Below, in pieces: positions 1 to 51,085 of a stretch of 51,085 nucleotides of DNA. The stretch spans positions 1 through 51,085 of the forward strand of contig JAPDLT010000004.1 of NCBI GenBank assembly GCA_025920435.1, in the 5' to 3' direction. Position 1 is the first letter of the stretch. The number at the start of each line of letters is the position of its first letter. The notes below the pieces were generated by a model. The model had not been told where the DNA came from, ran no database searches, and worked only from the letters and a program-made list of their open reading frames with translations. The stretch comes from Candidatus Rehaiarchaeum fermentans (GTDB taxonomy: Archaea; Nanobdellota; Nanobdellia; Parvarchaeales; Parvarchaeaceae). The translations under genes and the position numbers were made by a program.

Positions 1-2491
1 TTGGAGTTTCATTACCAGTTAGTGCTAGGGCTGCCATTGGATTAATAGCTGGACCTCCTACTATTATAACTGGAATTGAAGCTGAACTTGGATTGTATTC
101 ATTTGATAGTGCCATTATGTTAGCAGGCGATGTACCAGATGCATATAGATTTGTTGCATTGATTTTAGATGAAACTCCACTTATTGACTTTATTATTCCT
201 GTTGTAGTTATTGCACTGCCTACAGTGTAATTTTGCACTCCTACTAATACTTTGCTCCCACCAATTCCTAATGTGTAGTTTTCAGTAGGTATTTTGATTG
301 TAGCCATATCTTTTTGTACGGTTAAATTAGCTCCCCACATCGTTGTTTGGTTTTGAGGAGAAACAAAGTAAGTAGTGAAGTTATTTGCATGCTCTGCTAT
401 CTTTAGTCCTAATGTTTCTTTATCTGGTAATGTAATTGATAATACTGATCCATTGTAAGTAAGTTGGGAATTGTATCCGCTATTCAATGATGGTTCCATT
501 AATCCATTTGAAAATACACCGGCATATCCTGGTAATACTTGTCCTGTTGCACTTCCTGTTATCGATACACTTGGTCCTGTAATTGTTAATGATCTAACAT
601 AAAGAGCGTATGTTTTCACATTAGGGGTTTCACCACTTAAAGATGGTACGCTAGCGTTAATTTTGTACGCGCCAATAGTGAAATCATAACCAGCATATGA
701 TTGTGTCGTATTTAAGATGGTAGATGCGTTTATTATTTCTGGTGAGGACGTGGTAGAAGAATTGTAAAGTAATAATTCACTTACATTCCACACTCCTGCG
801 TATAAGTAGTCATTGATGGTGCCATTTGCCTCCTGATATGTCGCTGCTTCCTTATATCCACCCTTGTACTGAATACCAATGTAATTACCATTAGGAAGCC
901 TTACTAGCAATCTCTCAATGCTCCCAGCAGGATTCGTGGATGGAAATACTACCAAATTTGAACCTTTAGTAACATTTAGAGTTACTCCTGAATAGGGTAA
1001 GGAAGTAGTCCAGTTATAAACGGATTTGCCATAGAAATAATTCTGACCACCAGTTGGCAACTTCGAACTGGCATTAGTATTAGGAGCAAGTGGATAGATG
1101 TAACCTGACTGAGCATATGAATATTCTCCAGAAGAGATGTTGTATATTGACTGATTTGGTAGTATTAGCAATGAAGGTACAGATCCTACACCAGAAGATG
1201 TTAAAGTTCCTCTGAAACTTTGTCCTAGAGCTACTCCAGGTAAGCTGCCAGCGTAAGAAAATACAACTAGTTTAGTTAGGCTACTATCTAGTGCGGAAGG
1301 AACCGTCTGAGTAGTAGTAGTTTCATTTGCGTATACGGGTTCTATCGTTAATGTTGCTGGAGATCCTACATTCACATATATAGTTTTTACAGTTGCGTAA
1401 GGAGATGGAGTAAGCTTAAATAATGTTAAATTAGTTAGTCCGAATCCAGTTAAAATTCCTGAATTTGAAGTAAATGAATAAGGTAATACTACTGGATTTG
1501 CATATGTGAAAGTTAATGCATTCTTAGAAACTTCTACGTTATATGCTGGCTCTCCAAACATTGATCCGTTATAAAGTTGACTTACATTCATCACGAAGCT
1601 TGAATACGATAGGGAAATCGAGTTTAAGTATAATCCGGAAGAATTTTGAATAAGTGAAGAAGGTGAAATTGTTATCTTCCCTATCGTTTTACTTGTTCCT
1701 AATGTTACTTCAGTAACAGGCCCTCCATTTACTGATACTTGAAGTTCATAAGTAGCGCTATTGCTTGTATATTCGGTAACAAGCCCCTCCAAACTTACAG
1801 TATTGTTTCCAATAGTTACTGAAGTTGGTATCTTTAAGTTACTGTAAGTCTTGCTAACTCCAAATGTAAGGTTAGCAAGAGTTTTATTACTATATAAAGC
1901 GTAATCTATCACGGTATAAGGAGTCTTATCAACGTAGAACATTTCTCCAACAAATGGAGAATTAACTTGCGAACCGTTGTTAGGGTAGTATATGGCAGAT
2001 TTTACGGATATCCCACCAACCGGTATCTGAACATTAAGAGTAGTAGTATTAATTGCTGCACCGCTTATTGTTAAAGATTCTTGTGCTGTATAGTTAGCAT
2101 TATTAACGGTATAGTTAGCAGAATATATTGGAGTGGGTGCTACTGATAATGTGGAATTAGATCTATAGTAAGTAGATGTCGACGAAAGTGCACTGATTTT
2201 ATAGTTTGCTACTTGAACTACTCCTTGAGTTACAGATGAAGTAGATTGAGCTGCAGCTGCAGCAGTAAGTGCAGATGCTATCGATATTGCTCCTGCAACA
2301 TCAGTTGGTGCTGCATTTGCACCTATTACTATTACTGAATTTACCTTTCCATTCATTACGAATGGAGAAGGTAAACTACCAAAATTAACAGGATTTGCAG
2401 CAAATACAGATGCTGCGCCCATTATAGAGCCCAAAAACATGGCTCCAGTTGCCAAACCGGCTATTTTCCTCAAAATTTTTCCTTTATTCAT
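1..2491 (-). CDS. S-layer protein, N-terminal 830 residues (C-terminus outside window)
   Basis: The ORF track omits this frame because its stop lies beyond position 1. I checked the start region and the left ~300 bp and found both open. The protein begins MNKGKILRKIAGLATGAMF, a basic N-region plus hydrophobic core ending near VFAANPV, i.e. a signal peptide. It continues with MNGKVNSVIVIGANAAPTD and an Ala-rich IASALTAAAAAQ stretch, the N-terminal layout of the methanogen/DPANN S-layer family (Pfam S_layer_N/S_layer_C type). At the left edge it reads IPVIIVGGPAINPMAALAL, matching the conserved VGGP segment near the C-terminus of that family, so little is probably missing. It should form the paracrystalline cell surface coat. 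The ATG at 2491 is the only Met near the signal peptide. No Shine-Dalgarno sequence precedes it. Confidence 0.88.
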   Translation of the reverse strand, partial: MNKGKILRKIAGLATGAMFLGSIMGAASVFAANPVNFGSLPSPFVMNGKVNSVIVIGANAAPTDVAGAISIASALTAAAAAQSTSSVTQGVVQVANYKISALSSTSTYYRSNSTLSVAPTPIYSANYTVNNANYTAQESLTISGAAINTTTLNVQIPVGGISVKSAIYYPNNGSQVNSPFVGEMFYVDKTPYTVIDYALYSNKTLANLTFGVSKTYSNLKIPTSVTIGNNTVSLEGLVTEYTSNSATYELQVSVNGGPVTEVTLGTSKTIGKITISPSSLIQNSSGLYLNSISLSYSSFVMNVSQLYNGSMFGEPAYNVEVSKNALTFTYANPVVLPYSFTSNSGILTGFGLTNLTLFKLTPSPYATVKTIYVNVGSPATLTIEPVYANETTTTQTVPSALDSSLTKLVVFSYAGSLPGVALGQSFRGTLTSSGVGSVPSLLILPNQSIYNISSGEYSYAQSGYIYPLAPNTNASSKLPTGGQNYFYGKSVYNWTTSLPYSGVTLNVTKGSNLVVFPSTNPAGSIERLLVRLPNGNYIGIQYKGGYKEAATYQEANGTINDYLYAGVWNVSELLLYNSSTTSSPEIINASTILNTTQSYAGYDFTIGAYKINASVPSLSGETPNVKTYALYVRSLTITGPSVSITGSATGQVLPGYAGVFSNGLMEPSLNSGYNSQLTYNGSVLSITLPDKETLGLKIAEHANNFTTYFVSPQNQTTMWGANLTVQKDMATIKIPTENYTLGIGGSKVLVGVQNYTVGSAITTTGIIKSISGVSSKINATNLYASGTSPANIMALSNEYNPSSASIPVIIVGGPAINPMAALALTGNETP

Positions 2492-2532
2492 ATTCTTATT
2501 TTTAAGCCACTAGTCTTCGAATTTCTATGATT

Positions 2533-2562
2533 TATTTAATTATTAACTATTTAAAAAGCTTT
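2533..2562 (-). promoter_or_regulatory. Candidate S-layer gene promoter (TATA region)
   Basis: Read on the minus strand, GAAAGCTTTTTAAATAG followed by TTAATAATTAAATAAATC lies about 45-70 bp before the S-layer ATG. A purine-rich BRE-like run precedes the first box. Either box would give a 5' leader of roughly 20-40 nt. Most other first genes here have the box about 25 bp from the ATG, so this gene may be a leadered exception. Confidence 0.4.
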
Positions 2563-2690
2563 CGTTTTCGTATTTTTAGAGAAAATTATTTAAAAGCAAG
2601 CATAAATTGTACTTAAGGATCTTTTGTTTTTCTTCTATTTAAAGATTTTTTAATTAAATCTTTGCTAAATGTAAAAATTTTGATGATAAA

Positions 2691-2704
2691 GATATAAAAA
2701 ATGA
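2691..2704 (+). promoter_or_regulatory. TATA box of the glycogen synthase gene
   Basis: GATATAAAAAATGA is centred about 24 bp before the ATG at 2719. Archaeal transcription starts about 25 bp downstream of the TATA box, so the mRNA would start at or next to the ATG (leaderless). No purine-rich ribosome binding site lies between box and start. Confidence 0.5.
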
Positions 2705-2718
2705 TTTTTTAAGATTTT

Positions 2719-4455
2719 ATGGATTATTTTTTAATCGAAGTTTCTTACGAAATTGGTAATAAAGTAGGAGGAATTTGGACAGTAATAACATCTAAAGCTC
2801 CTTACATAGATAGCAACAATTATTTAGGAATAGGATATTTCAATCCGAATGAATCTCCTGTAGAATTTATAGAGGAAGAGCCTCCTCAAGAAATAAGTAA
2901 TGCAATCGCAGATATTGATGTTGATGGAATTAAATTTAGATATGGCACTTGGATAAATGCAAATAAAAAGGTAATTTTAATCGATTCACAAGCATTTAAA
3001 CAAAAATACGTGAATAAAATAAAAGGAGATTTTTGGAATTTATATAAGATAGATTCATTAGGCGCTGGAGACGATTATAATGATCCATTGGCATGGTCTT
3101 ATGCTGCCGGAATTCTTATTGAAAAATTAGCAAAACATATAAAGAAGAAAATTGTGGTACAAGTCCACGAATGGCTTTCTGGAGGAGCAATTCTATATTT
3201 AAAATCAATAAATTCTAAAATACCTACTGTATTTACAACACACGCTACAGTATTGGGAAGAGCTTATTCCTATGCTGGAAACGATATTTATAAAATACTG
3301 AATGAGGAAGTAAATGATTTAGAATTAGCTTATAAGTATGGGGTGCCTGCAAAGCATCTTACTGAAAAAGCTACTGCGTGGAATGCTTCCGTATTTACTT
3401 GTGTAAGTGATGCAGTAAGTAGGGAAGCTAAAGCACTACTTAAAAAATCTCCTGATATAGTTACAGTAAATGGAATAAATATAGATTATGCTCCCGATTT
3501 TGATGAAATAGAAAAAATGAGAGCAAAAGCGCGAGAAAAATTCAAAGAGTTTTTATCTGCTTATTTCTTACCTTACTATAAAATAAATCCAAATGCACCA
3601 TTGATTTTAACAAGCGGAAGATATGAATTCTTAGATAAAGGATACGATATTTTCATTGATGCATTAAGCGAGCTTGATAAAAAATTACCTTCTAATTTTG
3701 ATGTAATTGCATTTATAGCAGTGCCATCAGGAACCTATGGTCTGAAAAATGATTTTGTAGCAAATTATCTTTCTTATAAAAATTTGAGATCTTCAATAGA
3801 AGAAAAAGTAAAGGAAATAGGAGAAGAATTAGAAACAGAACTAAGTTATGGAATAGAAAGTTCGCAAGCAATATATAACAAAATTGTAAATGACATAAGA
3901 TTATTTAGCAAAAAGCTAAATAAAGAAAGAAATCCTCCTCTTTGCCCATTCTTACTTTCATATCCTGAAGAAAATGATAGAATATTATCATATGCAAAAT
4001 ATAGAGGATTATTAAATTCTGAAAATAATAGAGTTAAATTGATATTTTATCCTAAATATCTTACTTTCGAAGATGAATTGTTAGGACTATCTTATTATCA
4101 ATTACTTTCGTTAGCAAGAGTGGGAGTTTTCCTTTCAAGATATGAACCTTTTGGATATACTCCTTTAGAAGCAATGGAATATGGTACACCTGCAATAACT
4201 ACAAGCAATGCTGGAATTTCTTATTATCTCATTGAGAAAGGATTAAATGGATATGGAGTGTATATTCAAAATTTATATGATGATAGAGAAACTTTGTTAA
4301 ATAATATTTCAAATAATTTACTTAGAATAGTGACAATGGATGATGAACACTTCGAAGAATTAAGATTGCAAGCAAGGGCTTCGGCAGAGGCATTTAGCTG
4401 GAAAGACCTAATTAATAATTACTTTAAAGCTTACGAACTTGCACTTTCTAAGTAA
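2719..4455 (+). CDS. Glycogen synthase, GT3 (eukaryotic-type) family
   Basis: Transfers glucose from a nucleotide sugar to the non-reducing end of an alpha-1,4-glucan in the cytoplasm. The N-terminus EVSYEIGNKVGGIWTV is the GT3 donor-site signature (E..xE..NKVGGIxTV). The middle contains TTHATVLGR, then VTVNGINIDY and SGRYEFLDKGYDIF. Near residues 475-484 is YEPFGYTPLE, the E-X7-E motif of retaining GT-B enzymes, followed by EYGTPAITTSNAG. These match animal/fungal glycogen synthase (Glycogen_syn) better than bacterial GlgA (GT5). The 578 aa length is shorter than eukaryotic enzymes and lacks their regulatory tails. It overlaps the opposing GH57 gene by 25 bp at the 3' end. The start is the first ATG after a well-placed TATA box. 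Confidence 0.92.
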   Translation: MDYFLIEVSYEIGNKVGGIWTVITSKAPYIDSNNYLGIGYFNPNESPVEFIEEEPPQEISNAIADIDVDGIKFRYGTWINANKKVILIDSQAFKQKYVNKIKGDFWNLYKIDSLGAGDDYNDPLAWSYAAGILIEKLAKHIKKKIVVQVHEWLSGGAILYLKSINSKIPTVFTTHATVLGRAYSYAGNDIYKILNEEVNDLELAYKYGVPAKHLTEKATAWNASVFTCVSDAVSREAKALLKKSPDIVTVNGINIDYAPDFDEIEKMRAKAREKFKEFLSAYFLPYYKINPNAPLILTSGRYEFLDKGYDIFIDALSELDKKLPSNFDVIAFIAVPSGTYGLKNDFVANYLSYKNLRSSIEEKVKEIGEELETELSYGIESSQAIYNKIVNDIRLFSKKLNKERNPPLCPFLLSYPEENDRILSYAKYRGLLNSENNRVKLIFYPKYLTFEDELLGLSYYQLLSLARVGVFLSRYEPFGYTPLEAMEYGTPAITTSNAGISYYLIEKGLNGYGVYIQNLYDDRETLLNNISNNLLRIVTMDDEHFEELRLQARASAEAFSWKDLINNYFKAYELALSK

Positions 4456-5597
4456 TTAATTTTCAGCAAATTTAAGATATTCATATAATTAATATAAGCA
4501 GAATAAGGAGAATCGTAAGCATTGAAATACTTATGTATGTCACCTTCAGCAAACCACTTTGTGCAAATATAATAAAAGTTATCTGAAGTACCTAAATTTC
4601 TCCAAAGTTTTAACACCTCACCATCTTTTGCTTTTACATCTTTTTCTAAACTCTTTAGAAATTCAAAAGCTGCATTTTGCATTTTATTGCCTAACCATGC
4701 AGATAAGTCTCTATCTACATCTGCCCAAGAAATTATATTATCAGAAGTAAATATTCCTACAGGCTTCAATTCAGTAAGCTCACTTATTTTAAAGAATCCA
4801 ACTCCTCGAGCAATTAATTCTTTTGGTAGTCTTTCAAGGAAATCAAATATTCCAGTTTCCTTCCATTGGTGCTCTCCAAAAGTTTCATAGTCTAAAAATA
4901 ATCCTACGTATTGACCTTCTGATAAAGCTACCCAAGAGGCGTACTTTTCTGCAGTAAGAGGAAATTCATTCCACTGATGCCAAGAAAATCTAAAACCTAT
5001 ATCATCACTCAATTTATAATTTCTTAAAATAACTTTTATGTTCATATTTTTATTTGTATAAACATAGTTTGGAGATCTCCATTCTAAGACTTTATCCCAG
5101 CCTTCTGCAATTATTCCTTTGTATCCTAGTTTACCTACAAATGTAGCTATATCTTCAGAAAACATTGCTTCAGTATTTCTAAATACAATAGGTTTATAAT
5201 TGAAATATTTTCTCATTAATTCTTTGTGCATTTCTATTTGTTCCTTAAATTCTTCTTTAGAAATAAGATATGCTAAAGAATGATAATATGTTTCTTCAAG
5301 TAAGTCCATTTGGCCTGTATCCCATAGCTCCTGAAAAACATTTATTACTTCCGGATAAAATCTTTCTGCTTGTTCAAAGAATGTACCTGTAAAAGAAAAT
5401 GAAACCTTAAATTCAGGATACTTTTTAGCTAATTTTATTAATAATTTTGTAGCAGGAATATAACATTTATTTGCTACTCTTGTAAAAATTTCCTTATTTT
5501 TTTCTATATCAAATATTTCAGGATCACTATCAAAAATATACTTTCTCTTTAGTCTCCACGGTTGATGAACTTGAAAATAAAACGCCACCTTTGCCAT
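4431..5597 (-). CDS. GH57 family alpha-amylase-like glycoside hydrolase
   Basis: Probably cleaves or rearranges alpha-1,4-glucan, next to glycogen synthase and debranching enzyme. GH57 motifs occur in order: HQP at residues 11-13, GTFFEQ at 71-76, FRNTEAMFSEDIA around 139-151 with Glu143 as likely nucleophile, and LDYETFGEH at 235-243 with Asp236 as likely acid/base. The 388 aa length fits the short archaeal MJ1611/AmyC-like subgroup rather than the ~500-aa branching enzymes, but exact specificity (amylase, glucanotransferase or branching) cannot be read from sequence. It is divergent to the winged-helix regulator, sharing a 46-bp promoter region, and convergent with glycogen synthase. Confidence 0.88.
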   Translation of the reverse strand: MAKVAFYFQVHQPWRLKRKYIFDSDPEIFDIEKNKEIFTRVANKCYIPATKLLIKLAKKYPEFKVSFSFTGTFFEQAERFYPEVINVFQELWDTGQMDLLEETYYHSLAYLISKEEFKEQIEMHKELMRKYFNYKPIVFRNTEAMFSEDIATFVGKLGYKGIIAEGWDKVLEWRSPNYVYTNKNMNIKVILRNYKLSDDIGFRFSWHQWNEFPLTAEKYASWVALSEGQYVGLFLDYETFGEHQWKETGIFDFLERLPKELIARGVGFFKISELTELKPVGIFTSDNIISWADVDRDLSAWLGNKMQNAAFEFLKSLEKDVKAKDGEVLKLWRNLGTSDNFYYICTKWFAEGDIHKYFNAYDSPYSAYINYMNILNLLKINYLESASS

Positions 5598-5643
5598 TTT
5601 CGTATATTAAAAGACTTTAAATTTAAAAATTTTATTTGATTAA
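5598..5643. promoter_or_regulatory. Shared divergent promoter of the GH57 and regulator/GH133 genes
   Basis: Only 46 bp separate two divergent ATGs. The centre is a near-symmetric AT run (TTTAAATTTAAAAATTTTA) placed so that a TATA element lies about 25 bp from each start. Both transcripts would be leaderless. A regulator bound here could control both directions; the adjacent 88-aa winged-helix protein is the obvious candidate. Confidence 0.45.
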
Positions 5644-5910
5644 ATGGAAGAAGGAAAAATTTCTAAGTTCTTATTTAAGAGAAAGCCATTCCTAGTTTTA
5701 AAACACTTAAGTGTAGAAGATAACATATATGCAGCACAAATGGCTAAAAAAATAAATTGCAGCTATGCATACATTATAAGATTACTGAAAGAAATGGAAA
5801 AATTAGGGCTAATATATATAGAAAAAAACAGAAGCACACGTATAATAAAATTAACTAAAAAAGGAAGAAATATTTGTGAAAAAATAAGTGAAATTGAAAG
5901 ACTAGGATAA
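5644..5910 (+). CDS. Small winged-helix (MarR-like) transcriptional regulator
   Basis: 88 aa, nearly all one winged helix: a helix-turn-helix (AAQMAKKINCSYAYIIRLLKE, about residues 30-50) followed by LGLIYIEKN and a wing ending IIKLTKKGR. The pattern is that of archaeal one-domain MarR/PadR-like regulators that bind DNA as dimers. No ligand-binding domain is present. It is 9 bp upstream of the debranching enzyme gene, so the two are co-transcribed, and it is divergent from the GH57 gene. Regulation of glycogen use is an inference from position. Confidence 0.75.
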   Translation: MEEGKISKFLFKRKPFLVLKHLSVEDNIYAAQMAKKINCSYAYIIRLLKEMEKLGLIYIEKNRSTRIIKLTKKGRNICEKISEIERLG

Positions 5911-5919
5911 TAAGAACTT

Positions 5920-7563
5920 ATGGGAATAGTTCATACGTTAGCAAGAAACGGCACTTTCATTTTTAGATTTAATGATGGAGAATTTGGATCTAAATGGTGT
6001 GGAATATGGAAAGAAAAAACTAAGTATTTCGATTATTTTGCATTTAAATTTAATGATGAATGGTTAAGCTCTAAAAATTTAGGAAAATTCTATTACAATA
6101 ACTCGATGAATGCTGAATTTGAATATAATTTAAATGATATAAAAATAAAAGAAAGCGTATATGCTTTGACTAATGGTATATTAGTAAGAATAATTTCAAA
6201 TAAACCTGGATATCTATCCTTAGAATATGGAGTGAATATAAGAGATAGAAGTGAAAATTATCAAGAATCTAAAAGATATGAAACAAAAATAGGTGAAAGC
6301 ACGGTTTCTTCAACAATTAATAATCGAAGTGCAATTGTATTTTTCCCAAAGAATTCGGAAATCCAAAGAATAGAAAATTATGATGTGCATATTCCAGGAT
6401 TGTATGCAAAAGAAAAAGGCTTTAGTCACTATTTTGATGATCTTAGTGTTCAAAACAAATACGTTCCTGTAAACATAAAAACAAAAATAAACCCCGAAAA
6501 TGCAGTAGAATTTTATTTTGGATTTAATCCTTCATTGAAACCAGACATAAATGAATATAATAATTATCTTGAAGAATTAGCAAGATACAAAGAATTGGCT
6601 AAGCTGGAGGATGCTATTTCTATGTATGCAAACTACAATGAAGGAAAGATATATGCAGGATTTCCTTATTTCAATGAATTTTGGTTAAGAGATGCACTAG
6701 TTTCAATACCTGCATTTCTTTCACTAAATAAATTCGAATTTGTAAAGAAAGTACTTGGAAGAATAAGTGAAATGGAAAAAGACGGAAAACTACCCAATGT
6801 AGAAGGTGGAAATATATATCCTGCAGACGTACCTGCATTATATTTAATAATGATGCATTCATACTTTGAAGAAACAAATGATAGATCTTTTATACAAAGA
6901 TACTTTTCAAGAATTAAATCAATTGCAGAGTACTGGAGAAATGTTGCAATTAATAATAATTGGATAATAAATGACAAAGGTAGAGAAACGTGGATGGATT
7001 CAATAGATAGAGAAAATTCATTAGAAATACAAGCGCTTTGGAGTATTGCTTTCAAAAAGGCTTCTGAACTTTACTGGCAAGTAGGAGAAAGAAACTCTTT
7101 AGTATTGAAGGCAGGAATTGCAATGGAAGATTCTTTATATAGATATGAGAAAAATGAATACTTTACAGATCAGCTCGAAAAAGATATAAATTCTATAAAC
7201 CAAGTTATTCTTTTCTTTACTGATATATCAAAAGATAAAAAGGAAAAAATTGCAAGAAATTTGTTGATGAACTTTTCAACAAATTATGGTCTTACTTCTC
7301 TTTCTAAAAATGATGAATTATTTGATTTCAATGGATATCACACAGGGGCAATATGGCCATTAATGACTTTATTAGCTGGAATAGGAATGATTAAGAATAA
7401 TATATTTAATGAAGAGGGCAAAAAATTAATTAAAATGGTTCAATCTAAAATAGGTTTACAAGCAGAAAACTCTATAAATGAAATAATAAGACCAGATGGA
7501 AAACCAGAAGGTTGCCCCTCCCAGCTTTGGTCAATTGCTCCTTTACTTTTTAAATTAAAGTAA
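5920..7563 (+). CDS. Amylo-alpha-1,6-glucosidase / glycogen debranching enzyme (GH133 type)
   Basis: Hydrolyses alpha-1,6 branch points of glycogen. The N-terminal ~200 residues are beta-rich. The catalytic (alpha/alpha)6 barrel starts near residue 240 with AGFPYFNEFWLRDALVSIP, then YPADVPALYLI, ETWMDS, EIQALW, YHTGAIWP and PEGCPSQLWS. These are the conserved blocks of the GDE C-terminal domain in archaeal enzymes. At 547 aa it is a little shorter than many ~600-aa homologues. It is the second gene of the wHTH operon and ends 14 bp inside the convergent signal peptidase gene. It could instead act as a glucoamylase (related fold), but the motifs favour GH133. Confidence 0.87.
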   Translation: MGIVHTLARNGTFIFRFNDGEFGSKWCGIWKEKTKYFDYFAFKFNDEWLSSKNLGKFYYNNSMNAEFEYNLNDIKIKESVYALTNGILVRIISNKPGYLSLEYGVNIRDRSENYQESKRYETKIGESTVSSTINNRSAIVFFPKNSEIQRIENYDVHIPGLYAKEKGFSHYFDDLSVQNKYVPVNIKTKINPENAVEFYFGFNPSLKPDINEYNNYLEELARYKELAKLEDAISMYANYNEGKIYAGFPYFNEFWLRDALVSIPAFLSLNKFEFVKKVLGRISEMEKDGKLPNVEGGNIYPADVPALYLIMMHSYFEETNDRSFIQRYFSRIKSIAEYWRNVAINNNWIINDKGRETWMDSIDRENSLEIQALWSIAFKKASELYWQVGERNSLVLKAGIAMEDSLYRYEKNEYFTDQLEKDINSINQVILFFTDISKDKKEKIARNLLMNFSTNYGLTSLSKNDELFDFNGYHTGAIWPLMTLLAGIGMIKNNIFNEEGKKLIKMVQSKIGLQAENSINEIIRPDGKPEGCPSQLWSIAPLLFKLK

Positions 7564-8077
7564 GCAAATATCTTGGGTAACCTATATAAGGTATTACAAT
7601 TCTTACAACCCCAATAACTCTCTTTTCAGAAATATTATATTCTATAGGATAGATTGGAGCTGGATTAGCGTCTCCCTTTGTAGTAAAATAATAACCGCTC
7701 TGATTTCTGTAAATAAATATTACTCTATGAATTATATCCCCTATAGGGGATTTGTATATTATGATATCCCCTACTTTTATATCTGATGGGTTTGTCTTAA
7801 AAGCTATAACCAAATCTCCAACGTTTAATCCATTAATAAATGGCCAACTCTCAATTTCCGATTTAGTAAAATTATGAGAATACAAGTAACCATAAAAATT
7901 TTGAGTAAAAGAAGTACTATTAGTATGTGTCATACTAGAAGAAACAACTACAGCAATATCAGAAATTGGAGTAAATGCGTAAACTACTTGCTCTCCTAAT
8001 AAGAATAAACCGACTATTAAAGCAATTAAAATTAAATCACCCTTAATTCCAGAAAATAAATTACTCAACAACTTCAT
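7550..8077 (-). CDS. Signal peptidase I, archaeal (S26B) type
   Basis: Removes signal peptides from exported proteins such as the S-layer protein at 1-2491. A single N-terminal membrane anchor (about residues 14-36) precedes VVVSSSMTHTN, where Ser48 is the predicted nucleophile. IIHRV supplies His117, so the catalytic pair is Ser-His, as in the ER/archaeal type, rather than Ser-Lys. KGDANP follows. The 175 aa length is normal for archaea. The start overlaps the rpoL stop by 17 bp, so the two are probably co-transcribed with rpoL first. Confidence 0.9.
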   Translation of the reverse strand: MKLLSNLFSGIKGDLILIALIVGLFLLGEQVVYAFTPISDIAVVVSSSMTHTNSTSFTQNFYGYLYSHNFTKSEIESWPFINGLNVGDLVIAFKTNPSDIKVGDIIIYKSPIGDIIHRVIFIYRNQSGYYFTTKGDANPAPIYPIEYNISEKRVIGVVRIVIPYIGYPRYLLTLI

Positions 8078-8333
8078 CTAAAGCGTTTTTAGCTTCTTTT
8101 AATGTATTTAATGCATTGTTTATAAGTTTTTCTAGCGCTTCTGATGCATCTCCCTTTTCCGTTTTAACTATTAAAATTTGGGCATTTTTTAATGGATGAT
8201 CAAGTATTTGCCCTACAAATACACCTTCCACTTTCTTTGCTTCATTTATTAATAAAGGTATTATTGACTGCGTCCCGCCTTGAATTCTTACTTTCACAGT
8301 GTCCTTTGTCTTTTCAATTACCTCTATCTCCAT
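8061..8333 (-). CDS. rpoL: DNA-directed RNA polymerase subunit L (Rpo11)
   Basis: 90 aa, the usual length. The segment SIIPLLINEAKKVEGVFVGQ followed by DHPLKNAQILIVKT matches the Rpb11/RpoL dimerisation fold (leucine-rich helix, G[YQ] then HPL). It pairs with Rpo3 to start RNA polymerase assembly. The C-terminal helix with EALEKLINNALNTLKEA is also typical. First gene of a two-gene operon with signal peptidase. Confidence 0.88.
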   Translation of the reverse strand: MEIEVIEKTKDTVKVRIQGGTQSIIPLLINEAKKVEGVFVGQILDHPLKNAQILIVKTEKGDASEALEKLINNALNTLKEAKNALDEVVE

Positions 8334-8434
8334 AAATAAGCACGCGTAAAATATTTATATATTTTTGCTTTAGACATTCCGATAATAAAAAGCAAGTTTT
8401 GAAGGAAAATTTATGTTATAAAATAAAATAATTT

Positions 8435-8989
8435 ATGAAATCCACCTTACAGAACTATAAAAATATATTTTCAATAATTAAAAACAAAAAATACCTGACT
8501 TTATTTATAATTACCTTAATTTTTACAGCTTTATCTTATTATTATATTTTATCAAGCTCCGCAGAAGGCATACTAGATTTTGGAAAATACTATATTTACT
8601 TTGATATTGTTTCTTCTATAATAATTTCGTTTTTAATCAGCTTATTAGTAACTTTAACTGTTTATTCTTATAAAATAAAAGTAAAGAACAACAATAAATT
8701 TGCTGTTGCTTCAATAATAACTACAATTCTACCGGGTAGCTTATGCTGTACAAGCGTAATACCTTCTATCCTTGCATTAATAGGATTTTCAACCTCATTT
8801 TTAGTTGGAAATACTGGTAAGATACAGTCAATATTTTCAGTATATGGTCCTTTATTTATAGTGGTTGGAGCAGTAATTGGTTGGATAGGATTAACACAAA
8901 TAACTAAAGACATTAGTGCAGGTTGCAATATCGTTAAAAATGCAGTTAATGACGAGTGCTGTGAATCAAATTATGAAAACAAAAATTAA
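8435..8989 (+). CDS. Four-helix membrane protein with a CC-GFS-GN motif (MerT-like signature)
   Basis: 184 aa with four predicted membrane helices: about residues 20-40, 55-80, 86-120 and 127-150. Helix 3 carries LPGSLCCTSVIPSILALIGFS and then VGN; helix 4 contains GPLFIVVGAVIG. A vicinal Cys pair in a membrane helix followed by LALxGFS...GN...FI..GA resembles the mercuric transporter MerT, where the pair carries the metal ion. MerT itself is shorter (three helices), so this is a resemblance, not an identification. The C-terminal tail has further cysteines (GCN, ECCES). The next gene, a membrane-anchored thioredoxin-like protein, starts 17 bp inside this one, suggesting a shared thiol-redox or metal function. 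Confidence 0.5.
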   Translation: MKSTLQNYKNIFSIIKNKKYLTLFIITLIFTALSYYYILSSSAEGILDFGKYYIYFDIVSSIIISFLISLLVTLTVYSYKIKVKNNNKFAVASIITTILPGSLCCTSVIPSILALIGFSTSFLVGNTGKIQSIFSVYGPLFIVVGAVIGWIGLTQITKDISAGCNIVKNAVNDECCESNYENKN

Positions 8990-9527
8990 GTTTATTTTAT
9001 ATGCAATTATTGCAATATTTGCAATTTTTATAATTGTAAAATTATTTCTAATAGAAAATGCTAAAAACGCAAAATATCTTTCTGTTGGAGAAATAGCCCC
9101 AAATTATGCATTTCAATTATCAAATGGAACAATAACTAGTATTTACAATTATAGAGGAAAAACAACTTTACTCTGGTTTGTTGTTACGTGGTGCAGTAGC
9201 TGTGCTGAAGGAAATAGCGTACTTGCAAACAACATTGCATTCTTTGAAAAGCACAACATAAAAATAATAGAGTTAGAGCAATACGATGATTTAGGACAAA
9301 ATGGCATGCCCATATCAAAATTTGTTTCTATATATGGAAATAATAACACCTATGTGCAAACAGGAATAGCAAGCTACAATATGACAATTGCTTATAATAC
9401 TCCTCCGAACTTTCAGTTAGATATATATTATCTTATAAATCCAAGCGGTAAAATTTTATACATTGGAGAAGGTTTAGCTGAAGGAATTAGCACATTAGAA
9501 AATATAATAACTAAAAACAAACTATAA
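8973..9527 (+). CDS. Membrane-anchored thioredoxin-like (TlpA/redoxin) protein
   Basis: I moved the start from the track's 8916 to the ATG at 8973 (MKTKIKFILYAIIAIF), which puts a single membrane anchor at the N-terminus. The domain then faces outside. VGEIAPNYAFQLSNG is the redoxin opening, and WFVVTWCSSCAEG gives the WCxxC active site. Later NPSGKILYIGEG matches the cis-Pro/beta-strand end of the fold. Likely a thiol-disulfide reductase or oxidase for envelope proteins, coupled to the preceding four-helix Cys-rich membrane protein. The start lies inside the upstream gene (17-bp overlap). Confidence 0.82.
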   Translation: MKTKIKFILYAIIAIFAIFIIVKLFLIENAKNAKYLSVGEIAPNYAFQLSNGTITSIYNYRGKTTLLWFVVTWCSSCAEGNSVLANNIAFFEKHNIKIIELEQYDDLGQNGMPISKFVSIYGNNNTYVQTGIASYNMTIAYNTPPNFQLDIYYLINPSGKILYIGEGLAEGISTLENIITKNKL

Positions 9528-9601
9528 CTTAGTAAAATTTTAAATCCATTTGAAATTTAATCAATTCTAAAAAATGTTACTAAATTTTAAAGAAAAGAAA
9601 T

Positions 9602-10402
9602 CTAATTCAAAATATCCGGATTTTTTGCAATAAGCCATGCCCCCACGATTCCGTTTTCTTTTATTTTTGCATCCACAAACTTTGGAAATCTATTAACAGT
9701 ATAATTTTTAGAAAGAATTATTGCTTTTTTGAAAAAACCTTTATTATTTAAGTAAACGCTTCCTCCCAATATAACTAACTCTGGATCATATAAATTTATC
9801 AAATTAGCAAATAAACTTGCGTATATGTTTAAAAGATCATATTTTTTAACAATATTTTCATTTTTCAATAATTTTTCAATTTTTAAACCTTCTCGTTCTG
9901 CAATCTCTTCTAATTTTTTACCGCCTACATAAGCTTCTACATGATTTTCTTTCCCACATGTACATTTTTCATTTCCATCGAAATTAATTACTGAATGTCC
10001 TATTTCTCCAAAATTACCGTCTTTCCCAAACATAATTTTACCGTTAATCTTTGCAGAGCAACCTATACCAGTACTTATAGTCAAATAAACGATATTTTGC
10101 TCTTTTCTCTTATAAGATTCGGCAATAAGACTAGATGTAGTGTCTCTAACGAGTATTAAGTTATTAATTTTAAGTGAAAAGTTTTTAACCTTATTATTAG
10201 GACCAAAAAGTATTTTATTATTTATTCTATCTATTTGACCTGCAAACGAAATAACAACTCTATCTTCATTGCCTTTTATTCTATTTTTTATTTGAGAAAT
10301 AACATCATTAACATTTTCTTTAATTATTTTACCGATCTTTCTTGAATCTGAATATGAATATCTAATATATGTTCCTCCTACATCAAATAGTGAAAATTTC
10401 AT
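9602..10402 (-). CDS. ROK-family sugar kinase (glucokinase-like)
   Basis: 266 aa. The ATP-binding phosphate loop is DVGGTYIRYS near residue 7, with VISFAGQ and TISTGIGCSAK as the other actin-fold nucleotide motifs. FGEIGHSV gives the sugar-binding Glu-His. CTCGKENHVEAYVGG is the ROK zinc segment, but with only two Cys (CxCG) and no GCxE cysteine, as in other archaeal ROK proteins. Most likely phosphorylates glucose released by the amylase and debranching enzymes encoded 2-7 kb away, though N-acetyl sugars cannot be excluded. Its ATG overlaps the stop of a 56-aa ORF (ATGA). Confidence 0.85.
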   Translation of the reverse strand: MKFSLFDVGGTYIRYSYSDSRKIGKIIKENVNDVISQIKNRIKGNEDRVVISFAGQIDRINNKILFGPNNKVKNFSLKINNLILVRDTTSSLIAESYKRKEQNIVYLTISTGIGCSAKINGKIMFGKDGNFGEIGHSVINFDGNEKCTCGKENHVEAYVGGKKLEEIAEREGLKIEKLLKNENIVKKYDLLNIYASLFANLINLYDPELVILGGSVYLNNKGFFKKAIILSKNYTVNRFPKFVDAKIKENGIVGAWLIAKNPDILN

Positions 10403-10569
10403 AATTTTTCTATTAAATAAACTTTAGCCTTTGATGTTTTAGCAATATCAGGATGCTCTTTATTAAAATATTCAACTAGTTTGTCTAAATATATTTCATC
10501 CATTTCTATTGTTTCTGAAATTAATTTATTTCCTGGTTGTAATTCAAAAGTTACTTTGTATTTTGTCAT
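10399..10569 (-). CDS. Small protein of 56 aa upstream of the ROK kinase
   Basis: Too short for the ORF track. The ATG is at 10569 and the TGA overlaps the kinase ATG as ATGA, the translational coupling seen elsewhere in this window. The protein starts MTKYKVTFELQPGNK and ends KAKVYLIEKL, with a predicted strand-helix-strand pattern and plausible amino acid composition. I do not recognise a family. The coupled position suggests a partner or leader for the kinase. Confidence 0.65.
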   Translation of the reverse strand: MTKYKVTFELQPGNKLISETIEMDEIYLDKLVEYFNKEHPDIAKTSKAKVYLIEKL

Positions 10570-10654
10570 AATTATTTAATCAATTCATTAAAAAATGCTA
10601 AACGAACTTATAATAAAATTAATAAGTGTTAATTTGAAGAACTAAACATAAACA

Positions 10655-10738
10655 GCAGAGGTAGCGAAGTGGACAAACGCACCAGGTTCAGGACCTGGTC
10701 CCATTAGGGGTTCGAGGGTTCGAATCCCTCCCTCTGCA
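10655..10738 (+). tRNA. tRNA-Leu (anticodon CAG)
   Basis: Acceptor GCAGAGG pairs perfectly with CCTCTGC, followed by discriminator A. The anticodon stem CCAGG/CCTGG encloses loop TTCAGGA, giving anticodon CAG. A long variable arm (TCCC...GGGG) marks a class II tRNA, consistent with Leu. The T arm is AGGG-TTCGAAT-CCCT. No intron, and CCA is not encoded. A TATA-like CTTATAATAAAATT about 40 bp upstream predicts a short 5' leader that would need RNase P. Confidence 0.95.
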
Positions 10739-10765
10739 ATCGCAAGATTTTATTAGTAAAAGCCC

Positions 10766-11845
10766 TTAATAGTTTTTTAAACTCTCTTCTGTTAACTTTT
10801 TTAAATTACTAAAACCAACTCCTATTCTTCTTATCTTTTTATTATCAAGTTTATTTACCAATTGTTTAGCAACTTCAAATAATTTCTTGTAGTCATTAGT
10901 ATAAAAATTTAAAGATAAGGAAACACTTTGATTATCAAAATCTTCATATACTGCTCTAACTGTAACAGTTTTACTAACTAAATTATTTGTTTGTAACTCG
11001 GAAGATAACTCGTAAACCATGGAAAAAACAATTTCTAGAATTTCTTCTTTATCAAGGTCTTTTTCTAAAGTGTTTATAGTGCTAATGCTTTTAGGTATTT
11101 CTTCTTTATTGTATTTATAAGGATCCTCTCCTTTTGCAAGTAAAAATAAGTATGAAGAGGCTTTATCCCCTAATTTAGATCTCAATAAAGAAGGATCTAT
11201 ACTGAATAAATCCTTTACCTTATAAACTCCTAAAGAATTAAGTATTTTTGTAGTTTTTTCTCCCACTCCATACAATTTTGATACTTCTACATCTTTAAGA
11301 AATTCTTGAGCTTCACTCCTTCTTATCACAAATATTCCATTTGGTTTGGCAAATTCACAAGCTAGCTTTGCCATTACTCTATTATAACTTATTCCAATAC
11401 TGCACGGAAGATCGAACTTTTCCTTAATATTTTGCTTTATAGATTCAGCAAGTTCATAAGCCTTTTCATAATTTCCTTTAATTAAAATAAATCCTTCATC
11501 TACGCTAACCTGTTCTAATTCTCCAAATCCTTTTAAGAAGGAAAATATTTCATTTGAAGTCTTAAGATAATAGTCCATGTCCGCATTTATAAAAATAACT
11601 CCTGGAACAGACCTTGCTTTAGATAATGACATTCCGCTTTTAATCCCCATTTTTCTAGCTTCGTAGTTAGAAGTAAGTATTGCACCTCTTTCTCCTACTG
11701 CATGAAAAACAGCAACTGGTTTGCCTTCCAATGATTTGTTTCTTCTAATTTCGCAAGCAACATAAAAATAATCCATATCTACTAAAAGGAAAAGATTGTA
11801 ATTTTCTTTAACATTATAATCTGCTCCACTTACAAATTCATTCAT
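10766..11845 (-). CDS. dinB: Y-family DNA polymerase IV (Dpo4/DinB)
   Basis: Translesion polymerase. The palm begins LLVDMDYFYVACE (Asp23 metal ligand, aromatic steric gate at 27-28). SVDEG near residues 114-118 supplies the second acidic pair, with Gly where many homologues have Ala. SNYEARKMGIKSGMS, YNRVMAKLACEFAKPNG and YGVGEKT (helix-hairpin-helix thumb) are all family blocks. The little-finger domain runs from about 230 to the end. 359 aa is full length. I see no clear PCNA-binding box at the C-terminus. The 5' end overlaps the 3' end of the dph2-like gene by 8 bp. Confidence 0.93.
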   Translation of the reverse strand: MNEFVSGADYNVKENYNLFLLVDMDYFYVACEIRRNKSLEGKPVAVFHAVGERGAILTSNYEARKMGIKSGMSLSKARSVPGVIFINADMDYYLKTSNEIFSFLKGFGELEQVSVDEGFILIKGNYEKAYELAESIKQNIKEKFDLPCSIGISYNRVMAKLACEFAKPNGIFVIRRSEAQEFLKDVEVSKLYGVGEKTTKILNSLGVYKVKDLFSIDPSLLRSKLGDKASSYLFLLAKGEDPYKYNKEEIPKSISTINTLEKDLDKEEILEIVFSMVYELSSELQTNNLVSKTVTVRAVYEDFDNQSVSLSLNFYTNDYKKLFEVAKQLVNKLDNKKIRRIGVGFSNLKKLTEESLKNY

Positions 11846-12524
11846 GGAATAAATAATCGTTTAGATCCTCTGCATTCACAATAGGTTTATTTAATTTTTC
11901 TTTATCATCAATTGCTATCCTTTGACATGCAGTGTTTATAATAGCATCTCCCTCTAACTCATTAAGATAGTTGAAATTTATTTCATCAAATATAACATCA
12001 TAATATTCTTTTCCGTTTTTAGTTAGCCATTCTTTTATTTTTCCAACTGGAGCAGTTTGACCTGCTTTTATTGTTTGAACAATCAATATAAGTTTTCCTT
12101 TAATAACAGCATCAATTGCTAGCATATTTTTGATTTGCATTTTACGTGCGATTTCTTCATTGTAAAATGTTATTTCAAAGGATTCTGGATCAATATTTAT
12201 AACTGGTTTACCGTATTTTTCTAATATACCATAAACATGAAAATGCCCTTGAGTTAAACTTAATGTAATATCACAATCATTACAATCTGCAGCATATACA
12301 TCACATCCCAATATTTGCCCTGGATAAAAAGCTCTGTATTTAGAACTTTTTATGATGAATTCTTTATCTTTAATCTCATTGACTATTTGTGCAAGATTAT
12401 TTAGATATTGAACAGATGCAACAATATTTATTCTTTTATAGTTTTTCAGTAAATCTTTTATTTTTTCTATTTGTTCAGGAGTAAATAGTTTTTTATATCT
12501 ACTTTCTACGTACATTATTTCCAT
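11838..12524 (-). CDS. dph2: Dph2-like diphthamide synthase, two-domain (N-terminal third missing)
   Basis: Archaeal Dph2 transfers the aminocarboxypropyl group of SAM to the EF2 histidine using a 4Fe-4S cluster held by one Cys from each of three domains. Here YPGQILGCDVY matches the second-domain Cys motif and INTACQRIAIDD the third-domain motif, with the typical IDPESF, TIKAGQ and KPIV segments. The first domain (with its SYGACD-type Cys) is absent: the protein is 228 aa against about 330-340, and only 34 bp separate its ATG from the divergent gene. An extra pair makes C-X6-C-X2-C (GCDVYAADCNDCD), possibly a replacement ligand. The missing domain could instead be a separate gene elsewhere. 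MEIM leaves two possible start codons. Confidence 0.8.
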   Translation of the reverse strand: MEIMYVESRYKKLFTPEQIEKIKDLLKNYKRINIVASVQYLNNLAQIVNEIKDKEFIIKSSKYRAFYPGQILGCDVYAADCNDCDITLSLTQGHFHVYGILEKYGKPVINIDPESFEITFYNEEIARKMQIKNMLAIDAVIKGKLILIVQTIKAGQTAPVGKIKEWLTKNGKEYYDVIFDEINFNYLNELEGDAIINTACQRIAIDDKEKLNKPIVNAEDLNDYLFHE

Positions 12525-12558
12525 TTCCTTTATTTTGGATAAGATAATATAAATAATT

Positions 12559-13605
12559 ATGCAAACAGGAATAGTAAATTTGCCTTTACATGATGGAAAA
12601 GCTCCAAAATGGCTTTATAAAAGAATGGTTTCATTACTAATTCCTTTTTCTAAGTTACTTTATGAAGAAGTAGGTGAAGAAGGATTTTTAAATAAGTTAG
12701 CTGACCCCTTTTGGTTTCAATCTTTAGGATGCTTAGTTGGTTATGATTGGCATTCTTCTGGATTAACAACAGTTTTAACTTCAGCATTAAAAGATGCACT
12801 TGCAAAAACAGATGTTCCTATAAAGATTGCTGGAGGAAAGGGAAAAACTGCAATAAACACGCCTAACGAAATAAATCAAGTTAAATGGGATGTGGACAAA
12901 GAAAAATTGATTTACGTAAGTAGAATGATTGCAAAGGTAGATACTGCTCTTGTTCAAACAAATTATCAACTTTATCACCATACTATTGCATTTTCAAAAG
13001 ACGGAAAATGGGCAATAATTCAACAAGGAATGAACACCCAAAACAAATATGCGAGAAGGACTCATTTTATATATTCTAAAAATTTAACGCTTGAACCATA
13101 TGCAGGTTTAGAAGGCATTCCAGAAGAAAATGTATTAAATATGACTAGCAAAGACAGTCTTAATGCACAAAAGATTTTTGTTGAAATTTTTAACAATAAG
13201 AATCAATTAAAACATGATATAGCTCAATTAAGCTTTCCTAGACACCATTTAATTACTATAAATGACATAAAAAATGAAAGTTTAAGAGAATTATTAGAAA
13301 TAAATGAAACTGTTTCTAACTTTGAAGAACTTGCAGCTTTAAGAGGAATAGGAAGAAAAGCAATAAGAGCACTCGCATTGATTTCAGAGCTTATTTATGG
13401 CGAAAGACCTAGCTACGAAGATCCAGTAAAGTTTTCTTTTGCTCATGGAGGAAAAGATGGAACTCCTTATAAAATAAATAAAAAAGATTATGATGAAGAC
13501 ATTTCTCTTCTTAACAAAATAGCTGATAAGTCATTAGGAGAAGAAAAAATAAGGGCGTTTAGAAGATTATCTTATTTTCTTAGTCATGTAAAAACTATTG
13601 AATAA
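12559..13605 (+). CDS. DUF763 domain protein
   Basis: Recognised from the start MQTGIVNLPLHDGKAPKWLYKRM, the following YDWHSSGLTT and GGKGKTAINTP, and the C-terminal KFSFAHGGKDGTPY, all characteristic of DUF763. 348 aa is about the usual length. LAALRGIGRKAIRALALISE (about residues 258-277) looks like a helix-hairpin-helix DNA-binding element, so a nucleic-acid role is likely, but the reaction is not known to me. Divergent from dph2 with 34 bp between ATGs and apparently leaderless. Confidence 0.85.
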   Translation: MQTGIVNLPLHDGKAPKWLYKRMVSLLIPFSKLLYEEVGEEGFLNKLADPFWFQSLGCLVGYDWHSSGLTTVLTSALKDALAKTDVPIKIAGGKGKTAINTPNEINQVKWDVDKEKLIYVSRMIAKVDTALVQTNYQLYHHTIAFSKDGKWAIIQQGMNTQNKYARRTHFIYSKNLTLEPYAGLEGIPEENVLNMTSKDSLNAQKIFVEIFNNKNQLKHDIAQLSFPRHHLITINDIKNESLRELLEINETVSNFEELAALRGIGRKAIRALALISELIYGERPSYEDPVKFSFAHGGKDGTPYKINKKDYDEDISLLNKIADKSLGEEKIRAFRRLSYFLSHVKTIE

Positions 13606-13607
13606 AA

Positions 13608-14228
13608 TTATACTAACAATAGATTAAATGTACTCCTTTTACCAATTGCTAAAGGATAGCTTACATTTATGTTTCTTCTACTTAACTCAAACAAAAAATT
13701 GCTATAAAGATTTAGAAATTGAGATAAATTAGAAAATAAAAATAAAACTCCATATTCATTTTCTTTTAGATCCCCGCTCCTAGTTATATAATATTTAAAG
13801 TATGAATTTAGTTCGTGTAAAAATTTACTTTTCAAAGAGTTTTCTATTTCTATTTCTAATCTATTGGAGGAAAGGTAATCTTGTACTTTAAATGCTGAAA
13901 AAGCCCCATAAGAAGGAACATTTTCTTCTTTAGAAAAATTAGTTATTCCAAAGAAAGTGTGAGAAAGCAAGAAATAACCTTCTAACATTTTATCTATCTT
14001 AAATTTAAGATAAATTGGTGCATCATCCTGAGAAGACAATAATAAAATACCTATATCTTCCTTATTACTTAAAAGCAAGAATTTATCGACTAATCCTATG
14101 TTTTTAGAAGATCTCATATTTTCTAATTCTTTATCTAAAGAAGCTAACAAAGCTTCTCTTTGCTCTACACTTAACTTCCACCATTCGTGCGAAATTTTAT
14201 AGAAATATAGGCTTAGTGTACCTTCCAT
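13608..14228 (-). CDS. Chlorite-dismutase-like superfamily protein (putative)
   Basis: 206 aa. The segment SHEWWKLSVEQREALLASLDKE resembles the 'W..L....R..l...f' opening of the chlorite dismutase/HemQ fold. GILLLSSQDDAPIYLKFKID followed by GYFLLSHTFFGITNFS resembles the strand and 'G.yl....f..vtr.s.Y' that follow. Thermoplasma and haloarchaea have related proteins. I cannot identify a proximal heme His with confidence, so heme binding is open. The gene is convergent with DUF763 (2-bp gap). Function unknown; the family assignment is tentative. Confidence 0.45.
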   Translation of the reverse strand: MEGTLSLYFYKISHEWWKLSVEQREALLASLDKELENMRSSKNIGLVDKFLLLSNKEDIGILLLSSQDDAPIYLKFKIDKMLEGYFLLSHTFFGITNFSKEENVPSYGAFSAFKVQDYLSSNRLEIEIENSLKSKFLHELNSYFKYYITRSGDLKENEYGVLFLFSNLSQFLNLYSNFLFELSRRNINVSYPLAIGKRSTFNLLLV

Positions 14229-14288
14229 AAATTTATAGATAACTTAAATAAAAAGAAAGTTTTAAGCATAGGAAAAGTTTATACTAAT

Positions 14289-14669
14289 ATGTTGGTGAAG
14301 GCAAAATCGGTAAGAGCAATATTAAATCAACTGTCTTTAACTGGGTATTTTGTTATAAAGACTGGAAACGGAAAATTCGTTACAGAAACAATACCCTATG
14401 ATCTAGTAAAGGCAATAATAATGGGTAAGTCTGAAAAAAATGGAAACATATTTACTTTATTACCCTACTTTTCTGAAGAATTGAAAAAAATGAGTAAAAA
14501 GGTAAGCAAAATTATTATTAAAAAAGCAGATAAGAGTTGTGTAGGAAATATAATTATAAAAACAGGAAAAAATGAAAGGAAAGCAACTATAAATGCTTCC
14601 CATGCAATCTATATTTCACTACTTTTACACAAGGAAATATATTTAGATAGTTCTTTATTGCATGAATAA
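14289..14669 (+). CDS. DUF151/bifunctional-nuclease-like small protein
   Basis: 126 aa. The C-terminal KATINASHAIYISLLLHKEIYLDSSLL aligns by eye with the DUF151 signature (DxRPSDAIALALR...PIYVxxxVL), and IPYDLVKAIIMG with the preceding 'THDLl..ll' block. Key polar residues of that motif are changed (RPSD to NASH), so nuclease activity is doubtful. It overlaps the Nudix gene by 8 bp (ATGAATAA), indicating one operon. Assignment is moderate. Confidence 0.5.
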   Translation: MLVKAKSVRAILNQLSLTGYFVIKTGNGKFVTETIPYDLVKAIIMGKSEKNGNIFTLLPYFSEELKKMSKKVSKIIIKKADKSCVGNIIIKTGKNERKATINASHAIYISLLLHKEIYLDSSLLHE

Positions 14670-15072
14670 AAAAATCCAAGCAATCATTTGTTTAAAAAAT
14701 TCTAATCTTTTTCTATTACTAAAAAGAAGAAAAGACGGAAAGTGGTCAAATTTAACGGGAAATGTAAAAACTAATGAAACTATAAAGCATGCTTTGTATA
14801 GAGAAATAAAAGAAGAAACTCAAATAAGCAAAAAAGATATAATTTCGATATTTCCTCTTTTTTGTTTTAAGTATAAAAAGAAGAATGAAACCTTTGAAGA
14901 AACAGTTTTTCTAGTTAGAGTAAAAACTACTAGAATAGATATATCAAAAAATCCTGACAAAGAACACTTAGGTTTTGCTTGGTTAGAAACTAAAGATGCA
15001 ATAAAATTACTAAATCATAAACAAATGAAATTAGGAATAGAAATTTCTTCTCTAATTAATAAAAAACAATAA
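14662..15072 (+). CDS. Nudix hydrolase
   Basis: Hydrolyses nucleoside diphosphates linked to another moiety; substrate unknown. The Nudix box reads GNVKTNETIKHALYREIKEE followed by TQI (GX5EX7REUXEEXGU), with the last Gly replaced by Gln. 136 aa is a single domain. It begins RRKDGKWSNLTG, the usual strand before the box. Its stop codon is directly adjacent to the rRNA processing stem, so its mRNA end meets the convergent 16S transcript. Confidence 0.88.
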   Translation: MNKKIQAIICLKNSNLFLLLKRRKDGKWSNLTGNVKTNETIKHALYREIKEETQISKKDIISIFPLFCFKYKKKNETFEETVFLVRVKTTRIDISKNPDKEHLGFAWLETKDAIKLLNHKQMKLGIEISSLINKKQ

Positions 15073-15097
15073 AAGGCAAAAATTGTGCCTTAATTCC
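15073..15097 (-). repeat. 3' arm of the 16S rRNA processing stem
   Basis: AAGGCAAAAATTGTGCC plus TTAATTCC is the reverse complement of 16597-16621 except for one base (24 of 25 pairs). On the minus-strand transcript the two arms bracket the 16S and would form a long helix. Archaeal pre-16S is excised from such a helix by the tRNA-splicing endonuclease at a bulge-helix-bulge; here only a single C-A mismatch interrupts the helix. Confidence 0.8.
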
Positions 15098-15112
15098 TTC
15101 CTCTTTTCATAA

Positions 15113-16602
15113 TTAAGAGGTGATCCAGCCGCACGTTCCCGTACGGCTACCTTGTGGCGACTTCGCCCTTCTCATCGAGATTTGATTCGATGCTTTGAGC
15201 ACCTCATCAAATCCCGACTTGACTGGCGTGACGGGCAGTGTGTGCAGGGGGCAGGGAAGTATTCACCGCGAATCGCTATTTCGCGGTTACTACGGATTCC
15301 GCATTCATGAGGCCGAGTTGCAGGCCTCAATCCTAACCAGGCTAGCGATTAGAGGATTGGCTTCTCCTTTCGGAGTTGCATCCCATTGCCGCTAGCAATG
15401 CGATACGCGTGTAGCCCAGGGCATTCGGGCCATACTGACCTGCCGTCGCCCTCACCTTCCTCCCCCTTTCGAGGGCAGTCTCTCTATTTTGCTCGCTCCC
15501 ACGAGGGCGTTAGCAAATAGAGATGAGGGTCTTGCTAGTTACCCGACTTAACGGGACGTTTCACAATACTAGCTGACGACGGCCATGCAGCACCTCTCAG
15601 CGCGTTAGCTAAGATCTTTAGTCTGAGCTTCATCCTGCTGTCGGCCCTGGTAAGGTTCCCGGAGTTGACTCCAATTGAACCGCATATCTCACCCGTTTTT
15701 GTGCCCCCCCGCCAATTTCTTTAAGTTTCGGCCTTGCGGCTGTACTCCCCAGGTGGCTCACTTAACGCCTTCGCTTAAGCACTGCAATTCCACGAGGGAA
15801 TTGCAACACTTAGTGAGCAGCGTTTACTGCTGGGGCTACCCGGGTATCTAATCCGGTTCGTTCTCCCAGCCTTCGTCCCTCACTGTCGGGTTCGTTCTAG
15901 GGAAGCGCCTTCGCCACTGCCGGTCTTCCATGGCTCGGTAGATTTGGCTCTTACCCATGGAGTACCCTTCCCTCCTCCCGACCCCTAGCTAAAGAATATA
16001 CGCACCAGCTGCTTGGTTGAGCCAAGCAATTTAAGTGCGTATGTCTTTAGCCAGCTACGGACGCTTTAGACCCAGTAAATGTGATGACCACTCGGGCTAC
16101 GGGTATTACCGCGGGTGCTGGCACCCGTTTACCCAGCCCTTATTCTCCATGCTATTTCATCGCATGGCAAAAGTAGCATTTCTAAAGAGAAATGCTACAC
16201 GAGGAGTTGCCCTGTCACGCTTACGCGCATTGCAGAGAATTCGGGACTGCTGCACGCCGAAGCGCTGGCGCCCTTGTCTCAGTGCGCCTCTGGGGGATAT
16301 AGCGCCAACTACCCCTACCCGTCTTAGGCTTGGTGGGCCGTTACCCCGCCAACTACCTGATGGGGCACAGACCAATCCTGTGGCGAACATAACGGCAACA
16401 GTTATGCTCTTTCGCAGTTAAATCATTCCAGAAATAACTGCTATCTTGGTTTACCCTCAGTTTCCCGAGGATATCCAAGACCACAGGGTATGTTATCTGT
16501 GTTTTACCTCAGCCGTCCGCCATCTGCCTTGCCGGCAGATAAAACTTGCATGTCTCAGCCCAACTCCTCTAGTGGTCATCTCCAGCAGAATCAACTGGAA
16601 TT
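15113..16602 (-). rRNA. 16S ribosomal RNA
   Basis: On the minus strand the gene starts ATTCCAGTTGATTCTGCTGG and ends GGATCACCTCTTAATT. Familiar blocks are present: GTGCCAGCACCCGCGGTAAT (530 loop), ATTAGATACCCGGGTAG (790 loop), GCATGGCCGTCGTCAG and AAGTCGCCACAAGGTAG. About 1,490 nt, no intron seen. Several near-universal positions are altered (see findings), and the 3' end lacks the standard CCUCC anti-Shine-Dalgarno. The gene is visibly GC-richer than its flanks. No 23S, 5S or tRNA follows on the transcript: the next gene downstream is a convergent Nudix hydrolase, so the rRNA genes are unlinked. Exact mature ends are estimates. Confidence 0.97.
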
Positions 16603-16621
16603 AGGGCACAATTTTTGCCTT
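16597..16621 (-). repeat. 5' arm of the 16S rRNA processing stem
   Basis: GGAATTAGGGCACAATTTTTGCCTT, partner of 15073-15097. The arm runs into the first bases of the mature 16S (AATTCC). Just upstream on the transcript are two leader hairpins: TGCATAC-AAA-GTATGCA (16624-16640) and AGCAAAGC...GCTTTGCT (about 16656-16677), probably part of the pre-rRNA leader fold. Confidence 0.8.
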
Positions 16622-16750
16622 CATGCATACTTTGTATGCACTCATTTCTCTCATAGCAAAGCTAAAAGCTTTGCTTTTAAACTGCAATTGGAGAGCTTTC
16701 TTCATTGCTGCAATTTATATTGCTAAGCTCAGATGCACTCCGCTATTGCA

Positions 16751-16787
16751 GATTTTATAAATTAGAATAACTAATATAAAAACTTTT
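16751..16787 (-). promoter_or_regulatory. Candidate 16S rRNA promoter
   Basis: Minus-strand reading gives AAAAGTTTTTATATTA and then AATTTATAAAATC, two overlapping TATA-like elements. Either would place transcription start around 16730-16752, giving a leader of about 130-150 nt before the mature 16S. The next gene upstream ends at 16794, so this is the only room for an rRNA promoter. Confidence 0.5.
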
Positions 16788-16793
16788 AATATT

Positions 16794-17387
16794 CTATTTT
16801 AAAAGAATTTCAATTACATTTTCTATACTATAATTTTTGGCTTCGTAGAGTGATTTTAGCTCTTTAAATATTCCGTAATCTAAATTAAGTTTATTTAAGT
16901 TTCTAGGATCGAAGAGTGAAAGAAATAAAGCTACAAACTGAGAACTTCTTGAATCGCATAATAAATCAAAATTAAGAGTTTTATCTTTATAATAAAGTTG
17001 TAGATAAGTTATACCCCTGTTCTTTCCTTCGATATAAACTTCAAAATAATTTATTTTTCCACTTTTAAGATCTATGAGATTATTATTAGTAAAGTCTCTT
17101 ACTTTTAACCTATTTATATAAGAAATACTCAAAAGAGACAATATTTCCTTTATCTTATTGGCAACATTATTTACATATTTATTTATTTCTTCGTAATCGT
17201 CTACTGAATATAAACGTAAATAACTGACATCTACGTTGATATAGTAACGATCATTAGTCTTATAAACTGTATAAAACGACGAACAATTATTATTTATAAA
17301 ACATTCTTCATCGTTGTCATTTAATTTTGACAAATCTATTATTCCTTCCAATTTCTTCTCTTCGCTCACATATTTAGAAGAAAACAA
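16794..17387 (-). CDS. Unrecognised protein, no ATG start (TTG or GTG)
   Basis: I do not recognise this 197-aa ORF. The first codon in the track is TTG at 17387, and the translated frame contains no other Met at all; a GTG at 17369 is the only other early start. An in-frame TAA lies nine codons upstream of the TTG. Composition is rich in Asn, Tyr, Leu and Lys, with no membrane segment. The segment SFYTVYKTNDRYYINVDVSY resembles a peptide in another frame just upstream (17366-17531), hinting that the region holds a duplicated or broken gene. It ends only about 7 bp before the rRNA promoter region. Confidence 0.5.
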   Translation of the reverse strand: MFSSKYVSEEKKLEGIIDLSKLNDNDEECFINNNCSSFYTVYKTNDRYYINVDVSYLRLYSVDDYEEINKYVNNVANKIKEILSLLSISYINRLKVRDFTNNNLIDLKSGKINYFEVYIEGKNRGITYLQLYYKDKTLNFDLLCDSRSSQFVALFLSLFDPRNLNKLNLDYGIFKELKSLYEAKNYSIENVIEILLK

Positions 17388-17531
17388 GAATAATTTAAAG
17401 TTATATTAATATACCAGTTCTTATTTTCTCCAAGTGTGTAAAAAGAAATTGATGCTTTAAGGTCATCTTTAAGTGAATAAGTAAATAAATCTTCTTTCTT
17501 AAAGGCTTTAATAAATAAAAGGTTAATTTAG
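17366..17531 (-). pseudogene. Possible remnant of a paralogue of the 197-aa ORF
   Basis: Minus-strand frame different from the neighbouring ORF. It reads INLLFIKAFKKEDL, then SISFYTLGENKNWYINITL and NYS, and stops at TGA (17366-17368). It has no ATG start and a TAA immediately upstream. The SFYT-(5-7)-YIN pattern parallels SFYTVYKTNDRYYIN in the ORF that overlaps its end. Short and low-complexity in part, so chance similarity is possible. Confidence 0.3.
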
Positions 17532-17735
17532 TCTTGAGAAAGCCTGAAAAAGAATTAAATGATAAAGATACAAAGCCGAGCGATTATCTTTTAAATATCA
17601 GACAGAAAACACGATTTTTCTTAAAAATAAAAAATTACTGCAACATATATTCATCTCTAGAAAGGAATTATTTACAAATGCAAAAATGTTTAAAGAAAAA
17701 GGTGATTAAATAATAACTTAATTCTTCGCTATTTG
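17532..17735. other. AT-rich intergenic stretch, nothing recognised
   Basis: Together with the remnant above this makes the ~350-bp gap between the 197-aa and 229-aa ORFs. I see no ORF with a start, no RNA motif and no strong hairpin. Confidence 0.4.
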
Positions 17736-18425
17736 TTAGTATATATGGTAAAAATCAAAAAGTTTATTTCTCATTTCTATCATATACGTACAACCTTCTT
17801 CTAGCACTTCATCTGCTTCTCCTTTTGTTATTCCGAACTTAACTTTCATCCAGTTTTCTTCCTTTTGCTGCTCTTCAGGTTTTAATTCATAGAGCTCTTT
17901 AACATATTCGTCGTATTTGTTTAAGAAGTGCGCGACAAAATTACCCTTTTCTACTATTTTATGAATTTTTTGAATCTGACTTTCATCAAAACCAATATAC
18001 TTTAAGCCTTTTCTTAACTTTTTCCAAGTATATTTTTTGCGACGGCCTTTCGACGAGTACTTTAAATTACACGCTTCGCTTAGCCATCCTTGCGCGCGTA
18101 TCGGTCTTCTAGTGGTTATTTTATAAGCTGCGCTTTCTAAAGCAGATCTTACTAAAATAACAGCTGCTTCTAAGTAACCTTCCCTATAGCATTCTACCGC
18201 TTCTAAAAATAGCTGATTTGCTTCCCAAAAGAAATCTATTTTTTGGCGCTCTGGAACCTTATTACTTTCTTGTATCTTATCATATCCTTTAAAATATCTA
18301 TCCAGTATTTTGTCTGCAAATTCTTCGCGCTCGTGCTTAAAAGGCTCTTTAGTTAGCCATCTCCATATCCTCAACTCCTCACTCTTACTATATGGTATAG
18401 ATTCTTTAGACTCATATGTTTCCAT
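17736..18425 (-). CDS. DUF4145/HEPN-like protein
   Basis: 229 aa. The core EGYLEAAVILVRSALESAAYKI followed by an insert and IQKIHKIVEKGNFVAHFLNKY resembles DUF4145, a HEPN-superfamily fold (long helix with R.alE, then 'iR..GN.aaH'). In the HEPN Rx4-6H position the Arg is replaced (KGNFVAH), so RNase activity is uncertain. Such domains occur in defence systems and toxin-antitoxin pairs, but no restriction, abortive-infection or antitoxin gene is adjacent. The N-terminal 50 residues are charged. A TATA-like TTTTATAATTTTATATG lies about 30 bp upstream of the ATG. Confidence 0.45.
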   Translation of the reverse strand: METYESKESIPYSKSEELRIWRWLTKEPFKHEREEFADKILDRYFKGYDKIQESNKVPERQKIDFFWEANQLFLEAVECYREGYLEAAVILVRSALESAAYKITTRRPIRAQGWLSEACNLKYSSKGRRKKYTWKKLRKGLKYIGFDESQIQKIHKIVEKGNFVAHFLNKYDEYVKELYELKPEEQQKEENWMKVKFGITKGEADEVLEEGCTYMIEMRNKLFDFYHIY

Positions 18426-18984
18426 GGATTAATGGACCCATATAAAATTATAAAAATAAGAACGGTAAGAGCATAACTTTTCCTTAATAAAAAGAAGTAA
18501 AAATTCTGAATTTTGTAAATAAGTTAGGAAATGAAATAAAAAGTGTTATTTTGCATTCAGAGTTATTTGAATTAAGCAAAATAAGTAGCTTTCCACATCT
18601 GAGTTAGTTTTCAGAATGTTGATTAATAAATCCGCAAAATATGAACTTAGAACGTTCAAGTTACTACATTAGCATCGTTAATTTATTATTAGTAAAATTA
18701 TTAAGTTATGATGGTTTAAAACAAGATTAATATAATGTTTAAGAGAAATGATTATGAAATAATTTTTTATAGGGCTTTTTAATTAATAAAAATTTAAATT
18801 AACCACACAAAGTATATTTGATATAAGCGGTATCATAAATAAATACTATAAAAGAATACAAAAGGAGTAAATTACTCCTTTTTATATCAGCAGAAATAGA
18901 CAATTTCACGAGAAAATGTTTTTCCTTACCTGGAGCAGAATTTATTTATAAAATCTAAAAATAAAATTTAGACTTTCGAGCAAA
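18426..18984. other. 559-bp non-coding AT-rich region
   Basis: The longest gene-free stretch in the window. No ORF of plausible composition on either strand. It holds the promoter of the DUF4145-like gene at its left end, a strong palindrome at 18860-18882, and a small TGATA...TATCA hairpin near 18820. Could host an unannotated RNA, but I see no tRNA or conserved RNA core. Confidence 0.5.
18860..18882 (-). terminator. Palindrome AAAAGGAGTAA/TTACTCCTTTT, possible terminator
   Basis: A perfect 11-bp inverted repeat with a one-base centre, i.e. a hairpin of about 10 bp with a tight loop. On the minus strand it lies about 100 bp after the stop of the 265-aa gene and is followed by T-rich sequence. 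Symmetry means it could equally serve the other strand or bind a dimeric protein. Confidence 0.35.
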
Positions 18985-19782
18985 TTAAATATAGCCTTTT
19001 TGCTGCGCGTTATAAATTTTTTCAAATTCTGTACCTGGATAATAACGCGCTAAATTACCTGCTGCTTGAGGGTCTATAGATGCAACCAGCAACGCTGCAA
19101 TATAAGGCGCTTCGTTACCATTTACTTCTATAACAATTTTATCTCCTCCGAATAGTGTGCTTAGAGCTTTTACATCTCCTTTCAATAATTTCTTCACGGA
19201 TAAATTACCATAGTATGATACCTTTATTTTATTACCATCTATTTCTCCGCTAACATAAATTCCATCAGTCTTCCCTAAATCATCAATTAATTTACCTCTG
19301 GAAGCTACGATAGATTGTGCAATTACAAGAATGTTATACAAAGATCTGAAATCAATATTCTTTCTTTCTAGAGCATTAGTTTTAAACCAATTTTCTATAG
19401 TATTTAGAGCTTGACCCTTAGCCGGCTCTCCTGCTTGAATCGTTATAGTAACCTTATTCCTTCTTGAATTTAAATTTACATAATATACCATACGGGGCAA
19501 TCCTGGAATACCGACAGGACGTTCATTAAGAATTTGATAAATAGGAGTTTCAGTTTTGTCGTTATTTTTGTTCATTACTAAGGACGAGTAAATTTTATCA
19601 TAAGGATTAGTGTCCTTAACTTGAGATTGATTCGAATTATTACTTCCCCCTAAACTATTACTACTACCTAAAATTTTATCCAAATTTGATATGTAATCTG
19701 GAGGCAAAAATGCATATGAATTAAGCTTATTAGCTAGCTGGGAAGAGTCATTCTTGCTTTGAGATTGAGTTGGAGTTACCAT
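18985..19782 (-). CDS. Unrecognised 265-aa protein with a disordered N-terminus
   Basis: No family recognised. The first ~95 residues are Ser/Asn/Gln-rich (SNSLGGSNNSNQ) and probably disordered. The remainder looks folded, with alternating strands (MVYYVNLNSRRNKVTITIQ, GIYVSGEIDGNKIKVSYYG, KIVIEVNG) and an Ala-rich helix (YIAALLVASID). No signal peptide or membrane segment. SNSLGGS also occurs in the 130-aa repeat protein at 31181-31573. GCTTAAATATAATG is centred about 25 bp before the ATG, a leaderless-type promoter, so the gene is probably its own transcription unit. Confidence 0.7.
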   Translation of the reverse strand: MVTPTQSQSKNDSSQLANKLNSYAFLPPDYISNLDKILGSSNSLGGSNNSNQSQVKDTNPYDKIYSSLVMNKNNDKTETPIYQILNERPVGIPGLPRMVYYVNLNSRRNKVTITIQAGEPAKGQALNTIENWFKTNALERKNIDFRSLYNILVIAQSIVASRGKLIDDLGKTDGIYVSGEIDGNKIKVSYYGNLSVKKLLKGDVKALSTLFGGDKIVIEVNGNEAPYIAALLVASIDPQAAGNLARYYPGTEFEKIYNAQQKGYI

Positions 19783-19965
19783 ACAATTTAGTGAACAGAC
19801 ATTATATTTAAGCTTTACTACTTTAAAGTGAATACTTGTAATAATTTAGCTTAAAAGGATTATTTAAAAGCAAAATAATGAATAATTCTAAATTTTAAGG
19901 CTTTAATAGGAAATTTCTTATAAAAAAGTTAAACTTTACTAAAAAGCACGGATTTAAAAATTAAT

Positions 19966-20529
19966 ATGAAATTTATAATACTTTTAAGAAAAGGTTATAC
20001 TAAGCCATTTTCAACAAACTTAAGAAATGCTGGAAGATTAGATGTTTTACATCAAGTAGCTATTTCAACATTTTTCATTTCTAAAGGAATAAGAAGAAAT
20101 AACAGTTTAGATGCGTTTTTGTATGGCCCAGGAGATCCTCCATTGCACATGCAAATAGATGGTAAAAGTTTATATGATGTAAGAACTGACGAAGAAACTT
20201 GGAAAGATATAATAAATAATATTCTAAGCGGAAAAACTCATCCTGGAATCTCAATTAAAAAAGAAGGCATAGAGTCTTATTTAAAAAATTTAAAAGAAAG
20301 GATATTTGTATTAAGAGAAGATGGAGAAAATATTCAGAATTATGAAATCAAGGAAAATGATATATTTTTATTAGGTGATCACATCGGATTACCTATCAAA
20401 TTAGAAAATTATGCAATAAAAAGAGGAGCAATAAAGTTATCAATTGGGAAAGTACCTTATTTAGCTTATCAAGTAGTAACTATAATTAACTATATATTTG
20501 ATAAAAATGGAGCCAGTAGAAATAGTTAG
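19966..20529 (+). CDS. trmY: tRNA pseudouridine(54) N1-methyltransferase TrmY
   Basis: SPOUT-class methyltransferase that makes m1-pseudouridine at position 54 of the tRNA T loop using SAM. MKFIILLRKGYTKPFSTNLRNAGRLDVLHQ at the start, then FYGPGDPPL-like LYGPGDPPL, and the C-terminal SAM-knot region FLLGDHIGL...SIGKVPYLAYQVVTIINY are the TrmY family blocks. 187 aa is normal length. It overlaps the primase gene by 23 bp. Confidence 0.9.
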   Translation: MKFIILLRKGYTKPFSTNLRNAGRLDVLHQVAISTFFISKGIRRNNSLDAFLYGPGDPPLHMQIDGKSLYDVRTDEETWKDIINNILSGKTHPGISIKKEGIESYLKNLKERIFVLREDGENIQNYEIKENDIFLLGDHIGLPIKLENYAIKRGAIKLSIGKVPYLAYQVVTIINYIFDKNGASRNS

Positions 20530-21892
20530 ATACTATTTAAATGATGAAATTGCAAACAAAATAGTCGGACATTTAGATAGAGAAGTAGTAGCTAAATATG
20601 GAGAAAGCTTTGGTAAAAGGCCAAATAATTTTATTAATAAAGAAGAACTGGAAAGAGCAGTAAGAGCCGGAGCTACTAGTTTTCATTTTAGTGAAGAAAG
20701 ATGGAAAGATTTTAGAAGCTTAAGCACTAGTCTAACAAAAGAACAATTAAATGAATTAAGAATAGGCTGGGATTTGGTTATAGACATAGACTCAAAAAAT
20801 TGGGAAATATCGAAAGAATTTGCAAAAATGATAATTAATAAAATAGAAAGTGAAGGCGTTAAGAATTATAGCATAAAGTTTTCTGGAGGAAGTGGTTTTC
20901 ATATATTAGTACCTTTTGAAGCGTTTCCGTCTAAAGTAGGAGGAAAAGAAACTAAGGATATGTTTCCACAAATCCCAATGATAATATCAAATTATTTAAA
21001 AATAGTATTAAAAGAAAAATTAAAAGATAAACTCAAAGAATTTGGATTTACGGGAGAAGATCCATTCGAAGTTGTAGACATAGATAGTGTCCTGATAACT
21101 GAAAGACATCTCGTTAGAATGCAATACTCTTTGAATGAAAAGAAATGGCTTGTTTCTGTTCCTTTAGATAAAAGCAAGCTAGATAAGTTTATTCCAGAAG
21201 ATGCTACCCCCGGCTCAATAGACACTAAATTAGACTTTTTTGATGTTAAACCAAATAGGAACGAAGCGTCAATTTTGCTTAATAATGCTTACGGGATTGC
21301 TGAAAACAACTTAAATGAAATTTTACTAAAGTTAGATTTATTAAACATAAAGGAAGATCTAATTAGACTAGGAATATATTCTTTAGAAGAACTTGCGGCT
21401 TTTGATCAAGAATCCATAATTAATGCACTAGGAGAAGAAGTTAGCAAAAATAAAATAGCCAAGTTGTTTGAAAGCATACCTAAAGATAACAAACCTAGAA
21501 TTGTAAAAGTAGAAAAAATAATACCAAGAAAAATAAATCCTGCATCATTTCCTCCTTGTATAAAAAACATATTGAATGGAGTTAGTGATGGAAGAAAAAG
21601 ATCACTATTTATCTTAATTAATTTTTTCAGATCATTAGGAATGAGTGAAGTAGAAGTAGAAAAATTAATAAAAGAGTGGAATCAAAAGAATAAACCTCCA
21701 TTAAAAGAAGGATACATAAATTCTCAGATAAACTACATGAAAAAAGGAAAAGTATATGTTATTCCAAATTGTGATTCTCCTGGGTATTACAAGTACTTTG
21801 GAGTTTGTACACCAGATGAAACTTGTAAACTAATAAAAAATCCGTTAAGTTATTACAATAAAAAACTTAAAGAAAATAAAGAATCTAAATAG
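20507..21892 (+). CDS. priS: Fused DNA primase PriS-PriL (single-chain archaeal primase)
   Basis: I use the ATG at 20507 (MEPVEIVRYY); the track's 20498 is a TTG. The N-terminal ~340 residues are the small catalytic subunit, with metal-binding DIDS (Asp93, Asp95), SGGSGFHILVP, and VDIDSVLITERHLVRMQYSL. The usual Cys-rich zinc knob of PriS is absent. The C-terminal ~110 residues are the PriL iron-sulfur domain: FPPCIKNIL, then PNCDSPGYYKYFGVCTPDETC, giving four Cys ligands. Such fusions are known from Nanoarchaeum and other DPANN archaea. It would synthesise primers without a separate PriL. 461 aa. Confidence 0.92.
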   Translation: MEPVEIVRYYLNDEIANKIVGHLDREVVAKYGESFGKRPNNFINKEELERAVRAGATSFHFSEERWKDFRSLSTSLTKEQLNELRIGWDLVIDIDSKNWEISKEFAKMIINKIESEGVKNYSIKFSGGSGFHILVPFEAFPSKVGGKETKDMFPQIPMIISNYLKIVLKEKLKDKLKEFGFTGEDPFEVVDIDSVLITERHLVRMQYSLNEKKWLVSVPLDKSKLDKFIPEDATPGSIDTKLDFFDVKPNRNEASILLNNAYGIAENNLNEILLKLDLLNIKEDLIRLGIYSLEELAAFDQESIINALGEEVSKNKIAKLFESIPKDNKPRIVKVEKIIPRKINPASFPPCIKNILNGVSDGRKRSLFILINFFRSLGMSEVEVEKLIKEWNQKNKPPLKEGYINSQINYMKKGKVYVIPNCDSPGYYKYFGVCTPDETCKLIKNPLSYYNKKLKENKESK

Positions 21893-22364
21893 CACTTTCT
21901 AATAGAATTTTGCTCCCGAAAAAGAAAACATTCAATATTAATCCTAAAATAAACCCCAACACAAATCCGAACAAAACCTCATTTATTCTATGCATTCTGA
22001 GATAAACCCTTGAAAAAGCAACAAAAACTGCCCAAATTACGAAAATAAGAAATAAAGGCTTGAAAAATAAAAAGGAGGAAGCTAAGTAAGAAGTCAAAGC
22101 AGAATGAAGTGAAGGAAAGCTTTCTCCTAAGATTTTATCTTTATATTTAATAAACGAATTTTTTGGTCTATTAACATTTGTTATTATTTTAAGTAAAACA
22201 GTTATAGCCAATGTAAAAGCTAAACCTACTAAGAAAAATACTAAAAAATGATGACTTAATTTTAATGCTATAAAGATAATTTCTTCTAACAATATTTGTG
22301 AAATTAAAATTTGTGGGGCGTAAATCTCTAAATAAATTGATAATTTTCTAATAAAGTATTTCAT
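21885..22364 (-). CDS. PAP2-superfamily membrane phosphatase
   Basis: 159 aa with four to five membrane helices. The three phosphatase motifs are KIITNVNRP (KX6RP), SFPSLHSA (PSGH-like, with Leu for Gly) and SRVYLRMHRINE (SRX5HX3D with Glu for Asp). It likely removes phosphate from polyprenyl- or phospholipid-phosphates at the membrane; undecaprenyl-PP-like recycling is possible. The start codon overlaps the stop of the RCK gene (ATGA), so the pair is co-transcribed. Confidence 0.82.
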   Translation of the reverse strand: MKYFIRKLSIYLEIYAPQILISQILLEEIIFIALKLSHHFLVFFLVGLAFTLAITVLLKIITNVNRPKNSFIKYKDKILGESFPSLHSALTSYLASSFLFFKPLFLIFVIWAVFVAFSRVYLRMHRINEVLFGFVLGFILGLILNVFFFGSKILLESAI

Positions 22365-23074
22365 TTATTTTTTAGTTTTTTCATTTGATTAAACATTGTA
22401 TCTGCTCCAACTATTTCTGGCATTATTATTGATTCTACCCCAAAAGCCTTAAATTTAGGCACGTTCGAAGGTGAATTGCATCTAGAAATAACTGGAACAT
22501 CTTTATTTATTTCTTTAACATTTATTGCTGCAACTAAATTAGAAACATCTTCTCCAAAACAGCAAAAAACTCCCTTTGCTTTTCCTACATTTACCATCTT
22601 AAGGACTTTTTCAGTAGTTCCATCTCCTATAAAAACTTTAAATTTCATTTGCTTTAATTCAGTAGCGCGATTTTCGTCTTTTTCAACAATTATACATTTT
22701 TGACCTGCATTAGATAAATCCTCAGCAATTCTCTTACCTATTCTTCCTCCACCTAAAATAACGTAATGATCTTTAGTATTTACAAATTGTCTCATATAAA
22801 TAGCTCCTCCTACTCCTTTTCTTAATATAGTAATAGTAAATTCCAAAATATAAGTTGCTAATCCTCCTAAAAACAAGGAGAAAAACAAGACTAATGGGCC
22901 ATAAGATGATCTAAAATTAAAAGTTTCAAGTGAGTCAATTACATCTGAAAATGCTGACAAGATGTCTGTTTTTAATTCTATTGCAACAAGTATTACTAAT
23001 AGTAGAAAAATGATAACTAAGGTAGTAAAAGTCAATAATACTTTTATAAGATTTTCTTTTATTTCTTGCTCCAT
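22361..23074 (-). CDS. Two-helix membrane protein with RCK/TrkA-N domain
   Basis: Residues about 10-32 and 57-85 form two membrane helices. From residue 105 an RCK Rossmann domain follows: YVILGGGRIGKRIAEDL, then IVEKDENRA and FIGDGTTEKVL. This is the layout of archaeal MthK/KtrC-like K+ channels. The loop between the helices (ALSDVIDSLETFNFRSS region) has no TVGYG-like selectivity filter, so it may not conduct K+ alone. 237 aa; no C-terminal RCK_C domain is evident. Coupled to the PAP2 gene. Confidence 0.75.
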   Translation of the reverse strand: MEQEIKENLIKVLLTFTTLVIIFLLLVILVAIELKTDILSAFSDVIDSLETFNFRSSYGPLVLFFSLFLGGLATYILEFTITILRKGVGGAIYMRQFVNTKDHYVILGGGRIGKRIAEDLSNAGQKCIIVEKDENRATELKQMKFKVFIGDGTTEKVLKMVNVGKAKGVFCCFGEDVSNLVAAINVKEINKDVPVISRCNSPSNVPKFKAFGVESIIMPEIVGADTMFNQMKKLKNK

Positions 23075-23098
23075 TATAAGTTTGATACTTATGGGAAT

Positions 23099-23407
23099 TT
23101 ATTCTATTTGTTGCATTTCTATATTCACATCAGAAGGTATTTGAGCAGACATAATTGCTTTAAGTGCTCTAGGATCTGCTTGTATATCAATAATTCTTTT
23201 ATGTAATCTTAGCTCAAAGTGGTCATATGATTCTCTTCCTCCTCCATTAGGAGCTCTTCTCGTAGTTACTATAATTCTAGAAGTAGGCAATGGAATTGGG
23301 CCACTCTTTGCTAACTTTAATTTTTCCGCTATTTCTTTAATTTTGTTTGTTACCTCGTTAATATGCTCTAAATTATTGGATACTAACTTTATTCTAATGG
23401 TCTGCAT
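23099..23407 (-). CDS. rps10: Ribosomal protein uS10
   Basis: 102 aa, typical length. Recognised by SGPIPLPTSRIIVTTRRAPNG, SYDHFELRLHKR and DIQADPRALKAIMS. Part of the 30S head. It is not next to EF-1A as in many archaea; tRNA-Glu follows 64 bp away on the same strand's upstream side and the RCK gene lies downstream. Confidence 0.97.
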   Translation of the reverse strand: MQTIRIKLVSNNLEHINEVTNKIKEIAEKLKLAKSGPIPLPTSRIIVTTRRAPNGGGRESYDHFELRLHKRIIDIQADPRALKAIMSAQIPSDVNIEMQQIE

Positions 23408-23470
23408 TTCTTATATGATAAAGATAAAGTATTTAAAATTTAATAAAATTAGGCTAAAGCTTTAATAAAC

Positions 23471-23543
23471 TGCCCCGGCCGGGATTTGAACCCGGGTCTC
23501 CGGCTCGAAAGGCCGACGTCCTTGACCTCTAGACTACCAGGGC
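23471..23543 (-). tRNA. tRNA-Glu (anticodon TTC)
   Basis: Minus-strand acceptor GCCCTGG pairs with CCGGGGC (one G-T), discriminator A. The anticodon stem TCGGC/GCCGG holds loop CTTTCGA, anticodon TTC. D arm GTCT...AGGAC and T arm CCGGG-TTCAAAT-CCCGG are intact. No intron, CCA not encoded, not split. A strong TATA-like AGTATAAAAAGT upstream predicts a leader of about 12 nt. Confidence 0.96.
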
Positions 23544-23572
23544 TATTAATTCCGATAAATAAACAAATATTC

Positions 23573-25312
23573 CTACTTTTTATACTTATTTAAATCTTCT
23601 ATTTCGAATGGCTCAAAAATCCTTCCATTCCCTTCATAAAACTTAGAAAGTGTTTCTACATAAAGAAGACGAGCACTTTGAATACCTGGCTCAAAAGAAA
23701 TAAGCAAAATATTAAATATTTGAGCCAGAATTAAAACCAATATAGAAACAAGAAATCCTGAAATAGAATGAGAATGAAGTATTCCTAAATCGGCAACATA
23801 AGCAATTACTACAGAAGAAAGAAGTATTCCTGCAATTCTAAGAAAAGAAAGTGTATGACTTACTACACTTATTAGGTCTATTAGATTTGATTTTTTCTCG
23901 AGAAAGATCAGGAAAATTAATGAAGTTATAAGGAGAAAGTAAGAAAAGTAAGCCAATGAACTGTAAAAACTAAGTTTGTTAAATAAATTATATCCTATAA
24001 TGCCTACACTGAGAGTAAGTAAAGCCCAGAATATTTTAGTTATTCCTTCTCTAAAATTACTGTTATAAAAAGAATTATAAGATCCTAAAAGAAAACCGAC
24101 AATTACTACAATTATTCCGATAAATCCACTAATTTCTAAAAGCAAGAAAATTTGCTTAAAAGGATTAATTAAAGGAGAATAAGGCAACTGAAAGCCAAAA
24201 TATTCATTAAAAAATATTCCAAATATTATAGCTATTAAGGAAGTGATAATCATTATTTTTGATAAATTATAAAGTGTTTCTCTCTTCATAAAAGTGTAGA
24301 AAAAAGACTTAATAAAGGAAGGTACCTTGAAATTCCATTTTCTAGAAATTTTTAGATAAATTAATAAGAATAATAAGAAAAATAAAGATCCATATCCAAC
24401 ATCCCCAATCATCATTCCTGCCATGAAAGGAAAGAGCACAATAAATAGAAAAGAAGGATCTATATCTCTATAATTAGGTATGGAGTAAAAGTTTACCAAG
24501 GTTTCTACGGGTTTAATCAATTTATGATCTATTAAAGAAGGAGGTTCCTCTTTAGTCTCAGAAATCTGTAAGTAAAACTTTATATTATTTTTATGAAGTA
24601 AATCTTCCAAATAAGTTAACTTTTCAGTAGGAATCCAAAAGCTTAATTTTACAAAGTTTTCAGATTTATCTGAAGAAATAAAGACATCAATTTTCTTTAT
24701 TTCATTTCTTAGTTTTGCAGAAAAGTATGAAACATATGGTGAAATTTGCTTTATCAATTTACTTTCTTCCTTCTTTCTATAAATAATCAATTTTTCAAGT
24801 TTTTCCTTTTCTTTTTTAAGTATTATTCTTTCGTTTTTTACGCTCGATATATTTGGAATTATTCTTATATTTTTGAGTTTATTTATTTCTTCTGGCCTTA
24901 CAAATTGCAATGATTTTCCATTTTCATCAATTACTAAAACAGGTATAAAATTTATGTCATATATTGCTGAAAAATTGATTTCAGAATTTAACAAATTTAA
25001 TGTTTCTAATTCATTATTAATTTCTCTATATCTTGAATTTAGCTTATCTATTTCTTTTCTTAATTTATCCAAAGACTCTAATTTTCTTTGAATGTAATTA
25101 AGTGAAGCTTTTTTATTGCCATTTGCTTTGATTTTAGAAATTTCGGTTAACAACCTTTCATATTTTTCTTTTTCTGAAATTATTCCTACATCACTGCCTT
25201 TTCCTTTAACTATCTGAACAATACCTTCTTTACCTATTACTTCAAGTACTTTATTTAAAGAAGATCTAAGCAAGAAAAGATCAACAAAATAAAGTCTTTT
25301 AGGTCTTATCAT
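23573..25312 (-). CDS. atpI: A-type ATP synthase subunit I (a-subunit)
   Basis: I use the ATG at 25312 (MIRPKRLYFVD); the track's 25318 is a TTG. Soluble coiled-coil N-terminus to about residue 275, then seven or so membrane helices. FPFMAGMMIGDVGYGSLFF is the conserved start of the membrane part, and FLRIAGILLSSVVIA near the end contains the essential Arg of the ion half-channels. 579 aa, somewhat shorter than common 620-660 aa homologues. Last gene of the ATP synthase operon, overlapping subunit H by 14 bp. It forms the ion path against the K ring. Confidence 0.93.
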   Translation of the reverse strand: MIRPKRLYFVDLFLLRSSLNKVLEVIGKEGIVQIVKGKGSDVGIISEKEKYERLLTEISKIKANGNKKASLNYIQRKLESLDKLRKEIDKLNSRYREINNELETLNLLNSEINFSAIYDINFIPVLVIDENGKSLQFVRPEEINKLKNIRIIPNISSVKNERIILKKEKEKLEKLIIYRKKEESKLIKQISPYVSYFSAKLRNEIKKIDVFISSDKSENFVKLSFWIPTEKLTYLEDLLHKNNIKFYLQISETKEEPPSLIDHKLIKPVETLVNFYSIPNYRDIDPSFLFIVLFPFMAGMMIGDVGYGSLFFLLFLLIYLKISRKWNFKVPSFIKSFFYTFMKRETLYNLSKIMIITSLIAIIFGIFFNEYFGFQLPYSPLINPFKQIFLLLEISGFIGIIVVIVGFLLGSYNSFYNSNFREGITKIFWALLTLSVGIIGYNLFNKLSFYSSLAYFSYFLLITSLIFLIFLEKKSNLIDLISVVSHTLSFLRIAGILLSSVVIAYVADLGILHSHSISGFLVSILVLILAQIFNILLISFEPGIQSARLLYVETLSKFYEGNGRIFEPFEIEDLNKYKK

Positions 25313-25607
25313 TTTCAAATAAGTATTTTTCCACTATTCTTCTAATTTCTTCTTTATCTAAAACTTTAATTTTATTGGCTAAATCAATATATTTCTTCGC
25401 TTCCTTCTTTCCTTCTTCTTCTCCTTTCTTTCTACTTTCTTCAATTAATCTATCTTTTAAAAGATTCGCTTCATTTTCCGTTTCGGTAATAATTTCTTTA
25501 GCTTTAGCCTTTGCTTCTTCTATTTCTTTTTCACTCCTTTGTTTTTCTTTTTCCAACAATTCTTTAAGCTTTTCTTCTTCTTTAGATAATTCTTCAATAC
25601 TAACCAT
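25299..25607 (-). CDS. atpH: A-type ATP synthase subunit H (peripheral stalk coiled coil)
   Basis: 102 aa, almost entirely charged helix (KEKQRSEKEIEEAKAKAKEI). It partners subunit E in the right-handed coiled-coil peripheral stalk. In many archaea H heads the operon; here it sits between D and I. Weak sequence identity is normal for this subunit, and the call rests on composition and position. Overlaps D by 8 bp and I by 14 bp. Confidence 0.8.
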   Translation of the reverse strand: MVSIEELSKEEEKLKELLEKEKQRSEKEIEEAKAKAKEIITETENEANLLKDRLIEESRKKGEEEGKKEAKKYIDLANKIKVLDKEEIRRIVEKYLFENDKT

Positions 25608-26190
25608 ACTTATACTTAATTAATCTAGATTTTTCTTCTAGTTCTAAATTGTCTAAAGTTTCGATAATTTCCTTAATTTTTCTTTGACGTTCAGGAATTA
25701 TGATTCTTTCAATTGCATTTATTTTTCTATTTATATCAAATATTTCTAAAAGAAGTTTCTTCAAATTAATTTCTCGTTGTGCTAACTCAATTATTTCTTT
25801 AGCTAGCTTATAAAATTTTTCGTAAGCCAACTTAACTTCATTAGGAAGATTTTGATCTAGAATTTGATTTATTTGAGGAATTACATTAAATAAAGGTATT
25901 CCTAATACGCTATCTTTTTCAACTTGAAAATTCGCATGCTGTATTTCTACAGAATATCTATTAAATGCAACTTTACCATTAAGGGCAATTGCTAAAACTA
26001 AAGCATCTTTAGCTTCTTTAATTAAATTTGCATTGTATTCTTTTATATTCTTGCTTTCTTGTAGTAGTTCTATAAATTTTTTTATTAGTCTACTCCTACT
26101 TGACTTTAGAAGCTCAGCACTATCTTTTATAAACTTTAAATCTTCTTTTTCTTTTATTAAAGCTCCTCTACTCTTTGTTCCACTTTCCAT
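25600..26190 (-). CDS. atpD: A-type ATP synthase subunit D (central stalk)
   Basis: 196 aa. Long N- and C-terminal helices form the rotor shaft. [15 protein letters not shown] near the start and [20 protein letters not shown] near the end are the family blocks (the latter the 'T.RrvNaLE.v.iP' motif). Rotates inside the A3B3 head. Overlaps B by 23 bp. Confidence 0.92.
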
Positions 26191-27538
26191 ATTTGTTAAT
26201 AAATTCTTGCTTTAATCTTGTTAGTCTTTCTGGCTTAATTTCGCTTAAAACTTCCCAACCTTTATTAAGAGTGTTTTCTATTCCTCTTCTTTCATTAAAT
26301 CCTTGATTTATAAATTCCTTTTCAAATTTTCTACCAAATCTTATTAATGATAAATCATCTTCACTTAATGCACCTTCTCCAACCAATTCCATTAATCTAC
26401 TAACTTCTATATATTCTGAATAACTTGCAAATAATTGACTAGAAAGAGAACTGTGATCCTCTCTTGTTTTTCCTTTTCCTATTGCATTATTCATCATTCT
26501 AGAAATAGAAGAAAGAATATCTATAGGAGGGTAAATACCTAACTTATGTAGTCTTCTGCTCAGTGTTATTTGGCCTTCAGTTACATAACCTGTTAAATCA
26601 GGAATTGGATGAGTTATATCATCTTGTGGCATAGTTAAAATAGGTATTTGAGTAATAGATCCTTTCTTTCCCTTTAAAACTCCGCTCCTCTCGAATATAC
26701 TTGCCAAATCCGTATACATATATCCTGGGTATCCTCTTCTTCCTGGTATTTCCTTTTTTGCAGAGGAAATTTCTCTCAAAGTTTCACAGTAATTTGTAAT
26801 ATCTGTAAGTATAACAATTACATCATATCCTTTTTCGTAAGCAAGATATTCAGCAGTAGTTAAAGCAATTCTAGGTAATAGTATTCTCTCAATAGAAGGA
26901 TCTGAAGCTAAATTTATAAAGGAAACTGTTTTCCTTAATAAACCTCTTTCTCTGAATTCATTTATTAAAAATCTTGCTTCATCGCTATTCACTCCCATTG
27001 CACCAAAGACTATTAAAGTATTATCAGATACTTTAGCCTGAGAAGATATTTGAACAGCAATTTTGTTGTGGGGCAAACCAGAGCCAGAAAATAATGGTAA
27101 TTTTTGACCTTTTGCAAGTGTAATTAAACCATCGATAACTGATATACCCGTTTCAACAAAACTGTTAGGAGTTTCTCTTGCATAAGGATTAATTGGGTAT
27201 CCATTAACATCATATTCTTCTCCTTTGATTATTGATGGTCCGTTATCTATTGGATAAAATCTTCCGTTAAATATTCTTCCTATTAGCTCTTCATTCAACT
27301 TTATTGAATACGGTTTGCCTTTAGGTAGAATTCTTACACTTTTCGGATCTAAACCTAACATATTTCCAAAAACTTGAATAACAGAAATGTTTGAACTTGC
27401 ATCTATTATTTGACCTTCTAAACTACCTAAATTGCTGAAAATTTTTACAACCTCATTATATTTAGGAGCTTCTAACCCTTCTACAAAAATTAAAGAGCTA
27501 TCTACTTGAGTAATATTACTATATTCTTTGTAAATCAT
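26168..27538 (-). CDS. atpB: A-type ATP synthase subunit B (regulatory nucleotide-binding)
   Basis: 456 aa, normal length. [18 protein letters not shown] is the degenerate P-loop typical of [17 protein letters not shown] and [22 protein letters not shown] are strongly conserved. Together with A it forms the hexameric head. The translated start overlaps the 3' end of A by 20 bp. Confidence 0.97.
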
Positions 27539-29219
27539 AGCTTAATTTCTCAAATTCTTTTTCTATTTCATCATCCTTCATAATTTTCATTTTCAAAATA
27601 GTTTGTACAAAATCATTATCCTTTATTTCATCAAATTTCTGACCTTTCAATATCTTATCCATTTCTTTATCGTACAACAATTTTATAGCTTTAACAATAA
27701 TATATTGTTTCTTTAATGAAGAATATGCATCATTTTCATCAAATGCACTTTGTATTAAAAATCCTTCCTTTATCAATCTTGCAATTTTGAGTGTTTCTTT
27801 TTCTTGATCTGGTAAAGCATTAAATCCAACTAGGTTTGCAATTTGTTGTATTTCGTCACTCTTATTTAATGTATTTAAAATCCACTCTCTTAAAAACTTG
27901 TAATCATTTCCTACACTTTTTTTAAACCACTCTTCTAAGTCATCAATGTAAAGCGAATAACTTATTCCCCAATTAATTGCTGGATAATGTCTTGAATATG
28001 CAAGTTTTGCATCGAGCCCCCAAAAGCACCTTACTAAACGCAAGGTATTTTGAGAAACAGGATCGGATAAATCCCCTCCCGGAGGAGAAACAGCTCCAAT
28101 AACAGTTACGCTTCCTTCCTTTCCAGACAATGTTTTTACTTTTCCTGCTCTTTCATAAAATTCTGCAAGCCTACTCCCTAGATAAGAAGGATATCCTTCT
28201 TCTCCAGGCATCTCTTCCAATCTTCCTGAAATCTCTCTCAATGCTTCTGCCCATCTAGATGTACTATCTGCCATAACAGAAACTTTATATCCTAAATCTC
28301 TAAAATACTCTGCAATTGTTATTCCTACATATATACTTGCCTCTCTCGCAGCTACAGGCATGTTAGAAGTATTTGCTATGAGTACAGTTCTTTGTAACAA
28401 AGGATTTCCATTACTATCTACTAAATTAGAAAAGCTTTCCAAAAGATCTGCCATTTCATTACCTCTCTCCCCACAACCTACATATACAACAATATCACTA
28501 CTAGCCCATTTAGCCAATTGATGCTGCAAAACTGTTTTACCAGAACCAAATGGCCCAGGAATTGCTGCTTTCCCTCCTTCTCCAATAGGAAACAAAAAAT
28601 CTATAACGCGTTGACCTGTTACTAAAGGAGATTTTATATCTAACTTTGATAAATACGGTCTTGGCTTTCTTATAGGCCATCTTTGATATAGAAAAACTTC
28701 TTTATTTTCGATAGTACAAATAGGGTCTTTTACTGTAAAAGAACCTTCTTTAATTGAGTTAACCTCTCCATGAAAACCCAAAGGGACAAGTATAAAATGA
28801 TCAATATTTCCCTCTCTTACTTTTCCAATTATTTGTCCTTCTCTTACTTTATCCCCTTTTTTAACGAGCGGATAAAAATCCCATTTTTTATTCGTATCTA
28901 AAGGAAAATAATCTTCTTTTCCATGAATAAATATGCCTTCTTTACTAAGCATAGAATCTAAAGCTCTTTGCAATCCATCATAAATTTTACCTAACATCCC
29001 TGGCCCCAAAACTACTGACAAAGGAAAGTGAGTCTCTTCAACTTCTTCTCCTACTCCTAAAGAAGAAGTGTCTTCATAAGCTTCTATAAAAAATTCCTTT
29101 CCCCTTATTCTTATTACTTCTCCAATTATTCTTTTTTTCCCTAGTCTTACTACTTCTCCAATTCCTGAACTCAATCCTTCAGCAACAACTAATGGACCAG
29201 AAATTCTCTTTATTGCCAT
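27519..29219 (-). CDS. atpA: A-type ATP synthase catalytic subunit A
   Basis: 566 aa, no intein. The catalytic Walker A is [11 protein letters not shown], slightly different from the common GPFGSGKTV of the family and fully consistent with activity. [32 protein letters not shown] and [13 protein letters not shown] follow. The non-homologous insert typical of A subunits (about residues 115-190) is present. The start overlaps F by 10 bp. Confidence 0.98.
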
Positions 29220-29497
29220 AAATTATTTGGATCTATGCCTAATATTTTTTTAGTAAGATTTAGAACGTCTTCCTTTTCTCTTAGCAAAATAAAAATAGGT
29301 TTAGTAATACTTATTAATTTTGCTTCTAAATCTTCTGGAATGCCTTCTGCTATTTCTTTATCTACTATAACAATATCATAGTCCAAAAATTTGTTGTAAG
29401 ATTTTACAAATTCTTCTTTATTGATTATTTCACCATCTAAACCAACCATTCTCATTCCAATAACAAACTCTTCATCCCCTAAACAAATAACTTTCAT
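29210..29497 (-). CDS. atpF: A-type ATP synthase subunit F
   Basis: The ATG at 29497 (MKVICLGDEEFVIGMRMVG) replaces the track's TTG at 29509. Subunit F is a Rossmann-like central-stalk regulator; the opening I.vlGD.d...GFrl.G pattern and the ending IFILLREKE fit. 95 aa is close to the usual ~100. Lies between C and A, as in other archaeal operons. Confidence 0.88.
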   Translation of the reverse strand: MKVICLGDEEFVIGMRMVGLDGEIINKEEFVKSYNKFLDYDIVIVDKEIAEGIPEDLEAKLISITKPIFILLREKEDVLNLTKKILGIDPNNLWQ

Positions 29498-30191
29498 ATA
29501 ATTTATCAATTAATTCTACTTTATTTTTCAATTTTAAATAAATTATCCCTCTGATCAAGTTTATTTGATTTTCTAAAAGAATTAAATAATATAAGGCAAC
29601 CCTTACATCGTTATAGTAAGAAAGATATATTACGTTTTCTTTTGAAAGATACTTGGAAATTGAAAAACCAGCTTTTGTTATAGTATTGTCAAGATTCTTG
29701 ATATAAAAATCTTCTAATAAATTGAAAAGTTTTGGATAATCTTGAGTATATAAGGACGGAGAAAATCTTTCTGCTAAGAAATTAACTATTTCATTGATAT
29801 TTGAATTTATTAAAGAAATATAATCTAACTTATTTATAGTTGTCATACCAACAAATCTGTTAATTACTTCAATTTTTCTATCTGAAATCTTTATTTCTTC
29901 CTTGAGTAACTTCGCAGATATTATTGCTTTTATGTTTTCTAAATCAAATTTTAATAAATAAGAGGAAAGAACTTTTCTATCTAAAGGGTCTGCGAGAAGG
30001 TAAAGATCTTGTGCTTCTTTAAAAAAATAATTTAAAGAGTTGGCTTCAAATTCTTCTATATTATCTGAAACATAATTTATTTCATCTTTTATTTGAGAAA
30101 TGCTCTTCTCTTTTAGTGAAAGTAATTTTTCTTTGCTCATTAAATTGCTGATTTTAGCTCTGCTTGCTCCCACTAAGCTCATATATTTCAT
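29472..30191 (-). CDS. atpC: A-type ATP synthase subunit C, shortened
   Basis: Links the central stalk to the K ring. 239 aa, against roughly 340-390 in most archaea, so about one of the three helical-bundle repeats seems to be missing. YVGASRAKI-like SLVGASRAKISNLMSKEKLL near the start, LLKFDLENIKAIISAKLL and NDVRVALYYLILLENQINLI at the end fit the family. Position between E and F agrees. Overlaps E by 29-38 bp depending on which of two ATGs is used. Confidence 0.82.
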   Translation of the reverse strand: MKYMSLVGASRAKISNLMSKEKLLSLKEKSISQIKDEINYVSDNIEEFEANSLNYFFKEAQDLYLLADPLDRKVLSSYLLKFDLENIKAIISAKLLKEEIKISDRKIEVINRFVGMTTINKLDYISLINSNINEIVNFLAERFSPSLYTQDYPKLFNLLEDFYIKNLDNTITKAGFSISKYLSKENVIYLSYYNDVRVALYYLILLENQINLIRGIIYLKLKNKVELIDKLYESYLFRG

Positions 30192-30690
30192 TTAAAATTT
30201 TATCAATTTTTTCGGAAAGTATAGTATCAAAACTAAAATCTAATATTTGAGTTCCTTTTTTTGCAATAATTCCTCCTATAATGCTTATTTCTTTTGCCCC
30301 TTTTATAAAGGAAATATCTCTTTTATTTACGTAAATTTCGTAGTCAGAAAATTTACTAGCTAAATTTTTCATAAAATTCTTATATTTTTCTGTTTGAGTG
30401 ATTTCTTCTGCAATGGAATAAATTTGATTAACATATTCCTTTTCTACCTCTCCGGCTTTTGAAAGATAATAATCAATACCTTCCTGCACTTTCATTTCTT
30501 TAGACTTAATATATTCTTGATCAGCTAAGATTTTAGCACTCTCTAAAATATCTTTCTTTATTTTCTCAGCTCTTTCTTTTGCTTCATTTATTATTTTAAT
30601 CTTTTCTTCCTCAGTCCTTTTATTTATCTCTTCTATTTCTTTCTTTTTTTCCTTTATTAACTCTTCTAACAACTCCTTTACATCGCTCAT
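30154..30690 (-). CDS. atpE: A-type ATP synthase subunit E (peripheral stalk)
   Basis: 178 aa: a charged N-terminal coiled coil (EEEKIKIINEAKERAEKIKK) and a globular C-terminal part with GGIIAKKGTQILDFSFDTIL, the E-subunit signature (GGv...dg...vd.tl). Begins one base after the K stop. Pairs with H. Confidence 0.92.
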   Translation of the reverse strand: MSDVKELLEELIKEKKKEIEEINKRTEEEKIKIINEAKERAEKIKKDILESAKILADQEYIKSKEMKVQEGIDYYLSKAGEVEKEYVNQIYSIAEEITQTEKYKNFMKNLASKFSDYEIYVNKRDISFIKGAKEISIIGGIIAKKGTQILDFSFDTILSEKIDKILNEIYELSGSKQS

Positions 30691-30912
30691 TTAAAGTATA
30701 TTCAGCAAAATCATTAGCGCTACTACAAATCCTATTATCCAAAGTGTTTCTGGCAATACGAAAAATAGAAGTACTTTACCTAGCATATCCGGTTTCTCTG
30801 CTATAACTCCCATTCCAGAAGATCCAACTCCGCTTTGAGCAATACCTGTACCTATAAGACCTCCCGCCAATGCAATTGCAGCTGCAATTGCTTCACTCCC
30901 ACTAATCACCAT
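30691..30912 (-). CDS. atpK: A-type ATP synthase subunit K (c-ring proteolipid)
   Basis: 73 aa, one helical hairpin. Helix 1 is ALAGGLIGTGIAQSGVG, helix 2 contains FVLPETLWIIGF with Glu55 as the ion-carrying carboxylate. Gln26 in helix 1 and the ET pair in helix 2 resemble the Na+-binding pattern of some rings, but several usual partners differ, so ion choice is open. First gene of the operon; it lacks the duplicated hairpin seen in some archaea. Confidence 0.93.
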   Translation of the reverse strand: MVISGSEAIAAAIALAGGLIGTGIAQSGVGSSGMGVIAEKPDMLGKVLLFFVLPETLWIIGFVVALMILLNIL

Positions 30913-30931
30913 TTTAAAGCTTCTAATTAAA

Positions 30932-30940
30932 GAAATATAA
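30932..30940 (-). promoter_or_regulatory. TATA box of the ATP synthase operon
   Basis: Minus strand CTTATATTTC, centred about 25 bp before the atpK ATG, predicting a leaderless operon mRNA. The rest of the 268-bp gap to the repeat-protein gene holds nothing else I can name. Confidence 0.5.
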
Positions 30941-31180
30941 GCTTTATTAACTTCTTTGTTAACTTTTAAATTATAGGGTCTTAAATTCTTTTTAAGAAAT
31001 CTATTATGTAAGGGGAGAGCTTAACCTTTATTATTTTGGCTAAAAAGATTTTCAAAAAAGATTGTTTAAGTAATTAGTAAATATTTTAATTAAATCAAGG
31101 TGAATTAATTAAAAAAAACTAAGTTGAAATTTATAAGTTATAATTAAAAAGCAGAAAAAATAACTAACTCTTAAATAAAT

Positions 31181-31573
31181 TCATCCTATCAAATCTTTCT
31201 TAAGAGTTTTGAAGTAAGACACTAAATCAGTCCTAGTCTTGTCGAAATAAGATTTTAAGTCTACCTTTAATGTATTGAAGTAAGGTTTAAAGTATGTCTT
31301 TATTTCAGTAGGCAATTTACGTAAGTCTTCTATTACGGTTTTATAAGATGATTTTAAATCATTTTTTATTTGAGCAGGAATTTGCCCTAAATCCTTCTTA
31401 AGTGTATTGTATGCATTCAAAAAGTCGGATTTTAATGTATTATATATTTGACGAAAGTAAGATCCTATTTGACGAAAGTAAGATCCTCCCAAAGAGTTGC
31501 TTTGCTCTCCTCCACTTGCTTTTAATTTATCTGCCAGAGTTTCATTTTTAGTTGTTGGCTTTTCACTTCCCAT
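31181..31573 (-). CDS. 11-residue-repeat amphipathic helical protein (unrecognised)
   Basis: 130 aa. After a Ser/Gly-rich N-terminus, residues about 40-128 are tandem 11-mers of the form xxxYxTLKxDL: LNAYNTLKKDL, GQIPAQIKNDL, KSSYKTVIEDL, RKLPTEIKTYF, KPYFNTLKVDL, KSYFDKTRTDL, VSYFKTLKKDL. Pro appears in every third repeat or so. An 11-residue period gives a helix with one constant lipophilic face, as in apolipoproteins, perilipins, synucleins and some LEA proteins. No signal peptide or membrane helix. No family recognised. It has its own TATA box and follows aIF1A. A 21-bp tandem duplication encodes GSYFRQI twice. Lipid-surface or protein-filament binding is an inference from the repeat. Confidence 0.75.
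   Translation of the reverse strand: MGSEKPTTKNETLADKLKASGGEQSNSLGGSYFRQIGSYFRQIYNTLKSDFLNAYNTLKKDLGQIPAQIKNDLKSSYKTVIEDLRKLPTEIKTYFKPYFNTLKVDLKSYFDKTRTDLVSYFKTLKKDLIG
31446..31487. repeat. Tandem 21-bp duplication
   Basis: ATTTGACGAAAGTAAGATCCT occurs twice back to back (31446-31466 and 31467-31487) with no mismatch, encoding GSYFRQI-GSYFRQI in frame. Identity at the DNA level implies a recent slippage event in the repeat protein gene. Confidence 0.95.
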
Positions 31574-31595
31574 TTGATATTATGAAGTCTAGTAG

Positions 31596-31605
31596 TATTT
31601 ATATC
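31596..31605 (-). promoter_or_regulatory. TATA box of the 11-mer repeat protein gene
   Basis: Minus strand AAAAGATATAAATACT, centred about 27 bp before the ATG at 31573. A good archaeal TATA consensus within the 47-bp gap after aIF1A, so the gene is probably expressed independently and leaderless. Confidence 0.55.
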
Positions 31606-31620
31606 TTTTAAGTGGTAAAT

Positions 31621-31917
31621 TTAAGATTCACCCTTTAAACTATCCAAATCGTAGCCTAGCTCCTTAAGCTTTTCTATTCCAAGCTTGTTATAAAGATAAA
31701 CTATATCTCCTCTTTCGTCTTCTTTGGGCGAGATTGGCTTAACTATAACGAAATCACCTGCCTTAACCCAAGCATACCTTGTCAAGCTTCCTCTAACTTT
31801 GCAAAATCTTATTTTATTATCAGAGCACTTTACATACATATTTCCATGACCTAGTTGTTGTATTACATATCCTAAAACCTCATCCTTTTCTGGAAGCCTA
31901 AACTCCGTGTTTCTCAT
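31621..31917 (-). CDS. eif1a: Translation initiation factor aIF1A
   Basis: 98 aa, OB fold. Recognised by RLPEKDEVLGYVIQQLGHGN, VRGSLTRYAWVKAGDFVIVKP and the DIVYLYNK strand. It binds the A site of the small subunit and supports mRNA and initiator tRNA binding. Its ATG overlaps the DUF424 stop (ATGA), completing a run aIF2 beta-DUF424-aIF1A. Confidence 0.97.
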   Translation of the reverse strand: MRNTEFRLPEKDEVLGYVIQQLGHGNMYVKCSDNKIRFCKVRGSLTRYAWVKAGDFVIVKPISPKEDERGDIVYLYNKLGIEKLKELGYDLDSLKGES

Positions 31918-32204
31918 AATATCTTATAAACTTGAGCATGTAACTGCCCACCAAATTCTTTCGCATTTTTAACAATACCTTCTTCAATTAAAAATTTAAC
32001 GATTTCATTACCAAATGCATTTATAATAGAACTTTCCGATATCATACTTAGGATTTCTCCTTTATCAAATATTTTTTCGCCATAAAACTTTGGATCTATA
32101 AAAATTTTAATATCTTTAGAAATAAGTGTTTTACCTAATAAATCTTTATCGCAAATAGCTAATATTTTTTGGCCTTCTCCTTTATGCATTTTTGCGTAAA
32201 ACAT
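31914..32204 (-). CDS. DUF424 protein
   Basis: The ATG at 32204 (MFYAKMHKGEGQKIL) is chosen over the track's 32246, which lies inside aIF2 beta. The pattern AICDKDLLGKTL...DIKIFIDPKFYGE and the end GQLHAQVYKI match DUF424, an archaeal family commonly encoded near aIF2 beta. 96 aa. Role unknown, probably translation-linked from context. Confidence 0.85.
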   Translation of the reverse strand: MFYAKMHKGEGQKILAICDKDLLGKTLISKDIKIFIDPKFYGEKIFDKGEILSMISESSIINAFGNEIVKFLIEEGIVKNAKEFGGQLHAQVYKIL

Positions 32205-32205
32205 A

Positions 32206-32616
32206 CTAACGTATTTCTTCTGCAGGATAAGAAGCGCCACAAGCAAGGCACTTTATCATATAAATTTTGTCTTCTTTTATCATTTCTGTATCTGGAGAAG
32301 AGCAAACCTTACAATAAACATATTTTTGTAAATACAATTGTAATTTTTCTTGAACTTGCTTGGGCTGAAATCTTCCTGTCAACATTATTCTTTCTTTTTC
32401 AATACTCCCGGAAGTCAAAAACTCATGTAATAAAAATCTAAATATATGATTAATAGGTCTTTTTATATAGTTTGCAAAATCATTTAAATAGATAAAAGTT
32501 TTCTGAGAAGTAGTTTCAACTCTAACTCCTGGCGGATTAAATCTGCCTTTCTCAATCTTTTTCTTGCTCTCATATATTCTATCCAACAACTTTAAATATT
32601 CTTCGTCTACTTCCAT
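32206..32616 (-). CDS. eif2b: Translation initiation factor aIF2 beta
   Basis: 136 aa, normal. FNPPGVRVETTSQKTFIYLNDFANY, LTGRFQPKQVQEKL and the C-terminal zinc ribbon CKVCSSPDTEM...CLACGA are diagnostic. With alpha and gamma it carries Met-tRNAi. Unlike the gamma subunit at 48852-49967, its zinc-binding cysteines are intact. Stops 1 bp before DUF424 starts. Confidence 0.97.
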   Translation of the reverse strand: MEVDEEYLKLLDRIYESKKKIEKGRFNPPGVRVETTSQKTFIYLNDFANYIKRPINHIFRFLLHEFLTSGSIEKERIMLTGRFQPKQVQEKLQLYLQKYVYCKVCSSPDTEMIKEDKIYMIKCLACGASYPAEEIR

Positions 32617-32619
32617 AAT

Positions 32620-32988
32620 CTACTTTTTATTATTCCAATACTTATTGTAATAAAATAAACTTTTAATACTATTATACATGAATTGAATTAAATCAATCTT
32701 TTTTATTATTCTTGCATGTAGTATAGGATTTTCATCATAAACTAATTCACCTAATATTTCTACCGCATCCCCTGCTTTTAATTCTAAATTATTTTGAAAA
32801 TACACATATATTTCTCCGGTTCCGTCATTCACTACTAAAGATTTATATCCTTCATTATCATTTATCCTTTCGACTATTCCAAATATGTTTAATCTTGAAA
32901 CTTCTTTATTATTTATTTTAAGTACATTATTTTCTTTAGTTAGTTTTAAAAGAGAAATCAAAGGGAGAAGATAATAAGTATAATCCAT
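32620..32988 (-). CDS. Small OB-fold nucleic-acid-binding protein
   Basis: 122 aa. NIFGIVERINDNEGYKSLVVNDGTGEIYVYFQ is a typical OB-fold (tRNA_anti/RPA-like): strand, D.TG.i.v.f, then GDAVEILGELVYDENPILHARII. It overlaps the MCM stop by one base (TAATG), so it is translated with MCM. It may be a single-domain RPA-like single-strand DNA binding protein, or an RecQ-mediated-genome-instability-like factor; the domain alone does not decide. Confidence 0.7.
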   Translation of the reverse strand: MDYTYYLLPLISLLKLTKENNVLKINNKEVSRLNIFGIVERINDNEGYKSLVVNDGTGEIYVYFQNNLELKAGDAVEILGELVYDENPILHARIIKKIDLIQFMYNSIKSLFYYNKYWNNKK

Positions 32989-34994
32989 TATAATGCCTTG
33001 TATACGCCGTATTTTTCTTCGTATATGTCGCCTTGCTTTTTCAACGTTTCTATTGCTTCTTCTATTTTTTCTTTTGGAATATTTAGTTTTTCACCTTCTT
33101 TTATTATATCAGAAACGCTAGCGCCTCCCATATCTGAAAGCTTCTTTATTATTTTCTTAACTTCTAAAATAGAACTTCTTTCAGACGAAGTTATGGTACT
33201 TGTAATTTTATCAATGTCTATTTTTCCTGAACTCATATCAAAACCGAGTTGATTAAGATAAGAAGTGATTAAACTAATTGCTAATTCAGCATCTTGTACT
33301 TCTACTTTGTTAGATAATCTTATTCTAGCAGAGGCTTCTGCAAGTCTTATTATTGATTCCAACTGTCTTGCAGAAATAGGTATTATAACATTATCTCCAT
33401 AAGTGCTCTGTTTTCTTAAAGAAATAAAGAAGTTTTTGATTCTTTCTCCTGCCTCTTCAGAAATAACTGGATTTACATTTTGCCTTGCATAAGCAATGTA
33501 TTTTCTTAGTAAATCTATATTTATTGCAGGAGAGGCTTTAGTTATATCTCTATTAGATTCTATAATACGATTAGCTATAAGTAAATCAGTAACTTGGTTA
33601 GGAACATCTTTCAATGCAAATATTAAATCAAAACGATTTATCAATGTAGGAGGAAGATCTAACTGTGAAGCAACACTCTCTACAAAGTTAAATCTCCCTA
33701 ATTTCGGATTTGCAGCAGCCAATACAGCAGTTTGAGCAATTAAAGTTGCATGAATATTTGCTTTAGAAATTGTAATGGTTTGCTGTTCTAATCCTTCATG
33801 AAGAGCTATTCTATCATTTTTATTCATTTTATCTATTTCGTCAACACACAAAAGTCCCTTGTTAGTTAATGGCATAGCGCCGGCTTCAAGCATGTATCCT
33901 TTCGATATCTCATCTTTTACTACAGTAGCAGTAAGTCCTGCTGCAGAAGATCCCATTCCTGTAACGTATCTTCCTTTAGGAGAAAGCTCTGCAACGTACT
34001 TTAGTATTGAAGATTTAGCAGTACCTGGATCACCTACAAGTAATATATGTATATCTCCTCTAATAGCAACACCATTAGCTACTTTTCTAACTCCTCCAAA
34101 AAGTTGTAGCGCAATTGCCTTCTTAACTTCTTCTAAACCATAAACATGAGGGGCTATTGAAGCTACTAATCTATCTAGAATATCTGGAGAGCTAGCTAAC
34201 TTAATTATTTCATTTTTATCGCTTTCAGTTATTTCTATGTCTTCATATCCTTGTTCTACTGCCTGAATATAAGAAGCCTCTAAAATTAGATCTGAAGTTG
34301 TAGATTGCTTACCATTACCGTAAAATATTGGGCTTTCTTTAATTATTCCACTAATAGTCACTTTGTTTCCAGGAATTATGTTCCTTTCAAATTTAGGATC
34401 AACTAAATCATCTTTAAGTAAAACTTCAATGTGTTCTGGTTGCTCTCCTCCTCTTAGTTCTTCTGGGGCTTCTTCTACTATTAATCTTTGCATATCAGTG
34501 AATTTTTTACTTGCTATTCTGAACTTGCTCTTTCCACAGGAAGGACAAACTAAAGGAGGCTTAATCGTTCTCTCCTTTTGAACTACAGGTATTTGGCGCT
34601 CACAATTTTGACACTCGAAAACAACTACCTCAGTAACTGGTTTAACTGTAGAAGCTGCTCTTATAAGGCCAACTATTTGAATAAGTTTACCTATGTGCTT
34701 ATTTCTTATGTCTTTTATTCTTACTTGATTATTCTTTGGAATGTTGTAAAATCTTATGTTAACATCTTTAAATACATCATCTATTTCCTCTAAAACAACT
34801 TTAAAGGAAGAAATAGCTTCTGTAGGATTAGACAGTATATAATTTCCTAACTCTGGTGAAAACTTATCTATCAAATCAAAATCTATAACTACTGATCTAC
34901 TTCCTTGTGTAAATTTTTTCTTGTAAAGATTAATAACAAATTCTTCACTGAACTCTTTTATTTCGTTAAGCATTTCATCAGTCTTTTCGTTCAT
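32988..34994 (-). CDS. mcm: MCM replicative helicase
   Basis: 668 aa, no intein. N-terminal zinc motif CQNC...CPSCG near residue 130; Walker A GDPGTAKSSIL; Walker B LLCVDEIDKM; sensor 1 AAANPKLGRF; arginine finger LPPTLINRFDLIF; C-terminal winged helix from about 600. Forms the hexameric replication helicase. First gene of a run that continues with the OB-fold protein and initiation factors, a replication-translation linkage. Confidence 0.98.
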   Translation of the reverse strand: MNEKTDEMLNEIKEFSEEFVINLYKKKFTQGSRSVVIDFDLIDKFSPELGNYILSNPTEAISSFKVVLEEIDDVFKDVNIRFYNIPKNNQVRIKDIRNKHIGKLIQIVGLIRAASTVKPVTEVVVFECQNCERQIPVVQKERTIKPPLVCPSCGKSKFRIASKKFTDMQRLIVEEAPEELRGGEQPEHIEVLLKDDLVDPKFERNIIPGNKVTISGIIKESPIFYGNGKQSTTSDLILEASYIQAVEQGYEDIEITESDKNEIIKLASSPDILDRLVASIAPHVYGLEEVKKAIALQLFGGVRKVANGVAIRGDIHILLVGDPGTAKSSILKYVAELSPKGRYVTGMGSSAAGLTATVVKDEISKGYMLEAGAMPLTNKGLLCVDEIDKMNKNDRIALHEGLEQQTITISKANIHATLIAQTAVLAAANPKLGRFNFVESVASQLDLPPTLINRFDLIFALKDVPNQVTDLLIANRIIESNRDITKASPAINIDLLRKYIAYARQNVNPVISEEAGERIKNFFISLRKQSTYGDNVIIPISARQLESIIRLAEASARIRLSNKVEVQDAELAISLITSYLNQLGFDMSSGKIDIDKITSTITSSERSSILEVKKIIKKLSDMGGASVSDIIKEGEKLNIPKEKIEEAIETLKKQGDIYEEKYGVYKAL

Positions 34995-35015
34995 ACTATT
35001 TAAGTATACTAATGA

Positions 35016-35651
35016 TCATTCTTTAAACATTTCGTAATTTTTTTTAAAGTAATTTAATAAGTCTTTATAACTTTTAAAATAAGGATGAAGATCTTTATTA
35101 AAAACTCCAATAAATTTAATTCCTGCTCTTTTTGCAGCCATTTCATCTACAGGCGCATCCCCTATGTAAACAGATTTATTTTTTGAAGCTTTTAAAAGAC
35201 TAAGGGTCTTTATAAGAAAATAAGGATCTGGTTTCTCTCTTTTCATGGTAGAAGAAACTATTACATCAAATTTATTTAAAAATTTTACCTTTCGTTTATA
35301 TAATTCTACTTCTTTTTTACTTGCAGACGTAAATATACCAATTTTAACTTGCTTAGACTTTAGAAAATCAATGGTTTTTTCCGCACCTTTAAATGCAGTT
35401 ACTTTATTCAAATTTTCTTCCATATGTTCTAACTTGTAAATGTGCACTTTTTCTATGTCTTTATTGGTTATTTTAATGTTAGTTTTTTCATAGATGAGTT
35501 TAGCAATAGTTGTATATGGAAACTTTACTATTTGCTTTACGAAATTAGTACTCAATTTTATGCCTAATTTTTCATATCCTTCTTTTATTAGTTTTACGTT
35601 TAGAGAAGTAGTATTTATTAAAGTCCCATCCAGATCAAATATTACTGCCAT
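35016..35651 (-). CDS. HAD-superfamily hydrolase (phosphoglycolate-phosphatase-like)
   Basis: 211 aa. Motif I FDLDGTLINT, motif II IFTSASK, motif III Lys in KREKPDPY, motif IV YIGDAPVDEMAAKRAG are all present, with an alpha-helical cap at about 15-80. A phosphatase of small sugar or nucleotide phosphates; the substrate cannot be read. Starts 12 bp after the SufB/D-like gene, so it is likely the last gene of the eL40-S2P-SufB/D operon. Confidence 0.9.
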   Translation of the reverse strand: MAVIFDLDGTLINTTSLNVKLIKEGYEKLGIKLSTNFVKQIVKFPYTTIAKLIYEKTNIKITNKDIEKVHIYKLEHMEENLNKVTAFKGAEKTIDFLKSKQVKIGIFTSASKKEVELYKRKVKFLNKFDVIVSSTMKREKPDPYFLIKTLSLLKASKNKSVYIGDAPVDEMAAKRAGIKFIGVFNKDLHPYFKSYKDLLNYFKKNYEMFKE

Positions 35652-35663
35652 GTAACACCTTTT

Positions 35664-36515
35664 TTACTTATAGATTATATCAAAAAGAAAAGAATCTAAT
35701 ATAATTTTTTCTGCGCTTTCTTTACTTAATCCTCTTGCAAGCAAATAGTTTATCCAATTTTCACTTATCTTTCTTATAGAAAGTGAATGATTTCCTGAAG
35801 AAGAATTAGAATTAATTGTAAGCTCAGGTATTCCATAAGATTGGCCTTTAACAGTTATTATTTGTATAATAAGGTTTGAATAAGAATTATCTAAAAGTAT
35901 TGGATTTCCTCTTAATATAAGCTTTCCACCTAAATTAACCCCTTTCATTTCTATTGATGAATTTGAATTTATATGCTTAGTTTCTACATTAAAGTCAGCA
36001 TGCTCTCTAGCTAGAGTACGCGAAATAATATTTAAATTAGAATTATTTGCAATCCCTCTTATATATACAACACTTTTATCAGAGAAAAAAGAATTTATTC
36101 TTATTTTAACCTCTCCTAAAAATTGAGTATCTATACATAAATAATTAAATTTACCTTTTAGATTGATTGTTAGAGATGAAGATTCAATAGAACCTGTAAA
36201 AACTAGCGAAGAAAACTCACTATCTATATCTACATTTAAGTTAGAATTTTTCTTATTAAAAACTAATTCTGCAATGTAATTACCTTTTAAAGAAATTTTA
36301 TCTTGAGAAACTAGATATGATCCTGTTTTATAATTATAGTTTAAATAATCCATTTCATTTAAAGGAGAAAAATTAGAACTGCACTTTTCAAATTGTAACT
36401 CTTGAGGAATTACATCTCCATAATCAAAAGATAAAAAGTCAGTATATTTGGAAACTGTTGGAGAATCCTTTACCTTTGAGTTATAATAATTTTTTAGTAT
36501 TTCTTTTATGTTCAT
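35664..36515 (-). CDS. SufB/SufD-like Fe-S assembly scaffold
   Basis: 283 aa, shorter than usual SufB (~470) or SufD (~400). The beta-helix core is present, and the C-terminal part shows GIPELTINSNSSSGNHSLSI, then YLLARGLSKESAEKIILDSF, which match the SufBD signature (GxPxLxixxx....H.a.......yl.sRGl...A...i...f). No SufC ATPase is in this window. Only one SufB/D gene is visible, so it may act as a homodimer with SufC elsewhere. ATG overlaps the stop of the S2P gene (ATGA). Confidence 0.8.
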   Translation of the reverse strand: MNIKEILKNYYNSKVKDSPTVSKYTDFLSFDYGDVIPQELQFEKCSSNFSPLNEMDYLNYNYKTGSYLVSQDKISLKGNYIAELVFNKKNSNLNVDIDSEFSSLVFTGSIESSSLTINLKGKFNYLCIDTQFLGEVKIRINSFFSDKSVVYIRGIANNSNLNIISRTLAREHADFNVETKHINSNSSIEMKGVNLGGKLILRGNPILLDNSYSNLIIQIITVKGQSYGIPELTINSNSSSGNHSLSIRKISENWINYLLARGLSKESAEKIILDSFLFDIIYK

Positions 36516-37834
36516 ATTACAAAAGCTATTGAGAATATGAGTACAAATGTAAGTATTGCATTAATTGCGTAAGTTATTCTCATTGCATTTTTTTCGTTTT
36601 TAAGTAAACTTTTAAGAATTGAAAATAGTGCATTACTACCATCAGTTATAAAAAATATTGGCAACATATTTATAACCCCTACACCTATCCCAAATATAAA
36701 TATCCATAAGAGCAAACCTTCTAGCCAGAAAAGTATTTGCGAAACAGTAGAAGAAGTTGGAAAAGCATTTGCAGAAATAATTGGAATTAATGTAAATGGT
36801 TGTTGCTTACTAAAATATGTAATAAATTTAACTCCATAATGAATTATTGTTTTATTAACTGTGAAGTTAGAAGGAACAACATAATAAGATTTATTAAAAG
36901 ACTGAAAAATTTGTGAAGAGTTGCCTTTTTCCAACAAAGAATAAACTTGTAATAAAGAAATTGAAGAGCTATTAAATTTAGAGTAGGAAGATAAAGGTCC
37001 TAAACTATAAACATATTGATTATTCTTAATTTGAGGGATTACAAAACCAAAAAGAGGCAATTCTATTGCGTTAAATGAAATAGATTTATTATCTAACTTA
37101 ACAATTTGAATTGTATGATTATAAGGTATGCCTGCTTGATAAGCAGGAGAGTTCTTTATTGAAGATAAATTTAAATAAACGTTTGAAAATGAAACTAAAT
37201 TATTACTTACTAAAAAGAACGCTATAATTATGTAAAAAAACAATGCTAAAGCACCAATAATTATGTTTGAAAAAGAACCTGCAGAAAGAACTGAAAGCTG
37301 AGTACTCAACTTAGATTTATACATTTTCTTTTCGTCCAATTCTACAAATGCTAAAGGTATAAAAGCAAATGCAAAACCAAAACCAGTACTCTTTATTTTA
37401 AGTTTGTGTGCTCTAGCTACTATTCCATGAGAAAATTCATGCGGCAACACTGTAACTAATATTGCTATTATCCAATAAATAATTGGAACACCTATAGAAA
37501 CTCCTGGTATGTAAAAAGGTAATGCTAACTCTACTGCAGATACATGTAAACTTTTGAACAATGAAATATTGTAGTAATAAATTAATATATTATAAAGCCC
37601 AAAAATAGCTGCTAAAATCCCTACGATTATTCCAATATATCCAAAAATTTTTACAAATTTTGTATGTGAACCTATCTTATTTATGAGATTAATACCTATC
37701 TTGGTCCTATAAATAAAGGCTGGACCTTCTCGCTTAAAATTCTTTCTAAACGCTATTACTAGTAGTATAATTGCTAATATAAAGATAGCCCCTGCTATAT
37801 TATTGTACTCTGAATTAAAAAAGATATAGCTCAT
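36512..37834 (-). CDS. Site-2 protease family membrane metalloprotease
   Basis: 440 aa, about seven membrane helices. VLPHEFSHGIVARA gives HExxH, and NMLPIFFITDGSNA gives the second zinc motif (NxxPxxxxDG). Between them lies a PDZ-like region (NSPAYQAGIPYNHTIQIV). Cleaves membrane-anchored substrates within the bilayer. Coupled to eL40 upstream and SufB/D downstream by ATGA overlaps. The linkage to a ribosomal protein gene is probably compactness rather than function. Confidence 0.9.
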   Translation of the reverse strand: MSYIFFNSEYNNIAGAIFILAIILLVIAFRKNFKREGPAFIYRTKIGINLINKIGSHTKFVKIFGYIGIIVGILAAIFGLYNILIYYYNISLFKSLHVSAVELALPFYIPGVSIGVPIIYWIIAILVTVLPHEFSHGIVARAHKLKIKSTGFGFAFAFIPLAFVELDEKKMYKSKLSTQLSVLSAGSFSNIIIGALALFFYIIIAFFLVSNNLVSFSNVYLNLSSIKNSPAYQAGIPYNHTIQIVKLDNKSISFNAIELPLFGFVIPQIKNNQYVYSLGPLSSYSKFNSSSISLLQVYSLLEKGNSSQIFQSFNKSYYVVPSNFTVNKTIIHYGVKFITYFSKQQPFTLIPIISANAFPTSSTVSQILFWLEGLLLWIFIFGIGVGVINMLPIFFITDGSNALFSILKSLLKNEKNAMRITYAINAILTFVLIFSIAFVI

Positions 37835-38049
37835 TTAGATTTGTTTGCAGGAGCAGAAGTTGTAGTTGCAGCCTTCGTTTCTCTTATTTCCTTACTCTTT
37901 GGTCTAAAAGCAATTCTATGACATTTTCTGCATCTTACTTTTCCTTCCTTTATTAAATTCGGATTGCCTATGCGCATTTTAGACTTGCAATACCTGCAGA
38001 CGTACACATTATCGAAAACTCTTGCATTTACGATGGTTTCAGTATCCAT
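37831..38049 (-). CDS. rpl40e: Ribosomal protein eL40
   Basis: 72 aa. The zinc motif CRYCKSKMRIGNPNL...VRCRKCHRIAFRPKSKEIRE fits eL40 (CxxC...CxxC then LRxKxKExR). It carries an unusual Ala/Thr-rich C-terminal tail. First gene of the operon with S2P. Divergent from the Rpp30-like gene by 44 bp. Confidence 0.88.
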   Translation of the reverse strand: MDTETIVNARVFDNVYVCRYCKSKMRIGNPNLIKEGKVRCRKCHRIAFRPKSKEIRETKAATTTSAPANKSK

Positions 38050-38093
38050 TATTTAATTGTAAAATATACTATTTTAATCTTCTATTTATTAGA

Positions 38094-38576
38094 ATGGAGT
38101 TGCCGGATATAGTAAATATAGATAAGAAATACTATGATTTTTTAAGAAAAATAGGAATAGGAGAAATATATATTCTTGAAGGAAACTTTCTAAAAAGAGC
38201 AGATAAAGAGAGCTTTCCTTTTAAAGTAGCTACTTTTGACTTCGAAAAAACAATAAGAAAAAACAGAGCAAATGCAATAGCTTTTTGGGAAAAGTACAAT
38301 TTTAAACTAGATAAAGGATTAGCAGAAAAAATGAAAGAAAACGATATATTTATAATATTTGATCTACGCAATATCAAAAATAATGAATTTCTACCACTTC
38401 TTATTAATAATGCATACATTGCAAACGATTATGGAGTAAATGCAATATTTGCAACTTTTTGTGAGAAAGAGGATGAAATTTTGTCTGCATATCAAATAAT
38501 GAGTATAGCTGAAACCTTAGGTTATAGGTATAATAACTTACGAAGATCTTATAAAAGATTATTAGAAATAAGCTGA
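38094..38576 (+). CDS. Putative RNase P protein Rpp30-like, short
   Basis: I use the ATG at 38094; the track's 38022 lies within the eL40 leader. 160 aa. The C-terminal half (IFIIFDLRNIKN, LLINNAYIANDYGVNAIFATF, MSIAETLGYRYNNLRRSYKRLLEI) parallels archaeal Rpp30: f.LR, a helix leading to Y.v...f.tS, then the final tlG...a.....eI block. Family members are about 200-230 aa, so the N-terminal half is reduced. If correct, this organism keeps RNase P, unlike Nanoarchaeum equitans. Assignment is by eye and tentative. Confidence 0.45.
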   Translation: MELPDIVNIDKKYYDFLRKIGIGEIYILEGNFLKRADKESFPFKVATFDFEKTIRKNRANAIAFWEKYNFKLDKGLAEKMKENDIFIIFDLRNIKNNEFLPLLINNAYIANDYGVNAIFATFCEKEDEILSAYQIMSIAETLGYRYNNLRRSYKRLLEIS

Positions 38577-38603
38577 TAAATAATAATAACAACAATATAA
38601 TTA

Positions 38604-39629
38604 ATGAAACTAGCCAAGTATATATCAAAGGAATTTCTTCAATTAGAAGAAGACACAGAATTAAGTTTAGCGATTAAAAAACTGAGAGAAAACAGGGCCT
38701 TCGATTGTATAGTTACTAAAAATGGTAAATATGCAGGAATGTTTTCGCTTATAAAAATTTTAGATAAAAAATTAGTTAAAGGAATGAAAATAAAAGATCT
38801 AATTATAAAACCTACAACACTCTCAAGTTCTTCTGATGAGCAAGATGCAATAAATGCAATGTTAGATGAAGTATCTTCAATACCACTTTTAGATAGGGAT
38901 GTTGCAGTAGCAGTAGTTCCTTATTCTTCGCTTTTAAGATTATTGTACAGTCAAAAAGTTTTTGATAATATATATGTAGAAAATGTAATTGAAAAGAATA
39001 ATCCTAATCTTTACTTATCTGAAAGTGTAGAAGATGCATTAGAAGTGGCTAAAAAAATAAAACACTTTACATATCCTGTAGTTGATTTGCATGGAAAACT
39101 ATTTTCTGCAGTAAAAATATACGAAATTGTTGATTATGCAATATTAAGACCGACTGGTTTAGCAGTTTCAAATATAACTACTAACGATTTTATTAGTTTT
39201 TCTGAATCTTCTTCGTTAAAAGTAATTGTAGAAAAATTAATAAATAATCTGGATGACGTAATAATTGTAAATTCTGAGCATGCACCTATTGGTACGTTAA
39301 ATATTTTTGAGCTATTTAAGAAAGCAATATCGAATGAATCTCAAGGGGCGATAAAAATAATTTTCTCTGGAGAAAAGGACTATTCATTCTACATGTATTT
39401 CAATAGCGAAATAAAACGCAAAGAGCACTTCTTAATTAAGGTAGGAAAGATAAAAGAAATAAGAGTTAATATTAAAAAACTTCATAACGAAAAGTATGAA
39501 ATAGATTTAAACTTGATAAGAGAAAACAATGAAATATTAAGTATAAAGGGAGAAGGATTTAGAAAAGATAGCGTAATGAACGATATCTTAGAAAAATTAG
39601 AGAATATCATAGTTAAAGAAAAAGAATAA
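38604..39629 (+). CDS. CBS-domain protein with a C-terminal alpha/beta domain
   Basis: 341 aa. Residues 1-250 comprise three to four CBS motifs (MKLAKYISKEFLQLEEDTELS; VIEKNNPNLYLSESVEDALEVA; ISFSESSSLKVIVEKL with the typical V..id..g...g.l). These bind adenosyl ligands. The last ~90 residues (KIKEIRVNIKKLHNEKYEIDLNLI...GEGFRKDSVMNDILEKLENII) read strand-strand-helix and recall the HPF/RaiA-like ribosome-binding fold. CBS proteins acting as ribosome dimerisation or hibernation factors are known in archaea; whether this is one is an inference. Confidence 0.7.
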   Translation: MKLAKYISKEFLQLEEDTELSLAIKKLRENRAFDCIVTKNGKYAGMFSLIKILDKKLVKGMKIKDLIIKPTTLSSSSDEQDAINAMLDEVSSIPLLDRDVAVAVVPYSSLLRLLYSQKVFDNIYVENVIEKNNPNLYLSESVEDALEVAKKIKHFTYPVVDLHGKLFSAVKIYEIVDYAILRPTGLAVSNITTNDFISFSESSSLKVIVEKLINNLDDVIIVNSEHAPIGTLNIFELFKKAISNESQGAIKIIFSGEKDYSFYMYFNSEIKRKEHFLIKVGKIKEIRVNIKKLHNEKYEIDLNLIRENNEILSIKGEGFRKDSVMNDILEKLENIIVKEKE

Positions 39630-39692
39630 ATTAATCGCAATACTATTAATATTAAAAAATAGGTATTTATTAATAAAATAATTAAGAAACTT

Positions 39693-40754
39693 ATGAAAGC
39701 CGAAGAAAGTCCTTCATTGAAACCTGCTAGCAATTTTAATGATTATGCAAAAAATATAGAAAACTTTAACAAGTCATTAAACAGTGCATTTTTAAACGTA
39801 TATAAAAAAATAAACGAAATCGAAAATTCAGTAGATAACATAAAAAAGTTGACAGACAAAATAAATGAAATAGAAAACTCTATAAAAACTCTAAAGACTC
39901 TATCTAGCAAAGATATAGATTCTATAGTTAATGAATTATATTCTCAACTGCAAAATAAAGTAATTAATACTCAAATAAATAAGGAAGAAATAATTAACAT
40001 AATAAAAGCGCAATATGATCAAAGAATTAATCAATATGAACAAAAAATAAATCAAATTTATGATTATGTAAGCAAAGTGGGACAAGCTGTTAATTCCATA
40101 GTTGAAAAAGTAAATCAAAACACTGATTCTATAAACAAATTAAATGATGCTTTGAATTCAAAGAATGCAGAGCTTTCTAAATCTGTATCAGAAATAGAAA
40201 AAGAAGTAAGAGATCTTAATGATGAAGTCAAGAAACAAATTAATAATTTAAATGAAAATCATCAAAAGGAAAATGAAGAAATACAAAATAAACTAAATGA
40301 ATTAGAAGGAAAAACTGCAAAGATGAGCGAAGATTTATATAAAGGCATACCTCAATTAAATGACCTGGCTCAAAGAACAACAACAATTGAACAAAAGTTA
40401 TCTTCCATAGAAGCAACAATAGAGAGATTGACTTCGGTTTTAAATTCAGACACATTAGACATATCTACATTTAAAACACGAATAGACACAATGGCATCTC
40501 AAATGAACGCTCTTAATGATGTAATAAATAAAGCACAACAAGATATATTAGAATTTGTCAAAGATTCTACTTCACTCGTTGGAATATTATCCAGGATCAA
40601 TCCGGATGCAATTCAGACTTCTATAAAAACATTAGAAAATGAGCTTAGTTCAACTCAACAGCAAGTTAATAAATTAGTTGATCTAATAAATACAATGCAA
40701 AAAGAATTAGCAGAGCTTAAAGCAAAATCAATTACAAACTTACCTAAGCAATAG
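39693..40754 (+). CDS. Long coiled-coil protein, unrecognised
   Basis: 353 aa, almost entirely heptad-patterned helix with Ile/Leu at a/d positions and Asn/Gln/Lys/Glu elsewhere. No signal peptide, membrane helix or ATPase motif. The N-terminal 20 residues (KAEESPSLKPASNFNDY) look disordered. It ends in SITNLPKQ and is 3 bp from the winged-helix gene, so the two form an operon. Structural or scaffold role possible. The N-rich coiled coil does not match SMC, Hsp or flagellar proteins in any motif I recognise. Confidence 0.75.
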   Translation: MKAEESPSLKPASNFNDYAKNIENFNKSLNSAFLNVYKKINEIENSVDNIKKLTDKINEIENSIKTLKTLSSKDIDSIVNELYSQLQNKVINTQINKEEIINIIKAQYDQRINQYEQKINQIYDYVSKVGQAVNSIVEKVNQNTDSINKLNDALNSKNAELSKSVSEIEKEVRDLNDEVKKQINNLNENHQKENEEIQNKLNELEGKTAKMSEDLYKGIPQLNDLAQRTTTIEQKLSSIEATIERLTSVLNSDTLDISTFKTRIDTMASQMNALNDVINKAQQDILEFVKDSTSLVGILSRINPDAIQTSIKTLENELSSTQQQVNKLVDLINTMQKELAELKAKSITNLPKQ

Positions 40755-40757
40755 ATT

Positions 40758-41198
40758 ATGGAAGGAGATAAGCCATTATTTTCGATCGAATTGAATGAAT
40801 TTGAAAAACCAACTGGAGATTATAAAGTAGATCTTAGAAGGCTTGCAATATCTCTAGGATTATTAAGACCGGGAGATAAAAGAACAGCTATAGTAGAAAT
40901 ACTCGATATATTATTGCAAGAAAGGAAAAATAAGCCTGAAGGATTAAATAGTGTAGAAATAACTTCAAAAATATACGAAAGAGGAATAAGCATAGTTTAT
41001 GCAAATATACTCAGAGATCTAAGAAAATTGATAAATTTAGGAATAGTTGAAAACATAAACAAAAGATATAGAATAAAGGAAAACCTCTCCCTCCAAGAAA
41101 TTTTAGATAAATACGTTAAACCATATGTTATTGACAGAATATACTCTAAAATAAAAGAATACGCAACTGCAGTAGAACTGGAGAATCCTAAAAAGTAA
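40758..41198 (+). CDS. Winged-helix protein downstream of the coiled-coil gene
   Basis: 146 aa. A winged helix covers about residues 40-115: RTAIVEILDILLQER, NSVEITSKIYERGISIVYANILRDLRKLINLGIVENIN and RYRI. The ISIVYANILRDLRKLINLG recognition region is a good helix-turn-helix. Flanks are helical. It could regulate the coiled-coil operon or bind chromatin. Converges with the 569-aa gene (11-bp overlap). Confidence 0.65.
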   Translation: MEGDKPLFSIELNEFEKPTGDYKVDLRRLAISLGLLRPGDKRTAIVEILDILLQERKNKPEGLNSVEITSKIYERGISIVYANILRDLRKLINLGIVENINKRYRIKENLSLQEILDKYVKPYVIDRIYSKIKEYATAVELENPKK

Positions 41199-42897
41199 TC
41201 CAAGCTCTTTTTACATCTTCATAAAATTTTCGAAGTGTATCTTTAGAAATAAACCTGGCTGTATCAATTATTTCTTGAGGACCATATTTTTTAATTAATT
41301 TTTCATTAATTTTATCCGGATCTAATTTTGATTGCTGACTAGGAACTAAAAAATTACTTAAATCTTCTACTGCGCCATAAATACTCAAAAAATCATTTTT
41401 GAAGGTTTCATAAAAATCATGTTTAAAAGAATTGTAAATATCTAAAAACATAGAAGATTGCTTCTTTTGCTCTTTCTTTTCTTCCTTCTGCTCTTTTTTA
41501 TCAAATTCAGCAATCAAATTTTGCATATCTTTATCAATTGCTTCCAAAGAACTCTTAAGACCGTACTGTTCAAATACTGTTTTTTGAAGCTTTAATGCAA
41601 TTGCTTTATTTAATAAATTCCATTCGGAAGGAAGAAATGCAAAAGAATAAAAGTTAAGCGAAACTCCTCCTTGATATATTTCTGGAAATGATTGAGGAAT
41701 TGTATATGGTCTAGATGAGTAATTTGGAATAGAAGAAAAATTAAATTCTACATCTAACTTTAATGCAGTTATAAATTTAGGACCTATCTTTGCTAATCTT
41801 CTAGCTTCATATGTAGCATCATCTTCATTTGGCAATTTACTAAACGAAGGAACAGGTTTAGGAGAAACCGCTACAATTTTTTCTACCCCTCTTTCACCAA
41901 ATACCTTTCTCTTAATTATTCTAAGTGCTCTATAATAACTTTCTGAAAAACCGAGAAAAGAAAAAGAAAGTTTAAATTTATCAAAAAATGTATCTCCCAC
42001 TCCTTGCATAAAGTCCTTTTCACTACCTACTGTCCTTATCTGCATTCTATTCCTCAAATTTATATATTCTGCTGCTTGAGCTACATACATTTTATAGGAA
42101 GCATATTCCATTTTTAGTTGGTTTACAGTTATCTGAAATCTTGTCCTTAATTCTTGTTCTGCATATTTTTTCCAGATCAAATATTCTTGAAATCTAGGCA
42201 ATACGATTCCCTTTATTTTATTGTTATAATCTAATTTGTCCTTTGCACTTGCATCATTTACACCCGGCTTAGGCAAGAGTCTGTCTATGTCCTTTTCTCC
42301 ATTTGCAGCATAGAAAAGAGAAAGTACCGGCATGTTTGCTCGTTGAGATATTTGCAACAGCGAATCTGGCCCTCTCCTTGCATCAACATTATCGATCCAA
42401 ATTTGCTTTAAAGTACGCTCTGCAGCTTCTGCCTCACTACCTCCCTTCTTTAATTTATCAAAGAGCTCGATTCTTTCTTTTAGAGTTCTAGCTTCATAAA
42501 AAAGACGCTCTATTAATTTAGTCAAATTGTAAATAGTGCTAAGTATATTACTAATTCTATCATCTAAAATAGATCGTCTTGTTAAAAGAGTAACTAAATA
42601 ATTAGAAAAAGCAGAAGGTTCTATGCCTTCATACATTTTCAATTGCTTAAATCTGTATTTTCCATAAATTTTCCCAACAAAGTCTATTAGTTTTGAGGCA
42701 GTATTAAGCGAATCAATATCAAATTTTAAAGATACTTCTGGAGAAGGACTTCCTTTTATCTTTCGTTTTCTGGCTTGTGGATTCTGCCCGATAAACATTA
42801 AATTATTTATCAAATCATCCAATTCTGAAATGGAAAACTTGTTTAAATCGTCAGTAGTAAGCTCCTCTATCTTTTTTTTAGAAGTACCTTTTTCCAT
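41188..42897 (-). CDS. Unrecognised 569-aa protein
   Basis: No family recognised. Roughly 1-320 is helical and charged, then a folded region with beta segments (FNFSSIPNYSSRPYTIPQSFPEIYQGGVSLNFYSFAFLP part) and a Lys/Gln/Glu linker (QKEEKKEQKKQ) followed by an amphipathic stretch DIYNSFKHDFYETFKNDFLS. IYNSFKHDF is close to IYNTLKSDF in the 130-aa repeat protein, suggesting a shared surface or partner. No signal peptide or membrane helix. Promoter region: CATTTTAATAATTTG about 26 bp before the ATG. A lineage-specific protein is likely. Confidence 0.75.
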   Translation of the reverse strand: MEKGTSKKKIEELTTDDLNKFSISELDDLINNLMFIGQNPQARKRKIKGSPSPEVSLKFDIDSLNTASKLIDFVGKIYGKYRFKQLKMYEGIEPSAFSNYLVTLLTRRSILDDRISNILSTIYNLTKLIERLFYEARTLKERIELFDKLKKGGSEAEAAERTLKQIWIDNVDARRGPDSLLQISQRANMPVLSLFYAANGEKDIDRLLPKPGVNDASAKDKLDYNNKIKGIVLPRFQEYLIWKKYAEQELRTRFQITVNQLKMEYASYKMYVAQAAEYINLRNRMQIRTVGSEKDFMQGVGDTFFDKFKLSFSFLGFSESYYRALRIIKRKVFGERGVEKIVAVSPKPVPSFSKLPNEDDATYEARRLAKIGPKFITALKLDVEFNFSSIPNYSSRPYTIPQSFPEIYQGGVSLNFYSFAFLPSEWNLLNKAIALKLQKTVFEQYGLKSSLEAIDKDMQNLIAEFDKKEQKEEKKEQKKQSSMFLDIYNSFKHDFYETFKNDFLSIYGAVEDLSNFLVPSQQSKLDPDKINEKLIKKYGPQEIIDTARFISKDTLRKFYEDVKRAWITF

Positions 42898-43036
42898 AAA
42901 TAATTGAGAGAAACAAATTATTAAAATGAAACATTTTACTTTTTAAAGCCTGTATCTAAAATGTTCTTATAAAGTCATTTTAACACTCCTTTCAATTTAT
43001 TTGCAGAATTAAATACTTTGACCGATTAATATAGCA

Positions 43037-44107
43037 ATGGAAGACCCATTAAAAAATTTACTTGATTCAATAAACAAGCTATTTTCTACCACAGAACTTG
43101 TGTCTGCAAAAGTAGAAGAATTGAACAAGAGAATTGATTATTTAGCTTCTTTTATAGGCTTAGAAGAAGGAGAAAATGAGAAAAGCCCAGAACCTCCCGG
43201 TCAACTTGCAGGTTTATCATTAAGTATTTTAGATAAAACTTTACCTCCTCAAAAAGCAAATACGGTAAAAGCCTATATATTAAGAACTTTGGCTGTTTTT
43301 AGGCACTATATCAAATCTATAGTGCTCTTTGGAAGTGCTAAAAGGAAAGAAGATTATGGCCCTAATTCTGATATAGATATTGCATTTATAGTAGATCCAT
43401 CTGATGTAAGCACTATTCCGCCTGATGAATTGAATTCAAGACTTTTTGGAAAACTTAGTGAAATTGCTGCAGCGTATTCGGATAAAATACACCCCCAAGG
43501 ATGGACAATAGTCGATTTATGGAGAGGAATAGTAAAACCAGATCCTGTTATGCTTACATTACTTAGGGATGGAATTGCTATTTATGATACTGGATTCTTC
43601 TATTCATTACAAAAATTATACAAAGAAGGTTTAATTGTTCCTACAATATCTTCCATTGATTCATTAATTTCGCAAGGAGAATTTATGCTAAATTGGGCGC
43701 AGGATACTCTCACTAGAAGACTAGCAAATGATTTATTTTTAGCAGTTACAAGCTCTTCACAGGCAATGTTAATGGAATATGGATATATGCCTCCAGTTCC
43801 AAAAGAAGTTCCAAAGGCTTTATATGAAGTATTTGTTACAAAAGAAAAACTTCTTGACGCTGCTGATGTAAGAGGAGCAGAAGAAGTCATAACATGGTGG
43901 AAAAAGATAGAAAAAGGGGAAATAGCTCAAATAAACGGTAAAGATTACGAAGAAAAATTCAACATAGCAAAATCGTTTGTAGAAAAGGCAATGCAAATAA
44001 TAATAAATCATAGAAAAGCAAAGGGATTACCAAGCCCCGCGATTGTAGACTTTGCTGCCACTGAAAGTGAGAATACAAATATAAATCCTAAAACTAGCTA
44101 TAAATAA
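43037..44107 (+). CDS. Nucleotidyltransferase-HEPN fusion protein
   Basis: 356 aa. Residues 1-60 are a short coiled coil. The minimal nucleotidyltransferase (MNT) motif is VLFGSAKRKEDYGPNSDIDIAFIV (GSxxx...SDID), at about 97-120, with a further acidic strand TIVDLW. The C-terminal half (about 205-345) is an all-helical HEPN-like domain. MNT and HEPN usually come from two adjacent genes, as in type VII toxin-antitoxin pairs; here they are one chain. I find no Rx4-6H motif in the HEPN half, so it may be a non-toxic, substrate-binding version. Leaderless-type TATA (GAATTAAATACTTTG) about 26 bp upstream. Confidence 0.8.
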   Translation: MEDPLKNLLDSINKLFSTTELVSAKVEELNKRIDYLASFIGLEEGENEKSPEPPGQLAGLSLSILDKTLPPQKANTVKAYILRTLAVFRHYIKSIVLFGSAKRKEDYGPNSDIDIAFIVDPSDVSTIPPDELNSRLFGKLSEIAAAYSDKIHPQGWTIVDLWRGIVKPDPVMLTLLRDGIAIYDTGFFYSLQKLYKEGLIVPTISSIDSLISQGEFMLNWAQDTLTRRLANDLFLAVTSSSQAMLMEYGYMPPVPKEVPKALYEVFVTKEKLLDAADVRGAEEVITWWKKIEKGEIAQINGKDYEEKFNIAKSFVEKAMQIIINHRKAKGLPSPAIVDFAATESENTNINPKTSYK

Positions 44108-44110
44108 ACC

Positions 44111-44368
44111 ATGAAGGCAGTCATAGTATCTTATAGAAGGGGAAGACATACTCAAAAATTAAGACAGGCTATAGTAAAAATAGAAGGAATAAAAAATAGA
44201 GAAGAAGCTAAAAAATTGATTGGAAAGGAGGTAGAAATATCATTTTCAAAAGCAAGTATAAAAGGCAAAATAACAAGAGCTCATGGAAATAATGGTAAAG
44301 TAGTTGTTCTTTTTGAAAGAGGAATGCCCGGTCAAGCTATAGGAAAAGAAATAAAAATAAATGGATGA
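44111..44368 (+). CDS. rpl35ae: Ribosomal protein eL33 (L35Ae)
   Basis: 85 aa. MKAVIVSYRRGRHTQK, AKKLIGKEVEISF and GKITRAHGNNGKVVVLFERGMPGQAIG are the eL33 signature. It starts 3 bp after the MNT-HEPN stop and overlaps GluRS by 8 bp (ATGGATGA), so all three may share a transcript. Confidence 0.96.
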   Translation: MKAVIVSYRRGRHTQKLRQAIVKIEGIKNREEAKKLIGKEVEISFSKASIKGKITRAHGNNGKVVVLFERGMPGQAIGKEIKING

Positions 44369-46004
44369 TGAAAAGATAAGAAGAATAGTAATTGAAAACG
44401 CGTTAAAATACGGAAAAAGTGATACTAAATTCGTAATTAACAAAATAATAGGAGAAAATAAAGATTTAGTAAAGAATATAAAAGAGTTAGTACAAAAAGT
44501 AAATCAAATAGTAAATGAGGTAAATTCTTTAAGTAGAGATAAATTAGAAGAAGAAGCATCTATACGAGGAATAACATTAAAGAAGGAAGAAAAAGAGTTT
44601 GATCTTAAACCCCTGCCGAATGTAAATGGAGAAGTAATTCTAAGAATTCCTCCAGAACCTTCTGGCTATATGCATTTAGGACATGCAATTTCCTTTATGA
44701 TAAATTACTTGTATAAATTAAAATACAATGGAAAATTAGTTCTAAGATTTGAAGACACAAATCCGGAAAAAGTTAAAAAAGAATACATTGACTACTTCAA
44801 AAAGTACATCAGCTGGTTAGGGATAAATTGGGATGTAGAAAAAATAGCTAGTAATGACATGGAAATAATTTACAGTTATGGTGAAAAATTAATAAAGGAA
44901 GGGAAAGCCTACGTTTGCACTTGTTCTAAAGAACAAATAAAAGAAAACAGATTAAAAGGAATAGCATGTTCATGTAGATCAAGAAGTGTTGAAGAGAATT
45001 TAGAGCTATGGGAACTTGCGAAAACTGGTAGGATAGAAGAAGGAAAAGCAACAGTTAGACTTATAGGAGATATGAAAAGTGAGGATATGTCACTTAGAGA
45101 CCCTAATATATTCAGGATCAAATTCACTAAATATAAAAATTACACTTTATGGCCTTTATATGACTTTGAAAATACGGTAGAAGATTATCTTGATAAAGTA
45201 ACCCACATAATAAGGAGTAATGAGTTTAAAAATTCTGTCCAAAATTTAATTAGAGAATACTTAAACTTTACTAAACCTACGATAATACAGTATGCAAGAT
45301 TTAACTTTGAAGGAACTCCATTTTCAAAGCGAAAAATAAGAGAATTAATTTCGCAAGGAAAGATATCAAGTTGGGAAGATTTAAGGCTTCCTACAATGAG
45401 TTCCATAGAAAGAAGAGGAATATTACCACAAGCAATAAAAGAATTTGTTATAAGAAATGGTTATTCAGAATCTTCTCATACTTATGAGTGGGAAGCTCTT
45501 CTGACACTTAACAGAAAAATATTAGATCCTATTAGCAAAAGATTGTTCTTTGTAATTGATCCAGTAAAAATAAATATAAATTATGATGGAGAAATAGAAA
45601 TACCATATCATCCAACTCAAAACCTCGGAAAGAGAAAAATTAAAGTAAATGGATTTGTATACATTTCTAAAAACGATTTAGAATATGATAAGTTATTAAG
45701 ATTAAAAGACTTTGTATCTGTAAGAATTAACAAGGACAACACTGCAGTTATAGTTAGCAAAGAAAAAATAGGGAATGAAAAAATAATTCAATGGGTTGGG
45801 AATGATTTTTTAAACGCTAAATTAGTAAAGATAAATGAACTTTTGAAGGGAGAAGATATAAACCCAGAAAGCTTAAAGGAATACGATGGTTTTTTAGAAT
45901 CTAATGGCTCTCTATTAAGTGAGGGAGAAATCGTTCAGTTCGAAAGAATAGGGTTTGCCAGATTAGATAACAAAGAAAAGAACGTTTTTATATATAGTTG
46001 TTAA
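44361..46004 (+). CDS. gltX: Glutamyl-tRNA synthetase, archaeal type
   Basis: 547 aa. N-terminal helical extension (about 1-90), then RIPPEPSGYMHLGHAIS (HIGH signature as HLGH), LRFEDTNPEKV, and GTPFSKRKI (KMSKS-like), followed by an archaeal/eukaryotic-type beta-barrel anticodon domain. Charges tRNA-Glu, and possibly tRNA-Gln for later amidation. The archaeal family is usually 550-570 aa, so it is near full length. Confidence 0.97.
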   Translation: MDDEKIRRIVIENALKYGKSDTKFVINKIIGENKDLVKNIKELVQKVNQIVNEVNSLSRDKLEEEASIRGITLKKEEKEFDLKPLPNVNGEVILRIPPEPSGYMHLGHAISFMINYLYKLKYNGKLVLRFEDTNPEKVKKEYIDYFKKYISWLGINWDVEKIASNDMEIIYSYGEKLIKEGKAYVCTCSKEQIKENRLKGIACSCRSRSVEENLELWELAKTGRIEEGKATVRLIGDMKSEDMSLRDPNIFRIKFTKYKNYTLWPLYDFENTVEDYLDKVTHIIRSNEFKNSVQNLIREYLNFTKPTIIQYARFNFEGTPFSKRKIRELISQGKISSWEDLRLPTMSSIERRGILPQAIKEFVIRNGYSESSHTYEWEALLTLNRKILDPISKRLFFVIDPVKININYDGEIEIPYHPTQNLGKRKIKVNGFVYISKNDLEYDKLLRLKDFVSVRINKDNTAVIVSKEKIGNEKIIQWVGNDFLNAKLVKINELLKGEDINPESLKEYDGFLESNGSLLSEGEIVQFERIGFARLDNKEKNVFIYSC

Positions 46005-46046
46005 AACAAATTAAAAATTAAAAGAAAATTCTTTATTTAAATTAAC

Positions 46047-48326
46047 TTATTCACACTTAGTATATCCGCAATTCTTGCAGATGAAACAGCCGGCTTCAAA
46101 AACTAAAGTCTGCTGTCCACATACAGGACAAACTTTTGCACCTTTTATTTCTCCTTCTATTACTCCATGAAGTGAATTTGAAGAGGCTGTAAGTAAATTT
46201 ACAGTATTGGTGCCTTTTAAGGAAATTTCTATTGCTTTAGCAACGGCATCTGGAACTGAAAACAATTGTATTCCATTGAACCACTTTGATCTTGATCCTT
46301 TTATGCCTTTAAGCTTTTTAATTACATCCTCAACATCACCTCCCTTTTGAAGATACATACTGATCAGTTTTCCTATTGCTTCAGTATATGCTCTTTCGTC
46401 TTCTCCCACTTTGCCTAACGTTACAAATACTTCTTTAACTTTATTTGTGTTATCTTTATTCACAGTTACGTACAAAGATCCTTCTTCTAATGGAAGTTTT
46501 ACAGTATTTCCTTCTAAAATTAAAGGCCTTTCATAGTCTTCAGTTTTTTCTTGTGTTTTATTCTTATTATTATCTTCATTTTCTATTGGCTTAAGTATAT
46601 CTTCCTTAGATCCTTCTCTATAAACTGTTATTGATTTACACCCTAATTCCCACGCATAAAGATAAATTTTATTTACATCCTCTAAAGTTGCAGTGCTTGG
46701 TAAATTTACAGTTGAAGAAATACTAGCATCAATGTGCTTTTGAATTGTAGCTTGTAATTTAACTCTAAAGTAAGGATCTATTTTATGTGCAGTTACAAAT
46801 ATAGGAGGTAGGTCTTTTTCATCCTTTATTCCAAACTTTTGCATGTATTCTTCAACTATTGGAACAAATACCTTAAATTCTCCCTTAGAAAGGGACTCAG
46901 ATCTTCTTATAAAACTAAGTGCAAATATAGGTTCTATTCCATTGCTTACTCCTGCCATTGATGAAATACTTCCAGTAGGCGCTATAGATAAAAGTGCTAC
47001 ATTTCTCAATCCTTGTTTCCTTATTTTTTCTCTAATTTTTTCAGGAAGCCTCTTAGCAAAGGGTCTTTCAAGATATTTTTCTGCATCAAAACCTGGGAAA
47101 GAACCCTTTTCCTTGGCTATCTCAGAACTCTCATCATAAGCTATTTCTTTTATAAACTTGAATAACTTATCTGAAAATTCTATAGCTTCTTCGCTATCAT
47201 ATTTAATTCCTAGCCTTATGAACATATCAGCTAGGCCCATTACTCCTAAACCTATTCTCCTGGAGTAAACGCTTTCTTCAGCTTGCTCCTTTAATGGATG
47301 TCTAGGATAGTTATAATCTAAAACGTCATCCAAAAATCTAACTCCTATTCTTACCAACTTTTCTAGAGTTTCCCAGTCTAATTCTGCCTTGTCAGTAAAT
47401 GAGTTCTTCACTAACTTTGAAAGATTTATACTACCAAGATCACAAACACCATAATCTTCTAAAGGTTCTTCTGCACAAGGATTTGTTCCGTGTAATTCCA
47501 TTCTTTTATCATAATCAGAAGGAGACTCTTCTTTTACTCTATCCCAAAATATGATGCCTGGATCTCCAGTTTCTAATGCAGTCTTTATCATTTTGTACCA
47601 GAGATCTCTTGCTCTTATCTTTTTCCTTACTTCAACTTTATCATTTTTGAAATAAAGTTCAAATTCTTTATCGTTCTTAACTGCCTCCATGAATTCCTTG
47701 TTAACTTTTACGCTGATGTTAGCATATCTTACTTTAGTTTTATCTGCCTTGATGGTAACAAAGTCTTCTACATCTGGATGACTTACATCGATTGTTATCA
47801 TCAATGCTCCTCTCCTTCCTGACTGACCAATTAAACCAGTTGTTAAAGAGTAAAGCTCCATGAAGGAAACAGCACCAGTAGAAGTTATAGCTGCGTTATT
47901 TACAGGAGAGTCCTTGGGTCTTAAAATAGAAATGTCAATACCTACTCCTCCTCCATAACTATAAGTCCTTGCCATTTCTTTAGCACAATCATATATTCCT
48001 TCAATACTGTCTTCTTTAATAGGAATAAAATAACAGTTTATTAACGTAGACTTAACCTTTGATCCTGCGCCAAATAAGATCCTTCCTCCAGGTACAAATT
48101 TAAAGTCTTCAAGTAGCCAATAAAATTTCTCACTCCACGTTTCTTTATCTTTTTCTACGCTAGCTATTTCTGAAGCTGTTCTTTTCCATGTTTCAACAGG
48201 AGTCTTTTCTAAATAAGATCCGTCTTTGTCCCTTAAAGCATATTTTTCATAAAATACTCTTGCCCTAAATTCATCTCCGTTAAAGAATTCTAGTGTTTCC
48301 TTTGGTAGTTCAACATTCTTTGCCAT
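46047..48326 (-). CDS. nrdJ: Ribonucleotide reductase, class II (adenosylcobalamin-dependent)
   Basis: Reduces ribonucleotides to deoxyribonucleotides without oxygen dependence, using coenzyme B12. 759 aa, no intein. Active-site blocks: STLINCYF (Cys98), TNPCAEEPLEDYGVCDLGSINLS (N-C-E triad) and APTGSISSMAGVSNGIEP. STVNLPSTATLEDV follows. The C-terminal CPVCGQ...CKNCGYTKCE zinc ribbon, typical of class II enzymes, closes the chain. GCTTTTAAAGTG is centred about 26 bp before the ATG. B12 must come from the environment or host, or from genes outside. Confidence 0.96.
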   Translation of the reverse strand: MAKNVELPKETLEFFNGDEFRARVFYEKYALRDKDGSYLEKTPVETWKRTASEIASVEKDKETWSEKFYWLLEDFKFVPGGRILFGAGSKVKSTLINCYFIPIKEDSIEGIYDCAKEMARTYSYGGGVGIDISILRPKDSPVNNAAITSTGAVSFMELYSLTTGLIGQSGRRGALMITIDVSHPDVEDFVTIKADKTKVRYANISVKVNKEFMEAVKNDKEFELYFKNDKVEVRKKIRARDLWYKMIKTALETGDPGIIFWDRVKEESPSDYDKRMELHGTNPCAEEPLEDYGVCDLGSINLSKLVKNSFTDKAELDWETLEKLVRIGVRFLDDVLDYNYPRHPLKEQAEESVYSRRIGLGVMGLADMFIRLGIKYDSEEAIEFSDKLFKFIKEIAYDESSEIAKEKGSFPGFDAEKYLERPFAKRLPEKIREKIRKQGLRNVALLSIAPTGSISSMAGVSNGIEPIFALSFIRRSESLSKGEFKVFVPIVEEYMQKFGIKDEKDLPPIFVTAHKIDPYFRVKLQATIQKHIDASISSTVNLPSTATLEDVNKIYLYAWELGCKSITVYREGSKEDILKPIENEDNNKNKTQEKTEDYERPLILEGNTVKLPLEEGSLYVTVNKDNTNKVKEVFVTLGKVGEDERAYTEAIGKLISMYLQKGGDVEDVIKKLKGIKGSRSKWFNGIQLFSVPDAVAKAIEISLKGTNTVNLLTASSNSLHGVIEGEIKGAKVCPVCGQQTLVFEAGCFICKNCGYTKCE

Positions 48327-48446
48327 CTTAAAACGATTTAGTTACACTTTAAAAGCTTTAAAGTAAAAATTTTAATATTTCTACTCTTTTTAAAGTTTAA
48401 AAGCATAAAAAATTTAAAATTATATAAAATCAAGTAGAATAGCAAT

Positions 48447-48821
48447 ATGGAAGTACACATCGTAATAGGAGATCCAAAATCTAAAAAGACGTATCAGAAG
48501 GATGTTGAAGAAAATCCATTTATAGGCAAAGAAATAGGAGAAAAAGTAAGTCTTGATGCAATAGGTTTAGAAGGATATGAAGGAATAATAACGGGAGGAA
48601 GTTATGAAACTGGCCATCCTATGAAGCCCGGATTAAAAACTCAAGGATTAGTTTCACAACTCTTCGAACCTTATTCATTTAATAATTGGTTCGAAAACAG
48701 AAGAAGGAAAAAGGTAGCTGGAGCAATAATAAGCAATAAGACTTCACAAATAAACATAAAAATCATAAAAGAAGGAAATAAACCTATTTCTGAAATAATT
48801 CCACCTAGAAATAAAAAATAA
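48447..48821 (+). CDS. rps6e: Ribosomal protein eS6
   Basis: 124 aa. GDPKSKKTYQKDVEE, FIGKEIGEKVSLDAIGLEGYEG and ITGGSYETGHPMKPG are diagnostic. TTATATAAAATC is about 22 bp before the ATG, again leaderless. It is followed 30 bp later by aIF2 gamma, which has its own TATA, a neighbourhood conserved in many archaea. Confidence 0.96.
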   Translation: MEVHIVIGDPKSKKTYQKDVEENPFIGKEIGEKVSLDAIGLEGYEGIITGGSYETGHPMKPGLKTQGLVSQLFEPYSFNNWFENRRRKKVAGAIISNKTSQINIKIIKEGNKPISEIIPPRNKK

Positions 48822-48851
48822 ATTTATATTTGAATAAGAACAAATCGAAAA

Positions 48852-49967
48852 ATGAAAAACATTGTTATAGATGTAATAGGAAGCTTTTCTGATGGAAAAA
48901 CTACATTAGTCAAGGCACTTACTAATGAAACTACGTTGAGACATAGTGAAGAAGCTAAATATGGAATGACTATAAGACTTGGATATGCTCATTTCACGAT
49001 ATATAAAAATAAATCATCATTTTCTTTAAAAGAAGGAGAGCCGTACATGAATGTTTCCGTTATAGATTCTCCGGGCCACCAACAACTTTTATCTATAATG
49101 ATAAGTGGAGCTTCTATTGTTGATGGCGCAATATTAGTTGTTGCAGCTAATAAAAACATTCAAATGCAAGCAATAGAACACTTACAAACTATTAAAAAAA
49201 TAGGAATAAAAAATTTGGTAGTAGCGCAAAGCAAAATAGATATTGTGAGCAAGGAAAGAGCTATAGAAAGCTATAAAGAAATAAGAGATCTCTTAGATAA
49301 GGAAGGATACAATAATGCAAGAATAATTCCAGTATTTGCAGCACAAAATATAAATATAGAGGAGCTTTTATCAGAAATTGCAAAATTTGAGAAACCTGAA
49401 GAAGAAGGTAGCTTAATCATGCCTATAGTAAGATCATTTGATGTAAATAGGCCTGGTACAAAAATATCTAAGATAAAAGGCGCAGTAATAGGAGGAGGTG
49501 TAAAAAGAGGAAAGTTAAAAGTAGGAGACAAAATAAAAATATTGCCTGCTATAAATTTTGAAGGAAAAGAAATAGAATTGCATTCAGAAGTAGAAGAAAT
49601 ACAAAGTGAATTTGGAGAAGAAAAAGAAGTAGAAAGAGGAAAAACTATAGGAGTTCTTACGAAGCTAGATCCATCATTATCGAGAAATGATGAATTAGCA
49701 GGAAGAGTTTTAGTAAGTGAAAATGAGGAAATCGAATATACAAATAAAATATCTTTGGAAGGAGAAGTAAAAGACTTAGAAAAGGATGAAACAGTATTAT
49801 TACACATATTGTCAATGAGGTTTGGAGGAAGAATAATAAATAAAAAAGAAAATTTAGTAGAAATCGCATTAGATAGGAAAATTCCTTACTTTAAAGGAGA
49901 AACTGCTTTAGTTTCTAAAAGAATAAACAATACGTGGGTTTTAGTAACTGGATTAAAATGCGAATAA
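48852..49967 (+). CDS. eif2g: Translation initiation factor aIF2 gamma, divergent
   Basis: 371 aa versus about 410. LRHSEEAKYGMTIRLGYA and RSFDVNRPGTKISKIKGAVIGG identify it as the Met-tRNAi-binding GTPase, not SelB. Odd features: the P-loop is GSFSDGKT instead of GHVDHGKT; G3 is DSPGHQ instead of DAPGHE; G4 is SKID instead of NKID. The four-Cys zinc knuckle that normally follows RLGYA is absent: HFTIYKNKSSFSLKEGEPY contains no Cys. The rest of domains II and III looks normal. AATTTATATTTG is centred 25 bp before the ATG. Overlaps the PIN gene by 10 bp. Confidence 0.93.
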   Translation: MKNIVIDVIGSFSDGKTTLVKALTNETTLRHSEEAKYGMTIRLGYAHFTIYKNKSSFSLKEGEPYMNVSVIDSPGHQQLLSIMISGASIVDGAILVVAANKNIQMQAIEHLQTIKKIGIKNLVVAQSKIDIVSKERAIESYKEIRDLLDKEGYNNARIIPVFAAQNINIEELLSEIAKFEKPEEEGSLIMPIVRSFDVNRPGTKISKIKGAVIGGGVKRGKLKVGDKIKILPAINFEGKEIELHSEVEEIQSEFGEEKEVERGKTIGVLTKLDPSLSRNDELAGRVLVSENEEIEYTNKISLEGEVKDLEKDETVLLHILSMRFGGRIINKKENLVEIALDRKIPYFKGETALVSKRINNTWVLVTGLKCE

Positions 49968-50296
49968 ACGGGATAATAATAGATACTAATGAAATAGTTT
50001 ATGCAATAAAAAATAAAATCGATATTTACCAATTATTTTTAAGCTCAGACTTTCCACTTAAATTCTTTACAACATCAGAAAATATAAAAGAATTAAAAAA
50101 ATTTGGAATAGATATAAATCCATTAAAAGTAAAAATAATACCTGCTAAGGGCAAAACGGATGAAGAAATAATACGAATAGCAAAAGAAAAAAATTTATTA
50201 ATATTTACAGAAGACAAGGAACTTGCCCTTAAAGCTAAAAAACTAGGATTAAAGGCAGTTAAACTTAAAAATAAGAAATCAATCGAGTTTTATTGA
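49958..50296 (+). CDS. PIN-domain protein (Fcf1/Utp24-like context)
   Basis: The ATG at 49958 (MRINGIIIDTNEIVYA) replaces the track's 49934, which is inside aIF2 gamma. 112 aa. IIIDTNE and TDEEIIRIAKEKNLLIFTEDKELA supply the acidic residues of a PIN RNase (D...T, E/D...D). aIF2 gamma followed by a PIN protein is a conserved archaeal arrangement linked to 18S/16S processing factor Fcf1; that role is inferred from position. Meets the SepF gene tail-to-tail. Confidence 0.82.
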   Translation: MRINGIIIDTNEIVYAIKNKIDIYQLFLSSDFPLKFFTTSENIKELKKFGIDINPLKVKIIPAKGKTDEEIIRIAKEKNLLIFTEDKELALKAKKLGLKAVKLKNKKSIEFY

Positions 50297-50697
50297 GGAA
50301 TTTCTGGATTAGAAGGGGGATTTGAAGTGGGCAATGCTCCTTTTTCTATCTTTACAAATGATGGTGCAACCACAAATAATGTTTCGTCAATACCTACTAT
50401 CTGTGCCCCAACTGCATCTGCAGTTTTCTTTATCTTAGCTAAAAATCTTGTGAACTCATCATTATCTTTATTCTTTAATTCGCTACTTTTAATTATCACT
50501 ATAGAACTTCCTCCTCTTATTTCTTCTACTATCGTATCTGAATCTTCATATTTAGAAACGGAGTAAACTTTAACGTAAAGCTTAGGTACCGGTTCTGTTT
50601 CCTTTTCAATCTGAAGCTCTACATATTCGTTTTTATCTACATTCTCTTGTACTTTAACTGTTTTTTTGAATAAGTTCAATGGATTTATAGAGACCAT
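50290..50697 (-). CDS. sepF: SepF-like cell division protein (DUF552)
   Basis: 135 aa. The N-terminal MVSINPLNLFKKTV resembles the amphipathic membrane-targeting helix of SepF. The core YVKVYSVSKYEDSDTIVEEIRGGSSIVII...FLAKIKKTADAVGAQIVGIDETLFVVAPSFVKIE fits archaeal SepF, the membrane anchor of FtsZ. A Pro-rich tail follows. FtsZ is not in the window. Confidence 0.85.
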   Translation of the reverse strand: MVSINPLNLFKKTVKVQENVDKNEYVELQIEKETEPVPKLYVKVYSVSKYEDSDTIVEEIRGGSSIVIIKSSELKNKDNDEFTRFLAKIKKTADAVGAQIVGIDETLFVVAPSFVKIEKGALPTSNPPSNPEIPQ

Positions 50698-50906
50698 ATT
50701 TATTTTATATATACCTCTTTTTAAGGCTTTAAAAATATCAATATTAAAAACAAAATTTATGTTTAAGGGTTTTAATTAAAGTTAGATTAAAATTAAACTT
50801 TTTGAATATTCAGATGATCTTAAATCAAAAGAATTAGAAATCCGTTTACTTCATCTCTGCTCTACAGACACAAATCTAAAATAATGAAATTCTTTATCAA
50901 TTTATT

Positions 50907-51085
50907 TTATCCTATACTCACACTAGGCATAACTCCATTAGGAGGATATGCACGAACACGAAGCCAATACAAATATATGTAAGAATATGCTCCACCTGTT
51001 GAAGCTCCTATATAAAAGATATTACCTGGATTTACTGGTGTTCCATAATACTTCACTACGTTACTTAATCCACTATAAACAGGAG
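50907..51085 (-). CDS. C-terminus of a large surface protein (5' part outside window)
   Basis: Minus-strand frame open from the right edge to TAA at 50907-50909, encoding about 58 residues. It reads YYGTPVNPGNIFYIGAS, then YLYWLRVRAYPPNGVMPSVS before the stop. The YWxRxRAYPPNGVMPSVSFG type of ending is seen on large secreted DUF2341-containing proteins of DPANN and other archaea. Too little is visible for more. Confidence 0.7.
   Translation of the reverse strand, partial: PVYSGLSNVVKYYGTPVNPGNIFYIGASTGGAYSYIYLYWLRVRAYPPNGVMPSVSIG

Follow-up and report, generated by a model that had tools for sequence, protein, structure and literature searches.

Well-studied long amphipathic helices of the 11/3 type come mostly from animals and plants. 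In perilipin 4, the layout of charges along such a helix sets the stability of the coat, an effect for which side-to-side contacts of neighbouring helices have been proposed as the mechanism (PMC8064757). The hydrophobic moment and the hydrophobic, aromatic and charged fractions of two other lipid-binding 11-mer helices have been tabulated as 0.39, 0.40, 0.065 and 0.35 for ApoA-I and as 0.48, 0.32, 0.10 and 0.49 for CCT-alpha (PMC5889406). In a narrow search of the literature, we found no description of a long 11/3 amphipathic helix from an archaeon.

Here, we analysed a stretch of 51,085 nt (the window) from Candidatus Rehaiarchaeum fermentans, a tiny, probably host-dependent archaeon whose 547-kb genome is 78% complete and which is the sole member of its genus among the genomes searched. 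The window encodes a 130-aa protein, hereafter the orphan, with eight contiguous 11-residue repeats; this protein is most likely a surface-binding rod.

Gene, transcription signals and distribution

The orphan gene is located on the minus strand, the initial annotation having named none, between the genes of aIF1A and of the A-type ATP synthase (Table 1). Inspection of the sequence agrees with the earlier proposal that the gene has its own promoter at this place. A TATA box, TATAAATA, preceded by a purine-rich, BRE-like AAAAG, sits in the 47-nt gap behind aIF1A; the terminator-like T-tracts TTTTTTCTGCTTTTT follow the stop codon, and a 268-bp AT-rich gap separates the gene from that of subunit K. 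Flanked by these signals, the orphan looks like a single-gene transcription unit, and the geometry of archaeal promoters predicts a near-leaderless mRNA. Its proportion of C-ending codons for Phe, Tyr, Asn and Asp (0.44) is the highest of 21 window genes, the other 20 ranging from 0.09 to 0.33; codon choice by itself suggests strong expression, as would be expected for a coat.

Table 1. Features of the window discussed in the text, in window positions
Feature	Position	Strand	Remarks
Orphan CDS, 130 aa	31181..31573	minus	ORF list; pI 9.6, 0 Cys, 0 Trp
Orphan low-complexity linker, aa 1-30; amphipathic helix, aa 31-130
Eight contiguous 11-residue repeats, orphan aa 44-130	31184..31444	minus	autocorrelation, 98.0-degree peak, synonymous codons randomised
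Two exact copies of a 21-bp unit (heptads GSYFRQI GSYFRQI), ahead of the 11-mers	31445..31487	minus	100% matches
TATA box TATAAATA	31596..31603	minus	30 nt 5' of the orphan ATG; sequence inspection
T-tracts TTTTTTCTGCTTTTT, terminator-like	31145..31161	minus	3' of the orphan stop; sequence inspection
A-type ATP synthase operon, order K-E-C-F-A-B-D-H-I	23573-30912	minus	H and I at the end, not at the usual start
Subunit H, likely	25299-25607		AhaH E 6.6e-5, V-ATPase_G_2 E 0.006
Subunit I	23573-25318		E 4e-23
569-aa protein, no known domain	41188..42897	minus	10 kb from the orphan
DIYNSFKHDF-YETFKNDF, tandemly duplicated DIYxSFKxDF motif of the 569-aa protein	41389..41442	minus	key residues as in the orphan 11-mer
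353-aa long coiled-coil protein	39693-40754	plus	near the 569-aa gene
SepF homologue	50290-50697	minus	Pfam E 3.5e-11
Region with no convincing ORF of at least 100 aa, one GTG-start ORF excepted	15073-16793		possibly rRNA or other RNA region
GTG-start ORF of this region	16035-16421		Arg/Pro-rich, unusual composition

The source genome carries a single copy of the orphan, and a search of it gave no homologue. Searches of 31 further genomes of the order Parvarchaeales and of 377 other genomes of the class (55 relatives were also scanned) likewise gave nothing convincing, the matches in the class being weak, and none was found in viral contigs or in GTDB contigs, a search that covered close relatives only. 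The best of the weak matches (E 4.5e-6) falls in a 995-aa coiled-coil ORF of the relative G047. Those weak matches whose frame could be recovered lie in long coiled-coil or unrelated proteins; they look like shared composition and were rejected as homologues.

The initial annotation knew of no described family to which the protein belongs, and our profile searches concur. The orphan does not attain the curated cut-off of any protein family. Its matches in Pfam, NCBIfam and PHROGs, which include prominin and two apolipoprotein families, are sub-threshold or uninformative; in Pfam, ApoA-II (PF04711) scored E 0.028 with 15.3 bits, the cut-off being 27, and apolipoprotein A1/A4/E (PF01442) scored E 0.14 with 12.3 bits, the cut-off being 90. 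Against the sequences of the PDB, the 11-mer protein 6h9l gave the best match, itself weak, and ApoA-I chains appeared at E 0.14 and worse.

Several other genes of the window attracted our attention. The gene of a 569-aa protein adjoins that of a nucleotidyltransferase-like 356-aa protein. The nearby 353-aa coiled-coil protein has many sub-threshold matches to coiled-coil families; apolipophorin-III (E 2e-5) is one of them, and a phasin-like family another. A SepF homologue is also encoded, SepF being the archaeal membrane anchor of FtsZ.

The 11-residue repeat array

The orphan had been described as about eight consecutive 11-mers of the pattern xxxYxTLKxDL, with proline punctuating the series. 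Both the number and the pattern are correct. From residue 44, the units read YNTLKSDFLNA, YNTLKKDLGQI, PAQIKNDLKSS, YKTVIEDLRKL, PTEIKTYFKPY, FNTLKVDLKSY, FDKTRTDLVSY and FKTLKKDLIG, with the consensus [YF]xT[LI]KxD[LF]xxx; they follow each other without any indel, and the last, of 10 residues, brings the array to the C-terminus. The proline punctuation is equally regular, as Pro66 and Pro88, which are separated by 22 residues, each open a repeat at its position 1; a third proline of the array, Pro97, stands at position 10 of its repeat.

The self-identity of the repeat region at offset 11 is 0.289, a value that none of 20,000 shuffles matched at offsets 2-39. The hydrophobic moment of the 87-residue array peaks sharply at 98.0 degrees, the 11/3 pitch, where it reaches 0.458, and is 0.320 at 100 degrees and 0.083 at 102.9 degrees; none of 5,000 shuffles matched the peak (shuffle maximum 0.38). 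The register runs without a phase slip across all 87 residues, prolines 66 and 88 included, and the hydrophobic strip is continuous, which confirms the amphipathic 11-mer architecture that had been proposed. Since a unit of 11 residues makes exactly three turns, all eight units would show the same face of the helix. Long coiled coils encoded at the loci of relatives have similar or higher moments (0.44-0.56), mostly at 101-104 degrees; thus, what is distinctive in the orphan is the pitch of the moment and not its strength.

On a wheel of 98.18 degrees per residue, the repeat positions follow in the order 1 (Y/F/P), 5, 9 (mixed, 4 basic), 2, 6, 10, 3 (mostly T), 7, 11 (A/I/S/L/Y), 4 (L/I/V) and 8 (L/F). 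Four adjacent positions (1, 4, 8 and 11; Leu/Ile/Phe/Tyr) form the hydrophobic strip, on whose face Pro66 and Pro88 also lie. Basic residues line one edge of the strip and Asp lines the other, at +116 and -103 degrees from the hydrophobic centre, respectively. Position 5 is basic in seven of the eight repeats (K in six, R in one), and position 7 is Asp in seven. The composition is likewise biased, with K:R and D:E ratios of 7.5 and 4.0 (2.7 and 0.59 in the window genes) and a Thr content of 10.3% (3.7% in the window genes).

Of the 91 pairs of repeats with an identical amino acid at a position, 47 also have the codon in common, and 49 would be expected from codon usage. With synonymous sites between repeats as good as randomised and the amino-acid pattern kept, the array is, judged from the sequence, old and under purifying selection and not a recent DNA expansion. 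The sole recent event is the 21-bp tandem duplication ahead of the 11-mers.

Candidate roles of the orphan

Eight units that face one way point to a protein built to lie along a surface. As to the nature of this surface, we tentatively place first, at rather less than an even chance, a peripheral coat on a membrane or other lipid surface in which the rods pack side by side; we infer the helicity in the cell, the lipid and the lateral packing from sequence features. The product would be a cytoplasmic, rod-like amphipathic helix of about 90-100 residues, the strip of which would rest on the cytoplasmic side of the cell membrane or on another lipid surface. Binding, weak for each unit, would become firm through their number, and neighbouring rods would pair Lys edge to Asp edge in a side-by-side packing of the kind suggested for perilipin 4.

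In favour of this coat, the moment of the orphan (0.46) and its fractions of hydrophobic (0.39), aromatic (0.14) and charged (0.31) residues are in or near the range of the lipid-binding 11-mer helices, with more aromatics (table in PMC5889406), and its net charge of +7 suits an anionic surface. Lipid as the target, as first proposed, is plausible. Against the coat, the opposite charges of the two edges fit helix-helix contacts too, as in the similar layout of 6h9l, and the AlphaFold2 model, in which the array breaks into three helices, allows a bundle. By a HeliQuest-type discriminant, 84% of the repeat windows exceed 0.68; ApoA-I itself fails, with 3-7%, and we therefore dropped this score, which is driven by net charge, as evidence for or against lipid binding. 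Another role suggested at first, heat protection, is poorly supported. A search of the 78%-complete genome for reverse gyrase yielded no more than a match to the topoisomerase part, below the cut-off, and the hyperthermophile reading was rejected.

Genes for the synthesis of membrane lipids have been reported to be missing from Parvarchaeales (PMC10134863); a protein that is small, probably well expressed and built to lie on a surface would therefore be a handle on envelope management in a minimal, host-dependent cell.

Two rivals of the coat are rated equally plausible, each of them possible but on balance unlikely. According to one, the orphan is a right-handed (hendecad) coiled coil, the strip being the core of a parallel homo-oligomer that forms a stalk or filament, and the Lys and Asp edges making interhelical salt bridges. 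Positions 1, 4 and 8 are hydrophobic in nearly all eight repeats, which gives a 3-4-4 spacing over several hendecads and, with Leu at the central core position, follows the hendecad rule; additionally, the weak best match in the PDB, 6h9l (E 0.036), agrees with the orphan in pitch (98.4 degrees) and resembles it in charge layout. Such a core would have to accommodate two prolines on its own face and a third at residue 97. The composition also argues against it, as 14% of the residues are aromatic and Glu and Ala together make up 5%, a share that is 14-32% in three coiled coils used as controls (6h9l, AtpE and the 353-aa protein), and so does the fact that the coiled-coil ORFs of comparable moment from the relatives mostly peak outside the 11/3 pitch.

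According to the other, the orphan is a multivalent docking array of eight DIYxSFKxDF-like helices that binds a repeating protein surface or clusters a partner, an architecture comparable to that of GvpC on the gas-vesicle shell. The motif comes from the 569-aa protein, in the C-terminal region of which IYNSFKHDFYETFKNDF was spotted by eye. The family of this protein is present in 31 of 31 other Parvarchaeales genomes and in 20 of the 23 genera of the class sample, and it has no match of weight or above cut-off in Pfam, NCBIfam or the PDB. All 29 inspected relatives carry [DE][IV][YF]x[SA]F[KR]xD behind a Lys/Glu-rich stretch. Among 20 aligned relatives, the Ile, the Phe and the second Asp of the motif are invariant and the Asp, Tyr and Lys are conserved in at least 90%; with an overall identity of about 27% in the family, the motif Lys and Asp vary little or not at all. 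At the DNA level, a pattern for the motif matched almost all Parvarchaeales genomes, in most of them a single time, and matches to the reversed pattern, used as a control, were very rare. Only in the source genome is the motif doubled, its copies being 8 residues apart, and it is single in the relatives. Folded alone as a single sequence, the tail of the 569-aa protein is predicted to form a single long helix, within which the motif lies (pLDDT 85).

Reciprocal profile scans indicate that the orphan carries the key residues of DIYxSFKxDF. Using a profile built from the 29 relatives of the 569-aa protein only, the first repeat of the orphan (14.8 bits) was outranked, among 14,348 window decamers, by the 569-aa protein alone, and three of 140,459 background decamers, all from one MCM site, scored as high. 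Conversely, the profile derived from the orphan placed the 569-aa tail first among the non-self 11-mers of the window, with 15.1 bits against 9.4 for the next. A pattern scan of the whole genome gave 11 matches, of which four are in the orphan, two are adjacent in the 569-aa tail and five are elsewhere; a reversed control pattern gave four. As for overall homology, a sequence search with either of the two proteins did not recover the other. The resemblance between the orphan 11-mer and the conserved motif is new here, hinting at a shared binding surface. Convergence is also possible, since both sequences are amphipathic, the motif is short and the link had been noticed by eye before any test of it.

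The near-invariant Lys and Asp of the motif suit a specific protein contact and, if this is what they mean, the docking array would be favoured. The spacing of the motif copies in the 569-aa protein, 8 residues and not 11, speaks against it, and the partner is a putative one. In a more specific form, which we consider rather doubtful, the orphan would be a genus-specific docking rod derived by tandem amplification of the docking helix DIYxSFKxDF. Its eight copies on one face would then bind and organise the partner that the 569-aa protein would bind once, and a linear motif would have given rise to a scaffold specific to this lineage. The docking array and the lipid coat can overlap, as the two merge if DIYxSFKxDF is a membrane-binding helix. 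The shared motif offers, in addition, a way into the family of the 569-aa protein, which is widespread in these archaea and has no assigned function.

Improbable, by comparison, is a soluble, three-helix antiparallel bundle, apolipophorin-like when lipid-free, in which the repeats would be relics of its origin. From the single sequence, AlphaFold2 predicted helices at residues 29-62, 67-94 and 99-129, with breaks near Gly63-Pro66 and Pro97, and Foldseek aligned this model weakly with the designed three-helix bundle 9rgz (TM 0.40/0.48, E 5.3). The model itself is of low confidence (pLDDT 62.7, pTM 0.41), Foldseek returned no match better than E 2.6, and the exact 11-residue register continues across the two putative loops, a regularity for which a bundle has no use.

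Many archaeal ATP synthase operons carry the genes of subunits H and I just before that of subunit K, the place where the orphan is found. Because of this position, and because hendecads are discussed in a review of peripheral stalks (PMC6131620), the orphan was tested as a divergent subunit H, the peripheral stalk of the A-type enzyme. This very improbable reading is refuted by the presence of a likely H and of I at the other end of the operon, and neither AhaH nor V-ATPase_G matched the orphan in Pfam or NCBIfam. That the orphan is non-coding, or its periodicity due to chance, would agree with the want of homologues in its own genome, relatives, class, order, GTDB and viral contigs, and can for practical purposes be dismissed given the shuffle tests, the codon evidence of purifying selection and the promoter and terminator signals.

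Comparison with known repeat helices

Perilipin 4 has in common with the orphan a preference for K over R and for D over E and the location of its basic residues on one side (PMC8064757). The perilipin 4 helix is vastly longer, is conserved as 33-mers and has an aromatic fraction of 0.002 (PMC5889406), whereas the orphan is rich in aromatics and contains prolines. The PAT domain and the C-terminal four-helix bundle of perilipins are missing in the 130-aa orphan, and no sequence relation was found, the perilipin family giving no Pfam match at E<=10; the 11-mer trait and the charge bias are what the two share.

The apolipoproteins (PF01442, PF04711) resemble the orphan in their 11/22-mers, with a pitch near 98 degrees, and in the spacing of 22 residues between prolines. 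Their class A helices have basic residues at both interfaces and an acidic polar centre; the orphan has, instead, plus and minus charges on opposite edges. It also differs from them in having no evident secretion signal and in the placement of its prolines on the hydrophobic face. No profile of LEA group 3 or synuclein matched the orphan in Pfam up to E 10 or in NCBIfam.

The hendecad coiled coils, represented by 6h9l, share with the orphan the period of 11, the 3-4-4 core and the charged edges, which are at +123 and -151 degrees in 6h9l. They differ from it in that the orphan is aromatic-rich, is poor in Glu and Ala and has prolines on its strip.

GvpC gave no Pfam match on the orphan, and GvpA gave none in the source genome at E 0.01, in a search whose controls were silent too. 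In its architecture, GvpC is a rod-like, amphipathic repeat helix with uneven charge and a period of 33 residues, a multiple of 11, that lies on a repetitive shell (PMC10185304).
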